From Sphingomonadales bacterium (GTDB taxonomy: Bacteria > Pseudomonadota > Alphaproteobacteria > Sphingomonadales > Sphingomonadaceae): 64,000 nucleotides of DNA. Every line of letters begins with the position of its first letter. Position 1 is the stretch's first letter. Shown in pieces: positions 1 through 64,000 of this stretch. The notes beneath the pieces were generated by a model that saw nothing but the letters and a program-made list of their open reading frames with translations, had not been told where the DNA came from and ran no database searches. The stretch spans positions 62,001 to 126,000 of the forward strand of contig JANYGX010000007.1 in assembly GCA_025362295.1 (NCBI GenBank), written 5' to 3'. Made by a program: the position numbers and the translations under genes.

Positions 1-163
1 TAACCTATCGCGCAATCGGAGAATTGTCAAGCATAATTTACCAATACAGTTCGTTATAATTTTTAAGCCATTGAAAATAATCACTATAGGTTGAACATAA
101 ATTTTATCGCCAGTTTAAAAATGGTGATAGAATCAGGCCTTCAAAACCTTTATAACGGCAAAA
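1..163. other. Upstream region of trmD, no gene seen
   Basis: AT-rich leader with no convincing ORF. A TATAAT hexamer lies at 55-60, but no good -35 box sits 16-18 bp upstream (TTGTCA at 24-29 is too far), so a promoter here is only possible. In many alphaproteobacteria rpsP and rimM lie directly upstream of trmD. They do not reach into this window, so trmD here probably has its own promoter or a long leader. Confidence 0.3.
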
Positions 164-898
164 ATGACGAACAATGCCTTTGCCGCCACCGTCCTTACCC
201 TCTATCCGGAGATGTTCCCCGGGCCGATTGGGCTGTCTCTGGCCGGGTCAGCGCTGAAATCTGGCCTGTGGTCGCTGAAAACGCTGGACATCCGGGATTA
301 TGCAACCGATAAGCACCGTTCCGTAGATGATAGCCCGTCAGGCGGTGGCGCAGGTATGGTTTTGCGGCCCGATGTGGTCGGGCTGTCCATTCAAGCGGTG
401 CTGGCAAAGGCCTCATCATTGCCGTTTCTGGTGATGACACCGCGAGGCAAGCCCTTAACCCAGAGCCGGGTCAAGGCGTTGGCAGCAGGGTCAGGCGTCA
501 ACATTTTATGTGGGCGTTTTGAGGGGTTTGATGAGCGGCTGTTTGAGCACTATCCGCTGGAGCCGGTGTCGGTTGGCGACTATGTGCTCTCCGGCGGTGA
601 ACCGGCAGCGCTCGTGCTGCTGGATGCGATTGTGAGGCTGCTGCCCGGCGTGATGGGCAAAAGCGCAAGCGCTGAGGATGAAAGTTTTGAGGGATATTTG
701 CTCGAATATCCTCACTATACCCGACCCAGAGAATGGGAAGGGCGCATGATACCGGAAATCCTGCATTCTGGTGATCATGCGAAAATCGCTGCCTGGAGGC
801 AACAAAAGGCGGAAGAGCATACCCGGCTATGGCGGCCGGATCTTTGGGAGCACTACCTTGCCTCCAAAATCCGCAAGTCGCCCTCTGGCACGCAGTAA
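164..898 (+). CDS. trmD: tRNA (guanine-N1)-methyltransferase TrmD
   Basis: Methylates G37 at N1 in tRNAs reading CNN and related codons, using S-adenosylmethionine; this prevents +1 frameshifting. The 244-residue protein has the SPOUT trefoil-knot signatures: GGGAGM near residues 60-65, [10 protein letters not shown] near 116-125 and [12 protein letters not shown] near 137-148, which form the SAM-binding knot. Length is usual for the family. The ATG at 164 gives the expected N-terminus ([13 protein letters not shown]), although no strong ribosome-binding site precedes it. rplS follows 21 bp downstream, the usual alphaproteobacterial pairing, so the two are probably cotranscribed. Confidence 0.97.
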
Positions 899-919
899 CA
901 CAGAAAAAGGACTAAACAG

Positions 920-1336
920 ATGAATTTGTTGCAAACACTCGAAGCTGAACAGGTTGCCAAATGGGCCGCCACCAAAAAAATTCCGGACTTCCGTGCTGGC
1001 GATACGCTGAAGATTGGCGTGAAAGTCAAAGAAGGCGAGCGCGAGCGCATCCAGTTTTTTGAAGGCATGTGCATTGCCCGCGCCAACAAGGGCCTCGGCT
1101 CCAATTTCACAGTGCGTAAAGTGTCGTTTGGCGAGGGCGTCGAGCGGGTATTCCCGCTGTATGCCCCGACCGTTGCCAGCATAGAGCTGTTGCGACGCGG
1201 TGACGTGCGCCGCGCCAAGCTTTATTATCTCCGCCAGCGCTCAGGCAAGTCGGCACGTATTTCAGAGCTTAAGGATAATGTCGGGCGGGACAAGGCAGCA
1301 GCGAAGAAGGCTGCAGTGGCCAAGCCTGCGGCTTAA
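920..1336 (+). CDS. rplS: 50S ribosomal protein L19
   Basis: Large-subunit ribosomal protein at the 30S/50S interface. The 138-residue product carries the L19 core, including [25 protein letters not shown] and the basic stretch [14 protein letters not shown]. It ends in an Ala/Lys-rich tail, a common alphaproteobacterial extension. AAGGA lies about ten bases before the ATG. It sits directly behind trmD. Its 3' side runs into a set of GC-rich inverted repeats (1346-1510), the first of which could end transcription, although no T-run follows. Confidence 0.97.
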
Positions 1337-1345
1337 ACGCACTTT

Positions 1346-1369
1346 TCCTCCCCCCTTGCGGGGGGAGGA
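1346..1369. repeat. Perfect GC-rich palindrome after rplS
   Basis: Two 10-base arms, TCCTCCCCCC and GGGGGGAGGA, flank a TTGC loop. It is a very stable hairpin ten bases after the rplS stop. With no T-run it is not a classic terminator. The composition and loop resemble the inverted repeats at 1492-1510, 41826-41848 and 42277-42295, which suggests a small interspersed palindromic repeat family. Confidence 0.7.
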
Positions 1370-1412
1370 TACGCAGACTTCGAGCCACGTTCTTGGCACT
1401 TGGTCGACGTTG

Positions 1413-1510
1413 GAGAGGGGACTTTTTCCGGCAAGAGCGCACCCCTCTCTTAAGCTTTGCTCAGCGCAAAAGAAGCGCTAAGCGTTGCTACCTCTCCCAC
1501 AATGGGAGAG
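1413..1510. repeat. Nested inverted repeats upstream of leuC
   Basis: GAGAGGGG at 1413-1420 pairs with CCCCTCTC at 1442-1449. A second hairpin, CTCTCCCA-CAA-TGGGAGAG, occupies 1492-1510. The right arm of the latter runs straight into GAGAGGAAGG, the purine-rich stretch acting as ribosome-binding site for leuC at 1530. The hairpin could therefore modulate leuC translation. Together with 1346-1369 this makes a composite palindromic element filling most of the rplS-leuC gap. Confidence 0.55.
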
Positions 1511-1529
1511 AGGAAGGATCAGCGCCCTC

Positions 1530-2954
1530 ATGCCCACCCCCATCATGCCAACCCCCCGCACGCTTTACCAAAAAATCTGGGACGCCCATGTGGTCGAGAC
1601 CACTGCGGATGGTACCGCGCTGCTCTACATCGACCGGCACCTCATTCACGAAGTCACCACACCGCAAGCCTTTGCCGGTTTGCGAGCATCGGGCCGGAAA
1701 GTCGCACGACCTAATCTGACACTGGCGGTACCCGATCACAATGTACCAACCAGCCATCGTGATCAGGCCATTGTTGATCCACAGTCCGCCCAGCAAGTCG
1801 CCATGCTCAAACAAAATTGCACAGACTTTGGCATTGAGCATATAGCGATGAACAGCATCAATCAGGGCATTGTTCATGTCATCGGCCCGGAACAGGGTTT
1901 CACTTTGCCCGGCGTGACAATAGTGTGCGGCGACAGCCACACCAGCACCCACGGTGCCTTCGGCGCGCTTGGTTTTGGCATCGGCACATCGGAGGTCGAG
2001 CATGTGCTTGCCACTCAAACGCTGCAACTGAAGCAATCCAAATCGCTCGAAATAAAAATCATCGGCCAGCTTGGCTTCGGCATCACAGCAAAAGATTTAA
2101 CCCTAGCGATTGTTGGCGCAGTCGGCGCTGGCGGCGGTGCTGGCTATGTGGCGGAATATACCGGCGAGGCCATCCGTGCACTGAGCATGGAAGGCCGCAT
2201 GACGGTTTGCAACATGGCCATTGAAATGGGAGCCCGCGCGGGTTTGATTGCGCCGGACGCCACCACCTATGCCTATGTGAAAACCAAGCCGCGCGCGCCA
2301 AAAGGCGACATGTGGGAAAAGGCGCTGACGTGGTGGCAAAGCCTGCCAACAGATGCCGGTGCCACCTACGATAAAACAATTACCATAGATGCAAGCGCGA
2401 TAGCGCCGCTGGTCACCTGGGGCACTTCGCCAGACGATGTGGTGGCGATCACTGGCGTGGTGCCTGACCCCGCTGACATGTTAGAACACAAACGCGCAGC
2501 GGCAGAAAAGTCGCTCGCCTATATGGGCCTCAGTTCCGGCATGCCGATGCAGGACATCGCCATACAGCACGTGTTCATCGGCAGTTGCACCAATTCGCGG
2601 CTGGAAGATTTGCGCTCCGCCGCCGGTATTATTCAGGGCCGCAAAGTGGCATCGTCCCTGAAGCAAGCCCTCGTGGTGCCTGGCTCCGGCTTGATCAAGG
2701 CTGCAGCAGAAGCCGAAGGCCTCGACATCATATTCAAAGCCGCAGGCTTCGATTGGCGCGAGCCAGGCTGCTCGATGTGCCTCGGCATGAACCCTGATCA
2801 AGTGCCAGCGGGTGAACACTGTGCCTCCACCAGCAACCGAAACTTTGTTGGCCGCCAAGGAGTGGGCGCACGCACCCACCTCATGTCACCGGTGATGGCC
2901 GTGGCCGCAGCATTAACAGGCAAGCTGACAGACGTGCGGGGGTTAATGGGGTGA
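1530..2954 (+). CDS. leuC: 3-isopropylmalate dehydratase large subunit
   Basis: With LeuD it isomerises 2-isopropylmalate to 3-isopropylmalate in leucine synthesis. The 4Fe-4S ligands are visible as IGSCTNSR (Cys353) and CSMCLGM (Cys414, Cys417), and [13 protein letters not shown] is present near the active site. I chose the ATG at 1530 (474 residues, usual length, AGGAAGG 12 bases upstream). The frame stays open to 1485, but that extension is palindromic repeat sequence ([10 protein letters not shown]), not LeuC. The gene is separated from leuD by a GNAT remnant and a toxin-antitoxin pair. Confidence 0.95.
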
Positions 2955-3037
2955 GCACGCTTGAGATTACAACCGACCTCAAGCGAATGGATGTGTCGTT
3001 GATCCACCAGCACCTGACGGCGCGCCATGCCGCATGA
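2951..3037 (+). pseudogene. GNAT acetyltransferase N-terminal stub
   Basis: A GTG overlapping the leuC stop (GTGA) opens a 28-codon frame, beginning [15 protein letters not shown] and continuing SLIHQHLT, then meeting TGA. This resembles the extreme N-terminus of small GNAT acetyltransferases. The acetyl-CoA-binding core is absent, so it reads as the remains of a gene once translationally coupled to leuC. Recognition rests on a short stretch and is tentative. Confidence 0.45.
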
Positions 3038-3265
3038 CCATAGAGACAGGTGATATTGATCATGATCGCGCTGGTGCGCACCGTCATCGACATCTGGGTC
3101 AATCTCTCGCCACCGCAACTTAATGTTGCTGAAGCAGAAGCGGTGAAAGCTGTGACGGGCTATTTGAAAACCTATAATTTTTAAAGATAACCTCTATATT
3201 GACCTGAATACTAATATATGACCATAATATTATATTAGACTATATTAGAGTAAAAAGGTCGTAAC
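3038..3265 (+). other. Gap before the first toxin-antitoxin pair
   Basis: It holds a possible 40-codon ORF at 3062-3184 (product starting MIALVRTVIDIWVNL) that I do not recognise and that may be debris from the decayed GNAT gene or its neighbour. The rest becomes very AT-rich. At 3225-3250 TATATTAGA recurs in direct orientation close to the antitoxin start, a plausible promoter or operator for the downstream pair. Confidence 0.35.
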
Positions 3266-3532
3266 ATGGATAATGGTAACACAGATTTTTCGGTCACAGC
3301 GGCCAAAAGCCACTTTTCAGAGATTGTTGAGCGCGCTGAAAAAGGCGAGCAGCTTACCATCACCCGGCACGGCAAGGCGGTCGCTAAACTTGTGCCTATA
3401 GTTGATGAAGCAGCGGTGGCGCGGCGGCGCGAAGCGGTTGAAGGCTGGATCAAGTATCGCGATGAGCACAATATAACCCTCGGGCCTGATTTGACCATCA
3501 AACAGTTGATCAATGAAGGACGCCGGTTTTAG
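3266..3532 (+). CDS. Phd/YefM-family antitoxin
   Basis: Antitoxin of a type II pair: its N-terminal fold binds the operator and its C-terminal tail neutralises the toxin encoded next door. In 88 residues it shows the family pattern FSVTAAKSHFSEIVERAEKG followed by LTITRHGKAVAKLVPI. The C-terminal half is charged and probably disordered until it folds on the toxin. Its TAG overlaps the toxin GTG by one base. The pair lies between leuC and leuD, in AT-rich DNA unlike the leu genes, consistent with insertion by horizontal transfer. The exact toxin partner class (VapC-type) is inferred from the neighbour. Confidence 0.85.
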   Translation: MDNGNTDFSVTAAKSHFSEIVERAEKGEQLTITRHGKAVAKLVPIVDEAAVARRREAVEGWIKYRDEHNITLGPDLTIKQLINEGRRF

Positions 3533-3936
3533 TGCCTTATGTCCTAGATGCCTCTGTCACTATGGCATGGTTTTTCAACGATGAACGACGCGATGCAACT
3601 GAGATGCTTTTTCGTCAAACCATAACTGATACAGTCCATGTGCCTGTCGGATGGACAGCAGAAGTGATCAATACCATTGTGATGGGTGAGCGGCGTGGTC
3701 GGTGCACACAAACTGAAGCAACATATTTTATAGAACGACTCAACCAGCTGTCGATCATCGTTGACGACACAGTTGATGCTTTTGCCTCGTTACCCGATTT
3801 ATGCAGACAGCACACACTCACAGCTTATGATGCCACTTATTTGGCGCTTGCCATACAGCGAAAACTGCCTCTGGCGACCGACGACACGGCGTTGCGGCTG
3901 GCAGCGCAAACCACGGGCGTTTCACTTCTTTTGTAA
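3532..3936 (+). CDS. PIN-domain toxin, VapC-like
   Basis: Predicted Mg2+-dependent ribonuclease toxin (134 residues) paired with the Phd-type antitoxin before it. The PIN acidic residues are in place: LDAS near the N-terminus, an AEV glutamate near residue 44, [10 protein letters not shown] near 100 and ATDD near 115, so it looks intact. It starts at GTG 3532, one base into the antitoxin stop. leuD begins 11 bases after the toxin ends and its ribosome-binding site lies at the toxin's 3' end, so toxin and leuD transcription or translation may be coupled. Confidence 0.88.
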
Positions 3937-3947
3937 GGCTAATCCAT

Positions 3948-4559
3948 ATGACCCCATTCAAATCCCTCACAGCCATCGCCACGCCGTTTGGTGCGCACAA
4001 TATCGATACCGATGTCATCATCCCTGCACGCTTTCTCAAAGCTGTCACCAAAGAGGGTATGGGCGCTGGCGCATTTTATACCTTGCGCTTTCATGCCGAT
4101 GGCACACCGCGTGCGGAGTCGTTGTTTGATACGCCGCGCCATAGGCAAGCGCACATTCTCATTGCTGGTGAGAATTTTGGTTGCGGATCATCACGCGAGC
4201 ACGCGGCGTGGGCACTCGATGATCTCGGTTACAAGGTGATTATCGCGCCAAGCTACTCGGACATTTTTGCCGGCAATGCGTTCAAGAATGGTTTGTTGAC
4301 CGTGGTGCTGCCACAAGAGCAAATTGATAAACTGATGGCTATTGCTACGGATGTCGAGATCACCGTTGATCTCGAGAACCAAGTGGTGACCACACCCTAT
4401 CAGGATCGCTTCACGTTCGAGATCGACCCGTTCCGCAAGCACTGTCTGCTGGAAGGGTTGGATGAGATTGGCTTGACGCTGCAATCGAAAGCGCAGGTCG
4501 CTGCGTTTGAGGCAAAGGTGGCGATTGAGCAACCATGGGTGGCTGGTGTTGCTGGTTGA
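3948..4559 (+). CDS. leuD: 3-isopropylmalate dehydratase small subunit
   Basis: Swivelling-domain partner of LeuC in isopropylmalate isomerisation. The 203-residue protein shows [12 protein letters not shown] near the N-terminus and [17 protein letters not shown], the substrate-specificity and catalytic loop. Length is normal. TAAGG about 13 bases before the ATG comes from the end of the upstream toxin gene. leuD is unusually separated from leuC by nearly a kilobase of toxin-antitoxin and remnant DNA, and another toxin-antitoxin pair follows 19 bp after its stop. Confidence 0.96.
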
Positions 4560-4578
4560 GATGGGTTATAGCGGTTGA

Positions 4579-4809
4579 ATGGCTATACAGCATCCGTTGA
4601 TAGAAATTGTCCCCGGCAAGCGGGGCGGCAAGCCATGCATTCGCGGCCAGCGCATCACTGTGGGAGACATCTTGGGTTGGCTGTCATCCGGCATGAGCCA
4701 TGCCGAAATACTGGAAGATTTTCCCGATCTGCAAGAAGACCATATTCGAGCAGCTTTGGCGTTTGCCGCAGACCGCGAACAGCGCACCCGGTCAGTTGTT
4801 GCGCCGTGA
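4579..4809 (+). CDS. DUF433 antitoxin-like protein
   Basis: A 76-residue protein of the DUF433 family, typically paired with DUF5615 PIN-like proteins as putative antitoxins. The signature GKPCIRGQRITVGDILGWL is present, followed by SHAEILEDFPDLQEDHI, a helix-turn-helix-like region. Its TGA overlaps the GTG of the next gene (GTGA), the tight coupling usual for these pairs. It lies immediately after leuD. The antitoxin role comes from family knowledge. Confidence 0.85.
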   Translation: MAIQHPLIEIVPGKRGGKPCIRGQRITVGDILGWLSSGMSHAEILEDFPDLQEDHIRAALAFAADREQRTRSVVAP

Positions 4810-5156
4810 TCTGGCTACTCGACGAGAATCTGTCATTCAGATTGTCAAAATTGCTTAAGGATGCTGGGATAGAGTGCCAACATATTTCAGATGTCGGCTT
4901 GAAAAATCAGAGCGATCTTGAAATCTTTATGTTTGCTCGCACAAACAACCATGTTTTGCTAACGAAAGATGATGATTTTCAGGATTTGTCGATGCTGTAT
5001 GGTCGTCCGCCGCTCATCGTTAAACTGGAAATTGGCAATATGGATAATGCCAGCACGGCAGCGGTACTGATCCGTGATAAGGATGAGATAGGCTATGCTT
5101 ATTCAAGCCAATCGTATCAAATTCTGAGGATTTATTCGCTGCGATCTGTGCATTGA
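4806..5156 (+). CDS. DUF5615 PIN-like toxin
   Basis: A 116-residue PIN-like (Mut7-C type) protein, the usual partner of DUF433. It begins at GTG 4806 with WLLDENLSFRL, a conserved acidic start. It continues with VLLTKDDDFQDL near the middle and PPLIVKLEIGN, all typical of DUF5615, and looks full length. An upstream in-frame ATG at 4575 would give a longer product, but that extension overlaps the antitoxin in another frame and is rejected. Toxicity is inferred from the family only. Confidence 0.85.
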   Translation: MIWLLDENLSFRLSKLLKDAGIECQHISDVGLKNQSDLEIFMFARTNNHVLLTKDDDFQDLSMLYGRPPLIVKLEIGNMDNASTAAVLIRDKDEIGYAYSSQSYQILRIYSLRSVH

Positions 5157-5405
5157 TGGCTGATCCGCGACACAAGGCTATCAATCATAAATGTTAGAGC
5201 TCGTCAAAAAATTCAGGATTTAGGGAAACAACTTTCGTCATAACTTGACTCACGTACACGCCCTGGCCATCAATCTCGCCATCGCCAAAAACTCAATCCT
5301 TTTTTGATTGATAGGTTAACAGCTTGTTATGTCGATTTAAGGGTGTAAATCCAGTTATATCATAGATTAAAAATTCACTCGTATTCACTCAAATGCCAGT
5401 TAAAT
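5157..5405. other. Non-coding gap between toxin-antitoxin loci
   Basis: I found no ORF of substance here. The DNA is AT-rich, with a small inverted repeat (CAATC and GATTG around a T-run near 5293-5310) that could end transcription of the DUF433/DUF5615 pair. It leads into the 34-bp palindrome at 5406-5439. Confidence 0.4.
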
Positions 5406-5439
5406 CCTGTATTATGACTATTCGTAGTTATAATACAGG
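5406..5439. promoter_or_regulatory. 34-bp near-perfect palindrome, possible operator
   Basis: Outer arms CCTGTATTAT and ATAATACAGG and inner arms ACTA and TAGT pair around TTCG, with one unpaired base on each side. It lies just upstream of a decayed Phd-type antitoxin, where toxin-antitoxin operons keep their autoregulatory operator. The ATG inside it, if used, is in a different frame from the remaining antitoxin sequence. Confidence 0.5.
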
Positions 5440-5456
5440 GCTGTCACATACGCCAG

Positions 5457-5681
5457 ATCAGTGTTGCTGAAGCAAAGGCTAAGTTAAGCAAAATCCTGCA
5501 GCCAGTTGAGGCTGGAGAAAATGTTCGTATCACATCCTATGGTGTTCCTGTGGTGCGGTTCGTAGCAGTGAGAAAACGCGCGCGCAAACCGGTTGATCTT
5601 GAGCGGTTATGGCGCTGGTGGGAGGCATTGTCACCATTGAGATGTCTGTTCGGCAACGATGATACAGCAGTTGAGAGATAA
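5457..5681 (+). pseudogene. Decayed Phd-type antitoxin
   Basis: The frame reads ISVAEAKAKLSKILQ, then VRITSYGVPVVRFVAV and a charged C-terminal tail, clearly Phd/YefM-like. No ATG, GTG or TTG start lies in frame upstream before a stop, so the 5' end was lost by a frameshift or small deletion. It is followed 12 bases later by a broken PIN toxin reading frame. Confidence 0.75.
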
Positions 5682-5693
5682 TGAGCGGTACTG

Positions 5694-6003
5694 ATGTTCA
5701 CCCTTGATACCAGTATCGATGTTGGGCTTGCGCGCTAGAACCAACAATCTCACAAGCGATCACGCCAGCATGCTATACAACAGGCGCATAGACGGGCTCA
5801 TAAATCCGTGCCGCGACGAAGTCGTTGACGCAGGCGATTTTTTACACGCTGCACAATTTTTGAAGCAAGGGCAGTGAGGCTTCCGAGTCGGTGATGCGTT
5901 GCATTTGGCAATATGTGAGCGCCTGTTTGTTTCAATCGTAACACGTGATGACAGATTTTTTGATAGTGCACATCTCTTGACAATTGCTACCGAACACCCC
6001 TAA
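5694..6003 (+). pseudogene. Decayed PIN toxin (VapC-like)
   Basis: It opens as MFTLDTSIDVGLAR, a typical PIN start, then hits TAG. Further on, one frame reads DFLHAAQFLKQGQ, a TGA, then GFRVGDALHLAICER and VTRDDRFFDSAHLL, the PIN C-terminal pattern with its aspartates. There are at least two in-frame stops plus a lost middle segment. With 5457-5681 it is a dead toxin-antitoxin locus between leuD and leuB. Confidence 0.75.
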
Positions 6004-6029
6004 CGCGCTGCATAAAAGGTATTCAGTTC

Positions 6030-7109
6030 ATGACCCACTCTCTCCTCCTCCTTCCCGGCGACGGGATCGGCCCTGAAGTCACGGCGCAAGTCGAGCGCGT
6101 GGTGGCAGCGCTTGATGCCGGCATCAGCATTACCAAACATGATTTTGGCGGTGCGTCGATTGATGCACACGGTGTGCCGCTCACCGAGGCGGCACTTGAT
6201 GCTGCGCTTAAGGCCGATGCGGTGCTGATGGGCGCTGTCGGCGGGCCGCAGTGGGCAGCGCAGCCTTATGGCAATCGCCCCGAGGCTGGCTTGCTCAAAC
6301 TGCGCAAAGAGATGAACGTGTTTGCCAACTTGAGGCCGGCAGTGTGTTTTCCCGCGCTTGCTGATGCGTCATCGCTGAAGCGGGAGCTGGTCGAAGGGCT
6401 TGATATCCTGTTTGTGCGAGAGCTCGTCGGCGGGGTTTATTTTGGCGAGCCGCGCGGCATTGAAACGTTGCCAAGCGGCGAGCGACGCGGGGTGAATACG
6501 CAGGTGTATACGACGTCGGAAATTCGCCGGGTGGCAGAAGTGGCGTTTGAGCTGGCGCTGAAACGTACTGGTAAGGTCTGCTCAACGGAAAAATCCAATG
6601 TGATGGAATCTGGCCTGTTGTGGCGGGAGGAAGTGCAAAAACTGCGCGATGAACACTATCCGCAAATTACCCTCACCCATATGCTGGCGGACAATTGCGC
6701 CATGCAGCTGGTTAAAAACCCCAAGCAGTTTTGTGTTATTGTGACAGACAATCTGTTTGGTGATCTGTTGTCCGATGAAGCCGCGCAGCTTACCGGCTCA
6801 CTCGGCATGTTGCCATCGGCAGCGATTGGCGCGCGCAGCACGGATGGCAAGTTGCGTGGCCTGTATGAGCCCATTCATGGTTCAGCTCCAGATATTGCCG
6901 GGCAGAACCTTGCTAACCCCTCTGCCGCGATTTTATCGTTGGCGATGGCGCTGCGTTACTCGTTCGATCAGCATGATCTAGCAGACCGGGTTGAAAATGC
7001 TGTCAGCCAAACGCTCAGCGATGGCATCCGCACGACAGATATCTGGATGCAGGGTTGCACCAAGGTTGGCACGACTGATATGGGCAAAGCGATTATAACA
7101 CGACTTTAA
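6030..7109 (+). CDS. leuB: 3-isopropylmalate dehydrogenase
   Basis: Oxidises and decarboxylates 3-isopropylmalate to 2-oxoisocaproate with NAD+. The 359-residue protein carries LLPGDGIGPEV at the N-terminus, TEKSNVMESGLLWR (catalytic Lys region) and DNLFGDLLSDEAAQLTGSLGMLPSA (metal aspartates). GSAPDIAGQNLANPSA follows, the NAD-binding motif. AAAGG precedes the ATG. It is separated from leuD by about 1.5 kb of toxin-antitoxin DNA; asd follows 25 bp later as in many alphaproteobacteria. Confidence 0.97.
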   Translation: MTHSLLLLPGDGIGPEVTAQVERVVAALDAGISITKHDFGGASIDAHGVPLTEAALDAALKADAVLMGAVGGPQWAAQPYGNRPEAGLLKLRKEMNVFANLRPAVCFPALADASSLKRELVEGLDILFVRELVGGVYFGEPRGIETLPSGERRGVNTQVYTTSEIRRVAEVAFELALKRTGKVCSTEKSNVMESGLLWREEVQKLRDEHYPQITLTHMLADNCAMQLVKNPKQFCVIVTDNLFGDLLSDEAAQLTGSLGMLPSAAIGARSTDGKLRGLYEPIHGSAPDIAGQNLANPSAAILSLAMALRYSFDQHDLADRVENAVSQTLSDGIRTTDIWMQGCTKVGTTDMGKAIITRL

Positions 7110-7134
7110 CATCTTCAAACGAACGGAATAGACT

Positions 7135-8154
7135 ATGGCCTATAAAATTGCAGTTGTTGGTGCCACCGGCAGCGTCGGGCGCGAGATGCTCAATATTCTG
7201 CATGATCGGCAGTTTCCCATCAAGGAGGTTGCAGCCCTTGCCTCATCACGTTCGGTTGGCACGCGGGTGCTGTTTGGTGAGGATGAAATCGTCTGCCAGA
7301 ATCTTGAAACGTTCAATTTTAAGGGCTGGGATATCTGTCTGATGTCAGCGGGCTCGGGCCCTGCTAAAGACTACGCACCCAAAATAGCTGCACAGGGCTG
7401 CGTGGTGATTGACAATTCAAGCTACTGGCGAATGGACCGCGATGTGCCGCTGATCGTGCCGGAAGTGAACGCTGCTGCCATAGCCGGGTACACAAAAAAG
7501 AACATCATCGCCAACCCGAATTGCTCGACCGCACAAATGGTGGTGGCGCTGAAACCACTGCACGATGCGGCGATAATCAAGCGCGTGGTGGTCTCCACCT
7601 ATCAATCCGTATCGGGTGCCGGCAAGGATGGTATGGACGAACTGTTCGAGCAAAGTCGCGGTATTTTTGTGGGCGATGCCCCAACCTCGAAAAAATTTCC
7701 CAAGCAGATTGCCTTTAACGTTATCCCGCACATCGATACGTTTATGGATGATGGCTACACTAAAGAAGAGTGGAAAATGGCTGTGGAGACACAGAAAATT
7801 CTCGATCCTGATATTCAGGTTACAGCGACGTGCGTGCGGGTGCCGGTGTTTGTTGGCCATTCCGAAGCGATTAATATCGAATTTGAAAAACCGCTGAGTG
7901 CGGCCAAAGCGCAAAGCATACTGCGGGAAGCCCCCGGCATTATGCTCTACGACAAGCGCGAGGCTGGCGGCTATATCACGCCAGTTGAATGTGTGGGTGA
8001 ATATGCGACCTATATTAGCCGTGTACGGCATGACCCGACCGTTGAATACGGTCTTGCACTATGGTGTGTGAGTGACAATCTGCGTAAAGGGGCAGCACTC
8101 AATGCCGTGCAGATCGCCGAACTGCTGGGGAGTAAATATTTAAAAAAGGGGTGA
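7135..8154 (+). CDS. asd: Aspartate-semialdehyde dehydrogenase
   Basis: Reduces aspartyl phosphate to aspartate semialdehyde with NADPH, the branch point for lysine, methionine and threonine. In 339 residues it shows the nucleotide-binding GATGSVGREML near residue 10, the catalytic cysteine in NPNCSTAQM (Cys130) and the phosphate-binding YQSVSGAG. ACGGA lies upstream of the ATG. It lies 25 bp downstream of leuB and is probably cotranscribed with it. Confidence 0.97.
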   Translation: MAYKIAVVGATGSVGREMLNILHDRQFPIKEVAALASSRSVGTRVLFGEDEIVCQNLETFNFKGWDICLMSAGSGPAKDYAPKIAAQGCVVIDNSSYWRMDRDVPLIVPEVNAAAIAGYTKKNIIANPNCSTAQMVVALKPLHDAAIIKRVVVSTYQSVSGAGKDGMDELFEQSRGIFVGDAPTSKKFPKQIAFNVIPHIDTFMDDGYTKEEWKMAVETQKILDPDIQVTATCVRVPVFVGHSEAINIEFEKPLSAAKAQSILREAPGIMLYDKREAGGYITPVECVGEYATYISRVRHDPTVEYGLALWCVSDNLRKGAALNAVQIAELLGSKYLKKG

Positions 8155-8195
8155 ACTTTTTTGGTGTTAAATGTTAATTTTGCATTGGAGTAAAA

Positions 8196-8693
8196 ATGCT
8201 CAAACAATTTATTCTGGCTACAGCGCTTCTCCTGACAACACCGCTTCTTTCACAAACATTGCCGGCTGTCAGTGCATCCACGTTGGGCAAGCAAGTCGTG
8301 CAATGGCCGCAGGGTTTACCAGCGGAGCGCACGTTGCTGCTGATTGCGTTCAGCCGCTCACAGCAACCGGACATCGAGAGTTGGGTAAAGGGTATGCAAT
8401 TGAAAGCCATGCACGCACCAGCCTGGTTTGAGGTGCCGATGATCAACAATCCGGGCAGGCTTGGTCGCTGGTTTATAGACAATGGGATGCGTCGCGGTAT
8501 AGTCTCAATTGAGGAGCGTGCTCATGTAGTGACCATTTATGCGGACAAAAAAGCGATGATGCGTCAGATGGGATTGACGGATGAAACCACGGTTCACGCA
8601 GTGGTCGTTGACCGTGACGGCAAAATTCATGCGCATGCCAGTGGCGTTTTCACATTACAGGCAGCAACAGACATCAGAGCCAAACTGCTGTAG
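8196..8693 (+). CDS. Exported protein of unknown function
   Basis: A 165-residue protein with a signal peptide (LILATALLL-like core, cleavage probably near residue 20) and a GGAG ribosome-binding site. The mature part contains RTLLLIAFSRSQQPDIESW, WFEVPMINNPGRLGRWFIDNGM and a C-terminal AVVVDRDGKIHAHASG. That last stretch reads like the end of a thioredoxin-like or ATP10-like fold, but no CxxC is present. I cannot name a function. It follows asd by 41 bp and converges with the EamA gene, leaving a 3-bp gap. Confidence 0.75.
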   Translation: MLKQFILATALLLTTPLLSQTLPAVSASTLGKQVVQWPQGLPAERTLLLIAFSRSQQPDIESWVKGMQLKAMHAPAWFEVPMINNPGRLGRWFIDNGMRRGIVSIEERAHVVTIYADKKAMMRQMGLTDETTVHAVVVDRDGKIHAHASGVFTLQAATDIRAKLL

Positions 8694-8696
8694 TGA

Positions 8697-9602
8697 TTAG
8701 CCCGCTCGCAATAGCATAGCCACGCCAAGCACAATCAGCGCCATACCGGCGATTTTGCGAGTGCCAAGTGTATCCTTGAACATCTGACGCGATAGCACGG
8801 CGGCTAAAATCACTTCCAGCAAGGCCAATGTGCGCACGTTGGTGGCCGAGGTGAGCGCAAAGCCTGTAAACCAGAACAGAGAAGCTGCCGTTCCCAGCCC
8901 GCCAGCGCTGAATGATTGCCGCCAGTCACTGAGTGTTTTCCCAAACGCTTTGCGGTCTGCCACCAGCATGAACACAGCAAGCATGATACATTGCACCGCC
9001 AGTGACCACACCAGAACAGTTGTGGCCCGCATGTAAAAACTACCCATTGCCAGATGTGTGATGGCACCGCGAAAGTTCACTGCAGACGCACCGAATAATC
9101 CACCAGCGGCAAGGCCTGTCAGGATAGGCTTGGCTTCCGTGACCAAATCGCGTGCGCGCTGCACCTGAATGGAGGCCAGCAAAACACCCAACGTTGCAAG
9201 AGCAACAGCAAGCCCAAGCACCCAGCTCAAATGCTCGCCCAACACCAGCACGCTGAACAATGCCACCACCACTGGTTCGGTTTTGATGTAAGCGTAAGCG
9301 ACGCTGAAACCGCGCTGCTGCATTGCCATAAGCATGAAAGCGGTTGCCAAGATTTGCGACAGCGCACCGGCCAGAATATATATAACAGTCGTGTGGTTGA
9401 CGGATGGTATTATCTCTCTCGTGACGATAGTAAGGATGACAAGAAACACTATCGCAAACGGCAAGCCAAAGATAAACCGCACCTGAGTAGCTGCCACGGT
9501 GCCTATTTGTGCGGTGAGTTTTGATTGCACAGCATTGCGAAATGTTTGCGCGACAATCGCACAGAGGGTGAAAGGCACCCACAACAGCGCAGAGGATATC
9601 AT
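8697..9602 (-). CDS. EamA/DMT-family transporter
   Basis: A 301-residue inner-membrane protein with about ten predicted membrane helices arranged as two EamA repeats, typical of drug/metabolite exporters. Substrate cannot be told from sequence. Its ATG overlaps the stop of the upstream PIN toxin by 4 bp (ATGA), so it is the third gene of an antitoxin-toxin-transporter operon, an unusual arrangement. Its 3' end abuts the convergent exported-protein gene. Confidence 0.9.
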   Translation of the reverse strand: MISSALLWVPFTLCAIVAQTFRNAVQSKLTAQIGTVAATQVRFIFGLPFAIVFLVILTIVTREIIPSVNHTTVIYILAGALSQILATAFMLMAMQQRGFSVAYAYIKTEPVVVALFSVLVLGEHLSWVLGLAVALATLGVLLASIQVQRARDLVTEAKPILTGLAAGGLFGASAVNFRGAITHLAMGSFYMRATTVLVWSLAVQCIMLAVFMLVADRKAFGKTLSDWRQSFSAGGLGTAASLFWFTGFALTSATNVRTLALLEVILAAVLSRQMFKDTLGTRKIAGMALIVLGVAMLLRAG

Positions 9603-10048
9603 GCCAGCAAGCGTTTCAACTTCGGATGCTGCAAGCCTTTTGGCCCGAATGGATTAATCCATGTAATCCCGTTGATCGTTGCATCACTCGGGCCATCTTC
9701 GCTGAGCATGATGGAGCATCCAGCGCGTTTGGCGGTGGCAAAGACAATGGCATCCCAGAAGGAGAGTTGTCCACGATCTGACACATCCAGCGCCGCTAAT
9801 ACGTCTTCATAGAGCGTATCCACAAACGTGAACGACTGTGCCTGCTGTTCAATAAATTGGCGACACAGATCGAGTGATGTAATGGCCTTGCGTTTGACCA
9901 CATAGAAAAATTCTTCAATGGTTTTGAGCGGAAAACAACCGCAGCCTGCTTTTGACAAAGCGTACAGGCACAGCTTGGCTTGACTATTCTTTGCACCAGC
10001 AGAAGGGTCGATGGCATAAAGTAAAATATTCGTATCAACAGCAATCAT
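9599..10048 (-). CDS. PIN-domain toxin
   Basis: A 149-residue predicted ribonuclease. It starts MIAVDTNILLYAID (first PIN aspartate), has IEEFFYVVKRKA (glutamate) near residue 45, and SFWDAIVFATAKRAGC and MLSEDG near 95-120, so all four acidic positions are present. It overlaps the preceding antitoxin gene by 4 bp and the following EamA gene by 4 bp. The antitoxin is Phd-like rather than AbrB-like. Confidence 0.88.
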   Translation of the reverse strand: MIAVDTNILLYAIDPSAGAKNSQAKLCLYALSKAGCGCFPLKTIEEFFYVVKRKAITSLDLCRQFIEQQAQSFTFVDTLYEDVLAALDVSDRGQLSFWDAIVFATAKRAGCSIMLSEDGPSDATINGITWINPFGPKGLQHPKLKRLLA

Positions 10049-10323
10049 CGGGTTGGTAATTTTTCGTTGATCATCTCTTCGTTGATAGCCTCACGATCAA
10101 ACTTGCCTAGCCCTAAAGGGGTTTCAAACTGACTTAAAAAATCCCTCAGTTTATCAGCTTTATCCTGTCGTTGTTCAGCACTGAGGGCATGACTGATCTG
10201 CACCACCTTCACATAAGGCTTGCCGCGATTGGTGATTATAAGCTCCTCACCCGACTCGGCAACATGGGCCGCAGCCGCACTGAAGCTTTGGTTCGCTTCC
10301 CGCATAGACATAGTTTTTTCCAT
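10045..10323 (-). CDS. Phd/YefM-like antitoxin
   Basis: A 92-residue antitoxin with SMREANQSFSAAAAHVAESG and LIITNRGKPYVKVVQI, the Phd DNA-binding fold, then a charged tail for toxin binding. It is translationally coupled to the PIN toxin (ATGA). A perfect 18-bp palindrome 12-29 bp upstream of its start is the likely autoregulatory operator, so the operon including the transporter is expected to be controlled by the antitoxin-toxin complex. Confidence 0.87.
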   Translation of the reverse strand: MEKTMSMREANQSFSAAAAHVAESGEELIITNRGKPYVKVVQISHALSAEQRQDKADKLRDFLSQFETPLGLGKFDREAINEEMINEKLPTR

Positions 10324-10334
10324 TACCGCACCTT

Positions 10335-10352
10335 TGTAGTGATATCACTACA
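10335..10352. promoter_or_regulatory. Operator-like perfect palindrome TGTAGTGATATCACTACA
   Basis: An uninterrupted 18-bp perfect palindrome just upstream of the antitoxin start on the minus strand. Size and position fit a toxin-antitoxin operator. Nothing else nearby on the plus strand would use it. Confidence 0.65.
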
Positions 10353-10430
10353 TTATAGAATGTTGGCTAGCAGTCAAGCTGGTGGTGTCTTTGAGGATCA
10401 ACCTTTATTCAGTGCACGTGGCCCTTGGTT

Positions 10431-12356
10431 TTACGGTCGCGCTGTCAGAATATCGTCCAACCGTGCCGGTGTGCCGACCACTCTTTCAAGATGCGCATAG
10501 CGCAATCCGTTATGATAATTGATTTGTGCAACTGTGTAGCGATCTTCTGTCTTGATGATCAGCTCGATGGGTGCGTTATTGGCTTTGGAGGCTTTCACAG
10601 CATAATTCAGCACATCAGGATCATAGGCTATACCATTAACAGAAAGAATTTTTCCGCCTTCGGTCAGATTGGCCCTGAAGGCAGGACTGTCCCAATAAAC
10701 TATGCCAATATCCCCTTCTTTTTTGACGACCATGCCAATCGAATAACGAAAGGATGTCTGTTTTTTCAGATCATCGGCCTCTTTTTCAAAGGTGTTTTCA
10801 GTCTCGTTAAAAACCAGACGGTAGCCTCCGCGACTTAACCCTTCCATAGGGCCGCCGCGCGCCACTGTATCAAGCCGTGTGTGCAAAAAACTGCTCCAGT
10901 CATAAGGCATCACTGTGTTCAGTGTTTTGACAACAGCCTCAAAATCGTAGGTCACTGGGGTGTAACTGCCGTTGTTGATACCAAAAAATGCTTTTGCGAA
11001 ATCATCCAGACTGTGCACGTTGTTGCTTTGCTGGCGGATGAGGGTGTCGGCTTCAAGCCAGATGAGGGCGCCTTCATCGTAATAATCTTCAAACCGCTGA
11101 TAGCTGTGCCATGACATGGGGCGGCGCGGATTGATAATTTCGTCGTTGGTGGTGTCTTGCAGGGTGCGCCATGTCCGGCCACTCGGGTGTTCTAGCTCGG
11201 CAGCAATCAGGGCAAGCTCATCTCGTGCCTGTTCTTTGGTGCGTAAGCCAGATCGTGCCGAGAGCACCTTGCCCCAATATTCGGTTTGCCCCTCATAAAC
11301 CCAAAGCAGGCTATCGCGCATCGGCATGGCATAGTCCGGCGTCCAGAGATTGGCCGGTCGCCTGAATTTGCCGTTCCAGCTATGGGTGAACTCGTGCGGC
11401 AGTAAATCTCGCTCTGCTGATGTTTTATCCCATTCGGTAAAATAGGTTGGCTGGGTGCCATCTTCACTGGAGCGGTGATGCTCGAGGCCCTGATATTGCA
11501 CTTGATCGCTGAGTGACACCAGAAAATCATAGTGATCATAATGGTGGCTGCCGTACAGCTTATAGGCTTGCTGCACCAGTGCGCGGTGCGCATCAATATA
11601 AGCGGGCTTTGCCTCCAGCAGTTCAGGTCTGTCAGCAAACAGGTTGAGACGCACCGGCACCGGCCCTTGCGGATCGAGATCGTAGGTGCGGCTGTAACGA
11701 CCTGCATAGATGGGACTGTCCACCAGCGTTTCAACCGGCACGGTTTTGAAACTGGCGGAATCGCCCGTGGTGGTTGTCCGGTCGAGCGCGCTTGCAAATG
11801 TCCAGCCGGTCGGGATTTTTACGGATGCAGCCACCGGAATTTGTCGCACGTAATAGCCTGCCGGATAGAGCAGCAAGGCATTCCATTCGAGTGTCAGCAC
11901 ATCGCGGCTGATTTCGGACACGCCAACCTTCTCGCTGGTGGGAGAGAGATACTGAAAATGAATATCGAGTGTTTTGGCATCCATTGGTGCTGAGACATGA
12001 AAAGCGTGCACATCAACAAGATCGCGCGTCCAGTTTATGCGCTTGCCATTGGCAGTGATGATAAGGCCCGCCAGACGATCAATCGGCCCCTCTGGCGCAT
12101 GGGTGCCCGGCAACCACTTCGGATAGCGCAAAATCATTTCAGCCTGTGTGACAGGCATTGTTTCATGCACGGAGACGATGCGGCGGCTGGTGTCGGTGGC
12201 GTCCACTGCAACAGTCACCGTGCCGGGGTAGGCAATATCAGCAGCAACGGGAAGTGCTATTTGCATGGTAGCAGGTTGCGGACCATCGCTGGCCAGTGCC
12301 ACGCTGGAAAATAAACAGGTCATAAGTGTTGTAAACGACAATAACCGTGATTGCAT
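10431..12356 (-). CDS. M61 family metallopeptidase with PDZ domain
   Basis: A secreted or periplasmic aminopeptidase of the M61 (glycyl aminopeptidase) family, 641 residues. There is a signal peptide ending near ALASD (residue 23). The zinc motif HEFTH near residue 320 is followed by SWNGKFRRPANLW, diagnostic for M61, and then by VYEGQTEYWG with the third ligand glutamate. The C-terminal part (YSIGMVVKKEGDIG to ILSVNG) is a PDZ domain. AGGAA precedes the ATG. It stands alone between toxin-antitoxin loci. Confidence 0.93.
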   Translation of the reverse strand: MQSRLLSFTTLMTCLFSSVALASDGPQPATMQIALPVAADIAYPGTVTVAVDATDTSRRIVSVHETMPVTQAEMILRYPKWLPGTHAPEGPIDRLAGLIITANGKRINWTRDLVDVHAFHVSAPMDAKTLDIHFQYLSPTSEKVGVSEISRDVLTLEWNALLLYPAGYYVRQIPVAASVKIPTGWTFASALDRTTTTGDSASFKTVPVETLVDSPIYAGRYSRTYDLDPQGPVPVRLNLFADRPELLEAKPAYIDAHRALVQQAYKLYGSHHYDHYDFLVSLSDQVQYQGLEHHRSSEDGTQPTYFTEWDKTSAERDLLPHEFTHSWNGKFRRPANLWTPDYAMPMRDSLLWVYEGQTEYWGKVLSARSGLRTKEQARDELALIAAELEHPSGRTWRTLQDTTNDEIINPRRPMSWHSYQRFEDYYDEGALIWLEADTLIRQQSNNVHSLDDFAKAFFGINNGSYTPVTYDFEAVVKTLNTVMPYDWSSFLHTRLDTVARGGPMEGLSRGGYRLVFNETENTFEKEADDLKKQTSFRYSIGMVVKKEGDIGIVYWDSPAFRANLTEGGKILSVNGIAYDPDVLNYAVKASKANNAPIELIIKTEDRYTVAQINYHNGLRYAHLERVVGTPARLDDILTARP

Positions 12357-12508
12357 GAAATGTTCCTGAATTGGGATTATTACTTATTATTTCAGTTTAA
12401 CTAATATTGATTAACTCAGAAAAGATATCATTACAATTATGAAATTTTATCGGACATTGCATTTTTTAAATCTCGCTTGAGCGCGCTATGAGCAGAAGAT
12501 AATGCATA

Positions 12509-12745
12509 TTATTTGCAAGCAAGATTTGACACTGGCAGTGCTGCAATATCTGGCTCTATCCAGTCACGGCGAGCCGCCACGTATGACAAGCGTTCTTCAG
12601 AGAAATATTGCAGCGGTATTGCCAGTTGACCAGCCTCGCATTGGAGTATGGCCTTAGAGAGGATAAGTGCCGGGCGACGGATGGTGCTGACACGATCCGT
12701 AAAGGGGAACGGCACAACAATAATGCCGTAACGTTCAAAGGTCAC
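12509..12745 (-). pseudogene. Truncated PemK/MazF-like toxin
   Basis: A GTG start at 12745 gives a product starting MTFERYGIIVVPFPFTDR, with RRPALILSK next, the unmistakable start of the PemK/MazF fold. The frame ends after about 78 residues, with RRDWIEPDIAALPVSNL near the end. About a third of the usual length is missing from the middle and C-terminus, so the protein is probably inactive. An upstream in-frame ATG at 12769 also exists, but the GTG overlapping the antitoxin stop is the natural start. Confidence 0.65.
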
Positions 12746-12830
12746 AGAACGCGGCCATATCCTCTGCACTCAGCCATTCATCGGCTAGGTTGGTCTCAAC
12801 GCCTTTCAGAAACAATACATCAATTCTCAA
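12735..12830 (-). pseudogene. Antitoxin C-terminal remnant
   Basis: Reading into the PemK-like gene, one frame ends ETNLADEWLSAEDMAAFCDL and stops at TGA overlapping the toxin GTG. This looks like the neutralising tail of an antitoxin. Its 5' part is missing, and the remnant runs directly into the 3' end of pckA. Only about 30 codons survive. Confidence 0.5.
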
Positions 12831-14431
12831 GCCGCCTTTGGTGCTGCCTGCATTACCCCATCATCCACATAGGCCTCAAATTGTGCAAAATTTTCTATAA
12901 ACTGGCTAACCAGCTTTTGCGCTGTGGCATCATAGGCAGATTTATCGACCCAGGTCTGGCGCGGATCGAGAATATTACCTTCAACACCCGCCACTTGCAC
13001 TGGCACATCAAAGCCGAAATTGGCATCTTTGCGGAACGCGGCTTTGGCCAAAGTGCCGTCAAGTGCGGCGTTCAATAATGCCCGTGTGGCTTTGATCGGC
13101 ATCCGCGAGCCAATGCCATATTGGCCACCAGTCCAGCCGGTGTTGACCAGCCAGCAGGTAACGCCCCCCTTGGCAATGCGGGATTTGAGCAAATTGCCAT
13201 ACACACTCGGGTGGCGCGGCATGAACGGCGCGCCAAAGCAGGTTGAGAAAGTGGCACTTGGTTCATTCACACCAATCTCGGTGCCCGCCACACGCGCGGT
13301 GTAACCACTGAGGAAATGGTACATTGCCTGATCCGCCGTCAGTCGCGAAATCGGCGGCAGCACACCGTACGCATCGGCTGTCAGCATAATAATGTTGCGC
13401 GGCACAGGGCCGAGATTTTTCTCAGATGTGTTGGGGATAAAATCTATCGGGTACGAGCCACGGCTATTTTCCGCCAGCGTGTTGTCATCAAAATCGAGCT
13501 CTCGGGTGTTGTCGTCCATCACCACATTTTCAAGCACGGTACCAAAGCGTTTGGTGGTTGCATAAATTTCCGGTTCGGATTTTGGATCGAGCTTGATCAT
13601 CTTGGCGTAGCAGCCACCCTCAAAGTTGAACACAGCGGTGTCTGACCAGCCGTGTTCATCATCGCCAATCAATGTCCGTGATGCATCAGCGGACAATGTG
13701 GTTTTACCGGTACCGGAAAGGCCAAAAAAAATCGCCGTGTCACCTTGTGGGCCAATGTTGGCTGAGCAGTGCATTGGCATCACGCCTTGCTCGGGCAGCA
13801 GATAATTCAAAATCGTAAAAACAGATTTTTTCATCTCGCCGGCATATTCCGTGCCGCCAATCAGGATGACCTTTTTGGTGAAGTTGACCGCTATCACTGT
13901 TTCTGAACGGCAGCCGTATTTTGCTGGGTCGGCTTTAAACGATGGCATGTCGATGATGGTAAATTCGGGTTGGAAATTCGGCAGCGCAGACGCGTCTGGT
14001 CGCACCAGCAGGGTACGAATAAAATGCGAGTGCCAGGCATACTGCGTTATCACCCGCACATTAACGCGGTATTCGGGCTGTGAACCACCGAAGAGGTCTT
14101 GTATAAACAAATCTTGCTGAGCTGCGGCATGGGCGATAAAATCCTGATACAGCGCATCAAAATGTTCAGGTGACATTGGCGTGTTGGTTTTGCCCCACCA
14201 AATTGAATTTTCAGTGGCTGCGTCCCGCACGGTGAATTTATCACTGGCTGAGCGTCCGGTGTGTTTGCCGGTCTTAACGACCAAAGCGCCGTGTTTGGAG
14301 AGTTTGCCTTCGCCGCGCGCTACAGCCAATTCAATCAATGGTGCAGTGCCAAGATTCCAGTGCTGGTGGGCTGCCGTGATCAATCCTGACCGGTCAAGGC
14401 CAAATGATGATGAAGTGTCGATGCGTGTCAT
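12827..14431 (-). CDS. pckA: Phosphoenolpyruvate carboxykinase (ATP)
   Basis: Converts oxaloacetate and ATP to phosphoenolpyruvate, the entry to gluconeogenesis. The 534-residue protein has [12 protein letters not shown] near the N-terminus, the kinase loop [15 protein letters not shown] and LIGDDEHGW, matching the ATP-dependent class. AGGAAC precedes the ATG. It is probably monocistronic; the decayed toxin-antitoxin remnant begins exactly at its 3' end. Confidence 0.97.
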
Positions 14432-14654
14432 GATAAATTCGTTCCTAAATTGCCTAAAAATGCATACATAAACTTTCCCTTTCTATTGAATGACGCATGG
14501 TGAGAAATCAAGTTGCTTATATGGTTACGGTCACTGATTCAGCATGATTATTTATCAGAGATTAATGCAATCGATTGGCAATTTTACATGAAAAGAAATA
14601 TTTTAAAAAGTAATATTAACTACAAAAAATCAGAGATCAGTGGTGTGCACTAGA
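14432..14654. other. pckA upstream region
   Basis: An AT-rich gap between the SDR gene and pckA, both on the minus strand. I see no ORF and no clear hairpin. It should contain the pckA promoter; no confident -35/-10 pair was found by eye. Confidence 0.35.
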
Positions 14655-15416
14655 CTAAGATGATTGTTTGGTGGCTGCTGTGATCAAGGGAAAGTAAAGT
14701 GCATAAGGCATTGCGCGCAAAACTTTAAGCATCCACGTAAATCGGCGCGGGAACGTAATTTCGAAACCACCTTTGGTCATCCCGTTTACAATGCGGTCTG
14801 CCGCTGCCTCTGACGACATCAGAAATGGCATCTTGAAATCATTCTTGTCTGTCAGCGGTGTTTTTACAAAGCCCGGGTGAATAACCTGCACAACCACACC
14901 AAATGGATCGCATTCAAATTTCAGGGCTTCGGCAATATGGGTAAGTGCTGCTTTTGAGGCCCCATAGGCCATGGCGTTGGGGAGGCCGCGAAAACCAGCG
15001 ACTGATGAAATAATCGCAATATGGCCACTCTGACGGCGTTTCATTTTTGCAAGCACGGCTTCAATTGCGTTGAGGGCACCATAAACATTGGTTTCAAAAA
15101 CCGGCTTGATCACTGAAGTTGATGCCTGACTGTCTTTGCTATTGTTCCAGGTGGCTGCCGCAAAGAGCAAGGCATCAATGGGTCCGTATTGCAGATCAAT
15201 CGCATCGCTGGCTGCAAGTGTTGCATCCCTGTCGGACACATCAAATGCAAAGGCACGGATATTGCCGCCGCCAGCTTTTACAAGCGCATCAAGGGCATCT
15301 TGCGAACGCGCACTTGCAACCACTTTGATGCCAACTTTTGCAAAAGCCAGTGCAGTGTCACGTCCGATACCAGAAGATGCGCCGATTATCCAAACGTGTT
15401 TGAATGGTGGATTCAT
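14655..15416 (-). CDS. Short-chain dehydrogenase/reductase
   Basis: Rossmann-fold NAD(P)-dependent oxidoreductase with VWIIGASSGIGRDTA near residue 6, the catalytic IISSVAG serine and MAYGASKAAL (YxxxK) near 150. About 253 residues from ATG 15416; a longer ORF start at 15464 overlaps the upstream gene and is less likely. Start and upstream stop share one base (TAATG). As last gene of the rpoE-chrR-DUF6134-SDR set it may act in lipid or pigment metabolism under stress. Substrate unknown. Confidence 0.9.
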   Translation of the reverse strand: MNPPFKHVWIIGASSGIGRDTALAFAKVGIKVVASARSQDALDALVKAGGGNIRAFAFDVSDRDATLAASDAIDLQYGPIDALLFAAATWNNSKDSQASTSVIKPVFETNVYGALNAIEAVLAKMKRRQSGHIAIISSVAGFRGLPNAMAYGASKAALTHIAEALKFECDPFGVVVQVIHPGFVKTPLTDKNDFKMPFLMSSEAAADRIVNGMTKGGFEITFPRRFTWMLKVLRAMPYALYFPLITAATKQSS

Positions 15417-16174
15417 TATGGTCTTGATACGGATTGAAGCGCCGTGTGGCGGTTGGTCAGACAATTGCTGATAAGCGGGTTCGAGAGCAAATCTGGTGCA
15501 AGTGTCGCATCAGGCCTGGCAACAAGCCGGTACGTGATACGCGAACCATCAAACGGCACTTTGAAATTCATTCCGACCATGCACCCGGCAGCATCATAAA
15601 GCACGTTGGCATTAAAACGTTTGCTGCCAGTCACTTGATATTCCCTTGCCTGGATCGGCAGGGGCAAGAAACTTGGTGCGATGCTTGGGTTATCTGCCAC
15701 AAGCTTGGTGTTGATAACGGCACCTGTCTGTGTGTTCAGCAAGCGCGCCTGCTTTACCATGTCACGCAGCCAATAGGATGTTGTCATGATCGGACCCGCC
15801 ACTGTCGATGACACACCATCGGCATTGATGCTTGTGGTGTTTGCCTGAACTTTAGCTGACAGCGTGTTGACGTGACCATTGGTGGTTGTGCGACTGTCAA
15901 CGCTCACAAGTTTTTCGCTTTGCCAAATCTCGTGATTATTATGAACATATGTGAAAGGCACTATGAAAATTTTGCTTTTTAAAGTGATGAATACATCAAC
16001 CTGCAAGGCATCGCCTTTTTGTGTAAATCGGATCTTATGTTGGCCAATGACAGTGCGCCCTTTGAGTGCCTCAAAAACCAGCGAGCGTCCATCAATTAAA
16101 CTTGGATCAACAGCAGCGTGGCTCGCCGTGCTGAGAGGCGTGCAAAACAAAAGAAGGCACAATGCGCGCTTCAT
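15416..16174 (-). CDS. DUF6134-family exported protein
   Basis: A 252-residue protein with a signal peptide (MKRALCLLLFCTPL to SHAAVD). The mature part begins SLVFEALKGRTVIGQHKIRF, the phrase by which I recognise DUF6134, a periplasmic family of unknown biochemistry. The start at 16174 gives a proper signal peptide; the frame is open to 16264 inside chrR but that start is unlikely. It sits between chrR and the SDR gene. Genes of this kind recur near ECF11 sigma factors, suggesting a shared envelope or membrane-lipid stress role. Confidence 0.75.
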   Translation of the reverse strand: MKRALCLLLFCTPLSTASHAAVDPSLIDGRSLVFEALKGRTVIGQHKIRFTQKGDALQVDVFITLKSKIFIVPFTYVHNNHEIWQSEKLVSVDSRTTTNGHVNTLSAKVQANTTSINADGVSSTVAGPIMTTSYWLRDMVKQARLLNTQTGAVINTKLVADNPSIAPSFLPLPIQAREYQVTGSKRFNANVLYDAAGCMVGMNFKVPFDGSRITYRLVARPDATLAPDLLSNPLISNCLTNRHTALQSVSRP

Positions 16175-16185
16175 CCACACAACAT

Positions 16186-16860
16186 CTAAACCTTTAAAAA
16201 CGGGTTGATAAACCAGCCAACAAAACCGGTCAGCTGCACGGGCGCAGAAAGCACGGCCAGACAAAGGCAGCCGTTTACAGCGTCGGCCACAGGTTTATGT
16301 TTGGTATCTGAATTGGCCACTTCCATATCACCAACCGTAAAGTGGCCACACTCACTATCGTAAGCGCCTTTAATAACCACTGTCAGCTCCTCACCAGCAT
16401 GGCCGTGGTGCGGCATGGCCTTGCCTGGTGCTATGCGAAGCAAACTTGTACGATAGCCACTCTGGCTAGTTTTGATCACATACTCATCCACGCCGGATGT
16501 CAGATTATTCCATGGTAAGGCTTCAAAACTATCTCCAACATAAGCTCTGAGTGGCACCGGAACAGCGCTGGTGTGTTGTGTGCATGAGAAATCAGCATCA
16601 TTATCTGGAGGACTGTCAGCAAGATGTGCCAGAATAATTTTTAAGCTGTCATCAGAACCAGCTGTTGGTTCAAGGCTGTCAAGCAGCTCGCCGCCAATTT
16701 GATTGAGGCGATGATACGCCGATGCAGCTGCTGGGTTCAAATGAACAACAGTGGCAACGGCCAGCGCGATCGGCTCAAGCGCGGCACCTGTCGCAAAGTC
16801 CAGCAAGAGCTCGGAAGGCATTGTGTACGTGTTGAAAGATGTGGTGTTGTGGGATGTCAT
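16186..16860 (-). CDS. chrR: ChrR-like cupin anti-sigma factor
   Basis: In Rhodobacter, ChrR holds sigma E inactive until singlet oxygen appears. This 224-residue homologue has the C-terminal cupin with the metal set PHHGHAGEEL (His152, His154, Glu158) and His188, and the N-terminal helical domain (ALAVAT). The canonical N-terminal zinc ligands (one early His and H-x3-C-x2-C) are absent: the region reads LAVATVVHLNPAAAS, with no cysteine. It overlaps rpoE by 4 bp (ATGA), so the partnership is clear although zinc-dependent anti-sigma function may differ. Confidence 0.82.
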   Translation of the reverse strand: MTSHNTTSFNTYTMPSELLLDFATGAALEPIALAVATVVHLNPAAASAYHRLNQIGGELLDSLEPTAGSDDSLKIILAHLADSPPDNDADFSCTQHTSAVPVPLRAYVGDSFEALPWNNLTSGVDEYVIKTSQSGYRTSLLRIAPGKAMPHHGHAGEELTVVIKGAYDSECGHFTVGDMEVANSDTKHKPVADAVNGCLCLAVLSAPVQLTGFVGWFINPFLKV

Positions 16861-17429
16861 AACTGTGTTCCGATGGAAATTTTAAGGCGCATAAGGGCCA
16901 GTCGTATACGTGATTTGACCGTGCCGAGCGGCAGGCCGGTTTCAAGCGCTATATCACTGTGAGACTTTTCTTCAAAAAAAGCTTTCATAATCATGCTGCG
17001 CTGTTCAGGGGGCAACATAGCCAGCGATGTATTAACACTATGCGCTTCTGTGGCCTCGATCATGCACAAGTCTGCCGGCTTTTCCGGCTCCTGCAATATC
17101 TCGAAATCTTCCGGCTTCAGAGCCGGGCGATTTTCCTTGCGCAGCAGGTCGATCCTTTTGTTACGTAAAATTGTAAACAGCCAGGTGGAGACTGAGGCTT
17201 TGTCCACATCAAAACTTGCTGCTTTTCGCCACACTGATATCAATGTTTCCTGCACAAGCTCTTCTGCCGTTTCAGGCGTCAAGCGCTGTTTCAGGCACCA
17301 TGAACGCAGCCGTGGGGCATAATAGCCATAAAGCATCTCAAAAGCCTTGCGGTCGGCATTGGCGGCGATGGCTTTCACATGACTGGCCATGATATCGGAG
17401 GAGGTTAAATTTGGAACTTCAGAATGCAT
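16857..17429 (-). CDS. rpoE: ECF sigma factor, RpoE/ECF11-like
   Basis: Alternative sigma factor partnered with ChrR. Sigma2 covers FEMLYGYYAPRLRSW to VQETLISVWRKAASFD, with STWLFTILRNKRIDLLRK for -10 recognition. Sigma4 has LPPEQRSMIMKAFFEE and HSDIALETGLPLGTVKSRIRLAL. The ORF is open to 17615, but the first 60 or so residues look unlike any sigma factor. I prefer ATG 17429 (190 residues); ATG 17390 is also possible. It is expected to activate its own operon; I could not find a convincing ECF11 promoter. Confidence 0.85.
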   Translation of the reverse strand: MHSEVPNLTSSDIMASHVKAIAANADRKAFEMLYGYYAPRLRSWCLKQRLTPETAEELVQETLISVWRKAASFDVDKASVSTWLFTILRNKRIDLLRKENRPALKPEDFEILQEPEKPADLCMIEATEAHSVNTSLAMLPPEQRSMIMKAFFEEKSHSDIALETGLPLGTVKSRIRLALMRLKISIGTQL

Positions 17430-17686
17430 GGCTGTGTATGGCATAGATAAAGCTGCAAAAGGGATATGTTTTTTGGCAGAAAAACCCATGTCTGTGTCAA
17501 CTGACCTGACCCGAGTGGGTTCCGGTTTTTCAAAAGTCCGATGCCGGAGTTTATCTATCATTGTATACGGAAATCCATTGTTTTCAGCTCGTTGTGAATG
17601 TGTGGTGTGAAACATAGTGCGTCCGCTTATGTAATCTTTAAAATGTATACGGAGCTTTCCTCACTCTGGATGTTGCCGGGCTTGGT

Positions 17687-18160
17687 TCATTCCCGGTTGT
17701 CACGGTTGGTCTCAAGGGTTTGTTTGGTTGGTTTACCGTCCCGCCTGCCCAGCGAGTCATAATTGCCGCCTGGAATCGATGTGCGCGGGTCGGCATCCTC
17801 AAACATCTTTCGCGCAACCACTTCAGGGTCTTTAAAGCTTTTATCATGCCTGAGTTTTTCACCCCACATGTTTTCAGCTGTTTTGTCGCCAATTTCACCA
17901 AGGGTCATACCTTTGAACTGCCCACCAAACGGCGAATGGTCCCGCTCAAGTTTATAGGTGTCGGCCCGGTCCTGCTTGGCGCACACCACCACTTCATCAG
18001 GCGCGGTGGCTTTTGGGCAGGGTTTATAGTGGGGCACAGCGTCGACCACCTGAATTCTGCTTTGCGCTCTGGCCATGATATCTTCAGCGGTTTGGGCCGG
18101 GCAAAGGGGAATCGGCCACACCGATGCTATCGCCACCATGCACACGAGATGTTTCCACAC
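17687..18160 (-). CDS. Exported hypothetical protein
   Basis: A 157-residue protein starting at GTG with GAAGG upstream. The N-terminal hydrophobic stretch (HLVCMVAIASVW to PAQTAED) is a signal peptide. The mature part contains PHYKPCPKATAPDEVVVCAKQ, a two-cysteine motif seen in small secreted alphaproteobacterial proteins, probably a disulfide. The rest is hydrophilic and charged. Function unknown. It follows the MATE gene by 52 bp and may be in its transcript. Confidence 0.7.
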   Translation of the reverse strand: MWKHLVCMVAIASVWPIPLCPAQTAEDIMARAQSRIQVVDAVPHYKPCPKATAPDEVVVCAKQDRADTYKLERDHSPFGGQFKGMTLGEIGDKTAENMWGEKLRHDKSFKDPEVVARKMFEDADPRTSIPGGNYDSLGRRDGKPTKQTLETNRDNRE

Positions 18161-18212
18161 CGACTTTGACCTTCACTTAATATATGATTTCAATGTTCTA
18201 TTGGAATGTGTC

Positions 18213-19580
18213 TTAAGCAAGTCTTTCGGCGTCAAAACCGGCCCTCAAGGCCGGCGGGTCGTCACACACCCACCAGAAACGGGATGCCATTAGGCAGAAT
18301 GTTGTGACCATACCAGCACCCATGCCCCAGCCGATTCCAGCGGCTCCCATATGGAAGACATAAACGCCCACCCACACGCAGGCGATCATCATCAGGCAGT
18401 AGCCCAAAATCTGCACAGCCGCCGCCACCACCTGATCGCCAGCCGCACGGAGCGCATAAAGCAGCACAAACTGGCTGCCATCGAAAATCATGAATGGAGC
18501 GATGATGGTCATCATCCGCACGGCAACCTGTTGCTGCTGAGGGTCTTTTGAGAGCACCTCAAACAGCCAGTGCGGCTGCTGCAGAAAAACTATTATGATT
18601 GGGAGAAGTGTCGCCGCAGTGAGCGCACTCGCAATCCAGCCACGATTGGCCACAGCTTTTTTGTCTCCGGCACCCACCGCTAGGCTGATACGCACCGATA
18701 CCGCGCTGGCGACACCAAGCGAAATCGAGGGGCCAGCGATCAATACGGCCATAACATCCTGATACGCAGCTGCTGCGGCAATGCTGATCGTGCCAGCGAT
18801 TGCTGTAAGCACTGAGAAGCCAGCGTTTTCAAGGCCACCGGCGATGGCTGGAGCGAGGCCAAAACGACGCATGGCGGCACCCTCTTTCCAGGCGTGTGTG
18901 AACGACCAGTGGATACCAAAGCGGGCCTTGTCTTTCAGCCGTGCTACAGCCCATATGAGCAGTATCACAACCAACGTATCCGACAGCACTGTACCAAGAG
19001 CTGCCCCAGACGCGCCCATCGCTGACCAGCCAAATTTGCCAAATATAAAAATCGCATTGAGTGCCACATTGACAGGAAGCGCTATGAACGAAATGACCAT
19101 GGCAATTTTTGGCCGACTGATGCCTTGCAGGAAGGCCGATATAGCGATCAGCATGAACTGCGGCACGGAGAGCCATGCAATTACCCTGGCGAAGCGCACA
19201 CCACCCTCAATAACACTATGCGGCTGGTGTGCCAGCACCAGCACAGGCTGCGTGAGAAACACAAGCATGGCCATATTGATGATGCCAAGCAACACAGCAA
19301 ACAGCAGCCCTTGCATCAGCACCTTGCCGCAGCCCTGTTCGTTGCCAGCACCCACAGCGCGCGCTGTATACACACTGATACCAGAGAGAAAACCCATGCC
19401 CACCATCATGGTGATCCAAGTGAGAATGCGGCCTGCCCCCATGTAGGCAAGTTCATTTGGTCCCGCATGGCCAACCATGGCGGTATCAATGAAATTGAGC
19501 GCTATCCATTGCAGATTGCTCATGGCCGCTGGCCATGCCAGTTTGATAAGGGCGCGCAGTTCTGTGCGGGTGTTGGACAT
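18213..19580 (-). CDS. MATE-family efflux transporter
   Basis: A 455-residue inner-membrane antiporter of the multidrug and toxin extrusion family, with about twelve predicted helices in two homologous halves. Conserved features include LAWPAAMSNLQW and FIDTAMVGHAG in the first helices and ISLGVASAVSVRI in the second half. It probably exports cationic drugs or metabolites using H+ or Na+; substrate not predictable. A 43-bp palindrome lies 25 bp upstream of the start, a likely regulatory site. Confidence 0.93.
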   Translation of the reverse strand: MSNTRTELRALIKLAWPAAMSNLQWIALNFIDTAMVGHAGPNELAYMGAGRILTWITMMVGMGFLSGISVYTARAVGAGNEQGCGKVLMQGLLFAVLLGIINMAMLVFLTQPVLVLAHQPHSVIEGGVRFARVIAWLSVPQFMLIAISAFLQGISRPKIAMVISFIALPVNVALNAIFIFGKFGWSAMGASGAALGTVLSDTLVVILLIWAVARLKDKARFGIHWSFTHAWKEGAAMRRFGLAPAIAGGLENAGFSVLTAIAGTISIAAAAAYQDVMAVLIAGPSISLGVASAVSVRISLAVGAGDKKAVANRGWIASALTAATLLPIIIVFLQQPHWLFEVLSKDPQQQQVAVRMMTIIAPFMIFDGSQFVLLYALRAAGDQVVAAAVQILGYCLMMIACVWVGVYVFHMGAAGIGWGMGAGMVTTFCLMASRFWWVCDDPPALRAGFDAERLA

Positions 19581-19604
19581 GATATTGTTCTTTGAGGATT
19601 AAGA

Positions 19605-19647
19605 TATAGTGAAAATCATATAAATTGATTATATGATTTTCACTATA
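19605..19647. promoter_or_regulatory. 43-bp palindrome upstream of the MATE gene
   Basis: Two perfect 19-base arms (TATAGTGAAAATCATATAA and its reverse complement) flank ATTGA. It lies 25-67 bp upstream of the MATE gene on the minus strand. Either a two-site operator for a dimeric repressor (MarR- or TetR-like control is usual for pumps) or an RNA hairpin in the leader. No regulator gene is adjacent. Confidence 0.6.
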
Positions 19648-19671
19648 GTTCATTGTTATCGTTCGCCTTGT

Positions 19672-19700
19672 CCCCATAAAATGATGCTCATTTTATGGGG
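19672..19700. repeat. Perfect hairpin CCCCATAAAATGA
   Basis: 13-base arms CCCCATAAAATGA and TCATTTTATGGGG around TGC. It lies between rnd (ending 19781) and the MATE gene, both on the minus strand, with CGCTATAGCG at 19705-19714 next to it. It could end rnd transcription, although the T-run is inside the stem rather than after it. Confidence 0.5.
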
Positions 19701-19727
19701 GGCTCGCTATAGCGTCGAAATATATTG

Positions 19728-19752
19728 TCATTCCGGCTCAAGGCCGAAATGA
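19728..19752. repeat. TCATTCCGGC-type palindromic repeat
   Basis: 10-base arms TCATTCCGGC and GCCGAAATGA with one mismatch around TCAAG. It resembles the GTCATCCCGG-type palindromes often seen between alphaproteobacterial genes; a similar copy lies at 60105-60135. Position just after rnd suggests a role in 3'-end formation or mRNA stability. Confidence 0.5.
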
Positions 19753-19780
19753 AATATTAACAATTAAAATTATACCAGCT

Positions 19781-20932
19781 TCATTCGCCAATCACCAGTT
19801 TGCCTTCATGAATTCGAAACGACAACTTGCCCTCAACCAGTTCAACCGCTTGCTTGCCAAACAAAGCGTAGCGCCAGGTGCCGAGCAGCGGTAGATCGCG
19901 CTCACCTGCCACCAGCCGATCGAGCTCGTCACTGCGGCAGACAATGCGCGGTGCCACATCCGCATCTTCACAACATATTTTCAAAAGCAGTTTCAGGAGA
20001 TCGGCGACCAGCCGCTGGTTCTTGTCAAGCCGTGGGCCAGTGCCGCGTTCGGGTGCAAGTTCGCCTGGCAACGGTTCTGCGGCTGTCAAACTGTTCATCA
20101 AACGTATGCCAATATCGTTGGTGGCCCAACGCTCGCTCAAACCGCGCACCTTTGCCAAATCTTTTTGTGACTTCGGCGGATGGCTGGCAATGTCGGCCAG
20201 TGTCTCATCTTTGACAATCCGTCCGCGCGGCACGTCCTTGTCGATAGCCTCGCGCTCCCGCCATGCCGCCAATGCCCGCAAGCGGCCCAGCACTTTGAGA
20301 TCACGGCTAGGGAGTTTCAGCCGCTGCCAGGCATCTTCCGGCCTGGTGATGTAATGCTCACGCTCGGTTAGCCGTGCCATTTCATCATCAAGCCAAGTGC
20401 CGCGATTTTTTTTCTCCAACAGGCCTCTGATTTTGTCGTAGGCGACCGCCAGATGTGTGACATCGCCAATGGCATAATCGAGTTGGCGTTGATCCAGCGG
20501 GCGGCGAGACCAGTCAGTGAAGCGCGCACCCTTGTCAATCTGCTTGCCAAGCAGGGTTCCAATGAGGTTCTGATAGCTCACCTGCTCGCCAAGCCCGAGC
20601 GCCATGCCAGCCACCTGGGTATCGAACACCGGCTTGGGTGTGGCGCCCATTTTATTCACAATGATCTCGATATCCTGACCACCGGCATGAAAGACCTTGA
20701 GCAGACTTTCATCGGCAAAAAGCATGAGCAGCGGTGCAAGGTCCAAACCATCCGCCAGCGGATCAACAATCGCAGCGGTTTCTGGTGTTGCCAGCTGGAT
20801 CAGGCAGAGCTGCGAATAATATGTATTTTCGCGCATAAATTCAAAATCAACACACAAAAATGGTGCAAATTTTATAGCGTTGCAATATTCAGCCAAAGCT
20901 GCGGTGGTGGTGATAAAATTATATGTGTCCAT
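19781..20932 (-). CDS. rnd: Ribonuclease D
   Basis: 3'-5' exoribonuclease for tRNA 3' maturation. The 383-residue protein has the DEDDy exonuclease motifs: CVDFEFMRE, FHAGGQDIEI and DYAIGDVTHL with the following tyrosine. It also has an HRDC domain around RDLKVLGRLRALAAWRE. ATG 20932 gives the expected start; the longer frame to 20995 looks like spurious extension. It stands alone on the minus strand, with hairpins on its 3' side. Confidence 0.95.
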   Translation of the reverse strand: MDTYNFITTTAALAEYCNAIKFAPFLCVDFEFMRENTYYSQLCLIQLATPETAAIVDPLADGLDLAPLLMLFADESLLKVFHAGGQDIEIIVNKMGATPKPVFDTQVAGMALGLGEQVSYQNLIGTLLGKQIDKGARFTDWSRRPLDQRQLDYAIGDVTHLAVAYDKIRGLLEKKNRGTWLDDEMARLTEREHYITRPEDAWQRLKLPSRDLKVLGRLRALAAWREREAIDKDVPRGRIVKDETLADIASHPPKSQKDLAKVRGLSERWATNDIGIRLMNSLTAAEPLPGELAPERGTGPRLDKNQRLVADLLKLLLKICCEDADVAPRIVCRSDELDRLVAGERDLPLLGTWRYALFGKQAVELVEGKLSFRIHEGKLVIGE

Positions 20933-21145
20933 TCCCAATGCCTTAGGGCAAAGGCAGGTGTTTGACCAGTGCTGGATATTTATCTTCGAAACCAATTAAC
21001 ATTTTATCGGCGTAGCCAAGTGCTGTAATCATTGCGGTCTGCTTATGTTTGTAAACAGAAACAAAAAGGGTCAGGCACCGCAGCAATAAGTTCCGGCGCA
21101 ATTATAAAAGCAGATTTGATGGCCTGTTAGAAAAAAGTAATGCGT
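20933..21145. other. Gap upstream of rnd
   Basis: Only a short minus-strand frame is visible, ending just before rnd. From an internal ATG it reads MITALGYADKMLIGF and then DKYPALVKHLPLP, about 29 codons. It may be a gene remnant or chance. No hairpin or tRNA was seen. Confidence 0.3.
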
Positions 21146-22072
21146 TTAATGTGCAATCAAACAAGCCTGACCTTGCTGTTTGAGATTAGCGCAAATTCCA
21201 TCCGCATCCGCCCGGCTTACCGGACCCACACGAAGGCGGATTTTGCTGGGGCCAGCAGTCTGAAAATTATGCCCAAGACCTTTGAGTTCGCTATAGTCGG
21301 CTGATGCTTTGCCCCAGGCAGCATCCGCTCGATCGCGGGTTGAGAACGCACCAAGCTGCAAATAAACCCCACCGGACACCTTGACTTTGGCAGGCTCTGG
21401 TGGTGCGGCCTCCGTGGCCGTTTCAACCGGTTCAGGTTCGACGGCTTTTGACGGTTTAACCTTTACAGTTTTGGGGGTCACGGCCTTAGGTTCTGCGACT
21501 GTTTTTTCCTCAACGGGTGCCAGTGCTGGCACAGTGGCTACGGCAACCTGAACCGGCGGTACAATTTTTGTCGATGGCGGTTTGACGGCCACGGGATGAG
21601 GCATGGGCTGTTCAGCCGGTTGGCCCAGCTTTGTTGGCTCTGCTCTGGTTTCGCCACTGGCGACATTATACGCTTGTAAATCCTGATTGGGCACCTTCAT
21701 GCCACCTGGATCGCCCGGTTGTACCTTGATCGGCCCCTTGGGGGCTTCGATCAATGGCAGTTTTGATGGATCGATGTTGGCCGCCAGCTGGTCTTGCCCG
21801 GCGTTGCGGCTACCCACATGCTTGTAAATGAAAAAAACACTCAGACCCAGAAGTAGTAAAAACGCTGCAAGCCCGCCCATCAGCCAGCTGCGCGGCACCA
21901 GTCGCTCTTCCTCATCATCGTAACTGTCCGGAGCCCCCTCCAGCCACGGCAGGCTTTTGTCGGTGTTCATGTCATGTGGCACACCCTGTGTGTGCATGGT
22001 TGCACCGGTATCGGTGACGATCTGCGTGGTGTCGTCCGGGCCTATTGAAGCCCCAAAGCGTTTGCGTGCCAT
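21146..22072 (-). CDS. SPOR-domain membrane protein
   Basis: A 308-residue bitopic protein: cytoplasmic N-terminus, one membrane helix near residues 63-83 (LMGGLAAFLLLLGLSVFF), a long Pro/Lys/Glu-rich periplasmic linker, and a C-terminal SPOR domain from about 232 (VYLQLGAFSTRDRADAAW). SPOR domains bind denuded glycan strands at division septa, so a division or peptidoglycan role is likely. It starts one base after the argS stop, the standard alphaproteobacterial order, and is surely cotranscribed with argS. Confidence 0.88.
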   Translation of the reverse strand: MARKRFGASIGPDDTTQIVTDTGATMHTQGVPHDMNTDKSLPWLEGAPDSYDDEEERLVPRSWLMGGLAAFLLLLGLSVFFIYKHVGSRNAGQDQLAANIDPSKLPLIEAPKGPIKVQPGDPGGMKVPNQDLQAYNVASGETRAEPTKLGQPAEQPMPHPVAVKPPSTKIVPPVQVAVATVPALAPVEEKTVAEPKAVTPKTVKVKPSKAVEPEPVETATEAAPPEPAKVKVSGGVYLQLGAFSTRDRADAAWGKASADYSELKGLGHNFQTAGPSKIRLRVGPVSRADADGICANLKQQGQACLIAH

Positions 22073-22073
22073 G

Positions 22074-23822
22074 TTACATCTCCTCCAAAGGCTCTATGCC
22101 CATCAAAGCCAAACCATTGCCTATAACCTGTTTCACTGCCGCAAGCAAAACCGCGCGGGCTGTTGTCAATGGTACATTATCCGCTAGCAAAAAACGCAAA
22201 CTCGGATCATCATTGCCCAAATTCCAGTGACCATGCAGCGCGCCCGCTACAGCCGACAGGAAAAATGCAATGCGGTGTGGCTCACGGGCCACTGCGGCAG
22301 TTTCCACAACACGGGGCCATTCGGCAATCTGGCGCATCAGGGCGATCTCCTCGGGCCGGTTCAACAGCGCCAGCGTTTCAAGCGGTGGCACTGTTATCGT
22401 TACCGCGACGTTAGGATCAATGTCTTGCGCTTTCCTTAACGCCGAACATATTCGCGCATGGGCGTATTGCACATAAAACACGGGATTATCGCGGCTTTGC
22501 TCTAAAACTTTGGCAAAATCGAAATCCAGCTGGCTGTCTGCCTTGCGCGTCAGCATGATGAAGCGGACAACACCGGCCCCAACCTCCTCGACCACTTCCG
22601 CCAGTGTTATAAAATTGCCAGACCGCTTCGACATTTTCACCGGCTCGCCATTGCGCAGCAGATGCACCATCTGCACCATTGGGATATCGAACGGCATGGC
22701 CTTGTCTGTGAGTGCTGCCACGGCGGCCTTTATGCGTTTGACGGTGCCCACATGGTCAGCCCCCCAAATGTTGATCAGCGCATCAGAGCGGCTGGCCTTG
22801 TCGTAGTGGTAGGCAATATCATTAGCAAAATATGTCCAATCGCCACTGGCTTTTTTAAGCGGCCGGTCGCTATCATCACCAAACTGGCTGGCCCGGAACA
22901 GCAGCAGTGGTCGTTGTTCCCAGGTGTCATCCGCGTGGCCGCGCGGCGCATCCAGCACGCCAGTGTAAACCAGCCCGCGCGTGTTGAGCGCCGCCAGCAT
23001 ATCGTTCACCCGGCCAGCATCCTGCACTGCCTGCTCGGACGAAAACAGATCGTGATGAATGCCAAGGAGCGCTAGGTCTGCCTTGATCAGCGCCAGCATG
23101 GCATCGACGGCCGCCCGTTTGAACAACCGTAACCAATCGGCTTCCGGTGCTGCGGCATAAACATCACCGTGCTGTTTGGCCAGTGCCTGCCCAACCGGCA
23201 CCAGATACTCCCCCGGATAAAGCCCCTCAGAGATATCACCAATGGCCTCACCCAAGGCCTCGCGGTAGCGCATGTGCACCGAACGTGCCAGCACATCGAC
23301 CTGACCACCGGCGTCATTCACGTAATATTCCCTCGTGACGGCATAGCCTGCCTTTGCCAGAATATTGGCCAGCACATCGCCCACCACAGCGCCGCGACAA
23401 TGGCCCATGTGCATGGGGCCTGTGGGGTTAGCCGAGACATATTCAACATTGATGCGGGTATTGTCCCCCAGGCTTGAGCGGCCATAATCTATTCCGGCTG
23501 CAAGGATGATGCCAAGCTGCTGTTGCCAAGTGTTGGCATCCAGCGTGATGTTGATAAAGCCCGGCCCGGCAACGGCAACCTCTGCCACGCTAGGTATCAA
23601 GCGCAATTCAGCGGCCACCAGTTCCGCAATCGCCCTCGGGGCTTTGCCAGTGGGCTTTGCCAGCACCATCGCCACATTGGTTGCCAGATCGCCATGGCTC
23701 GCCTCGCGCGGCGGCTCGACGGTGATGTGCGATGTATTGAGGTCGTGGGGCAGCTCGCCCCTCGCACCGAGCCGACGGATAATATCAAGAATAAGCGTAT
23801 GATAGTGATTAAACAGGTTCAT
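22074..23822 (-). CDS. argS: Arginyl-tRNA synthetase
   Basis: Class I aminoacyl-tRNA synthetase charging tRNA-Arg, 582 residues. The HIGH-type motif is ANPTGPMHMGHCRG near residue 131, and KMSKRSGNF serves as the KMSKS motif. The N-terminal additional domain and the C-terminal DALR anticodon-binding domain (YVQYAHARICSALRKA onward) are complete. The SPOR gene follows immediately, and proC ends 53 bp upstream. Confidence 0.97.
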   Translation of the reverse strand: MNLFNHYHTLILDIIRRLGARGELPHDLNTSHITVEPPREASHGDLATNVAMVLAKPTGKAPRAIAELVAAELRLIPSVAEVAVAGPGFINITLDANTWQQQLGIILAAGIDYGRSSLGDNTRINVEYVSANPTGPMHMGHCRGAVVGDVLANILAKAGYAVTREYYVNDAGGQVDVLARSVHMRYREALGEAIGDISEGLYPGEYLVPVGQALAKQHGDVYAAAPEADWLRLFKRAAVDAMLALIKADLALLGIHHDLFSSEQAVQDAGRVNDMLAALNTRGLVYTGVLDAPRGHADDTWEQRPLLLFRASQFGDDSDRPLKKASGDWTYFANDIAYHYDKASRSDALINIWGADHVGTVKRIKAAVAALTDKAMPFDIPMVQMVHLLRNGEPVKMSKRSGNFITLAEVVEEVGAGVVRFIMLTRKADSQLDFDFAKVLEQSRDNPVFYVQYAHARICSALRKAQDIDPNVAVTITVPPLETLALLNRPEEIALMRQIAEWPRVVETAAVAREPHRIAFFLSAVAGALHGHWNLGNDDPSLRFLLADNVPLTTARAVLLAAVKQVIGNGLALMGIEPLEEM

Positions 23823-23875
23823 CCAGCTTTGTTGCGGTGCGGCGAGAGGTTTGTCAAAGGTTATTGGCAGAAACC

Positions 23876-24682
23876 CTAACCTGCCAGCTCCCGCGCACGC
23901 TTTGCGGCGGCTGCAAGCGTTTGCCTCATGAGGGCACCCAGTTGGGGCATGAGCACATCGAGTGCTGCTTCCGTGGTGCCACCAGGGCTCGTAACGCGCT
24001 GGCGCAAGGTACTAACATCGACTGTCGTGCCAAGGGCGAGTGCACTGCTACCGGCCACAGTTTCCAAAGCCAACAGGCGAGAAAGTTCAGCCGACAGGCC
24101 AAGTTGCACTCCGGCATTTTCGAGGCACTCGATGAAATGAAATATATAAGCCGGACCAGAGCCGGAGAGCGCCGTAACAGCCGCCAGCTGGTCCTCGGAT
24201 TCCAGCCAGACGACTTTACCAATGGCACTCATAAGGTCATCAACGGTGCTGCGTGCAACAACACCAACGCTCTCCGGCGCATAGCAAGCCGTGATGCCGC
24301 AACCAATCGTGGCAGGCAGGTTTGGCATGGCGCGGGTGCACAAGGGGTGGCTATCAAAAGCCGCGCTGAGTGTGGCCAGAGTGGTGCCCGCAGCAATCGA
24401 CACTATCATGGTGTCAGGTCCAACAAAGGCTTTTAATCCGCCAAGCGCAGAGGCCATCGTCTGCGGTTTGACCGCAAGTATGATAATATCCGTGGTATAA
24501 ATATTGTCAGGCAGTGTTGTTGATAGAATGCAGCCTTTTTGGACATACTCCTGAACCACTGCCGACGGATTTGGCTCGACGATATGAATGGACCGGGCAT
24601 GAATACCCTTGTCCAGCCAGCCACCCACTAAGCTTGCACCCATGTTGCCACAGCCGATCAGCAAAATGGTGCTAGGCTTCAC
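23876..24682 (-). CDS. proC: Pyrroline-5-carboxylate reductase
   Basis: Last step of proline synthesis, NADPH-dependent. The Rossmann motif ILLIGCGNMGASL is at the N-terminus and the C-terminal dimer domain contains ALSGSGPAYIFHFIE and LRQRVTSPGGTTEAAL, the family signature. I chose GTG 24682 (268 residues); the ORF extends to 24793, but that segment overlaps ybjN in another frame. The 11-bp overlap with the ybjN end suggests translational coupling. Confidence 0.94.
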   Translation of the reverse strand: MKPSTILLIGCGNMGASLVGGWLDKGIHARSIHIVEPNPSAVVQEYVQKGCILSTTLPDNIYTTDIIILAVKPQTMASALGGLKAFVGPDTMIVSIAAGTTLATLSAAFDSHPLCTRAMPNLPATIGCGITACYAPESVGVVARSTVDDLMSAIGKVVWLESEDQLAAVTALSGSGPAYIFHFIECLENAGVQLGLSAELSRLLALETVAGSSALALGTTVDVSTLRQRVTSPGGTTEAALDVLMPQLGALMRQTLAAAAKRARELAG

Positions 24683-25178
24683 CCACGGTCTCCAGCATGG
24701 CCGCTTGCAGCGCATCCTGTGGTTTCTTGCCAGCCCAAAGCACAAACTGAAACACCGGATAAAATCGCTCACACTCAGCAACAGCGGCCTCAATCAGTGA
24801 TTCGGCGAGACTGCCGGCAAGGCCGGTATCCCTGTCGATCAGTGTCGCATGGCGAAACAAGATCTCGCCCGTACCCGCCCACATCTCAAAATGGCCAAGC
24901 CAGAGCCGCTCGTTGATCAGGCCAAGCGTTTCATAAATGGCAACACGGTAAAACTCGCTGACCCGAAGATCAAACAGACTGACCAACTGTAAGCTGCTCT
25001 CATCCTCACGCCAGACCAGCCGCAGCTGATAAGTGCACCACGAGCCCTGAATTGCAGCCGTCAACTCCTCATTGCCGGAACGTTCATAAGCCCAGTCAGC
25101 ATATTGCAGTACCTGCTCGCAGACATCGAGCGGGCCACCCGCCTCCGGGGTAAAATCGTCAAAATCAACAAGTGTCAC
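24672..25178 (-). CDS. YbjN-domain protein
   Basis: A 168-residue protein of the YbjN (type III secretion chaperone-like fold) family that accompanies proC in many alphaproteobacteria. GTG start. Recognisable parts include GSWCTYQLRLVWRED, LGLINERLWLGHFEMW and FRHATLIDRD. Biochemical role unknown, possibly chaperone-like. The perfect palindrome CCTCTACATGTAGAGG (25186-25201) lies just upstream and overlaps its ribosome-binding site. Confidence 0.85.
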   Translation of the reverse strand: MTLVDFDDFTPEAGGPLDVCEQVLQYADWAYERSGNEELTAAIQGSWCTYQLRLVWREDESSLQLVSLFDLRVSEFYRVAIYETLGLINERLWLGHFEMWAGTGEILFRHATLIDRDTGLAGSLAESLIEAAVAECERFYPVFQFVLWAGKKPQDALQAAMLETVGEA

Positions 25179-25185
25179 AGTTGAG

Positions 25186-25201
25186 CCTCTACATGTAGAG
25201 G
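25186..25201. promoter_or_regulatory. 16-bp perfect palindrome before ybjN
   Basis: CCTCTACATGTAGAGG is self-complementary throughout and lies 8-23 bases upstream of the ybjN GTG on the minus strand. Its AGAGG half serves as ribosome-binding site. It could be an operator or a hairpin that hides the ribosome-binding site. Confidence 0.4.
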
Positions 25202-25294
25202 TTTATCAGCGACCTCATACTATAGCTTGTCTCATTAACCACGAGATACAGCAAGAGTCCGTGTGTGTGTTAAGTGCAAAAAAGTGTGGATAAC

Positions 25295-25756
25295 CTAAAG
25301 ACCGTAGCGTTTGGGGGCTATAACGGCTTTCAATTGCTCGGCAGCGCGAATGGCTTGCAGGCAGCGCAACAGCACCCATGCTGTTGTCACAGCCAGCGAC
25401 ACAAAACCCCAAACTACCTGATGCAGATCAAGTGGCACGTGGAGAAGCACAGGTGCCATCAAGAGTGTGGCAATGACGCCGCCAACAGCGTTGCCGATCA
25501 TGGTCCGGCGCAAGAACACCCAATGACTGTGTTGCCATGCTGGACCGGGTCGGTGTTTTTTGGCTGCAAGAACAGTCAGCACAGCCACACCTGCAGGCAC
25601 GCAAAAAACCGATATCAGCGTACTATTAACTTGGATGATAGCTTCCGACCAGAACAGCAGTCGCGCCAAAGCCAGCGCCATCAGCAAGCCGCCGATCCAC
25701 ACTGGGGTTGCCGCGTGCTGCAAGGTATTTTTAAAATCGATAACGCGCGCTAGCAT
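25295..25756 (-). CDS. Small membrane protein, unknown
   Basis: From ATG 25756 the protein has 153 residues and about four membrane helices (PVWIGGLLMALALARLLFW, STLISVFCVPAGVAVLTVL, GNAVGGVIATLLMAPVLL, VVWGFVSLAVTTAWVLL). The ORF is open to 25864, but that segment overlaps the upstream small gene. I recognise no family. It follows the 89-residue gene by 4 bp, so the two probably form one transcript and may act together. Confidence 0.55.
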   Translation of the reverse strand: MLARVIDFKNTLQHAATPVWIGGLLMALALARLLFWSEAIIQVNSTLISVFCVPAGVAVLTVLAAKKHRPGPAWQHSHWVFLRRTMIGNAVGGVIATLLMAPVLLHVPLDLHQVVWGFVSLAVTTAWVLLRCLQAIRAAEQLKAVIAPKRYGL

Positions 25757-25760
25757 TGTC

Positions 25761-26030
25761 TCAGGACAGCCATACAGAGAAAAACCCGAAAGCCAATGTG
25801 TAGGTGGTGATAAAGAGTTGCACGTCCTTGGTTGCCAGCAGCACCCGCAAGCGACCGGGTACAAAAGCCTTCACCAGTGACTCGCCAATATCAATGGGTT
25901 GATGGCCTTTAAAATCTCTCCGAATATCACAACTCATAGCAGGACCGCGCTTGATCATCCGCGCTGTAAGCGCTGGCGATTTTTTTGGCAGCCCGTAGAT
26001 ATCGAAATCTTCACCCGACTCAGTATACAC
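25761..26030 (-). CDS. Small hypothetical protein
   Basis: An 89-residue protein starting at GTG 26030 with AGGAG nine bases upstream, a strong ribosome-binding site that argues the gene is real. Sequence starts MYTESGEDFDIYGLPKKSPALTA in two parts, is basic in the middle and ends in one hydrophobic segment (FITTYTLAFGFFSVWL) that could anchor it in the membrane. No family recognised. Confidence 0.5.
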   Translation of the reverse strand: MYTESGEDFDIYGLPKKSPALTARMIKRGPAMSCDIRRDFKGHQPIDIGESLVKAFVPGRLRVLLATKDVQLFITTYTLAFGFFSVWLS

Positions 26031-26129
26031 TATTATCTCCTACAACGAGTAAGATGAAGGTAAACCGAAAGTTAACGCCTGCTCAAGGGGTGAACATGGT
26101 TAACGCTGCTTATTCATACATTCAGCCAC

Positions 26130-27296
26130 TTAAAGTGCGGCTTTGAGCGCCTCGATCAGATTGGTCTTCTCCCATGAAAAACCACCGTCAACGTCAGGTG
26201 TGCGCCCAAAATGGCCATAGGCAGCCGTGCGCAGATAAATTGGCTTGTTCAACCCCAAATGGGTGCGGATGCCGCGCGGGGTTAAATTGATCACCCGCGA
26301 TAAAGCCTGCTCCAGCTTTGCTTCATCCGTTGTACCTGTGCCATGAGTGTTGACATAGAGAGACAATGGTTTGGCAACGCCAATCGCATAGCTGATCTGG
26401 ATGGTGCATTGCTCGGCCATGCCTGCGGCCACAATGTTTTTTGCCATATAGCGGCACACATATGCAGCGGAGCGGTCAACTTTGGTCGGGTCCTTGCCGG
26501 AAAAAGCACCGCCACCGTGGGGGGACGCGCCACCATAGGTATCAACGATAATCTTGCGACCGGTAAGGCCGGCATCGCCGTCCGGCCCGCCAATGATGAA
26601 CTGGCCGGTCGGGTTTACGTAGAGTTCATCTTCCGTTGGCATCCAGCCTTTGGGCAAGATGTCGCTGACCACTGTGCGCACATAATCGCGCAAATCTTTT
26701 TGTGATGCAGTGGCCCCGTGCTGGGTGGAGACCACCACGGAGGTGGCGCGCACTGGTTTGCCATTTTCGTAGGCGAGGGTCACCTGGCTTTTGGCATCCG
26801 GTTCAAGCAGTTTGGCAACGCCAGCGTGACGATCATCCGCCATTTTCTTCAATATCAGATGTGAATAATACAGCGGGGCCGGCATCAGGTCAGGTGTTTC
26901 TGTGGTGGCGTAGCCAAACATAATACCTTGGTCGCCAGCACCTTCATCCTTATTATCACCCGCATCAACACCCATAGCAATATCGGCGGACTGGCCGTGC
27001 ACGTGACAGTCCACTTTGGCATGGGCGTGGTGAAAACCTTCCTGCTCATAACCGATTTTTTTAACAACAGCGCGGGCCACGGCTTCAAGCTCGGCTTTGT
27101 CTATAGGCTTGGCGCAGCGCACTTCGCCGGCCAGCACGATCTGGTTGGTGGTGACCATGGTTTCGACTGCGATTCGCGATTCCGGGTCTGCCGCCAGGTA
27201 GGTATCCACAATGGCATCAGAAATCTGGTCAGCCACTTTATCAGGGTGCCCCTCGGAGACGGACTCAGAGGTAAAAAGATAGGAAGAACGTGCCAC
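26130..27296 (-). CDS. metK: S-adenosylmethionine synthetase
   Basis: Makes SAM from methionine and ATP. The 388-residue protein has [16 protein letters not shown] at the start, [12 protein letters not shown] and [19 protein letters not shown], both diagnostic. I chose GTG 27296, preceded by AAAGG, because the longer frame to 27380 adds nothing conserved. The 173-bp gap to the divergent fur-like gene shows no SAM riboswitch I can recognise. TATATGGTAA occurs there twice in direct orientation. Confidence 0.96.
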
Positions 27297-27469
27297 AGAT
27301 GAACCTTTCGTAAATTTAGAATTACCTTCAGTGCAGCGCATTAGCAGATGCACAAGCCTGCGACAAGCATATAAAGACATGTTTATATGGTAATCTGGTT
27401 TAAAAAGGCGGTTAACAGCATTGAGGCGGAAACCATTGCCAATGCCAGATGACGCTATATGGTAAACAA

Positions 27470-27910
27470 ATGACTATTAACCTTCGCTCTGTATTAAATG
27501 AGATGTCCCGCCTCGAAGCCTTGTGCATAGAAAAAGGGATGCGTATGACCGATCAGCGGCGTGTGATTGCGCGCGTGCTCTCCGATGCGCTTGATCACCC
27601 TGCCGTGGATGAGGTGCACAAACGATCCATGGATATTGATCCACGCATATCGATTGCCACAGTATACCGTACGCTACGTATGTTTGAGGAAGCCGGCATT
27701 CTGGAACGGCACGACTTTCGCGACGGTCGCTCACGCTATGAACCCATGCACGATGAACACCATGATCATCTGATAGACATCGAGACCGGCACAGTAACCG
27801 AGTTTCATGACCCCGAGCTTGAAGCTCTGCAAAAGCGCATTGCCGAACGGCTGGGGTTTGATCTGGTTGATCACCGCATGGAGCTTTACGGCAAACGGAC
27901 CAAACACTGA
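27470..27910 (+). CDS. fur: Fur-family metalloregulator
   Basis: DNA-binding repressor of the Fur/Mur group. Winged helix: [16 protein letters not shown], then [24 protein letters not shown]; metal and dimer region: [14 protein letters not shown] followed by [20 protein letters not shown]. In alphaproteobacteria this subgroup often responds to Mn2+ (Mur), so Fe versus Mn cannot be decided. 146 residues from ATG 27470; ATG 27449 is an alternative. It is divergent from metK, and the acyltransferase starts one base after its stop. Confidence 0.9.
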
Positions 27911-27911
27911 G

Positions 27912-28730
27912 GTGGTGCCAGCTGTCACGCCTGACCCTGCGGTGAAACGCCCATCGCCCTATACAGGCCGGGTGTTGCGTGCCCTCACCATGGCAACGCT
28001 TGGCGGCACAATTCTGGTGTCTGCGGCTGCGATTGCCGTGCGGTTGCGCCCCACACGCCCGCCGCGCGTCCAGCGTCAGGTGCACAGCTGGATGTGCCGT
28101 GCCTTGCGCATCAAGGTGAAAACCATGGGGGTACCGGCAACTGGCCCGGTGCTCTATATCTGCAATCATTTATCATGGACGGATATTGTTGTGCTGGGCA
28201 GCCGGGTTCTCGGCTCGTTTGTAGCAAAGTCCGAGCTCAAGCGCTGGCCGGTGCTGGGGCCGCTGGCGGACTTGCAGCGCACGATATATGTGCGGCGCGA
28301 AGACCGTCACCGCGCGGATGAGCAAAAGAACGAAATTGCCGCACGGCTGCTCGCTGGCGAAAACGTGATCCTGTTTCCGGAAGGCACCAGCGGCGAAGGC
28401 AATTGTGTTCTGCCCTTCAAAACATCACTGTTTGGCATTGCCGATACACCGGGCCTTGAACATCTCATCATCCAGCCGATAACCTTATCCTATACCCATC
28501 TGAATGGTTTGCCGCTGCTGCGGTCGCAACGTTCAAAAGTGTCGTGGATCGGCGATATGGATTTTGGTCCGCACGCCATGGGTGTGCTGGGGCTCGGCTA
28601 TTTGCAGGCGCTGATCCAGTTTCATCAGCCCGTGACACGCGATGGTTTTACCAACCGGAAGCGGCTGGGACGGCACTGTGAAGAGGTGATTGCCGAGGGC
28701 TTGTACAAGGCCAATGCCGGGCGGGTATGA
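27912..28730 (+). CDS. plsC: 1-acylglycerol-3-phosphate O-acyltransferase
   Basis: Phospholipid synthesis enzyme adding the second acyl chain. About 272 residues from GTG 27912, one base after the fur stop. A membrane anchor is followed by the acyltransferase motif NHLSWTD near residue 75 and FPEGTSGEGN near residue 157. The frame opens at 27807, inside fur, but that start gives no homology. The fur-plsC arrangement recurs in alphaproteobacteria. Confidence 0.9.
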   Translation: MVPAVTPDPAVKRPSPYTGRVLRALTMATLGGTILVSAAAIAVRLRPTRPPRVQRQVHSWMCRALRIKVKTMGVPATGPVLYICNHLSWTDIVVLGSRVLGSFVAKSELKRWPVLGPLADLQRTIYVRREDRHRADEQKNEIAARLLAGENVILFPEGTSGEGNCVLPFKTSLFGIADTPGLEHLIIQPITLSYTHLNGLPLLRSQRSKVSWIGDMDFGPHAMGVLGLGYLQALIQFHQPVTRDGFTNRKRLGRHCEEVIAEGLYKANAGRV

Positions 28731-28825
28731 CGGGGATGGCTTGCCCCGACTTTTATGCAATAATCTCTTGACTCTACCACCGGTTGATACCCAATCATAA
28801 TTCATAAATTTAATGGAGTGCCCTG

Positions 28826-30013
28826 ATGTCTGATCCTATCGTTATTGTAGCCGCCAAGCGAACCCCGATGGGGGCTTTTCAGGGTGCGCTCGCCAGCCAG
28901 TCTGCCGTGCAGCTTGGCAGCCGCGCTATCGCTGCAGTCATGGAACAGGCGGGTGTTCAGGGCACAGATGTTGATCAGGCGATCATTGGCTCGGTGTTGC
29001 AAGGCGGTCAGGGCCAGGCGCCAGCCCGGCAGGCAGCGCTTGGGGCCGGTCTGCCACTCTCGGTCGCCTGCCAGACACTCAACAAGGTTTGCGGCTCAGG
29101 CCTCAAGGCACTGATGGATGGGGCTGACCAGCTTTCGTCTGGTTCTGCAGACATTATCGTTGCAGGTGGCATGGAGAGCATGACCAATGCGCCGTATTTT
29201 TTAGCCAAAGCGCGTGGTGGCTTCCGCATGGGTCACGGTGAGATAAAAGATGCGATGTTTTTTGATGGGCTGGAAGACGCCTACGACATTGCCCCCAACG
29301 GCGCACGCCGCGCCATGGGCACATTTGCCGAGGCGACCGCCCAAAAATATCAGTTCACCCGCGAGAGCATGGATGCGTTTGCACTGGAAAGTTTGCGGCG
29401 TGCCTCGGCAGCGATTGCTGCCGGTGCATTTAAGGCTGAAATTGCCGCTGTGACCATTGGAGCCAACATGGTTGATACCGATGAGGGCCCGAGCAAAGCA
29501 CGACCAGAGAAAATTCCCACTCTTAAACCAGCCTTTGCCAAAGATGGCACAGTAACAGCGGCCACGAGCTCATCAATCTCTGATGGCGCGGCAGCCCTTA
29601 TTATCATGCGCGAGTCCACGGCCAAACAGCGCGGCCTTGCGCCAATTGCCGCGATCCGTGGTCACAGTGTGCACGCCCAGGAGCCACAGTGGTTTACGAC
29701 TGCGCCGGTGCCCGCGATGGACAAATTGATGAAAAAACTTGGCTGGACATCAGCCAGCACCGATCTGTTTGAAATCAATGAGGCGTTTGCCGTGGTGACC
29801 ATGGCCGCGATGCGCGATTTGCAAATTGATCATGCCAAGGTCAATGTCAACGGTGGTGCGTGTGCGCTTGGTCATCCTATAGGGGCCTCCGGCGCACGGC
29901 TTCTGGTAACACTCTTGCATGCGCTGAAAGCGCATAATAAACGCACAGGCATTGCCTCGCTCTGCATTGGTGGCGGCGAGGCCGTGGCGTTGGCCGTTGA
30001 GATGTATGGCTGA
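28826..30013 (+). CDS. Acetyl-CoA C-acyltransferase (thiolase)
   Basis: Thiolase superfamily, 395 residues, condensing or cleaving acyl-CoA (acetoacetyl-CoA thiolase likely). Catalytic Cys89 lies in [12 protein letters not shown], the histidine in [18 protein letters not shown] and the second cysteine in [22 protein letters not shown] marks the start. Whether it serves degradation or polyhydroxybutyrate synthesis is not decidable; no phaB or phaC is nearby. lysS overlaps its end by 8 bp. Confidence 0.93.
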
Positions 30014-31607
30014 TGCTTTTATGAATGCTCTTCGCAGTACGGCTCTCACCAACAAGGCCTGGCCGTTTGAGGAAGCGCGCAAACTGGTGGCGCGCTTTGC
30101 CAAGACGCCGCCTGCCAAAGGCCATGTGCTGTTTGAGACCGGCTACGGGCCGTCGGGGCTGCCGCACATCGGCACATTTGGCGAGGTAGCGCGCACCACC
30201 ATGGTGCGCCATGCTTTTTCTCTGATCTCTGATCTGCCAACAAAACTACTGTGTTTTTCCGATGATATGGACGGCCTCAGAAAGGTGCCGGACAATGTGC
30301 CGAACCAGGCGCTGCTCACGGAAGCACTCGGCAAGCCGCTGACACAAGTGCCCGATCCGTTTGGCACCCACGCAAGTTTTGGTGCGCACAACAACGCGCG
30401 GCTGCAAGCGTTTCTCGATACTTTTGGTTTTGAATATGAGTTCGCCTCATCGACGGATTATTATAAAGCGGGACGGTTTGATGCAGCGCTGATGCTGATG
30501 CTAAAGAATTATGATGTCGTAATGGATGTTATTTTGCCAACACTGGGCCCGGATCGGCGCGCCACCTATTCGCCTTTTTTACCGATATGTCCGAAAACCG
30601 GCATTGTGCTGCAAGTGCCCATGGTGGCACACGATACATTGCGCGGCACAGTCAGCTATACCGATCCAAACGACAGCGAGACCATGACTGTGCTGGTGAC
30701 CGGTGGCCACTGCAAACTGCAATGGAAAGCCGATTGGGCGATGCGCTGGGTAGCGCTCGATGTGGATTATGAAATGGCGGGTAAGGATCTGATCGATTCA
30801 GTCGCCCTCAGCAGCAAGATCACCCGCGCACTCGGCGGCAGGCCCCCCGAAGGCTTCAACTACGAATTGTTTCTTGATGCCGAGGGCCGCAAGATTTCAA
30901 AATCAAAAGGCAACGGCCTCAGCATTGAAGAGTGGTTGACCTATGCCTCGCCAGCGTCACTCAAATTCTACATGTATCAGAACCCGCGTGCCGCCAAACG
31001 ACTGCATTTCGATGTGATCCCGAAGGCCGTTGATGATTATGCAACGTTTGTTACAAATTATGCGAGTCAGGCTGATGAGCAACGGCTGGGCAATCCATCC
31101 TATCACGTGCATTCAGGTGCGCCGCCGGTGCCCGACCTGCCGGTGAATTTTGCCATGCTGCTCAACCTTGCAGCCTGTGCCGGCACCACAGACAAAACCA
31201 CACTCTGGGCTTTTATCAGTCGCTATGTGCCTGGTGCCAATGCCGCCACACACCCAGAACTTGATGCCCAAGTCGGCTATGCTGTGGCCTATTTTAATGA
31301 CCGTATTGCACCCACAGTGCAGCGCCGCCCGCCAAGCGAGCAAGATCGTGCCGCGCTTAGTGATCTGCGTAGCCGTCTTGAAACTGTTCCCAACGATGCC
31401 AACGAAATACAGACCATGATCTTCGAAGTCGGCAAAGACCATGGTTATGAGCCGTTGAAGGGCTGGTTCCAGGCGCTTTATGAAACCCTGCTTGGCACTT
31501 CGCAAGGCCCGCGCATGGGCAGTTTTATAGCGCTTTACGGTATCGAAAATAGTAAGGCACTGATAAATAAGGCTTTGGCTAATGGAAACCTCAACGCTGC
31601 AATTTAG
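30006..31607 (+). CDS. lysS: Lysyl-tRNA synthetase, class I
   Basis: A class I lysine synthetase (LysK type), the archaeal-like form kept by many alphaproteobacteria in place of the bacterial class II LysS. 533 residues from ATG 30006 (ATG 30021 also possible). The HIGH-type motif is [12 protein letters not shown] near residue 57, [11 protein letters not shown] is the KMSKS motif and a C-terminal helical anticodon-binding domain follows. It overlaps the thiolase stop. Confidence 0.95.
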
Positions 31608-31665
31608 TTACTTGCTGCGAGTGATTGTATGTCCCGCTGTCGTATAGATAATGTAACTATATTCC

Positions 31666-31700
31666 ATTCATGGCTGGTTCAGCCTTCGTGTGCCATGAAT
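31666..31700. promoter_or_regulatory. Inverted repeat before the RcnB-like gene
   Basis: Arms ATTCATGGC (31666-31674) and GCCATGAAT (31692-31700) are perfect, and inside them GGCTG-GTT-CAGCC also pairs. It ends 24 bases upstream of the preferred ATG of the secreted-protein gene. It could be an operator or leader hairpin. Confidence 0.4.
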
Positions 31701-31724
31701 ATATTTTATTCGGAAAGAAAAGCC

Positions 31725-32312
31725 ATGCGCCAATATGCTGTTTATTTATGTCTCGCTTTGATTTTGATATCGCCTGTGATGGCGCAAGAAAATGGCCATC
31801 GCGGCGATAATGCGCGCGAACAAAACGAAGGCAGGGGACGTCACGAAGAAGGCGGCAACCGTAACGACGGCAACCCGAACAGACGACCACAGCAACAGGA
31901 CAATGCCAGGTATAATAACACTCAAAATGGCTATCGCAATCAGCCGGAACAGCAACACGTTGAAACCAGGCAGCAACGCATGCCGGGACACCGTTTTGAA
32001 GAGCGCCATCATTTTGAGAACTGGCGGCAGGATAACCGCTATAACTGGCAGGCCTATCGAAACGACCACCGGAATTTTTACAGGCTGCCTGACTATTATG
32101 CGCCGCGAGGCTACGCTTACCAGCGCTACGGCATAGGTTTTTTTCTGCCTGGTGTATTTTTCAACTCAAATTTTTTTATTGGCAATCCATGGTATTATCG
32201 CCTGCCACCCGCCTATGCGGGCACCCGCTGGGTACGCTATTATCACGACGTGCTGTTAATCGATTTGCGCACGGGGCGCGTCATTGACGTGGTGTATGAT
32301 TTTTTCTGGTAA
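31725..32312 (+). CDS. RcnB-like secreted protein
   Basis: A 195-residue periplasmic protein: signal peptide MRQYAVYLCLALILIS to VMAQE, then a long Gln/Asn/Arg/His-rich low-complexity region, then a Tyr-rich C-terminus ending WVRYYHDVLLIDLRTGRV and VYDFFW. That C-terminal pattern is the RcnB family, which in Enterobacteria helps nickel/cobalt homeostasis; the metal role is uncertain here. ATG 31725 gives the clean signal peptide; the frame opens at 31629. A strong terminator follows. Confidence 0.8.
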   Translation: MRQYAVYLCLALILISPVMAQENGHRGDNAREQNEGRGRHEEGGNRNDGNPNRRPQQQDNARYNNTQNGYRNQPEQQHVETRQQRMPGHRFEERHHFENWRQDNRYNWQAYRNDHRNFYRLPDYYAPRGYAYQRYGIGFFLPGVFFNSNFFIGNPWYYRLPPAYAGTRWVRYYHDVLLIDLRTGRVIDVVYDFFW

Positions 32313-32348
32313 ACTCAAGTGCTAAATCACGTCATAAACAACTCGAAC

Positions 32349-32382
32349 CACTATCCCGCACACAGGCGGGATAGTGATTTTT
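32349..32382. terminator. Rho-independent terminator, probably bidirectional
   Basis: Perfect 11-base arms CACTATCCCGC and GCGGGATAGTG around ACACAG, followed by ATTTTT. It lies between the converging RcnB-like gene and the saccharopine dehydrogenase-like gene, so it probably serves at least the plus-strand gene. Confidence 0.85.
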
Positions 32383-32395
32383 CAACAGACGAGAA

Positions 32396-33475
32396 CTAGG
32401 CTGTCTGATACGCCTTGCCAAATCGGTTGGCGAGAAATACCGGCAACGATATGTCTTCCTGACGCACAAGTCCTTTGGTTGGCAGAGCGCCCTCGCTCAG
32501 CAGGTCAAGCACGGCACAAATGGCGGCAGCTGTGGTGATCTGGATGGCAGCCCATACCTTGCCATTGATCTCCTGTGCAAAAATCTTACTCATGTAGCTT
32601 TCTTCCATCAGTTTGCCGCTGCGCTTGCCGGTGGCGGTTACAAACACAATCACCACATCCTGTTCTGTCGCGGGTACAGCGTTCTCGAGTACCTGACGGA
32701 ATAGCGGGCGATTATGGCCAAGGCGCAAATCCTGAATAAGCATCCGCATCACATCGCGGTGGCCGGGGTAACGAATGGTCTGGTAGCTCAGGTTGCGCAC
32801 TTTGCCAGCCAGCGTGTCGCCGAGCGTGCCAAGACCACCACTGGTGTTGAACGATTCATACTGGGCTCCGTCCAGAGTGAAATGCTCAACATTTTCAAGC
32901 GCTGGTACCATCACGGCCTTGCCTTCAATAATGGCTTCACACGGCTCACAATATTCGTTGATAACGCCTTCGGTTGACCAGGTCAGGTTATAGGTGAGCG
33001 CATTGGTCGGGTAACGCGGCAGCGCGCCAACCCGCAAGCGCAGGCTGTCCACCTGATCAAACTTATCCGCAAGATGCTTACCAACGATGGCAATCAGGCC
33101 CGGAGCCAAACCACATTGTGGGATAAGCGCCGAACGAGACGTGGCGGCGAGCTCTTTCACCACACGGGTTGAGGCGACATCTTCTGTCGGATCGAGATAA
33201 TGCACACCAGCTGCGTGCGCCGCGCGGGCAATGCGGCTGGTGATGTGATAGGGTGCTGCTGATATGACAGCGTAGCGACCTTCGAGTGATTTCGCGAGTG
33301 CTGCATCATCCATGGCATCAAGCTTCAGCGTCATGGTGTTTTTCATGTCGTGAAATTTGGCCAGTGCGGCATCAGTCGGGTCCGCCACGGTCACTGTATA
33401 GTCGCCGGTTTCTCCCAGCATCGCAGCAATCATTTCACCAATGTTACCGCCACCAACCACCAGAATATCGCGCAT
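32396..33475 (-). CDS. Saccharopine dehydrogenase family protein
   Basis: NAD(P)-dependent oxidoreductase, 359 residues, with ILVVGGGNIGEMIAAML at the N-terminus, PYHITSRIARAAHAAGVHYLD and QCGLAPGLIAIV, as in bacterial saccharopine reductase-like proteins. A role in lysine metabolism is likely, but the substrate is not proven. An Lrp/AsnC regulator is transcribed divergently, with an inverted repeat in the shared promoter region; Lrp-type regulators often sense the amino acid their neighbour metabolises. Confidence 0.85.
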   Translation of the reverse strand: MRDILVVGGGNIGEMIAAMLGETGDYTVTVADPTDAALAKFHDMKNTMTLKLDAMDDAALAKSLEGRYAVISAAPYHITSRIARAAHAAGVHYLDPTEDVASTRVVKELAATSRSALIPQCGLAPGLIAIVGKHLADKFDQVDSLRLRVGALPRYPTNALTYNLTWSTEGVINEYCEPCEAIIEGKAVMVPALENVEHFTLDGAQYESFNTSGGLGTLGDTLAGKVRNLSYQTIRYPGHRDVMRMLIQDLRLGHNRPLFRQVLENAVPATEQDVVIVFVTATGKRSGKLMEESYMSKIFAQEINGKVWAAIQITTAAAICAVLDLLSEGALPTKGLVRQEDISLPVFLANRFGKAYQTA

Positions 33476-33545
33476 AGCTTATCTCCCTACTTTTGAATTG
33501 AAATACGCATATAGCACTTGGCCTTATCAATGTGTATGGCACGAC

Positions 33546-33573
33546 TGATCAATTCGTATTGTATTTTTGATCA
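33546..33573. promoter_or_regulatory. Lrp-type operator candidate
   Basis: TGATCAA (33546-33552) and TTGATCA (33567-33573) form a perfect inverted repeat 14 bases apart in the divergent promoter region. The AT-rich spacing suits the two half-sites of an Lrp/AsnC dimer. Confidence 0.5.
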
Positions 33574-33596
33574 ACCTGTATAGTGTTTTGAGCATT

Positions 33597-34022
33597 ATGA
33601 TTGTTGATTCAACTGATCAGGCTTTGCTGCAAGCACTCCGGCGTGATTCGCGCACCCCTGTTGCCGAACTTGCCCGCAGCCTTGGCATAGCGCGCGGCAC
33701 GGCCCGCACGCGCCTCGAACGGCTGGAGGCGACCGGGGTGATCACCGGCTACACGATCCGCACCGGCGGGCAGCTTGATGATGTCCGTGCCCATGTGGCG
33801 ATCACCGTTATTGCCAACGAGCAGGCGCGAACGGAAGCAGCGCTCGCGCGCCTGCCAGCCGTGCAACAATTGCTCTCGGTTTCCGGCCCGCACGATCTTA
33901 TCGCCATTGTGGCAGCAGAAAATACAGCGTCACTCGATGAGGCGCTCGATACAATTCGCGCACTCCCCGGTGTCGCCAGCACCCTGTCGTCCATTGTGCT
34001 GTCAAAAAAGTTTGAGCGCTGA
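33597..34022 (+). CDS. Lrp/AsnC-family transcriptional regulator
   Basis: A 141-residue regulator: N-terminal helix-turn-helix (DQALLQALRRDSRTP, LARSLGIARGTARTRLERLEATGVI) and C-terminal RAM/AsnC ligand domain (AHVAITVIANEQART, LLSVSGPHDLIAIV). ATG 33597 is the usual start; 33567 would add ten residues. It is divergent from the saccharopine dehydrogenase-like gene, its most likely target, and converges with gpsA. Confidence 0.92.
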   Translation: MIVDSTDQALLQALRRDSRTPVAELARSLGIARGTARTRLERLEATGVITGYTIRTGGQLDDVRAHVAITVIANEQARTEAALARLPAVQQLLSVSGPHDLIAIVAAENTASLDEALDTIRALPGVASTLSSIVLSKKFER

Positions 34023-34027
34023 CTCAG

Positions 34028-35038
34028 CTAGAAGCGTTCATGCTTGTACGGTCGGCTGAGCAATCGGCGGATTGCTATATTCACATCGGCCCCTTGCAGA
34101 ATATCATGAACCGCTTGGCAGATCGGCATATCAACGCCAAGCGCGGTTGCCATGGTTGCTAGCACCGGTGCGGTGTGCGCACCTTCCGCCACTGTGCGCT
34201 TGCCCGATAAAGCTGTTGCTGCTGCCATCCCTTCGCCAAGCGCCACACCAAGGCTCATGTTGCGGGACTGTCTTGAACCGCAGGTCAGGATGAGATCGCC
34301 AAGACCGCACAGGCCCATCAAGGTTTGCGGATCAGCCCCCTTGGCCGTGCCGAGCCTTAACAACTCGGCAAAGCCGCGCGTGATGATCGAGGCTTTGGCA
34401 TTCTCGCCAAGCTGGCAACCTTCAGCAATACCGCACGCTATGGCGAGAACATTTTTGACAGCCCCACCGATTTCAGCACCCACTACATCAGCGCTCCAGT
34501 ACGGGCGAAATGTGGGCTGGCCAAGCGCCTTGATCAATTGTTGACCCAAAGCGGCATTAGCGCAGGCCAGCGTAATCGCCGTCGGCAGGCCCTTGGCCAC
34601 CTCATGCGCGAAGGTTGGGCCCGAGAGCACCGCCAGCGGTTGGCCGGGGAGCATATTCTCCACCACCTCGCTCATGAATTTCATCGTCTGTTGCTCGATG
34701 CCCTTGGCGCAGAGAACGATTGTGGTGTTGGCTTTCAAAATCGGTTTCAGGCTGGCGCACAGCGCGCGTACAAACTGTGCTGGAGACACCATCAGAATGA
34801 TGTCGCTGGTTGCCAGATCAGCTAACGTGCCGGTCGCCTGAACGGCGCGATCCAGCAGGATGCCCGGCAGAAACAGCCTGTTTTCGTTGGTGCCATTAAT
34901 ACTCGCCACCACGTCGGCCTCGCGGGCCCACAGCTGCACTGGCCCCTGATTTTTGCGCGCCAGAATATGCGCGAGTGCCGTGCCCCAGGCCCCCCCACCA
35001 ATAATGCCAATTGTTGGTGTTGCTGCTTCCGTTGTCAT
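34028..35038 (-). CDS. gpsA: Glycerol-3-phosphate dehydrogenase [NAD(P)+]
   Basis: Makes sn-glycerol 3-phosphate for phospholipids. 336 residues with the nucleotide-binding [16 protein letters not shown] at the N-terminus and [16 protein letters not shown], the catalytic lysine region. Its ATG overlaps the tsaD stop by 4 bp. tsaD-gpsA divergent from hemC is a conserved alphaproteobacterial order. Confidence 0.96.
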
Positions 35039-36087
35039 GCCTTCACTCCCGCACCGCGTGCTGATTCTGCTTCAGGGTCAAGTGGCCAGCGTGGCCGCGC
35101 CTGTACGCTCATGGGGTCTATCATGCCCAAGCCAAAGCGTTCAGCCCCGGCCCAGGCAATCATCGCGCCGTTGTCACCGCAAAGCCACAATGGCGGCGCC
35201 ACAAAGGTCAGGTTATGCCGGTCAGCCAACTGTTGCAGGGCTTCACGCACCGGCCCGTTGGCAGCGACTCCGCCAGCCACCACGAGCGTTGTCACATCAC
35301 CGCACGCAGCCAGGGCTCTGGCCGTGCGGTCTACCAGACAATCGACCACAGCGGCCTGAAAACTGGCTGCGATATCGGCCTTGTCCTGATCACTGAGCGT
35401 CTCAAAGCCAGCCACAAGTCTTGCGACAGCCGACTTAAGCCCGGCAAACGAAAAATGTGGCTCTTTGGTGCCTGTCAGCGGGCGCGGCAAGGCAAAGCGC
35501 GCCTTGTTGCCGTGGATTGCATGCGCTTCCACCAGTGGCCCGCCAGGCATACCTAGCCCCAGCATCTTGGCCACCTTGTCAAAGGCTTCGCCTGCTGCAT
35601 CATCAATGGTGGTCGCCAGCCGCTGGTAGCGCCCGACCCCCAGCACTTTCAAAATCTGGCAGTGCCCGCCGGAGACCAGCAGCAGCAGATAGGGGAACGG
35701 CACATCATGGGTCAGGCGCGGCGACAGCGCATGACCTTCCAGATGATTGACAGCGATCAGCGGTTTGCCCGCAGCCAGACACAGCGCCTTGGCTGTCACC
35801 AGACCAATCATCACGCCGCCAATCAATCCTGGTCCAGCAGTTGCGGCAATGGCATCAACATCATCAAGTTTGAGCCCGGCTTCAGCCAGCACCTCGGCGA
35901 TCAGCGGGGTTAGCGCCTCGACATGAGCGCGGGCGGCAATTTCCGGCACCACCCCGCCGTAGGGTTGGTGCGCTGCCAGCTGTCCGGCCACTTTGTGTGC
36001 CAGAATGGTTTTGTCTGAGCGCACCAAAGCAGCAGCGGTTTCGTCGCAGCTGGATTCAATGCCGAGGATAAGGGCGTCTCTGGTCAT
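35035..36087 (-). CDS. tsaD: tRNA threonylcarbamoyladenosine transferase TsaD
   Basis: Transfers threonylcarbamoyl to A37 of tRNAs reading ANN codons. 350 residues of the ASKHA fold: [15 protein letters not shown] at the start, the metal motif [11 protein letters not shown] and [15 protein letters not shown] near the end. It is coupled to gpsA by a 4-bp overlap and divergent from hemC with a 56-bp gap that must hold both promoters. Confidence 0.97.
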
Positions 36088-36143
36088 GTTGGTCTGAAGC
36101 TCGTATGAAAACGAATATTTTTTATCTTAACAAAGTCACACTG

Positions 36144-37058
36144 ATGATACCACCTTTGAAACTGGGCACGCGCGGCAGCCCGCTGGCGTTGGCACAAGCA
36201 GCGATGGTGGCGCGTCTTCTGGCTGTGCCCAGCGAAATCGTCGTGCTGAAAACCAGCGGCGATCTGATACAGGACAGGCCGCTCTCTGAAGTGGGGGGCA
36301 AGGGCCTGTTCACCAAGGAGCTCGATGACGCTTTGCAGGCTGGCCATATTGACATGGCGGTGCACTGCATCAAGGATATGGCGAGTGTGCTTGCAAGCGG
36401 GACGACACTAGCAGCCATTCTGCCACGCGAAGACTATCACGACCGGCTGATTGTGCCCGGTGGGTCAACATATTGCAGTGTCGCAGAGCTTCCAGCCGGC
36501 GCGCGTATTGGTACATCATCACTGCGGCGCGCGGCGCAAATCCGGCACCGGCGGCCAGACCTCATTATCGTGCCGTTTCGCGGCAATGTTGGCACCCGGC
36601 TTGCGAAACTTGCCGCTGGCGAGGCCGACGCCACCATTCTGGCAGCGGCAGGCCTGAACCGGCTTGGCAAAGGTGATTTGGGCTGTGGTATTGATATCGA
36701 TCTGATGCTGCCAGCCCCTGCACAAGGGGCCATCGGCATTGCCTGTCGTTTGGATGATAGGGCTATGCAGGCACAGCTCGCCCCACTCAATGATCTGGAA
36801 ACGGCGGATTGCATTGCGGTTGAGCGGGCATTTCTTGCTGAGCTGGACGGCAGTTGCCGCACACCGATTGCAGCCCTGGCACGGTTCAATACGAATGATG
36901 ATATCGAACTGATCGGTGAAATCCTGAGTGTTGATGGCACGCGCGCAGTCAGGCGCCAGACTGTCTCTGATCCATCATCTGCTCTCGATATGGCCCGCGC
37001 CATGGCCCGCGAGATCAAAAGCGCCGCTGATCCCGACATGCTGGCAGCATTTGACTAG
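36144..37058 (+). CDS. hemC: Porphobilinogen deaminase
   Basis: Polymerises four porphobilinogens to hydroxymethylbilane in tetrapyrrole synthesis. About 304 residues from ATG 36144: KLGTRGSPLALAQA at the start, GTSSLRRAAQIRHRRPD and the dipyrromethane-cofactor cysteine in ELDGSCRTPIAA. The frame opens at 36105, but those residues are not conserved. hemD follows 4 bp after the stop. Confidence 0.96.
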   Translation: MIPPLKLGTRGSPLALAQAAMVARLLAVPSEIVVLKTSGDLIQDRPLSEVGGKGLFTKELDDALQAGHIDMAVHCIKDMASVLASGTTLAAILPREDYHDRLIVPGGSTYCSVAELPAGARIGTSSLRRAAQIRHRRPDLIIVPFRGNVGTRLAKLAAGEADATILAAAGLNRLGKGDLGCGIDIDLMLPAPAQGAIGIACRLDDRAMQAQLAPLNDLETADCIAVERAFLAELDGSCRTPIAALARFNTNDDIELIGEILSVDGTRAVRRQTVSDPSSALDMARAMAREIKSAADPDMLAAFD

Positions 37059-37062
37059 GCCT

Positions 37063-37755
37063 ATGCGTGTGCTGATCACCCGTGCGGAACCGGATGCCAC
37101 CCGCGTGGCAATGGCACTCACGGCTCTGGGTCATACGGTGATGCTGGCACCAGTTGCTTGTTGTCAGGCCCTACCGGTTGTCTGGCCGCTTGTTTTGCCT
37201 CAAGCTCTTGTCTTTACCAGTCGGCAAGCGCCTGCCCTTGTAGAGCGTGATGATGTTAAACATCTGCCGGTCTTCCCCATCGGCAGCGCTACGGCACTGG
37301 CAGCGCGGTCAGCCGGTTTTACGGATGTGCAGGCAGATGCTGCTGGCGACAGGGGCCAGCTGGTCCGCAAAGCGAAGCGTTTTTCAGAGCTCTGGTGGTG
37401 TTGTGGCACCCATGTGCAGGGGGATCTGGTTGCAGACATGCGCGCACATGGTGTTATTCTGCACCGCATTCCACTATACGCCATGGTTCCCGCCTTTGCG
37501 CTGCCTGACGCTGTTTGCATGGCTCTTAAAAACCATGAACTGGATGCTGTGCTGCTCATGAGCGCCAAAACAACGGAACGTTTTCTGGCTTTGCTTGAGC
37601 AACACAACATAGACGCAACCTGGCTACCCGCACTGTGTTTGAGCGCAGCCGTGGCGGCCCCGCTTAGGGCACAACACTGGCAGACCGTACAGGTGGCATC
37701 TCGACCAGAATGGACCGCGCTGCAGGAATTATTGACACAAAATGCGGTTGGCTGA
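37063..37755 (+). CDS. hemD: Uroporphyrinogen-III synthase
   Basis: Cyclises hydroxymethylbilane with D-ring inversion. The 230-residue protein is divergent, as this family always is; MRVLITRAEPDATRVA at the start, VFTSRQAP and DAVLLMSAKTTERFL identify it, and position directly after hemC supports the call. ATG 37063 is used; the ORF reaches back to 36928 inside hemC, in another frame. Confidence 0.88.
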   Translation: MRVLITRAEPDATRVAMALTALGHTVMLAPVACCQALPVVWPLVLPQALVFTSRQAPALVERDDVKHLPVFPIGSATALAARSAGFTDVQADAAGDRGQLVRKAKRFSELWWCCGTHVQGDLVADMRAHGVILHRIPLYAMVPAFALPDAVCMALKNHELDAVLLMSAKTTERFLALLEQHNIDATWLPALCLSAAVAAPLRAQHWQTVQVASRPEWTALQELLTQNAVG

Positions 37756-37816
37756 ACAATAAGCCGAAAAGCAAATATCTCTCAACATCAGCGATTCACT
37801 CTGCTAGACACATCTC

Positions 37817-38590
37817 ATGTTCAACACGCTCATCACCGCTTTGAAAGCAAAACCGGCGAGCCCAGCCAGCATTCCGGTTGGTGAGCGGGTTTATGCCGTT
37901 GGGGATATTCATGGGCGACTGGATCTGCTGCAGCGGCTTATGGACCAGATTGCCGGTGACCTGAAAGCATCAGCTCTCACACCCACTCTCGTTTTTCTGG
38001 GTGATTATATTGATCGCGGTCCAAAGGCCAAAGAGGTGCTCGACTATTTGATGACAGAGGTGCTGCCCGTTAAAACCGTTATTCACCTGCGCGGCAACCA
38101 TGAGCAGGTGCTGCTCGATATTCTCGATCCTACAATCGATGATCCAAGACTGTTCCCGAGTTGGTTGGGCTTTGGCGGTCGCGAAACACTGGGCAGCTTT
38201 GGTGTGCCCGCGGTTGATCTTTATTCTGATGATGAAGACGCACTGCAAAAACGCACCCCCACGGTCATACCGCAAATTTATCAGGCATTTTTGCAGTCAA
38301 CCCGGCTCAGCCACCAGATCGGCGATTATTTCTTTGCCCATGCCGGTATTCGCCCTGTCGTGCCGCTCGACAGGCAACGTGCGCAAGATTTGCTGTGGAT
38401 CGGCAAACCGTTTTTATCGAGCACAGTCAAATTTCCAGCGGTTGTGGTGCACGGCCACACCATTGCTGCCGATGTACAGAATTTGCACAACCGGATTGGC
38501 GTTGACACTGGCGCCTATGCCACGGGTGTTTTATCCGCCGTTGTGCTCGAAGGGACCACACGTCGATTTTTACAAACCAAGGGAGCGTGA
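37817..38590 (+). CDS. PP1/PP2A-like protein phosphatase
   Basis: A 257-residue metallophosphoesterase of the bacterial serine/threonine phosphatase type (PrpA/lambda-like). Metal motifs in order: VGDIHGRLDLL, LGDYIDRGPKA, LRGNHEQ and VVHGHT. The physiological target is unknown. It overlaps the amidohydrolase start by 4 bp. Confidence 0.9.
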   Translation: MFNTLITALKAKPASPASIPVGERVYAVGDIHGRLDLLQRLMDQIAGDLKASALTPTLVFLGDYIDRGPKAKEVLDYLMTEVLPVKTVIHLRGNHEQVLLDILDPTIDDPRLFPSWLGFGGRETLGSFGVPAVDLYSDDEDALQKRTPTVIPQIYQAFLQSTRLSHQIGDYFFAHAGIRPVVPLDRQRAQDLLWIGKPFLSSTVKFPAVVVHGHTIAADVQNLHNRIGVDTGAYATGVLSAVVLEGTTRRFLQTKGA

Positions 38591-39888
38591 TGCCAATGAC
38601 ACAATATTATAATTATGGAATAGGGTTGGTTTTAAGCCTTATGCTGGGCCATGGCCAGGCCGCCGAGCGCATCACTTACCTGATAGCCGATCATATGGTT
38701 GATGTTGTGAGTGGCCGTTTGATCGACAAGCCAGCCATTATCATCAGCGGCGAGCGGATCACCGCTGTCGGCACTCAAGGTAGTTTGCCGGTACCAGCTG
38801 GCGCAATGCTCGTGGCTCGTCCAGGCGAAACGCTGCTACCCGGTCTCATCGATATGCATGTGCACATGACATCCGATGCAACCAAGGGCGGTTATAATTC
38901 TTTAGGCACATCATCGCTGCGGACAGCACTTTACGGTGCAAAGGCCGCGCGTGTAACCCTGATGGCAGGCTTCACCAGTGTGCGTGATGTGGGCGATGCT
39001 CACTTCGAAGCTACAGCGCTGCGTGATGCGATTAACGACGGCGATGTGCCGGGGCCGCGCATCACGCCGTCCGGCCCGCCGCTTGGGGCAACCGGTGGCC
39101 ACTGTGATAACAATCTACTGCCGTTTGAGTATCACGATATTTCGCCAAGCGTAGCAGACGGCCCGTGGCAGTTGCGCGCCAAGGTGCGGCAAGTGGCAAA
39201 ATATGGTGCCGGTGTTGTGAAAATTTGTGCGACCGGCGGCGTGCTGTCAAAAGGTGATTCCGTTGGTGGCCAGCAACTGACACTTGAGGAGATGAAAGCC
39301 ATTGCCGACGAAGCGCATATGCTTGGTCTGAAAGTAGCGGCCCATGCTCACGGCACCATGGGCATTCATGATGCTATACTCGCTGGCATCGACACCATCG
39401 AGCATGTTAGCCTGATTGATGCCGAGGGCATTCGGCTTGCCAAGGTGCATGGCACGTATCTTGATATGGACATTTATAATGATGATTACATCATGGCTGA
39501 GGGTGAGAAAAATGGCGTGTTGCCAGAATCTATGGCGAAGGAAAAAATGATTGGAAGGCTGCAACGGGAAAATTTTGCCAAAGCTTTCAAGGCTGGTGCG
39601 AAAATGACTTTCGGCACCGACGCTGGCGTTTATCCGCACGGTGATAATGCCAAACAGTTTGCCTGGATGGTGCGGCTGGGCATGAGCCCGCTTCAAGCCA
39701 TACAAGCCGCAACCCTGACTGCCGCTGAAGCTCTTGGCCAGTCAAAAGATGTCGGCGCGATTGCGGCTGGTCACTACGCAGATATTATATCGGTAAGCGG
39801 CTCGCCCCTCAGTGATGTTACACAACTGGAGCATGTTGGGTTTGTTATGAAAGGTGGCTACGTATTAAAGGGTAGTGGTATTATGTGA
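38587..39888 (+). CDS. Exported amidohydrolase family protein
   Basis: A 433-residue metal-dependent hydrolase of the imidazolonepropionase/prolidase-like group. A signal peptide ends near HGQAAE. Metal ligands: LPGLIDMHVHM, the lysine in VKICATGG, AAHAHG, DTIEHVSLID and TFGTDAGVYPHG. It starts at GTG 38587 or ATG 38590/38596 within the phosphatase end. Probably hydrolyses dipeptides or cyclic amides in the periplasm; substrate unproven. Its 3' end overlaps the DUF1272 gene convergently by 24 bp. Confidence 0.9.
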   Translation: MMPMTQYYNYGIGLVLSLMLGHGQAAERITYLIADHMVDVVSGRLIDKPAIIISGERITAVGTQGSLPVPAGAMLVARPGETLLPGLIDMHVHMTSDATKGGYNSLGTSSLRTALYGAKAARVTLMAGFTSVRDVGDAHFEATALRDAINDGDVPGPRITPSGPPLGATGGHCDNNLLPFEYHDISPSVADGPWQLRAKVRQVAKYGAGVVKICATGGVLSKGDSVGGQQLTLEEMKAIADEAHMLGLKVAAHAHGTMGIHDAILAGIDTIEHVSLIDAEGIRLAKVHGTYLDMDIYNDDYIMAEGEKNGVLPESMAKEKMIGRLQRENFAKAFKAGAKMTFGTDAGVYPHGDNAKQFAWMVRLGMSPLQAIQAATLTAAEALGQSKDVGAIAAGHYADIISVSGSPLSDVTQLEHVGFVMKGGYVLKGSGIM

Positions 39889-40071
39889 CATTGTTGCGGC
39901 CCGCAAAGGCCGCTGCTCCAGCACCCCACTGCAGTTTGGACAGCGTTTGTTCAATTGTCCGTTCGCACAGTCTGAACAAAAAGTGCATTCAAAGCTACAA
40001 ATCCATGCGCCTTGAGCTTCAGGTGGCAGGTCAGCGTTACAGCGTTCACAAATGGGGCGCATCTCTAGCAT
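39865..40071 (-). CDS. DUF1272 zinc-ribbon-like protein
   Basis: A 68-residue cysteine-rich protein. MLEMRPICERCNADLPP, CSFECTFCSDCA and CPNC give several Cx2-4C pairs that probably bind zinc, the recognised DUF1272 pattern. Function unknown. It starts 12 bp upstream of the priA stop side, and its last codons overlap the amidohydrolase 3' end on the other strand. Confidence 0.85.
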   Translation of the reverse strand: MLEMRPICERCNADLPPEAQGAWICSFECTFCSDCANGQLNKRCPNCSGVLEQRPLRAATMSHNTTTL

Positions 40072-40083
40072 TGAGAGACGCTA

Positions 40084-42273
40084 TTACATGAAGCTGTACG
40101 GGTCAACATCCACGGCGACCCGCACGTCGCCAACCACTTTTACGCTGGCAAGCCATTTGTGCAGCAAAGGCTGCACATTGATACTGCGTTCAACCTGCAT
40201 CAACAACCGCATGCGGTGCCGCCCGCGCAAGAGTGCAAGGGGTGCAGGGGCTGGACCCAGAACGGTTGCCCCGGTAGGGCTGGCGCGGCCCAGAGCCTTA
40301 GCTACATCAGCAACGGCGTTTTGATCCTTGCCGGATACAACAAGCGCTGCGTAGCGGCCAAATGGCGGGGCATTGTAACGCGTGCGCGAAGCCGCTTCAG
40401 TGTCATAAAACGATTCCGTGTCGCCGGACTTCAGCGCCTGCATCACTGGGTGCTCTGGTTGCCAGCTTTGCAGCCAGACGCGTCCTGGTTTGTCTGCACG
40501 GCCAGCGCGACCGGAGGCCTGGGTGATTTGCTGAAACGTGCGTTCCGCTGCACGCAAATCGCCGCCGCCCAGACCCAGATCAGCATCGACAATCCCAACA
40601 CAGGTGAGGCCGGGAAAATGGTGGCCTTTAGTGACGAGTTGTGTGCCTACGAGGATATCGACAACACCAGTATCAACCGCTTCAATCAGCGCACTGGCTT
40701 TTGCAGGCGAGGTGATAGTGTCGGATGTTACAACACGCATCCGCGCTGTTGGCAACAGCTGTATTATTTCCTCGGCAATCCGCTCAACACCCGGGCCACA
40801 GGCAACCAGCGAGCTTTCGGCGTCGCACGCCCGGCACCGTTTGGGGATCGGCGTTGCAAAACCGCAGTGGTGGCAATGGAGGCGTCCGGTCAGCCGGTGC
40901 TCCACCAGCCATGCCGCGCATTGCGGGCATGAAACCCGCTCGCCGCAGGTGCGGCACAAGGTAACCGGCGCATAGCCGCGCCGGTTGAGAAACAACAACG
41001 CTTGTTCACCGCGCGCGATAGTTGCGGTCAAATCATCCAGCAAAGGTTGCGATAGCCAGCGCCGCGCTGGTGGCGGTGTGCGTTTAAGGTCGATGAGGTT
41101 GATCTCGGGCAGCTGCGCCTTGCCGTAGCGGCTGCCAAGTTTGAGCCAAGTATAGCGACCTTGCTTGGCATTCTCGCGGCTTTCCAGCGACGGTGTGGCG
41201 GAGGCTAGCACGACGAGACAGTGTTCAAAACGCGCGCGCACCACAGCCATATCGCGGGCATGATATGGCACCCCATCTTCCTGCTTAAAGCTTGCCTCAT
41301 GCTCCTCGTCAACAATGATGAGTTTTAAATCCGCATAGGGCAGAAACAGGGCCGAGCGCGCGCCCACAATCACCCGCGCTGCGCCCGTGATGATGGCACG
41401 CCAATTGGCTTTGCGATGTTTTGGGTTGAGGTCGGAATGCCACTCGACAGGGGCGGCACCAAAACGTGCCTCGAAGCGCGAAAACCACTGCCGTGTCATG
41501 GCGATTTCCGGGAGCAGCACGAGTGTTTGCCCGCCAGTGCGGAGAATTTCTGCAATCGCCTCGAAATACACTTCGGTTTTACCCGAACCGGTGATGCCAT
41601 CGAGCAGAACGGCTTTATAAGCCTGTGCTGCAATGTGATGAACGAGATCAGAAGCGGCATCTGCTTGCGCTGGCTCGAGCTGAACGTTTGTAAAATCGTG
41701 CTGCGGATGTGGCGGCGGTTGTTCCGCTGAAACGGAAGCAGGCGTCAGTGCACCGTGCTTGATCAAGCCACGGATTATGGTGGGGGTTGTGCCAGCAAGT
41801 TGCGCTAGATCGGCGATATGCCGTCCCCTCTCCCCTTGCAGGAGAGGGAGAAGAAGACGCAGGGCGTCCAACGCTGCCTTTTGCCTTACAGAGAGCTTTT
41901 CCAGCACCACCCCACTCTGCTGATACACCGTCACCATCTCTGGTTCAGAACCAACGCCAGCCATCGACAATGCCATGCGCAATACAGCACCTGGTGGACT
42001 GAGATAGTAACGGCTGACCCAAACAATACATTGGCGAAGCGCCAAACTCAGGGGCGGCATGGTCACACGGTTGACAACCGCTCGCAATTTTTCTGCTGCG
42101 ACAGCGGGTAAATCTGGCCAGACATCGGCATCCCACACCACGCCATAGATGGTCTGTCGTCCGAGCGGCACTATAACCACATCACCGGGCTCGTAGACTT
42201 CCCCCACAGGCACGACGTAATCGTAGGGACCAAGCAGTGGGTGGACAAGCAAGACGCGAACGCGCATTTTCAA
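40084..42273 (-). CDS. priA: Primosomal protein N' (replication restart helicase)
   Basis: 3'-5' DNA helicase that reloads replication at stalled forks. 729 residues: N-terminal 3'BD and winged helix, Walker A DGITGSGKTEVY, DEEHEASFKQ, then the zinc cysteine pairs (CRTCGERVSCPQC, CHHCG, CRAC) and RAGRADKPG. An in-frame palindromic repeat (41826-41848) adds LLPLLQGERGR to the winged-helix region near residues 142-152. ATG 42267 is an alternative start. Confidence 0.96.
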   Translation of the reverse strand: MKMRVRVLLVHPLLGPYDYVVPVGEVYEPGDVVIVPLGRQTIYGVVWDADVWPDLPAVAAEKLRAVVNRVTMPPLSLALRQCIVWVSRYYLSPPGAVLRMALSMAGVGSEPEMVTVYQQSGVVLEKLSVRQKAALDALRLLLPLLQGERGRHIADLAQLAGTTPTIIRGLIKHGALTPASVSAEQPPPHPQHDFTNVQLEPAQADAASDLVHHIAAQAYKAVLLDGITGSGKTEVYFEAIAEILRTGGQTLVLLPEIAMTRQWFSRFEARFGAAPVEWHSDLNPKHRKANWRAIITGAARVIVGARSALFLPYADLKLIIVDEEHEASFKQEDGVPYHARDMAVVRARFEHCLVVLASATPSLESRENAKQGRYTWLKLGSRYGKAQLPEINLIDLKRTPPPARRWLSQPLLDDLTATIARGEQALLFLNRRGYAPVTLCRTCGERVSCPQCAAWLVEHRLTGRLHCHHCGFATPIPKRCRACDAESSLVACGPGVERIAEEIIQLLPTARMRVVTSDTITSPAKASALIEAVDTGVVDILVGTQLVTKGHHFPGLTCVGIVDADLGLGGGDLRAAERTFQQITQASGRAGRADKPGRVWLQSWQPEHPVMQALKSGDTESFYDTEAASRTRYNAPPFGRYAALVVSGKDQNAVADVAKALGRASPTGATVLGPAPAPLALLRGRHRMRLLMQVERSINVQPLLHKWLASVKVVGDVRVAVDVDPYSFM
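41826..41848. repeat. Palindromic repeat inside priA
   Basis: Arms CCCTCTCC and GGAGAGGG with loop CCTTGCA. It closely resembles the intergenic palindromes before leuC and after rplS in arm composition and CTTGC-type loop, but here it is translated in frame as part of PriA, encoding PLLQGERGR. Confidence 0.65.
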
Positions 42274-42276
42274 GCG

Positions 42277-42295
42277 CCTCCACTTGCAGGGGAGG
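42277..42295. repeat. Palindromic repeat between priA and bioB
   Basis: CCTCC-ACTTGCAG-GGGAGG, an imperfect copy of the CTTGC-loop palindrome, lying 4 bases upstream of the priA start. Third or fourth member of the family in the window. Confidence 0.5.
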
Positions 42296-42313
42296 AATAA
42301 GTATCATCGCCGG

Positions 42314-43279
42314 TCACGCGCTGGCAGTCATGCCCAGACGGCTCAACAGCTTCATATCCCGGTTGGCAGCGGGGTTGGGTGTTGTCAACAATTTCTCACC
42401 GTAAAAAATCGAGTTAGCGCCAGCCATGAAGCACAAGGTCTGCATACTGTCATTCATGGTTTCGCGGCCTGCTGACAAACGCACCACCGCTTTTGGCATG
42501 GTGATGCGTGCCACTGCAATGGTGCGGACAAAATCCAGATCGTCAATGTCGTCCGAATGTGCAAGGGGTGTGCCGGCCACGCGCACCAGTCGGTTGATCG
42601 GCACCGATCCCGGATGCTCCGGCAACGTTGCCAGAGATACAATCATCCCCACGCGGTCTTCAGCTGTTTCACCCATGCCGACAATGCCGCCACAACACAC
42701 ATTAATATTGGCTTGCCGCACATGTTCCAGTGTTTCCAGCCGCTCATCGAACGTGCGGGTCGTGATAATATCCTTGTAATACTCCGGTGATGTATCAATA
42801 TTGTGGTTATAATAATCAAGGCCCGCTGCACCAAGGCGCTGAGCTTGCGCCTGATTAAGCATCCCAAGTGTTACGCAGGTTTCCAGCCCTAAGGCTTTCA
42901 CGCCCTCAACCATCTCAATCACTTGATCGAGGTCTTTGTCTTTGGGTCGAGTCCAGGCAGCCCCCATACAAAAGCGCGTGGCACCAGCGGCTTTTGCCGT
43001 ACGTGCGTCATTGAGCACGGCATCAAGTGGCATCAGTTTGGTGGCCTTGAGGCCGGTGTCTTGCGCAAACTTTGCTGACTGTGCGCAGTAGCCGCAATCT
43101 TCTGCACAGCCACCAGTTTTAATCGACAGCAGCTGTGACAGCTGCACTTGATTGGGCGTATGATAGCGCCGGTGCATGGTTTGCGCATCGTAGACCAGAT
43201 CAAGGAATGGGCGGGCAAACAGGGCGGTTATTTCAGTGTGGGTCCAATCAGTGCGGACGGATGTGTCAGTGTCAATCAT
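42314..43279 (-). CDS. bioB: Biotin synthase
   Basis: Radical SAM enzyme inserting sulfur into dethiobiotin. 321 residues, with the 4Fe-4S triad in [15 protein letters not shown] near residue 57 and [12 protein letters not shown] and GGIVGMGET further on. AAGGAAG precedes the ATG. No other bio genes lie in the window; DAHP synthase is 14 bp upstream and the two may be cotranscribed. Confidence 0.96.
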
Positions 43280-43293
43280 GATGCTTCCTTGTT

Positions 43294-44661
43294 TTATGCC
43301 ACCACTCTCAACCCGGCTTCCGCCTTAAGCCCTTCAGCCACCAAAAACGCAAGTTCCAGTGATTGCGACGCATTGAGGCGCGGATCGCAGTGGGTGTGAT
43401 AGCGATCGGCAAGTGTTGCATCCGTCACGGCAATGGCACCGCCTGTGCACTCGGTTACATTCTGGCCGGTCATTTCGATGTGAATACCGCCGGCATGGGT
43501 GCCTTCAGCGCGGTGAATGGCAAAGAAGCTTCGCACTTCTGCCAACACACGCTCGAACGGACGGGTTTTGTACCCACTGGGAGATTTGATGGTGTTGCCG
43601 TGCATTGGGTCGCACGACCAGACGACGCTGCGACCTTCTTTTTTCACAGTGCGAATAAGTTTTGGTAAACCGGTTTCCACCTTGTCAGCACCAAATCGTG
43701 CAATAAGTGTTAATCGGCCCGGCTCGTTGGCCGGGTTCAGCACATCAATCATGCGGATCAGCGCGTCCGGCTCCAGAGAACCAGACACTTTCATCGCCAG
43801 CGGATTGCCGATGCCGCGCATGAATTCCACATGAGCAGAGCCTTCAAACCGGGTCCGGTCGCCAATCCACAGCATATGAGCCGATGTGTCGTACCAGTCA
43901 CCCGTCAACGAATCTTGCCGGGTCATCGCCTCTTCATAGCCGAGCAGCAGTGCCTCATGGCTGGTATAGAAGCTGGTGCCTTTCAGTTGCGGCACTGTGT
44001 CTGGCGATATCCCACAGGCGGCCATAAAATCGAGTGCTTCCCCAATCTGGTCAGCAACCGCTTTGTATTTTTCAGCCCAAGCAGAGCGGCCAACAAAATC
44101 CAAATTCCATTTGTGCACCTGATGCAAATTCGCATAACCGCCACTGGAAAAAGCCCTAAGCAAATTCAGCGTTGAGGCCGCCTGCATGTAGGCACGCTTC
44201 AGGCGTTCTGGGTTCGGGATGCGGCCTTCGGGTGTGAAGGCAATATCGTTGATAATGTCACCACGATAACTTGGCAGCTTCATAGCGCCTTGTGTCTCAA
44301 AATCGTCCGAGCGTGGTTTCGCGAATTGTCCCGCCATACGGCCAACTTTGACCACAGGCAATTTGCCGGCAAAGGTCAACACGACAGCCATCTGCAAAAG
44401 TACCCGAAATGTGTCGCGAATGGTATTGGGGTGAAACTCAGCAAAACTCTCAGCGCAGTCGCCGCCCTGCAGTAAAAACGCCTTGCCGGCTGCCACGTCG
44501 GCCAGTTGGGTTTTCAAATCGCGTGCTTCCCCAGCAAACACCAGTGGTGGGTAGCTTTTCAATTCAGTTTCAACACCGGCCAAAGCAGCAGCATCAGGGT
44601 AAGCTGGCATATGACGTGTTTCAAACGCCTGCCAGCTGTTGGGTGTCCAGGTATTGCTCAT
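43294..44661 (-). CDS. DAHP synthase, class II
   Basis: First shikimate-pathway enzyme, condensing phosphoenolpyruvate and erythrose 4-phosphate. 455 residues of the plant-like class II (AroA-II): [25 protein letters not shown] and [21 protein letters not shown] precedes the ATG. It is usually insensitive to the class I feedback pattern; regulation is not visible here. Confidence 0.95.
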
Positions 44662-44743
44662 GTTTATCTCCTCAAAGGCTTATGGCGCACCGGTTGGTCA
44701 AAAAGCAAGCATCAGGCATTTAAAGTGACCAGCGTGCAAGTGA

Positions 44744-45382
44744 CTACAACGTGGCTTTTTCAGCTTTCGTTGTCACCGCATAGACATGCCAGCAAAACAG
44801 CGCCATGGCCGAGCGGTGCGGCGACCACACGGCACCTATGTCGCGGGTGGCCTTGTCGCGTGGTCGTTCAGGATGATTCTGCAAACGTTTCAGCCCCTCC
44901 TGCACGCCTAGATCACCGGACGGCCAGATATCTGGTCGGCCTTCTGCAAACATAAGGTAAATCTCGGCACTCCAGCGGCCAAAACCTTTCACCGACGATA
45001 GCATGACTATCGCCTCTTCATCGCCGAGTTTGGCAAGTTTTTTGAAATTAAGAGCACCGCTTGTTACTGCCTCCGCAAGTGCCCGTGCATAACTCACCTT
45101 TTGCCGGGACAGGCCAGCACTGCGTAACAAATCATCTTCGGCCTGAAGAATGGCAAGCGGATCACCAAGGCTACCAATTGCAAGTTCTAGTTTGGCGGCG
45201 ATCGAGCGGGCTGCCGCCACCGACACTTGCTGGCCAACCAGCGTGCGGAGCAAGGCCTCATAACCGCGCGGACGGCTGCGCGGTTCAGGTAGGCCAATGC
45301 GTTTCAACCAGGCTTTCACGTTGGCATCCTTGCGCGCCACAGCTTTTAAGCTGGCATCAATCTGGTCTCTGGTAAGGCTCAT
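44744..45382 (-). CDS. DNA-3-methyladenine glycosylase (AlkA-like)
   Basis: Base-excision enzyme removing alkylated purines. 212 residues of the helix-hairpin-helix family: LVGQQVSVAAARSIA, SSVKGFGRWSAEIYL (HhH) and the catalytic aspartate in WPSGDLGVQEG. ATG 45382 is the natural start; 45412 would overlap ada. It follows ada by 10 bp in the same direction, so both repair alkylation damage in one adaptive-response transcript. Confidence 0.93.
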   Translation of the reverse strand: MSLTRDQIDASLKAVARKDANVKAWLKRIGLPEPRSRPRGYEALLRTLVGQQVSVAAARSIAAKLELAIGSLGDPLAILQAEDDLLRSAGLSRQKVSYARALAEAVTSGALNFKKLAKLGDEEAIVMLSSVKGFGRWSAEIYLMFAEGRPDIWPSGDLGVQEGLKRLQNHPERPRDKATRDIGAVWSPHRSAMALFCWHVYAVTTKAEKATL

Positions 45383-45392
45383 AAAAACACAA

Positions 45393-46445
45393 TTAGCGGC
45401 GCTGGATTTCAATGGCCAGCAACTTTGTCTTCACGTTTAATCCCCAGCGGTAGCCAGTCAGTGCGCCGGACGCCGCCAGTGCCCGGTGGCAGGGAATAAG
45501 AATAGCAACCGGGTTTGCCCCGCAGGCCCGGCCGACGGCGCGTGCTGCACCAGGTTTGCCAATTTGCTTGGCAATAGCGCCATATGTCAGAGTTTCACCA
45601 TCAGGGATCTTTGTCAGCGCCTTCCACACCCTGGCTTCAAAAGCGGTTGCCTGTATGTCCAGGGGCAGATCGGGTAGCGGCATGTCCCCGTGTAAATAGG
45701 CAACAATCGCGGCCACTGACGCCGCCAGATCAGCATCCGGCAAAAGCTTTGCCGCATGAAACCGTGCTTTCAGAATAGTTTCAAGTTCGGCGGCCTCTGC
45801 GCCAATCATAATCTGGCAAATACCTTTGTCTGTGGCAGCGACCAGAAGTGCGCCAAGGGCTGTTATGACAATTGTATAACCGATAACGAGACCAGCGCCG
45901 CCTTTGGCATAGCGAGCAGGGGTCATGCCCAAGGTGGTGTGCCCCAGTTCATAAACCCGGCGCGGTCCGCCGAACCCGGCGGCATAAATGGCGTCGGTCA
46001 CCGATGGCGCGCTGGGCAGTGCACCCCGCAACTGCTGAAACCGCTTAGCTTCCGCCAGTTTCGCCGGCGTCAGGCCAGTGGAGGTTTTGAAAATCTGCTC
46101 AATTATCCCGGCAGATGCTCCCAGACGTGCTGCAAGACGTGACAGCGGCATGGCTCCTTCCTGCTCCAGCAGGCGGTAAGCGCGGGTGAGAAGCTCTGGT
46201 TCATTCACCGCGGAAGAGCCTTCATCCGGTTTGCACCGTTTGCAGGCCCGGTAGCCAGCAGCACGCGCGTCGTCAGCAGTGTGATAAAAACAGACGTTTT
46301 TTTGTAGAGGCAGGCGCGCCGGGCAGCCATATCGACAATAAATATGCGTGGTTTTTATAGCAATAATCAGCCCCGGTTTCGGCGCTGGAGAGCGGTTTGC
46401 AAGCGCTTGCCAGGCAGCTTCACAGTCTGCGACAGTTTGCAACAC
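45393..46445 (-). CDS. ada: Ada bifunctional methyltransferase/regulator
   Basis: Repairs methylphosphotriesters and O6-methylguanine and activates the adaptive response. 350 residues: N-terminal zinc site TTHIYCRYGCPAR and ACKRC (Cys37, 41, 68, 71; Cys37 is the methyl acceptor), an AraC-like domain, and the C-terminal methyltransferase PCHR with its acceptor cysteine near residue 319. Starts at GTG 46445 with GGAG upstream. Cotranscribed with the AlkA-like gene. Confidence 0.94.
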   Translation of the reverse strand: MLQTVADCEAAWQALANRSPAPKPGLIIAIKTTHIYCRYGCPARLPLQKNVCFYHTADDARAAGYRACKRCKPDEGSSAVNEPELLTRAYRLLEQEGAMPLSRLAARLGASAGIIEQIFKTSTGLTPAKLAEAKRFQQLRGALPSAPSVTDAIYAAGFGGPRRVYELGHTTLGMTPARYAKGGAGLVIGYTIVITALGALLVAATDKGICQIMIGAEAAELETILKARFHAAKLLPDADLAASVAAIVAYLHGDMPLPDLPLDIQATAFEARVWKALTKIPDGETLTYGAIAKQIGKPGAARAVGRACGANPVAILIPCHRALAASGALTGYRWGLNVKTKLLAIEIQRR

Positions 46446-46554
46446 GTATCACACTCCTTGTTTTGCGTACTTGATTTGTCCTGATGTCACATTAATAACG
46501 ACCTCAAGATTATACTATCCGATTATTTCTGACATCATCCCCCGGAGTTTTCCC

Positions 46555-46872
46555 ATGCCAAAACTGATTGTCACAAACCGTGACGGCAATACCAAAACCA
46601 TTGAAGCCGAATCAGGCATCACTGTTATGGAAAACATTCGTGATAACGGCTTCGATGAGCTGCTGGCGCTCTGTGGTGGCTCCTGTTCGTGTGCCACCTG
46701 CCATATTTATGTGGATGATGAATGGCTTGGCAAAATCGGTCCTGTTGATGGCGATGAAGATGAGCTGTTATCCTCGTCGGACCACCGTGAAAGCAACTCA
46801 CGCTTGTCCTGCCAGATTGAGATGTCCGATGATCTGGACGGCATTGCCGTCACCATCGCGCCAGAAGATTGA
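46555..46872 (+). CDS. 2Fe-2S ferredoxin (adrenodoxin type)
   Basis: A small electron carrier of 105 residues. Cluster ligands Cys40, Cys46 and Cys49 (CGGSCSCATC) and Cys86 (LSCQIEM) match the vertebrate-type ferredoxins used in Fe-S assembly or P450 chains. GGAG lies upstream of the ATG; the longer ORF from 46348 is spurious. It is divergent from ada. Confidence 0.93.
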   Translation: MPKLIVTNRDGNTKTIEAESGITVMENIRDNGFDELLALCGGSCSCATCHIYVDDEWLGKIGPVDGDEDELLSSSDHRESNSRLSCQIEMSDDLDGIAVTIAPED

Positions 46873-46949
46873 TTAAAATTGTTCAAAAAATCAGCTGAAA
46901 TTTTCATTTTACCTCATTTTTTCTATTGCAAAAGTTATTCCGCAGTGCA

Positions 46950-47030
46950 ACATTATATATGCCTTTAATAAGGCAATCCTCCCCAAGGATAACCTGTGGT
47001 CAGTGTTTTCGAGCACTGACCACTTTTTTA
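46950..47030 (+). ncRNA. Candidate small RNA or pyrB leader
   Basis: An AT-rich stretch (CATTATATAT, 46951-46960) resembling a -10 box is followed by GCCTT-TAATA-AGGC (about 46961-46974), then ATCC-TCCCCAA-GGAT, which puts a CCTCCCC anti-ribosome-binding-site sequence in a loop, then a strong terminator (46996-47029). The layout resembles short alphaproteobacterial RNAs with CCUCC loops, but could be a transcription attenuator for pyrB. No clear -35 box. Confidence 0.35.
46996..47029 (+). terminator. Strong Rho-independent terminator
   Basis: Perfect 10-base arms GTGGTCAGTG and CACTGACCAC around TTTTCGAG, followed by six T. It lies 54 bases upstream of the pyrB start, unusually placed if pyrB is transcribed from further upstream, and ends either the ferredoxin transcript or a small RNA. 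Confidence 0.85.
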
Positions 47031-47083
47031 TGTCAGCCGTATTGCTTGATTCTCAATCATTCACTCCCTATCACGCTGTTTTA

Positions 47084-48097
47084 ATGACAAATGCTTCCAC
47101 TTCAGCGCTTCGGCCCCGCAATAGCGGCCCAGAGGGCGCATCCCTGTTTCCGAACCAGCATCTGTTGATGATTGCTGGCATGAAGCCATGGGAAATCACT
47201 TTTTTGCTCGATGAGGCGGAGCAATGGGTGAATTTTAACCGGCAAACCCGTAAGCAAACTGACGTGCTTAAAGGCCTTACCCAAATCAATTTGTTTTTTG
47301 AGGACAGCACCCGCACCCGCATGAGCTTCGAAATTGCCGGTCAACGGCTGGGTGCGGATGTGAGCAGTATGGCAGTGGCGCAATCCTCAGTCAAAAAAGG
47401 CGAAACACTCATTGATACCGCACAAAATCTGGCTGCCATGCGACCCGACATTATAGTGGTGCGCCATCAGGAATCCGGCGCGATTCAACTGATTGCGGAT
47501 GTCGTTTCGGCCTACACGCGCTGTGCCGTGATCAACGCGGGCGATGGTCGCCATGAGCACCCGACGCAAGCGCTGCTTGATGCTCTCACCATCCGCCGCC
47601 ACAAGGGCAGTTTTGAGGGTCTGACAATTGCCATCTGCGGTGATATTTTACACAGCCGCGTAGCGCGCTCGAATTTTCAGTTGCTGATGGCGCTCGGTGC
47701 GCGCGTGCGCGCTGTGGCGCCGCCAACGCTCATGCCAACGGATATCGAGCGGCTTGGGGTTGAGCCCTATACGCATATGGATGACGGCCTCAAGGACGCG
47801 GATGTTGTGATAATGCTGAGGTTGCAGCAAGAGCGCATGCACGGTGCTTACGTGCCAAGTACCCGCGAATATTACTATTTTTACGGACTGACCGACGCGC
47901 GGCTTAAGCATGCCAAACCCGACGTGCTGGTGATGCACCCGGGCCCGATGAATCGCGGTGTGGAAATTGCTTCGTCCGTTGCCGATGCCGTCAATGTATC
48001 GGCCATCACCGAGCAGGTGGAAATGGGCGTTGCTGTGCGCATGGCTTGCCTTGATGTATTGACGAGGCAAGCGCGCGGCATAGAGGGCTGGGCATGA
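47084..48097 (+). CDS. pyrB: Aspartate carbamoyltransferase
   Basis: Committed step of pyrimidine synthesis. 337 residues from ATG 47084: the carbamoyl-phosphate loop [19 protein letters not shown] near residue 70 and [12 protein letters not shown], the aspartate-binding region. The frame is open to 47003, through the terminator T-run, which is unlikely to be coding. The next gene overlaps by 4 bp (ATGA). This class of ATCase usually assembles with an inactive or active DHOase-like partner. Confidence 0.95.
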
Positions 48098-49266
48098 GCA
48101 GTTTCGCTATTCATAATCTGGATGGTCCAGATGTTTATATAACCAACGGCATTATTTCAGCACAAGGTGCCGCCGATGCATCTGAGATTGATGGCAGGGG
48201 TTGCATGGCTATGCCCGGCATCATCGATAGCCGCGTATTTGCCATTGATGCCGCAGCGTTTGCGCGTGGTGGTATCACCAGTGTGTGCCTGATGCCCGAC
48301 CAGTCACCGGTGCTCGACACGGCACAAGCCATAGCCCATGCCACACGGCTAGGCGGTGAAACAGTATCGGTTCACCCACTGAATGCAGCAACAAAAGCCT
48401 TGCAAGGCAACGAAATTGCTGAGCTCGGCCTTGGTCAGCTGGCTGGTGCTGTAGCTGTTTCAACAGGTCGCACCGGCATTGCCTCGACACTGGTCATGCA
48501 GCGCCTGCTCAGCTATGCCACGCGTTTCAATCTTACGGTGATCAGCCACGCTGAAGATGTCAGCCTGATCGCTGGCGCTGTCGCAACGGAAGGTGAATTT
48601 GCAACGCGGCTTGGGTTAAGGGCAGCCCCTGCTTATGCCGAAGCCATTGCTGTTCAGCGTGATATCATGCTCTGCGAGATGACCGGTGCCAAACTCCACG
48701 TAGCGCAAGCGACCACTCGCCGGGGTCTCGACATTATTCGCGCTGCCAAAGCACGCGGCGTGTGTGTTACTTGCGGCATTACACCGGCCCACTTTATGCT
48801 GAACGAGCTGGCGACAGCACGGTGGCATACGGGCTGCCGTGTGTCGCCGCCACTCCGTCACGAGGACGACCGGTTGGCTGTGATTGAGGCCATTGTAGAC
48901 GGCACGATTGACATGATCGCCTCCGGTCACGATCCGTGCCCGATTGATGCCAAACGGTTGCCGTTTGCTGAAAGCGCTCCCGGTATGGCAACAGCTGAGT
49001 GTCTGCTGCCGCTGGCGCTTACCCTGGTGCATGCAGGTCACATCAGTCTCGAACGTCTGCAAGAGCTGCTGTGTCTGGCACCCGCCAAGTTGCTGGGTTT
49101 CGTTAACGGCACTCACGCCATTGGCACGGTGGCTGACCTTGTGCTGGTCGATATCAATGCACCAGTAAAAATTCCTGCAGAGATGCAAAGTGGCTTTGGC
49201 ACATTACCACTGAGTGGCAAAGTGATGATGACCATTAAAAATGGGCACGTTATTTTTAAGCGTTGA
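48094..49266 (+). CDS. pyrX: Dihydroorotase-like protein, probably inactive
   Basis: A 390-residue member of the dihydroorotase/amidohydrolase family that follows pyrB with a 4-bp overlap. The metal motif D-x-H-x-H after the PG turn is replaced: PGIIDSRVF, with no histidine. Later conserved parts ([23 protein letters not shown]) persist, while the ASGHDP segment lacks the usual order. Such pseudo-DHOases act as structural partners of ATCase (PyrX/PyrC'). An active PyrC should lie elsewhere. Confidence 0.85.
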
Positions 49267-50215
49267 GCCGTGCCTTTGCTGCTGCATAGCCAGTGATCAG
49301 TCGTCCCACATAAGTCTCGACACTCTCAACGGCCCCGACAGCGCCAATGCCTTGCCCAGACCCCCAGATGTCTTTCCAGGCTTTGGCTTCGGTATTGCCG
49401 CCTGAGCCGAAATCCATCTTTCTTACATCGCCTTCCGGCAGGTTGTCCGGGTCCATACCAGCGGCCACAATCGAGGGCCGCAGATAGTTGCCGTGCACAC
49501 CAGTAAACAGACTTGAATAGACAATGTCATCGGCAAAGCCCTCTACAATGGCTTTTTTGTAGGCATCTGATGCGTTGGCTTCGGTTGTTGCAATAAACGC
49601 AGAGCCGATATAGCCAAGATCAGCGCCCATGGCCTCTGCGGCCAGAACAGCCTGGCCTGTGGCAATCGCACCGGATAGCACCAACGGGCCATCAAACCAC
49701 TGGCGAATTTCCTGAACCAGTGCAAAGGGTGAAAGCCGACCGGCATGGCCGCCTGCACCAGCGCACACAGCAATCAACCCGTCAGCGCCTTTCTCAATGG
49801 CTTTGCGCGCGTGGGTTACGTTGATCACGTCATGCAGTGTGTGGCCGCCGTAACTGTGAATGGCATCATTCAATTCAGGTCTGGCACCGAGCGAGGTGAT
49901 GACGATCGGCGCTTTGTATTTCACGCACATGTCGATGTCGTGCATCAGCCGGTTGTTGGATTTGTGAACAATCTGGTTGACCGCATAGGGTGCGGCTTTT
50001 TTACCCGTTTTTGCCTCCCAGTCGCCGAGCTCACCAATAATGCGCTTGAACCACTCTTCCACCACCGGTTCAGGCCGCGCATTCAGTGATGGAAAAGAGC
50101 CGACAACACCCGCCTTGCACTGGGCAATCACCAGATTTGGTGTTGAGATGATGAACAGTGGTGAGCCTATAACGGGCACACTCAAGCGCGCTTTTAAATC
50201 ATGTAGCCATGTCAT
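49256..50215 (-). CDS. Nitronate monooxygenase-like flavin oxidoreductase
   Basis: An FMN enzyme of the NMO/2-nitropropane dioxygenase family, 319 residues. TIM barrel with GVVGSFPSLNARP near the start and the catalytic histidine in VCAGAGGHAGRLSP, then VLSGAIATGQAVLAAEAMGAD (FMN phosphate). Natural substrate unknown, possibly propionate-3-nitronate detoxification. GGGGAA precedes the ATG. It converges with the dihydroorotase-like gene with an 11-bp overlap and follows regA by 12 bp. Confidence 0.9.
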   Translation of the reverse strand: MTWLHDLKARLSVPVIGSPLFIISTPNLVIAQCKAGVVGSFPSLNARPEPVVEEWFKRIIGELGDWEAKTGKKAAPYAVNQIVHKSNNRLMHDIDMCVKYKAPIVITSLGARPELNDAIHSYGGHTLHDVINVTHARKAIEKGADGLIAVCAGAGGHAGRLSPFALVQEIRQWFDGPLVLSGAIATGQAVLAAEAMGADLGYIGSAFIATTEANASDAYKKAIVEGFADDIVYSSLFTGVHGNYLRPSIVAAGMDPDNLPEGDVRKMDFGSGGNTEAKAWKDIWGSGQGIGAVGAVESVETYVGRLITGYAAAKARLNA

Positions 50216-50227
50216 GCAGAAATTCCC

Positions 50228-50779
50228 CTATTTTGGTGAGCGTTTAGCCAGAATGCGCTGTAATGTGCGACGATGCATTTTCAATCGCCGCGCGGTTTCT
50301 GACACATTGCGATCACACAGCTCATACACACGTTGAATATGCTCCCAGCGCACCCGATCGGCTGACATGGGCTCCAGTGGCGGTTCTGGCCGCTGGCCTG
50401 CAGGGGCAATAAGCGCTGCCACAATATCATCTGGGTCAGCGGGTTTGGAGAAATAATCAACAGCGCCGGTTTTGATGGCCGCAACAGCCGTTGCAAAATT
50501 ACCGTAGCCGGTCAACACCAGAATACGCATATCAGGCCGCAAGCTGCGCAGGTCATCGACCAGATCGAGCCCGTTACCATCACCCAGTCGCATGTCAACT
50601 ATGGCAAAGGCAGGTTTGACTTCGGCGGCAACCCTGCGTCCTTCAGCAAGATTAGCGGCTGCCGAGACCACAAAGCCACGCCGTTCCAGTGTCAAAGCCA
50701 GACGCTGGCGAAAGGCCTGATCGTCATCGACAAGCAAAAGTTTCGGATCAGCCAATTGTAACGGTTCAGTCGCGGTCAT
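50228..50779 (-). CDS. regA: Response regulator RegA/PrrA/ActR
   Basis: DNA-binding response regulator of the global redox system. 183 residues: receiver with LLLVDDDQAFR and the phosphorylation site Asp62 (FAIVDMRLGDGNG), a proline linker, and the compact Fis-type HTH ETARRLKMHRRTLQRILAKR, almost invariant in this family. It overlaps the regB end by 4 bp, so kinase and regulator are cotranslated. Confidence 0.95.
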   Translation of the reverse strand: MTATEPLQLADPKLLLVDDDQAFRQRLALTLERRGFVVSAAANLAEGRRVAAEVKPAFAIVDMRLGDGNGLDLVDDLRSLRPDMRILVLTGYGNFATAVAAIKTGAVDYFSKPADPDDIVAALIAPAGQRPEPPLEPMSADRVRWEHIQRVYELCDRNVSETARRLKMHRRTLQRILAKRSPK

Positions 50780-52098
50780 ACGCTCTCCTTTTCCGGTACT
50801 ATATAGGGTCTGGGCCAGAGAATATCCACCACTGCACCGGACTGGCGACCAACAGAGCGATTATTAAAGTGTACGGTCGCACCTATGCGCTCCAAAAGAG
50901 TGCTGGCAATAAAAATACCAAGTCCCATGCCCTGGGGTTTGCTGCCAAGTGGTGCAGCATAAGGCTCCCCCAATCTCGGCAGCAGATCAGCCGGAAAACC
51001 CGTGCCATCATCAACAATACGCAGCTGCAGTGTGTCCGCATTCTGCTCTATGCTGATATTAATTTTCAACGACGCATGCCGCACGGCATTGGCAATAAAA
51101 TTATCGAGCGCATGAAGCAGTTCCGGAGTGCGTTCAACGGTGACGCCAAGCGCGTTGTCGGCAATGTCAAGCTCCAACGTTTTTGTACCACTCTCGTAAG
51201 GCCGCATGACTTCGTGCAGTATTGCTTCAATGTCGGCACTGGCAAAATGCTCATCGATATGGGTTTGTTTTGAGATGCCAGCGAGAATTTCCCGGCACCG
51301 GTTGACCTGCTCATCCAGCAAACGCACATCATCGCCGTAATGCGGGTCACGCCCAAGTGCTTTTAAAAGATCTTTGACAACCAATGTGATGGTGCCAAGC
51401 GGCGAACCAAGCTCATGCGCTGCGGCTGCCGCCAGTGAGCCGACAGCCGACATTTGTTGGGCCCGGGCAAGTGCTGCCTGTGTCGCGACCAGCGCTTGCC
51501 GCCGCCGCCGCGCTTCAGCGGAAACCCGCCATGCATAGGCCGATAAAAATCCCATGCCAATAATGAGCGCCACCCATTCACCAAATTCGTACAGCCTTGG
51601 CAGCAAGGGCGTTACCGGCCCGGCCCAAGGGAGCGGATACGCCCACAGGCCCAGAGCACTAAGAGCGAGAACAGCCATGCCAAACAGACCAAGCGTGCTG
51701 CGCAGGGATAGCAGCGTTGCTGATATCGTCACTGGCACCAACACGAGTACAGCAAATGGGTTGGCAAGGCCGCCTGTGAGAAACAGCAAGGCCGAAAGTT
51801 GCAGCAAATCAAACGCCAGTTGCGCCGCCGACTCTCGCCCGGACAAAAAGCGGTTAGCAGGATAAATCATGCCCAAAGCGATGTTGAGCAGCACAGACGC
51901 ACCAATGACCAGCAAAGCTGGCAGCGATTGTAGCGGATAGCCAAAAAATCGTGCAATTACCGCCAAAGCAACCATCTGGCCAAAAATGGCAATCCAGCGC
52001 AGCATCACCAGAGTGCCCGAGCGCACGCCGGGCTGCGTCATGGCAATATCCCCAACCGGGCTGTCGGATGATGTCTGGAACAGAGCCAAGCGCATCAT
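50776..52098 (-). CDS. regB: Redox sensor histidine kinase RegB/PrrB/ActS
   Basis: Membrane kinase that signals electron-transport redox state to RegA. 440 residues with about six N-terminal helices, the quinone-site heptapeptide GGLANPF at 109-115, the H-box AAAHELGSPLGTI (His228) and the redox cysteine in QVNRCREIL (Cys268), then an HATPase domain (NFIANAVRHA, GMGLGIFIA). Overlaps sufE and regA by 4 bp each, so the three genes form one tightly coupled operon. Confidence 0.95.
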   Translation of the reverse strand: MMRLALFQTSSDSPVGDIAMTQPGVRSGTLVMLRWIAIFGQMVALAVIARFFGYPLQSLPALLVIGASVLLNIALGMIYPANRFLSGRESAAQLAFDLLQLSALLFLTGGLANPFAVLVLVPVTISATLLSLRSTLGLFGMAVLALSALGLWAYPLPWAGPVTPLLPRLYEFGEWVALIIGMGFLSAYAWRVSAEARRRRQALVATQAALARAQQMSAVGSLAAAAAHELGSPLGTITLVVKDLLKALGRDPHYGDDVRLLDEQVNRCREILAGISKQTHIDEHFASADIEAILHEVMRPYESGTKTLELDIADNALGVTVERTPELLHALDNFIANAVRHASLKINISIEQNADTLQLRIVDDGTGFPADLLPRLGEPYAAPLGSKPQGMGLGIFIASTLLERIGATVHFNNRSVGRQSGAVVDILWPRPYIVPEKESV

Positions 52099-52523
52099 AG
52101 TGCGCCCTGCTGGGCCTGACGTGCCAGCGCACGCACGCGCTCTGCCATTGCAGCAAAACCGTTGGTGCGTGTGGGCGACAGGTGGCTGGCAAGGCCAAGC
52201 GAGGCCAGTTCGGCGCGTGGGTCAAGGGCCAGAATGTCATCAGGTGTCCGGTTTTGAATCAGGCTGAGCAGAAGTGCTACCAATCCTTTAACAATATGCG
52301 CATCACTGTCACCGGTAAAATGCAAACCGCCATGCTCATGTGGCTGGGCATAAACCCAAACCTGTGACGAGCAACCCGGCACTTTGGTCGCAGCGGTTTT
52401 CAGGGCCGGTGACATGGGTTCAAGCGCACGGCCCAAATCAATAATGGCGCGGTATTTATCTTCCCAGTCGTCGAGCAGCAGCAGCTCATCGCGAAGAGCG
52501 GTAAATTGGGTTGGTAAAATCAT
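52095..52523 (-). CDS. sufE: SufE-family sulfur acceptor
   Basis: Accepts persulfide from the SufS desulfurase for Fe-S cluster assembly. 142 residues; the acceptor cysteine is in VPGCSSQVWVYAQ near residue 51, and LLDDWEDKYRAIIDLG marks the start. It is the first gene of sufE-regB-regA, with no other suf gene in the window, so it may be a stand-alone sulfur carrier. Confidence 0.92.
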   Translation of the reverse strand: MILPTQFTALRDELLLLDDWEDKYRAIIDLGRALEPMSPALKTAATKVPGCSSQVWVYAQPHEHGGLHFTGDSDAHIVKGLVALLLSLIQNRTPDDILALDPRAELASLGLASHLSPTRTNGFAAMAERVRALARQAQQGAL

Positions 52524-52629
52524 GAGCTAATGTGCTTTCGCAGATACTGAAGGTCAAGTGGTATTTGCTGTGCTGTCCGGACAAGCGGGTGACGTTTTAT
52601 GATCGATCTGATGCTGTAGGTTGTGTCAT

Positions 52630-54213
52630 TCACGCAGCTGCTTTCGCGATAAAGCCCTGCAAGGTTGCAACCGTATCCGCCTCGTTTGCCGGCTTGTCAT
52701 TGCGGATGCGCGCTATGCGCGGAAAGCGCATGGCAATACCGGATTTATGACGGGCTGAAGATTGCACGGCATCAAAAGCCACTTCGAGCACTAGGGCTTT
52801 TTCCACTTCGCGGACCGGGCCAAATGTGCTGACCGTGTGGTTGCGCACCCAACTGTCGAGCCACTTCAGCTCGGCGTCGGTAAAGCCAAAATAGGCTTTG
52901 CCCACGGGTAATAGTGTGCCGTCTGTGCTCCACGCACCAAAAGTGAAATCGGAATAAAACGATGAGCGCTTGCCGTGACCGCGCTGGGCATACATCAACA
53001 CACAGTCCGCCAGCAGCGGGTCGCGTTTCCATTTGTACCACAAACCGGCCTTGCGACCGCCAACATAGGCACTGTCCTTGCGTTTCAGCATCAGGCCTTC
53101 TTGTGCCAGATCACGGGCATCGGCCCGCAGGCGCTCCCACGCCTCAAAACTGTCACCGTCCAGCACCGGCGACACATCAAAACGTTCGGCGGGCAAACCT
53201 ACGGCAAAAGTGTTCAGCCGCTGCTTGCGCTCAAGCAAAGGCAGTGCGCGCACATCCTCTTTGCCATCCAGCAAAATGTCATACAGCCGGACAAAAGCCG
53301 GATACTCTGCCAGGTCTTTTGCCGTGACACGCTTGCGACCAAGGCGCTGCTGTAATTTATTAAAGCTTGCTGGGTCGCCTGTGGTGTCGCGCACCAACAA
53401 TTCTCCGTCGACAACACCGTCGATGGTCATGGCGGCTGACACGTCGGGAAAGCTTGCTGAAATGTCATCGCCAGTGCGGGAAAACACCCGCACGTGTTCT
53501 GCGTTCCGCACCACCTGCACGCGGATACCGTCCCATTTCCATTCCGCCAGATAGTCTTCGGGGCTCAAAGTGTCGCCGGCCTCCAGAGGCTGCGCCAGCA
53601 TGAACGGGCGGAACGCTGGCAACAGCTCTAGGCTCGGTTTATCAGCGCGTTTTTCAGCCCAGTCAAACAGCTCGGCGTAGGGCGGCTGCAGGCCATGCCA
53701 CACCTCTTCAATATCATCTAAATTAAGAGAAAACGCTTGCGCCACAGCCGTTTTGGCAAGCCGTGCACTCACCCCGATGCGAAGGCCACCGGTCGCCAGT
53801 TTCAGGCAAGCCCAGCGGGCCGATGCATCTAGATTGTCGAGCAGAGTGGCCATCACCTTCGGTGCATCGGCGCGCGTGAGGCTGGCAAGTCTTACAACAA
53901 CATCGGACAGCAAGGGTTGTTCAGTCCTTTTAACAATCTCGGGTTCCGGCCAAAGCAGGGCACAGGTTTCAGCCAGGTCACCCACATAATCGTAAGAGAG
54001 ATCAAACAGCACCGGATCAACGCGCTCTGCCATCATGGTACGGATGATCAATGGTTGCACGGCTGGCAAATCAAGTTCGCTTGTGAGCGCTGCCAGTGCC
54101 CAGCCACGATCAGGGTCGGGGGTTAATAAAAGATACTGTGCGATCAGGGCCAGTTTGGCGTTCCGCGAGCGGGTGTACAGCAAACGATCCAGCAAGGCTG
54201 CAAAAGCACGCAC
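52630..54213 (-). CDS. ATP-dependent DNA ligase (repair cluster)
   Basis: A 527-residue ligase sealing nicks, of the type that clusters with an MBL exonuclease, Lhr helicase and PdeM. Motif I, the adenylated lysine, is EWKWDGIRVQ (Lys226); other nucleotidyltransferase motifs include FSRTGDDIS, VVDGELLV and GLMLKRKDS. The N-terminal helical domain and C-terminal OB fold are present. It follows the exonuclease gene by 6 bp on the same strand. Confidence 0.94.
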   Translation of the reverse strand: MRAFAALLDRLLYTRSRNAKLALIAQYLLLTPDPDRGWALAALTSELDLPAVQPLIIRTMMAERVDPVLFDLSYDYVGDLAETCALLWPEPEIVKRTEQPLLSDVVVRLASLTRADAPKVMATLLDNLDASARWACLKLATGGLRIGVSARLAKTAVAQAFSLNLDDIEEVWHGLQPPYAELFDWAEKRADKPSLELLPAFRPFMLAQPLEAGDTLSPEDYLAEWKWDGIRVQVVRNAEHVRVFSRTGDDISASFPDVSAAMTIDGVVDGELLVRDTTGDPASFNKLQQRLGRKRVTAKDLAEYPAFVRLYDILLDGKEDVRALPLLERKQRLNTFAVGLPAERFDVSPVLDGDSFEAWERLRADARDLAQEGLMLKRKDSAYVGGRKAGLWYKWKRDPLLADCVLMYAQRGHGKRSSFYSDFTFGAWSTDGTLLPVGKAYFGFTDAELKWLDSWVRNHTVSTFGPVREVEKALVLEVAFDAVQSSARHKSGIAMRFPRIARIRNDKPANEADTVATLQGFIAKAAA

Positions 54214-54219
54214 GTGACT

Positions 54220-55227
54220 TTAAGCCTCTTCATCATCATTACGGCCCAGCAGAGACAGGGCACGCGCTTTGATCTGACGGAGGGCACACCAGTGGATCAG
54301 CGCTTCCTCACGACCATGGGTTACCCAGACTTCTTGTGGTTTGATATCGGTGATGGTTTGCGTCAGCTCGTCCCAGTCTGCATGATCGGAAATCACCAGC
54401 GGCAATTCCACGTTGCGTTGCTTAGCGCGCTGGCGCACCTGCATCCAGCCGGAGGCTATGGCCGTGACTGGATCAAGCATCCGGCGCGACCAGCGATCAT
54501 TGAGCGCTGAGGGTGGGGCCATAACAATATGGCCACGAAACACATCGGGTTTTTCACCAGCTGCCGGTCGCACATCGCCCATCGGCACCCCAAGCTGCTC
54601 GTAAAGAGCGACCAGCGGCACAAGCGCCCCGTGAAGATAAATCGGCTTGTGATACCCGGCAGCGCGCAAAAGTTGTATCAACCGCTGGGATTTGCCCAGT
54701 GCATAGGCACCAATCAACATGGTGCGTTCCGGTTCGAGTGCAAGCGCTGCCAGCACCTTGGCAATTTCCAGGGCAGCATCAGGATGGCGAAACACAGGCA
54801 GTCCAAACGTCGCCTCGGTAATGAACACATCACACGCCACCGGCTCAAACGGCTGACATGTGCTGTCTGGCCGTCGTTTGTAATCGCCCGACACAACCAC
54901 GCGCTCGCCAGCGTAGTCGAGCACAATCTGGGCTGACCCCAGCACATGGCCGGCCGGCACAAAACGCACGCTGACATCGCCAATCGTGATCGTCTCGCCG
55001 TAGGCAAGCGCTTGCGCACCGGGTTGCGGGCCAAAGCGGTGGCGCATAATGGCAAGGGTTTCCGGCGTTGCCAGCACCTTGCCGTGCCCAGCGCGCGCAT
55101 GGTCGGCATGGCCGTGGGTGACCAGTGCAACGGGCTTGGGCAATGAGGGATCAATCCAGGCATCGGCCGGTTTGACATAAATTCCTTGCGGATGCGGCGA
55201 TATCCAGGTGGCGAGATGGGTATTCAT
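54220..55227 (-). CDS. Ligase-associated MBL-fold exonuclease
   Basis: A 335-residue metallo-beta-lactamase fold nuclease, member of the ligase-associated DNA exonuclease group. Metal motif VTHGHADHARAG (HxHxDH) near residue 37, with PAGHVLGSAQIVL and VVSGDYK later. It starts 17 bp from the divergent helicase gene and is upstream of the ligase, so the four-gene cluster is split into two divergent halves that share one short promoter region. Confidence 0.93.
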   Translation of the reverse strand: MNTHLATWISPHPQGIYVKPADAWIDPSLPKPVALVTHGHADHARAGHGKVLATPETLAIMRHRFGPQPGAQALAYGETITIGDVSVRFVPAGHVLGSAQIVLDYAGERVVVSGDYKRRPDSTCQPFEPVACDVFITEATFGLPVFRHPDAALEIAKVLAALALEPERTMLIGAYALGKSQRLIQLLRAAGYHKPIYLHGALVPLVALYEQLGVPMGDVRPAAGEKPDVFRGHIVMAPPSALNDRWSRRMLDPVTAIASGWMQVRQRAKQRNVELPLVISDHADWDELTQTITDIKPQEVWVTHGREEALIHWCALRQIKARALSLLGRNDDEEA

Positions 55228-55244
55228 ACCGCTATATGTAGAAC

Positions 55245-57689
55245 ATGGTTGTTCAAGTTCAAAGTGCCCCTCGCGCTAAAACCACTCTACCGCCGCCCAT
55301 AGTCGCGTGGTTTGCTGCGCGGGGCTGGGAACCACGGCGGCATCAATGGCAGATGATTGAGGCTGCCCAAGCGGGCCAACATGCCTTGCTGGTTGCTCCA
55401 ACCGGGGCTGGAAAAACCCTGGCTGGGTTTTTGCCAAGCCTTATCGATCTTGCGGACCAGCCAGACGCTCAGCTGCACACGCTTTATATCTCGCCGCTTA
55501 AAGCGCTGGCAGAAGACATTGCGCGCAACCTAACTGGGCCAGTGCAGGAGATGGGTCTTCCGATCCGCATTGAAACCCGCACTGGCGACACCAGCTCAGC
55601 CATAAAATCAAAACAGCGGCATAGCCCGCCGCATATTTTGCTGACAACGCCGGAATCCCTGTCGCTGCTGTTAACATACCCGGATTCGGCCCGCCTGTTT
55701 GGCAGTTTGAAGCGCGTGGTGATTGATGAGGTGCACGCCTTTGCACCGACCAAACGCGGTGATCTTTTGAGCCTTGCTTTGGCCAGGTTGCACCAGCTGG
55801 CGCCACATGCGCTGCGTGCCGGTTTATCTGCCACCATTGCCGATGAGGCCGCTTACCTCAGCTGGATAACACCGCACAATGGCAACGGGTCGCCACCAGC
55901 ACGTCTGGTGCACGGCGACAGCGGTGCTCAAGCGCAAATCACGATTTTATTGCCAGACGGCCGTATCCCTTGGTCAGGCCATGCGGCGCGGCACAGCGTT
56001 GCTGCGGTTTACGAGCTTATCAAGGCGAACCGGCTTACTCTGGTGTTTGTCAACACACGCGGCATTGCCGAGCGCATCTTTCAGGATTTGTGGGCGATCA
56101 ACGCTGACAATTTGCCCATTGGCCTCCACCATGGCTCGCTGGATCTTGAGCAGCGCCAGCGGGTTGAATCTGCCATGGCGACAGGCCAATTGAAAGCCAT
56201 CGTGGCGACATCCTCACTCGATTTGGGTCTGGATTGGGGCGCTGTCGATCTGGTGGTGCAAATGGGCGCACCCAAAGGCTCGGCACGTTTGCTGCAACGC
56301 ATTGGCCGTGCCAACCACCGGCTGGATGAACCAAGCCGCGCTGTGCTCGTGCCCGGCAACCGTTTTGAATATCTTGAAGCACAGGCAGCCATTGATGCTA
56401 TCGCCGACGCTACGCTTGATTCAGATGGATTTGGCACCGGCAGCCTTGATGTGCTGGCCCAGCATTTGATGGGCATGGCCTGTGCTGCACCGTTTAGTGC
56501 CGATGCGATGTTTACTGAGGTTACGACTGCTGCACCCTATGCTGATTTGCAGCGCAAAACCTTTGATGATGTGCTTGGGTTTATTGTCAACGGCGGTTAT
56601 GCGCTTGGCGCCTATGACAGGTTCAAACGATTGAGACTGGATGCTGATGGTTTTTATCACATCACCCACCCGCGTCTGGTGCTGCAGCACCGCCTGAACG
56701 CTGGCACTATTGTTGAAGCTCCCACACTGACAGTGCGTCTTGGCTTCAGGCCGCTGGGTAAAATCGAGGAGTGGTTTGCTGGTCAGCTGTCGCCCGGCGA
56801 CAGTTTTTTGTTTGCCGGACAGATGCTGGAATTTGTCAAACTTGAAAATGCGGATGTAAAGGTCAAACCGTCGCGCGCGCGCACGCCCAAAGTGCCAGCC
56901 TATGTTGGCGGCCGCTTGCCACTCACCACGCACCTTGCGGACCGGGTGCGACATTTTCTGGCGGAGCCTGATGTGTGGTCGCGTTTTCCCGATGATGTGC
57001 GGGAATGGCTGGAGATGCAGCAAAAATACTCGGTGCTGCCAAAAGCCGATGGATTGCTGATTGAAACCTTTCCGCGCGATGATCGTCATTACATGGTGGC
57101 CTATTGTTTTGAGGGCCGCAATGCCCACCAGTCGCTGGGGCTGTTGCTCACGCGCCGAATGGAGAGTGCCGGGCTTGCGCCCATGGGTTTTGTCGGCACG
57201 GATTATGTGCTTTCGATCTGGTCGCTTAAACCTGTCCTTAGTCCTGAAAAACTGTTTGTGCCCGACATTCTGGAAAATGAGTTTGAGGCCTGGATGGCGG
57301 ACTCATCCCTGCTCAAACGATCGTTCCGCGATGTGGCGGTGATTTCCGGTTTGATTGAGCGCCAGCATCCCGGCAAACGCAAAACCGGCAAGCAGGTGGC
57401 GTTTTCGACAGACCTAATTTATGATGTGCTGCGCAAATACGATCCTGCGCATGTGCTGTTGCGCGCCACCTGGGCCGATGCACGTGGCAAAGTCACTGAC
57501 ATAGAACGCCTGACTCTGTTCTTGCAGCGCATTCAGGGCCACATTGATCACAAGCCGCTTCAACGTGTGTCGCCATTGGCTGTGCCGGTCATGCTCGAAA
57601 TCGGCAAGGAGCATATTTCAGGTGCAGGCGATGAAATGCTGTTGATGGAAGCCGATGCGCTTGTCCGCGATGCCATGGGAGCAGCATGA
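55245..57689 (+). CDS. lhr: Lhr-type DEXH-box helicase
   Basis: The Lhr-core ATP-dependent helicase of the ligase-associated repair cluster, 814 residues. Walker A APTGAGKTLAGFLP near residue 50, DEVH in VVIDEVHAFAP, LSATI, the helicase C-terminal motif RIGRANHRLD, a winged helix and the Lhr-specific C-terminal domain. It overlaps pdeM by 4 bp. Divergent from the exonuclease. Confidence 0.94.
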   Translation: MVVQVQSAPRAKTTLPPPIVAWFAARGWEPRRHQWQMIEAAQAGQHALLVAPTGAGKTLAGFLPSLIDLADQPDAQLHTLYISPLKALAEDIARNLTGPVQEMGLPIRIETRTGDTSSAIKSKQRHSPPHILLTTPESLSLLLTYPDSARLFGSLKRVVIDEVHAFAPTKRGDLLSLALARLHQLAPHALRAGLSATIADEAAYLSWITPHNGNGSPPARLVHGDSGAQAQITILLPDGRIPWSGHAARHSVAAVYELIKANRLTLVFVNTRGIAERIFQDLWAINADNLPIGLHHGSLDLEQRQRVESAMATGQLKAIVATSSLDLGLDWGAVDLVVQMGAPKGSARLLQRIGRANHRLDEPSRAVLVPGNRFEYLEAQAAIDAIADATLDSDGFGTGSLDVLAQHLMGMACAAPFSADAMFTEVTTAAPYADLQRKTFDDVLGFIVNGGYALGAYDRFKRLRLDADGFYHITHPRLVLQHRLNAGTIVEAPTLTVRLGFRPLGKIEEWFAGQLSPGDSFLFAGQMLEFVKLENADVKVKPSRARTPKVPAYVGGRLPLTTHLADRVRHFLAEPDVWSRFPDDVREWLEMQQKYSVLPKADGLLIETFPRDDRHYMVAYCFEGRNAHQSLGLLLTRRMESAGLAPMGFVGTDYVLSIWSLKPVLSPEKLFVPDILENEFEAWMADSSLLKRSFRDVAVISGLIERQHPGKRKTGKQVAFSTDLIYDVLRKYDPAHVLLRATWADARGKVTDIERLTLFLQRIQGHIDHKPLQRVSPLAVPVMLEIGKEHISGAGDEMLLMEADALVRDAMGAA

Positions 57690-58345
57690 AAACCTGTTTT
57701 GAGTTCGGCGCACACAGGTTTAAACCAGAGAAAAGTGGTGCCTTGTGGTGGCCCGCGCAAGCCACATTGATTGTGGCGGATTTGCATCTGGAAAAAGCCA
57801 GTTATTTTGCTACCAGCGGCCAGATGTTGCCACCTTATGACAGTCAGGAAACTTTGCTGAAGCTGGCGCATGAAATTGATAGTTTTATGCCGGCGCAGGT
57901 TATCTGTCTTGGCGATAGTTTTCATGATCCAGGTGCGTTTGAGCGCCTGCAAACTGAAACACGGTTAAGGCTGCGGCGATTGACCCGCAGCGTTGAATGG
58001 TTGTGGATTACCGGCAACCACGACCGGGTGGTGGCAGACGATCTTGGCGGCCGGTCTGCCAGCGAGGTATTGATTGAAAATGTTTGCCTACGCCACGAGG
58101 CTGTTGCATTGGAGACGCGGCTGGAAATCAGTGGTCACTTTCACCCCAAGGTTAAAATCCGGCAGCGTGGCCGATCGATTGCACGGCGGTGTTTTGCGCG
58201 GACAGCCTGTAAACTTGTGCTGCCGGCTTTTGGCGCGTTCACCGGTGGCCTGGATGTGCGCGATGCAGGCTTTACGCGTGTGATCGGCACAGACTGCTCT
58301 GCCATTGTGGTGGGGGATTATGGTGTGCACGAATTTGCTGTTTAG
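57686..58345 (+). CDS. pdeM: Ligase-associated endonuclease PdeM (MPE)
   Basis: A 219-residue metallophosphoesterase, in Pseudomonas putida shown to be a Mn2+-dependent single-strand DNA endonuclease from the same cluster. Metal motifs: LIVADLHLEKASYF, CLGDSFHDPGAF, ITGNHDR and ISGHFHPK. Translationally coupled to lhr (4-bp overlap), the fourth member of the repair set. Confidence 0.93.
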   Translation: MKTCFEFGAHRFKPEKSGALWWPAQATLIVADLHLEKASYFATSGQMLPPYDSQETLLKLAHEIDSFMPAQVICLGDSFHDPGAFERLQTETRLRLRRLTRSVEWLWITGNHDRVVADDLGGRSASEVLIENVCLRHEAVALETRLEISGHFHPKVKIRQRGRSIARRCFARTACKLVLPAFGAFTGGLDVRDAGFTRVIGTDCSAIVVGDYGVHEFAV

Positions 58346-58422
58346 AGGTTGCATCCCGCCTTTCCCTAACATAGTCTTAACTATACTGCCGTGCGATTCT
58401 GCACATATAAAAGGAACTGGTT

Positions 58423-60018
58423 ATGCGAAATGTGTATAGCTCTTTAGTCTCTAGCGTTGCCGTGCTTGCTGTTCTTACCAGTGTACCAGCCTCTGCTGTT
58501 ACGAAAGCCGATTTAAAGAAAACCCAACCCCGCAGCGCGGGTCGCCACGCAACCATTGTTGAGGCTATGGCGCCAACAAATCCTGAGGTTATTTCAACCT
58601 TTAAACAGATCGCGCAGCACCCGAATACGTCGGCACAGGTCGGTGTGCCAGGCTTTGATGTTGACAGTCAATTTCCGGGGCTTGGTTTAATCGAAACGAT
58701 TGCACTGGGCAGTGGTGCCATTCCACCGGATATGGGCGGTGCTTCAAATGGTCAGTATGTCGTGCAAATGGTGAACGGTGGTTATGCTGTTTACACGGCC
58801 GCCGGTAAGCTTTTGACCAAACTTAAAACGGATTCGGCCTTTTGGGCACAATCCGGGATATCCGCTAAACTGCTGGCACCCGGCGTCAGCGATCCACGCA
58901 TTCAGTGGGATGCAACAAGTGGCCGTTTTTTTATAACGCAGATCAACGTTGATTTGCCAAACTCGGTTTTCATCGGTGTTTCAAAAACATCCAATCCGCT
59001 TGATGGCTTCAAGGCTGTATCAGTCAAGGTTAAGGCTGATACACTCGGCGATTTCCCGACATTGGGTGTTAATGCCGACACGGTAACCATTTCAACCAAC
59101 AATTTTTTCTTTGGTTTCTTCTTCACAGACTTGTCTGTGTTCAGCATTCCAAAAGCGGATTTGTTGCTTGCCAAACCAACAGCCGTGAACGTGTCGCGGT
59201 TTGATTCTCTGGCTGCGTCTGACTCAAAAGGTTATGGCTTTGCTATTCACGCAGTTGACTCGCCAAACCCGAGTGATGGAACGCATCAGCTGATTGGTGT
59301 CAGCGCCACACGCTTCAGGGAGTTTATCACTTCAAAAGTCATTGGTCTTGGCACACCTAATGTTGGTATTACGCCGCCGAAAGTTATACGCACAAAATAT
59401 GATGGCAGTCCGTCGCAAGGCCGTCAACCAAGTGGTATACCATATGACAACAGCGACGATCGTGTGAGTGCCGATGTCAAGCAGGTTGGCAAATACATCT
59501 ACGTGACCAACGTGGTGCCGGGTAACGTTGCCGGAACTCACAATGCCGTGCATGTTGCCATTGTGGATTCTACAACCAACACAGTTGTCGCTGACAAACT
59601 GATCAGCGACCCAACCGGCAAAATCGATTACAGCTACCCAGCGATTGATGCCAATGCGGCTGGCCGGTTTGTGGTTGGCTACAACGGATCAGGACCAAAC
59701 CTGAACATCAGTGACTTTGCAACGGTCTGCGACTTTGATCAGGTGGCCGTCACCGTCAGCTGCAGCGCACCAGCCCTGCTGTATGCCGGTCTTGAAAGTG
59801 ACTATCAACTGAACCCTGGTGGCCGTGAGCGCTGGGGCGATTACAATGCTGTTTCACTTGATCCATCAAACGACAAAGCATTTTATCTCTATCAGGAAGT
59901 GCCAGGCAAAAAACAGGCGAATGCTGCTGGTGAGTTGCGCCCACGCTGGGCAACTGTTGTAACGCATGTGGTCACCACCAATGCGTTGCCAGCACCGGGA
60001 AACATCGCTGCAAAATAA
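58423..60018 (+). CDS. Secreted protein, paralogue A
   Basis: A 531-residue exported protein, signal peptide to about PASAVT (residue 26). I do not recognise a named family. Repeated blade-like strands and motifs SDPRIQWDATSGRFF, DFPTLGVNADTV, YPAIDANAAGRFVVGYNG and RERWGDYNAVSLD suggest an extracellular beta-propeller. Two cysteines (CDF and SCSAP) probably form a disulfide. It is clearly related to the gene at 61045-62631. AAAGGA lies before the ATG; a strong terminator follows. Confidence 0.8.
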   Translation: MRNVYSSLVSSVAVLAVLTSVPASAVTKADLKKTQPRSAGRHATIVEAMAPTNPEVISTFKQIAQHPNTSAQVGVPGFDVDSQFPGLGLIETIALGSGAIPPDMGGASNGQYVVQMVNGGYAVYTAAGKLLTKLKTDSAFWAQSGISAKLLAPGVSDPRIQWDATSGRFFITQINVDLPNSVFIGVSKTSNPLDGFKAVSVKVKADTLGDFPTLGVNADTVTISTNNFFFGFFFTDLSVFSIPKADLLLAKPTAVNVSRFDSLAASDSKGYGFAIHAVDSPNPSDGTHQLIGVSATRFREFITSKVIGLGTPNVGITPPKVIRTKYDGSPSQGRQPSGIPYDNSDDRVSADVKQVGKYIYVTNVVPGNVAGTHNAVHVAIVDSTTNTVVADKLISDPTGKIDYSYPAIDANAAGRFVVGYNGSGPNLNISDFATVCDFDQVAVTVSCSAPALLYAGLESDYQLNPGGRERWGDYNAVSLDPSNDKAFYLYQEVPGKKQANAAGELRPRWATVVTHVVTTNALPAPGNIAAK

Positions 60019-60035
60019 ACCAGCTTGATACAGTG

Positions 60036-60068
60036 AAAAGGGCATCCAGCGATGGGTGCCCTTTTTTT
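60036..60068 (+). terminator. Rho-independent terminator after paralogue A
   Basis: AAAAGGGCA pairs with TGCCCTTTT, with further T residues after. A second, weaker palindrome (CGTCATCCCC and GGGGTGACG, 60105-60135), of the common alphaproteobacterial GTCAT type, lies between this and coq4. Confidence 0.85.
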
Positions 60069-60104
60069 GCATTATACCAGGAGCCTTCGAAATCCACCCA
60101 TTCA

Positions 60105-60135
60105 CGTCATCCCCGATCAAGCGCCAGGGGTGACG
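60105..60135. repeat. GTCATCCCC-type palindromic repeat
   Basis: CGTCATCCCC and GGGGTGACG form an inverted repeat with one bulge around a 12-base loop. Similar in style to 19728-19752. Located 30 bases from the coq4 3' end, it may end coq4 transcription. Confidence 0.45.
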
Positions 60136-60165
60136 AGTGATTCTTGATGTACACTCACGTACATT

Positions 60166-60918
60166 TTACGCTGTCAGCGGTGATGCGACCAGCGTTGCTG
60201 AAACCACTTCAGGGATGCCCGTGTAATACGGCGCTGGCGCAATGCTCAGTTCTCGTTGCACAACGGTCAAAGGCAGCGGCAATAAACGTTCCCACTCAGC
60301 AGCCACCAGCCATTCAGCTTTGCCGCCGCGTTTGAACCCTTCCCACATGGTGCGCCAGATTGGTTTGTCTGGAAATTGCCGTTTGTAATTGTGGGCACCA
60401 AAAAGTGCGATGAGCATGAAGCCGGGGTTGCGCACATGACGATAGGAGAAGGCGACAAGGCACACTTCACCCAGGCCATCGCAGCCGTAACCACTGACAG
60501 TGTGCCACAAATCATGACTGCAACGCAGCCGCAACTCATATTTGGCAAAATCTGCATGCCAGTCGGACTCATCAATACCGGCCCCCGCAGCAGCGTCGTT
60601 CAGACCGGCCGCTGTCAAGCCGCAGCGGTCCATAAAATTGAGGTAGGCGCGGCCAAGGCTGCCGTCCGGCAGGCTTTCCATATACGCCCGGTTACCAAGC
60701 ACTTCGACGAGATGCTGCGGTTTGGCCAAAGTCGATTGACCAAAAGGCAGAGCTGAAAACCGTTTGAACCCGGCATAGGCCGATGAACCTGCCAGGCTAT
60801 CCAGAATGCGGAATACTTGGGTTGTATCGTCTTTGTCACGCATCAGCTGCCGCACGGCCTTTAAGGCCTCCAGCGGTCTGATCGATTTTTTGTATTGTGC
60901 GGTTGTTGCCATATTCAT
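60166..60918 (-). CDS. Coq4-family protein
   Basis: A 250-residue homologue of Coq4, the ubiquinone-biosynthesis complex scaffold and, in recent work on the eukaryotic protein, a C1-decarboxylation/hydroxylation enzyme of the quinone ring. The metal motif HDLWHTVSGYGCDGLGE (HDxxH, then E) is intact near residue 134. M1 or M3 (60912) could be the start. It lies between the two secreted paralogues, converging with A and preceding B's terminator; ubiquinone role is inferred. Confidence 0.88.
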   Translation of the reverse strand: MNMATTAQYKKSIRPLEALKAVRQLMRDKDDTTQVFRILDSLAGSSAYAGFKRFSALPFGQSTLAKPQHLVEVLGNRAYMESLPDGSLGRAYLNFMDRCGLTAAGLNDAAAGAGIDESDWHADFAKYELRLRCSHDLWHTVSGYGCDGLGEVCLVAFSYRHVRNPGFMLIALFGAHNYKRQFPDKPIWRTMWEGFKRGGKAEWLVAAEWERLLPLPLTVVQRELSIAPAPYYTGIPEVVSATLVASPLTA

Positions 60919-60989
60919 TCAGATACGTGCTTCAGTCCTGTGAGTCAAGTTTTATTGAGCAACACTCAAAATATTAACACGGCATTAAA

Positions 60990-61021
60990 AAAACGGCGAC
61001 CCATTGCTGGGCCGCCGTTTT
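60990..61021 (-). terminator. Rho-independent terminator for paralogue B
   Basis: AAAACGGCG and CGCCGTTTT arms with CCCA-TTGC-TGGG inside and one mismatch. Read on the minus strand it ends in a T-run, directly after the stop of the gene at 61045. Confidence 0.8.
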
Positions 61022-61044
61022 GTATCGTGACGAAATTAAGAGAG

Positions 61045-62631
61045 TTACTGCACAACCACTTTCGTGATCACTGTGCCCCAGCGTGGGCGTAGAATACCAG
61101 CAGCATTGAGTTGCTTCTCTGCATTGATTTCCTGATAGAGCCAGAAACATTTTGGATCGACCGGATCAACCTGCGTGTGACTGTAATCACCCCAGCGAAT
61201 GCGCGAGCCGCCCAAGCTGTAATCACCATTCAGTCCGGCATACAACAGGCGAGGTGCCGTGCAGGCGCTGGTGAGTGTGGCGCTGTCGAAATTACAGGCC
61301 GTCGCATAGGCGCTGATGTTGGTATTCACACCCGAACCATTGTAGCCAATCACCACTTGGCCATTGGCATTCGCATCAATCGATGGGAATGTATAGTCCA
61401 TTTTACCTGAGGGATCGGTTATAATGCGATCCACCACAACCTTATGAGTTGTTGCATCAATAATGACAAAATGCACTGAGTCTTTGGTTGATACGGTGGC
61501 TGAATTGCCCACGGTGTTGGCAATGTAGACATAATTACCAACCTGCTTGATGGCTGAACCGGTGCGGTCATCACCACCGTCATAAGGAAATGCCGGACCG
61601 GCAGGCTGACGACCAGGTGCCGGATTACCATCATATCTCGTTTTGATGACGTTTGCCTGCGTGATTGAAGCCAGTGCTTTGCCCGCACCAATAATGCTCG
61701 AGACCGTGAATTCCCGTAAGCGCGTGTTGCTGATGGCAAAAAGCTGATGTGTACCATCTCCAGAGGCTTGACTGTTGACGGCCTGAACTGCAAATCCATA
61801 ACCAATACCGGTTCTGGTCACAGCAAGAGGCCGAATTGCAGCAGCTGAAGCGAGTTTAATAGCGGCATTCGGTACTGCACTGTCATCGGTGTAACGCAAG
61901 CTTCTCTCGGCTTCTGTGCCCAGCGGCAGTGTCGTGCCAGGAAGGCCTGCGTCAGAAGAGGATAGTGTATCAAACCTGCTGACGTTGGCAGCACTTGGTT
62001 TTGGCAACAGCAGGTCAGCTTTTGGAATGCTGAACACACTCAAATCCTGAAAACCGCTCAGACCAAAGTTGTTGGTTGATAGGGTAACAGCATCACCATT
62101 GACACCGAGCGTTGGATAGTCTCCAAGCACACCATTTTTCAGCTCAACCTTAGTGGAACGAAAGCCTTTGGTTGGATCAGATGTTTTCGAGACTGCTATA
62201 AGGATCGTGTTGTGACCATTGGGATTTTCAGATGATGGCTGTGCTACAGTGATCATGCAGACAAAATAACGACCGCTTGCGGCATCATAGATGACCCGTG
62301 GATCGCTGAGGCCATTTCGAATATTAAACGCAGATGCCCCAGCGGCCGCCCAGAAAGCATCTCCTGTACGCACTGGCCCGACTCTTTTGCCATCTTTTGT
62401 ATAATACGCAAAGATGCCATTGACGAATTGCATGATGTGCGTTGGGCCAGCGCCGCCGCCCATATCTGGCGGAATAAAGCCTTGACCAAGCGCAATACCA
62501 TCAACCAATCCAAGGCCACGCCATTGCGATTGAACGTTGATAGAAGGCGCTACAACTTGTGCGAAGGCAGTGGCTGCAACAATCATAGCCATAACAGCAA
62601 CGCCGGAACTCAAACCCAAACGAAATTTCAT
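61045..62631 (-). CDS. Secreted protein, paralogue B
   Basis: A 528-residue exported protein related to 58423-60018 along most of its length: FIPPDMGGGAGP, SDPRVIYDAASGRYFV, DYPTLGVNGDAVTLSTNN, DGTHQLFAISNTRLREF, FPSIDANANGQVVIGYNG and RIRWGDYSHTQVD. The cysteine pair (CNF and ACTAP) is conserved. It lacks most of the N-terminal segment of A and carries about 50 extra residues in the middle. Signal peptide ends near AFAQV. Function unknown. Confidence 0.8.
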   Translation of the reverse strand: MKFRLGLSSGVAVMAMIVAATAFAQVVAPSINVQSQWRGLGLVDGIALGQGFIPPDMGGGAGPTHIMQFVNGIFAYYTKDGKRVGPVRTGDAFWAAAGASAFNIRNGLSDPRVIYDAASGRYFVCMITVAQPSSENPNGHNTILIAVSKTSDPTKGFRSTKVELKNGVLGDYPTLGVNGDAVTLSTNNFGLSGFQDLSVFSIPKADLLLPKPSAANVSRFDTLSSSDAGLPGTTLPLGTEAERSLRYTDDSAVPNAAIKLASAAAIRPLAVTRTGIGYGFAVQAVNSQASGDGTHQLFAISNTRLREFTVSSIIGAGKALASITQANVIKTRYDGNPAPGRQPAGPAFPYDGGDDRTGSAIKQVGNYVYIANTVGNSATVSTKDSVHFVIIDATTHKVVVDRIITDPSGKMDYTFPSIDANANGQVVIGYNGSGVNTNISAYATACNFDSATLTSACTAPRLLYAGLNGDYSLGGSRIRWGDYSHTQVDPVDPKCFWLYQEINAEKQLNAAGILRPRWGTVITKVVVQ

Positions 62632-62808
62632 ATAATTTCCTATTTTTGATTAAAAAAATTCACGAACAGTAATTAACTTGTATTAACAAGCTAACATGAC
62701 GCAAACTTTGCAAAAAACAGGCCAAAAGAAAACACCTGAGGCAAGCGAAGGGTATGTTGCATTGCGATATATTTTATTTTCACAAGACTGTAAAAATGGC
62801 TGACAGTT

Positions 62809-64000
62809 TCATCGCGTGTTCACCCGTGTTTCTATTAATGATTGCACCACAGATGGGTCCGCAAGGGTCGAAATATCGCCGAGGTTTTCTGTGTCTCCTT
62901 CGGCAATTTTACGTAAAATTCTGCGCATGATTTTGCCGGAACGGGTTTTCGGCAGGCCTGGTGTCAGGTGCACACTGTCTGGTGTGGCTATCGCGCCAAT
63001 TTCCTTGCGCACATGCTGCTTCAGAATGCTGACGATTGCAGACGATGTCGCCACGCCCGCGTTCAGGGTCACATATGCATAGATGGCCTGCCCCTTGATA
63101 TCATGCGGGTAACCAACCACTGCCGCTTCGGCAACATCCGGGTGCGACACTAACGCAGACTCCACTTCAGCCGTGCCCATGCGGTGGCCAGACACGTTGA
63201 TCACATCATCAACACGGCCGGTGATCCAGTAATAGCCGTCGTCGTCGCAGCGACAACCGTCGCCAGTGAAGTAGGTGCCGGGGTAGGTGCTGAAATAGGT
63301 TTGAACGAAGCGCGCATGGTCGCCGTACAATGTGCGCGCTTGGCCCGGCCAGCTGTCGAGAATGACAAGATTGCCTTCCGCTGCGCCTGCTTTTATCGCA
63401 CCCTGCTCATCGACAAGCGCTGGCTTGATGCCAAAAAATGGGCGCGTGGCTGAGCCAGGTTTTAAAATTGTGGCACCCGGGAGCGGCGAGATCATGATGC
63501 CGCCCGTTTCGGTCTGCCACCAGGTATCCACAATCGGTAATCTGTTTTTGCCAACAACGCGGTGATACCACGCCCAGGCCTCAGGGTTGATTGGTTCGCC
63601 AACAGAACCGAGCAGTCGCAACGATTGCAGGCTGTGTTTTTCAACCGGTGCATCGCCTTCCCGCATCAGCGCGCGTAACGCTGTCGGTGCGGTGTAAAAA
63701 ATATTTACCTTGTGCGCATCAATCATCTGCCAAAAGCGGTCCACGTCCGGATAGTTTGGCACGCCTTCGAACATCAGGGTTGTGCCGCCATTGGCAAGCG
63801 GACCGTATACCACATAGCTGTGGCCTGTTACCCAGCCGACATCCGCTGTGCACCAGAAAATTTCACCTGGCTTGTAGTCGAACACGTAATGAAAGGTCAT
63901 TGCCGCCCACAGCAGATAGCCGCCGGTGGTGTGCAGCACGCCCTTGGGTTTGCCGGTTGAACCGGAGGTGTACAGTATGAACAATGGATCTTCAGCGTTC
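62809..64000 (-). CDS. acs: Acetyl-CoA synthetase (C-terminal part)
   Basis: Activates acetate to acetyl-CoA. The window holds only the C-terminal 397 or so residues; the 5' part lies beyond 64000. The AMP-binding P-loop [45 protein letters not shown] and the regulatory acetylated lysine in [10 protein letters not shown] are all present. It precedes paralogue B on the same strand with a 177-bp gap, so cotranscription is unlikely. Confidence 0.95.

Follow-up and report, generated by a model that had tools for sequence, protein, structure and literature searches.

The window analyzed here, a 64,000-nucleotide stretch of DNA from a Sphingomonadales bacterium, carries on its reverse strand a chrR-like anti-sigma gene (16186..16860) that runs from an ATG to a stop codon inside the window and encodes 224 residues arranged as an N-terminal anti-sigma domain (ASD, ~12-85), a linker, and a C-terminal cupin (~105-210). 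This protein belongs to the ChrR-type class I anti-sigma factors of the RpoE/ECF11 kind: it exceeds the curated cut-off of the ChrR family profile TIGR02451 (148.3 bits against 124.5, over profile positions 5-215 of 216) and that of Cupin_7 (55.3 bits against 27), its predicted helices (16-24, 29-41, 43-62, and 71-82, the last of low confidence) correspond to the three-helix bundle and fourth helix of class I ASDs, and an RpoE-type sigma gene lies next to it. A TIGR02451 search of the genome returned this gene (147.9 bits) as the sole match; the stricter NCBI ChrR equivalog NF051881, which requires 300 bits, gave the protein 153, and it is therefore not filed as an equivalog under that profile. 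The adjacent ECF sigma factor ORF (16857..17615, reverse strand) overlaps chrR by 4 bases, in agreement with the overlap noted in an earlier sequence-only reading of this DNA, and its best solved relative (2q1z_A, 131.7 bits) is Rhodobacter sphaeroides RpoE/SigE, the ChrR partner in 2q1z and 2z2s. The 2q1z_A match begins at residue 79 of the sigma ORF and an ATG at 17390 is a possible start, which makes the longer ORF uncertain; the ~75 codons that precede the conserved sigma domain (17390-17615, reverse strand), downstream of a promoter-like motif, belong either to a long N-terminal extension or to an untranslated leader. A 157-aa ORF (17687-18160, reverse strand) lies upstream of the sigma gene and matched nothing in Pfam or NCBIfam at the thresholds applied.

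Behind chrR, the rpoE-chrR operon continues with a DUF6134 gene (15416..16174, reverse strand, from an ATG inside a longer ORF, 15416-16264), a possible member of the sigma operon, and then with a short-chain dehydrogenase (SDR) ORF (14655..15464, reverse strand). An SDR (RSP_1087) is also part of the published core regulon, which comprises in addition rpoE, chrR, a lipoprotein, RSP_1090, an amine oxidase, phrB, and cfaS (PMC5507510). On the same contig, ~54 kb off as measured between nearest gene ends, lies an operon of phr, amine oxidase, DUF1365, CFA synthase, MFS, and DUF3833 genes, which by gene content matches the core regulon as listed there; the window genome holds both operons of the sigma-E/ChrR core regulon. 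For this comparison, we take DUF1365 and DUF3833 to be the equivalents of RSP_1090 and the lipoprotein.

A promoter-like motif, CATCCAG-N13-CCGTATA (equivalent to ATCC-N16-CGTA), is located at 17646..17672 on the reverse strand and is one of two exact copies in the 2.59-Mb genome, one before rpoE and the other before phr; the motif was derived from comparing these two sites, and the genome search adds just the absence of a third exact copy. When up to 2 mismatches were permitted, 14 genome places were found, against 6 for the reversed control. The motif agrees with the consensus TGATCC-N16-CGTA from Pseudomonas syringae (PMC5507510) in its spacing, ATCC, and CGTA and differs in the first two bases, the -35-like element being CATCC rather than TGATCC; the window reads ACATCC at this point, two zinc-less relatives (L182 and L183) read TCATCC, and a third relative (L099) reads TGATCT. 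Two looser patterns did not single out the operons: TGATC-N17..20-TAWG occurred at 155 genome places against 13 for a reversed control that holds the rare word CTAG and was thus given no weight, and TGATC-N17-CGTA with up to 2 mismatches occurred at 153 window places against 126 expected, a count reached by 0 of 100 shuffles.

The metal ligands of R. sphaeroides ChrR are H6, H31, C35, and C38 in the N-terminal domain and H141, H143, E147, and H177 in the cupin (PMC6852236), with an N-terminal spacing of H-x24-H-x3-C-x2-C (PMC6432622). All four N-terminal positions are substituted in the window protein, namely by T13 (codon 16822..16824), V38 (16747..16749), N42 (16735..16737), and A45 (16726..16728), all on the reverse strand. 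A local alignment to R. sphaeroides ChrR (2z2s_B) starts at window residue 16 and continues without gaps through the helical part to ~residue 80, placing V38, N42, and A45 opposite H31, C35, and C38, respectively; the H6 position precedes this alignment, and T13 is assigned to it by a MAFFT alignment and fits the published spacing. The statement of the sequence-only reading that the usual ZAS set (an early His and H-x3-C-x2-C) is absent is thereby borne out, and the protein, in which the motif with an upstream His or Cys is lacking, is not filed as a ZAS protein on these alignments. Its numbering of the cupin metal ligands was likewise exact: alignment places them at H152, H154, E158, and H188 of the window protein (span 16297..16407, reverse strand), all four are kept, and the cysteines C198 and C200, which correspond to R. 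sphaeroides 187 and 189, occur as well. The same cupin HHEH set occurs in 152 of 152 aligned ChrR proteins of all ligand classes, a figure partly favored by the profile search used for collection.

To collect these 152 proteins, TIGR02451 was searched in 396 order genomes, of which 42 exceeded the cut-off, and in 289 class genomes, of which 100 did so. A contig scan with the single window protein as query found no relative. Near full-length places were fetched down to ~110 bits and lower-scoring and partial places were left out, and strongly degenerate ChrR forms are therefore under-sampled. The search yielded 179 full-length frames, besides 6 short ones that are without exception halves of a split gene in genome G007 and were set aside; removal of rows with identical last 150 residues left 159, and 7 further rows, comprising bicupin-like frames in L021, L023, L024, L026, L028, and L029 and a fragment in L096, were dropped. 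Both cysteines and both histidines (HHCC) are present in 86 of the proteins, neither cysteine in 58, and one cysteine in 8. The class sample (n=106) divides into 79 HHCC, 22 no-Cys, and 5 one-Cys proteins, and the order sample (n=45, the window itself being extra) into 7, 35, and 3, respectively, making the no-Cys form the majority in the order (36/46 including the window). Ligand loss is thus no single-protein oddity, as it might have seemed when the window was read in isolation. The window protein is an extreme case, being one of nine among the 58 in which none of the four positions holds H, C, D, or E. As an aside on distribution, only the window's own genome and one other (G404) of the 42 order genomes over the cut-off are from the window's family, where occurrence is consequently patchy.

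The literature partly anticipates this picture. A zinc motif is carried by 72% of soluble class I anti-sigma domains (PMC7406223), a proportion close to the 75% of HHCC proteins in the class sample, and zinc and non-zinc class I types are intermixed in the published tree (PMC7406223); absence of the motif from class I domains is, on this source, already known in aggregate, and the passages of it drawn on here do not name the ChrR group, AS11, as mixed. The sequence-only reading had named, as evidence that would refute it, many ECF11 partners that lack the ligands and function normally. The first half of this applies (58 of 152 lack both cysteines); for the second, the open-licence literature contained no paper on zinc-less ChrR and no published function test of such proteins that we could find. 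Within the no-Cys proteins, 25 of 58 (25/152 rows overall; e.g., L005, L042, L043, L048, and L050) have His at positions 31 and 35 (H-x3-H) and Leu or Met at 38, and this H35-type, to judge by its residues, might bind another metal or none. Second, divergent ChrR copies that keep H31 and C35 and have L or I at 38 were observed in three genomes (L092, L096, and L100 in G079, G085, and G131), all of which also carry an H35-type ChrR elsewhere.

On a quick tree built without the ligand columns, the window protein falls within nine no-Cys proteins of its own order (SH-aLRT 90, not a starred branch), its nearest relatives by path being L182, L099, and L183. The HHCC/no-Cys label requires 15 changes on this tree, or 12 when eight long-branch rows are removed, and starred branches force at least 3; a single no-Cys clade was not rejected by the AU test (p 0.078, log-likelihood 72 lower). 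Several independent losses of zinc are thus likely, rather than proven, on the basis of this tree. A second genome scan recovered further zinc-less relatives from Rhodothalassium salexigens (L187), alpha proteobacterium Q-1 (L186), Pseudokordiimonas caeni (L197), an uncultured Sphingomonadales MAG (L185), and a Kordiimonadaceae MAG (L194), all of which, like the window protein (35-45% identity), have neither cysteine; L185 keeps both histidines and L186 and L187 keep the H31 equivalent, whereas the window protein has neither. HHCC was kept in Azospirillum and Roseomonas records (L189-L193, L195, L196, and L198) and in an alphaproteobacterial MAG (L188), and a cupin-only match from Pseudomonadales (L199) was left out. 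In the window's own family, the chrR homologue of the G007 genome (L181, G007:C1:1343800-1348000) is split over two frames, with an ASD that is also without cysteines.

As in the window, DUF6134 stands behind chrR in L185, L186, and L187, and an SDR is likewise present in L187 and an SDR-like gene in L185. Both genes are commoner behind chrR in no-Cys rows, and neither serves as a marker of zinc loss: DUF6134 was found in 7/33 no-Cys, non-H35 rows, 2/24 H35-type, 4/84 HHCC, and 0/8 one-Cys rows, and SDR in 8/33, 6/24, 5/84, and 1/8, respectively, which is too scattered, the counts being confined to rows with at least 900 bases downstream and made with profiles trained on the window and L185-L187 themselves. 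The DUF6134 count misses L183, where the stop-to-stop frame starts inside chrR, the gene being present in L187 from the same genome. Photosynthesis was considered as a reason for zinc loss and set aside, as the window's genome has no Photo_RC match (0/1).

The replacements at the former cysteine positions are not haphazard. Position 35 is N, S, or D in 26 of the 33 no-Cys, non-H35 proteins, whereas these three make up 15% in the region around it, and position 38 is A, S, or G in 23 of the 33, all of these counts describing related sequences and not independent events. A proline follows position 35 in 56/86 HHCC, 22/25 H35-type, and 17/33 other no-Cys proteins. Asn, Ser, and Asp are classical helix N-cap residues, and in two AlphaFold2 models of the window protein, helix 29-41 and the helix that starts at 43 are separated by residue 42 alone, which is non-helical. 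Given N/S/D at 35, A/S/G at 38, and the non-helical residue 42, we infer that a helix cap and a small buried residue take over from zinc in linking helices 2 and 3. The first model, built from a 15-sequence input (9 of them HHCC), has a mean pLDDT of 79.2 and matches ChrR 2q1z with Z 22.9 (169 aligned, 3.1 A), and the second, a stricter control built from 6 zinc-less sequences alone, has a mean pLDDT of 75.5 and Z 21.3 (171 aligned, 4.5 A), the matches spanning model residues 9-205. Zinc-less sequences by themselves are thus predicted to give a ChrR-like fold, in models of the ChrR chain without sigma and by a method that is blind to metals and inclined to reproduce the fold of the family. A Foldseek superposition on 2q1z gave an rmsd of 8.2 A (TM 0.67/0.82), and the placement of the two domains therefore differs from that structure; model blocks from residue 61 to 100 are of low confidence (mean pLDDT 48-64).

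Coupling to the sigma gene is retained irrespective of the ligands. With sigma genes located by a sigma profile and distances taken from the H6-equivalent codon, 50/58 no-Cys, 78/86 HHCC, and 5/8 one-Cys rows have one immediately upstream, no more than 134 bases away, a sixth one-Cys row having its sigma gene at 1.1 kb, and the median distance from the sigma stop to that codon is 15 bases in no-Cys and 14.5 in HHCC rows; an earlier, narrower rule, replaced by this count, had given 47/58, 67/86, and 5/8. No-Cys and zinc-type chrR genes directly follow a sigma gene with similar frequency. The promoter motif TGATC-N17-CGTA, sought in the fetched loci up to 450 bases before the sigma-domain match, precedes 25/50 no-Cys, 58/77 HHCC, and 2/5 one-Cys loci (0.05, 0.2, and 0 expected from 20 base shuffles each), and a wider set, in which position 1, 3, 4, or 5 of TGATC was left free or ATCC-N16-CGTA was accepted (the latter added after the window had been seen), precedes 33, 62, and 2 loci (1.0, 1.4, and 0.05 expected). 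The rest of the ASD consensus, such as Y-A-x-G of helix 1 and GG of helix 3, is common to no-Cys and HHCC proteins. When proteins of equal cupin identity are compared, the no-Cys, non-H35 set shows a lower ASD identity than HHCC proteins do (0.336 vs 0.379 in the 0.3-0.4 bin and 0.358 vs 0.421 in the 0.4-0.5 bin, in which the window's nine-member clade has 0.340), which suggests that the ASD of this set is under weaker or altered constraint and counts somewhat against full constraint.

Taken on its sequence and modeled structure, the window gene most likely encodes a working zinc-independent ChrR that still sequesters its own sigma factor, with a probability of roughly three in four. Between the two options that the sequence-only reading had offered, inhibition without zinc is favored because the sigma coupling, the regulon, the promoter-like motif, the ASD consensus, and the predicted fold have all been kept, and the proposal that the protein is no longer an inhibitor is weakened. 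The three-helix bundle, which is pinned by zinc in Rhodobacter ChrR, would depend here on hydrophobic packing, N42 capping helix 3 at the place where Cys35 binds zinc and the small A45 occupying that of Cys38, and the C-terminal cupin, with its own metal, would be the likely sensing module, triggering release or turnover under singlet oxygen or organic peroxide. Against a zinc-free inhibitor stand that ASD zinc binding is required for inhibition in R. sphaeroides (PMC6852236), that ASD identity is reduced, that the strict promoter motif is rarer before no-Cys sigma genes than before HHCC ones, and that ligand loss in the window protein is extreme. The first two of these would equally be expected had the N-terminal domain decayed, leaving sigma constitutive or otherwise regulated and the cupin kept for another role, and the split chrR of the same-family G007 genome points the same way; this break may, however, be a sequencing error, since that single-contig genome has 86% completeness and 7% contamination, and the 58 no-Cys proteins are full-length, retain the helical consensus, in most cases directly follow a sigma gene, and show the non-random substitutions at position 35 described above, all of which makes decay unlikely.

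Less probable still is that a metal remains bound in the ASD by displaced ligands, or by ligands shared with linker or cupin residues. Candidates are present in the form of H4, H40, H50, H79, C93, and H96 of the ASD and linker, and the H35-type group, with its histidines at 31 and 35, might hold a different site; yet H40 and H50 are absent from seven aligned relatives of the clade, and no cysteine occurs before residue 93, such that this arrangement is improbable. Hardly any credence can be given to a wrong start, a frameshift, or misalignment as the source of the apparent ligand loss. The extra residues around VVH do invite a gapped alignment in which H40 would take the place of H31, but the gapless alignment to 2z2s_B puts H40 two residues later and neither register yields a cysteine; a start that restores a histidine is likewise ruled out by an open frame of 231 codons, just seven beyond the ORF, and independent relatives are also without cysteines. 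The alternative start or alignment that the sequence-only reading had named as a means of recovering the ligands has therefore not materialized.

The zinc-independent inhibitor favored here has counterparts among known systems. It resembles R. sphaeroides ChrR-SigE/RpoE (2q1z, 2z2s) in its two domains, the sigma gene directly upstream, the cupin ligands, the predicted fold, the core regulon genes, and the promoter spacing, and differs in being without all four N-terminal zinc ligands. RseA has the ASD fold without zinc (PMC6852236), and E. coli RseA and M. tuberculosis RskA share with the window protein a class I ASD that has no zinc motif (PMC7406223; for RseA also PMC6852236). They differ from it in their sigma partners, and RseA in its membrane-spanning region (PMC6852236), and no ChrR cupin is described for either in the parts of these two sources drawn on here (PMC7406223, PMC6852236).

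The role of the N-terminal ChrR zinc as a singlet-oxygen sensor is under debate: singlet oxygen reacts rapidly with a peptide that models the zinc site, but the cupin domain is indispensable in vivo (PMC6432622). More tentatively, at a little below even odds, a large part of ChrR proteins may have swapped the N-terminal zinc site for a metal-free packing capped by N, S, or D, several times and with the cupin metal site kept. If so, such proteins would be natural separation-of-function variants in which the cupin by itself senses stress, including singlet oxygen, and the reactive zinc finger that has been put forward as a sensor would be dispensable. ChrR proteins that are zinc-less and have an intact cupin, sigma gene, promoter-like motif, and regulon offer a natural test of the need for N-terminal zinc in singlet-oxygen sensing: should they respond to singlet oxygen, this zinc would be structural and replaceable, and should they not, it would be part of the sensor. 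One of the zinc-less ChrR proteins belongs to Rhodothalassium salexigens DSM 2132, a named strain whose genome record is public. What makes these proteins interesting is that nature has separated the disputed N-terminal zinc from a cupin metal site that was kept in every row examined.
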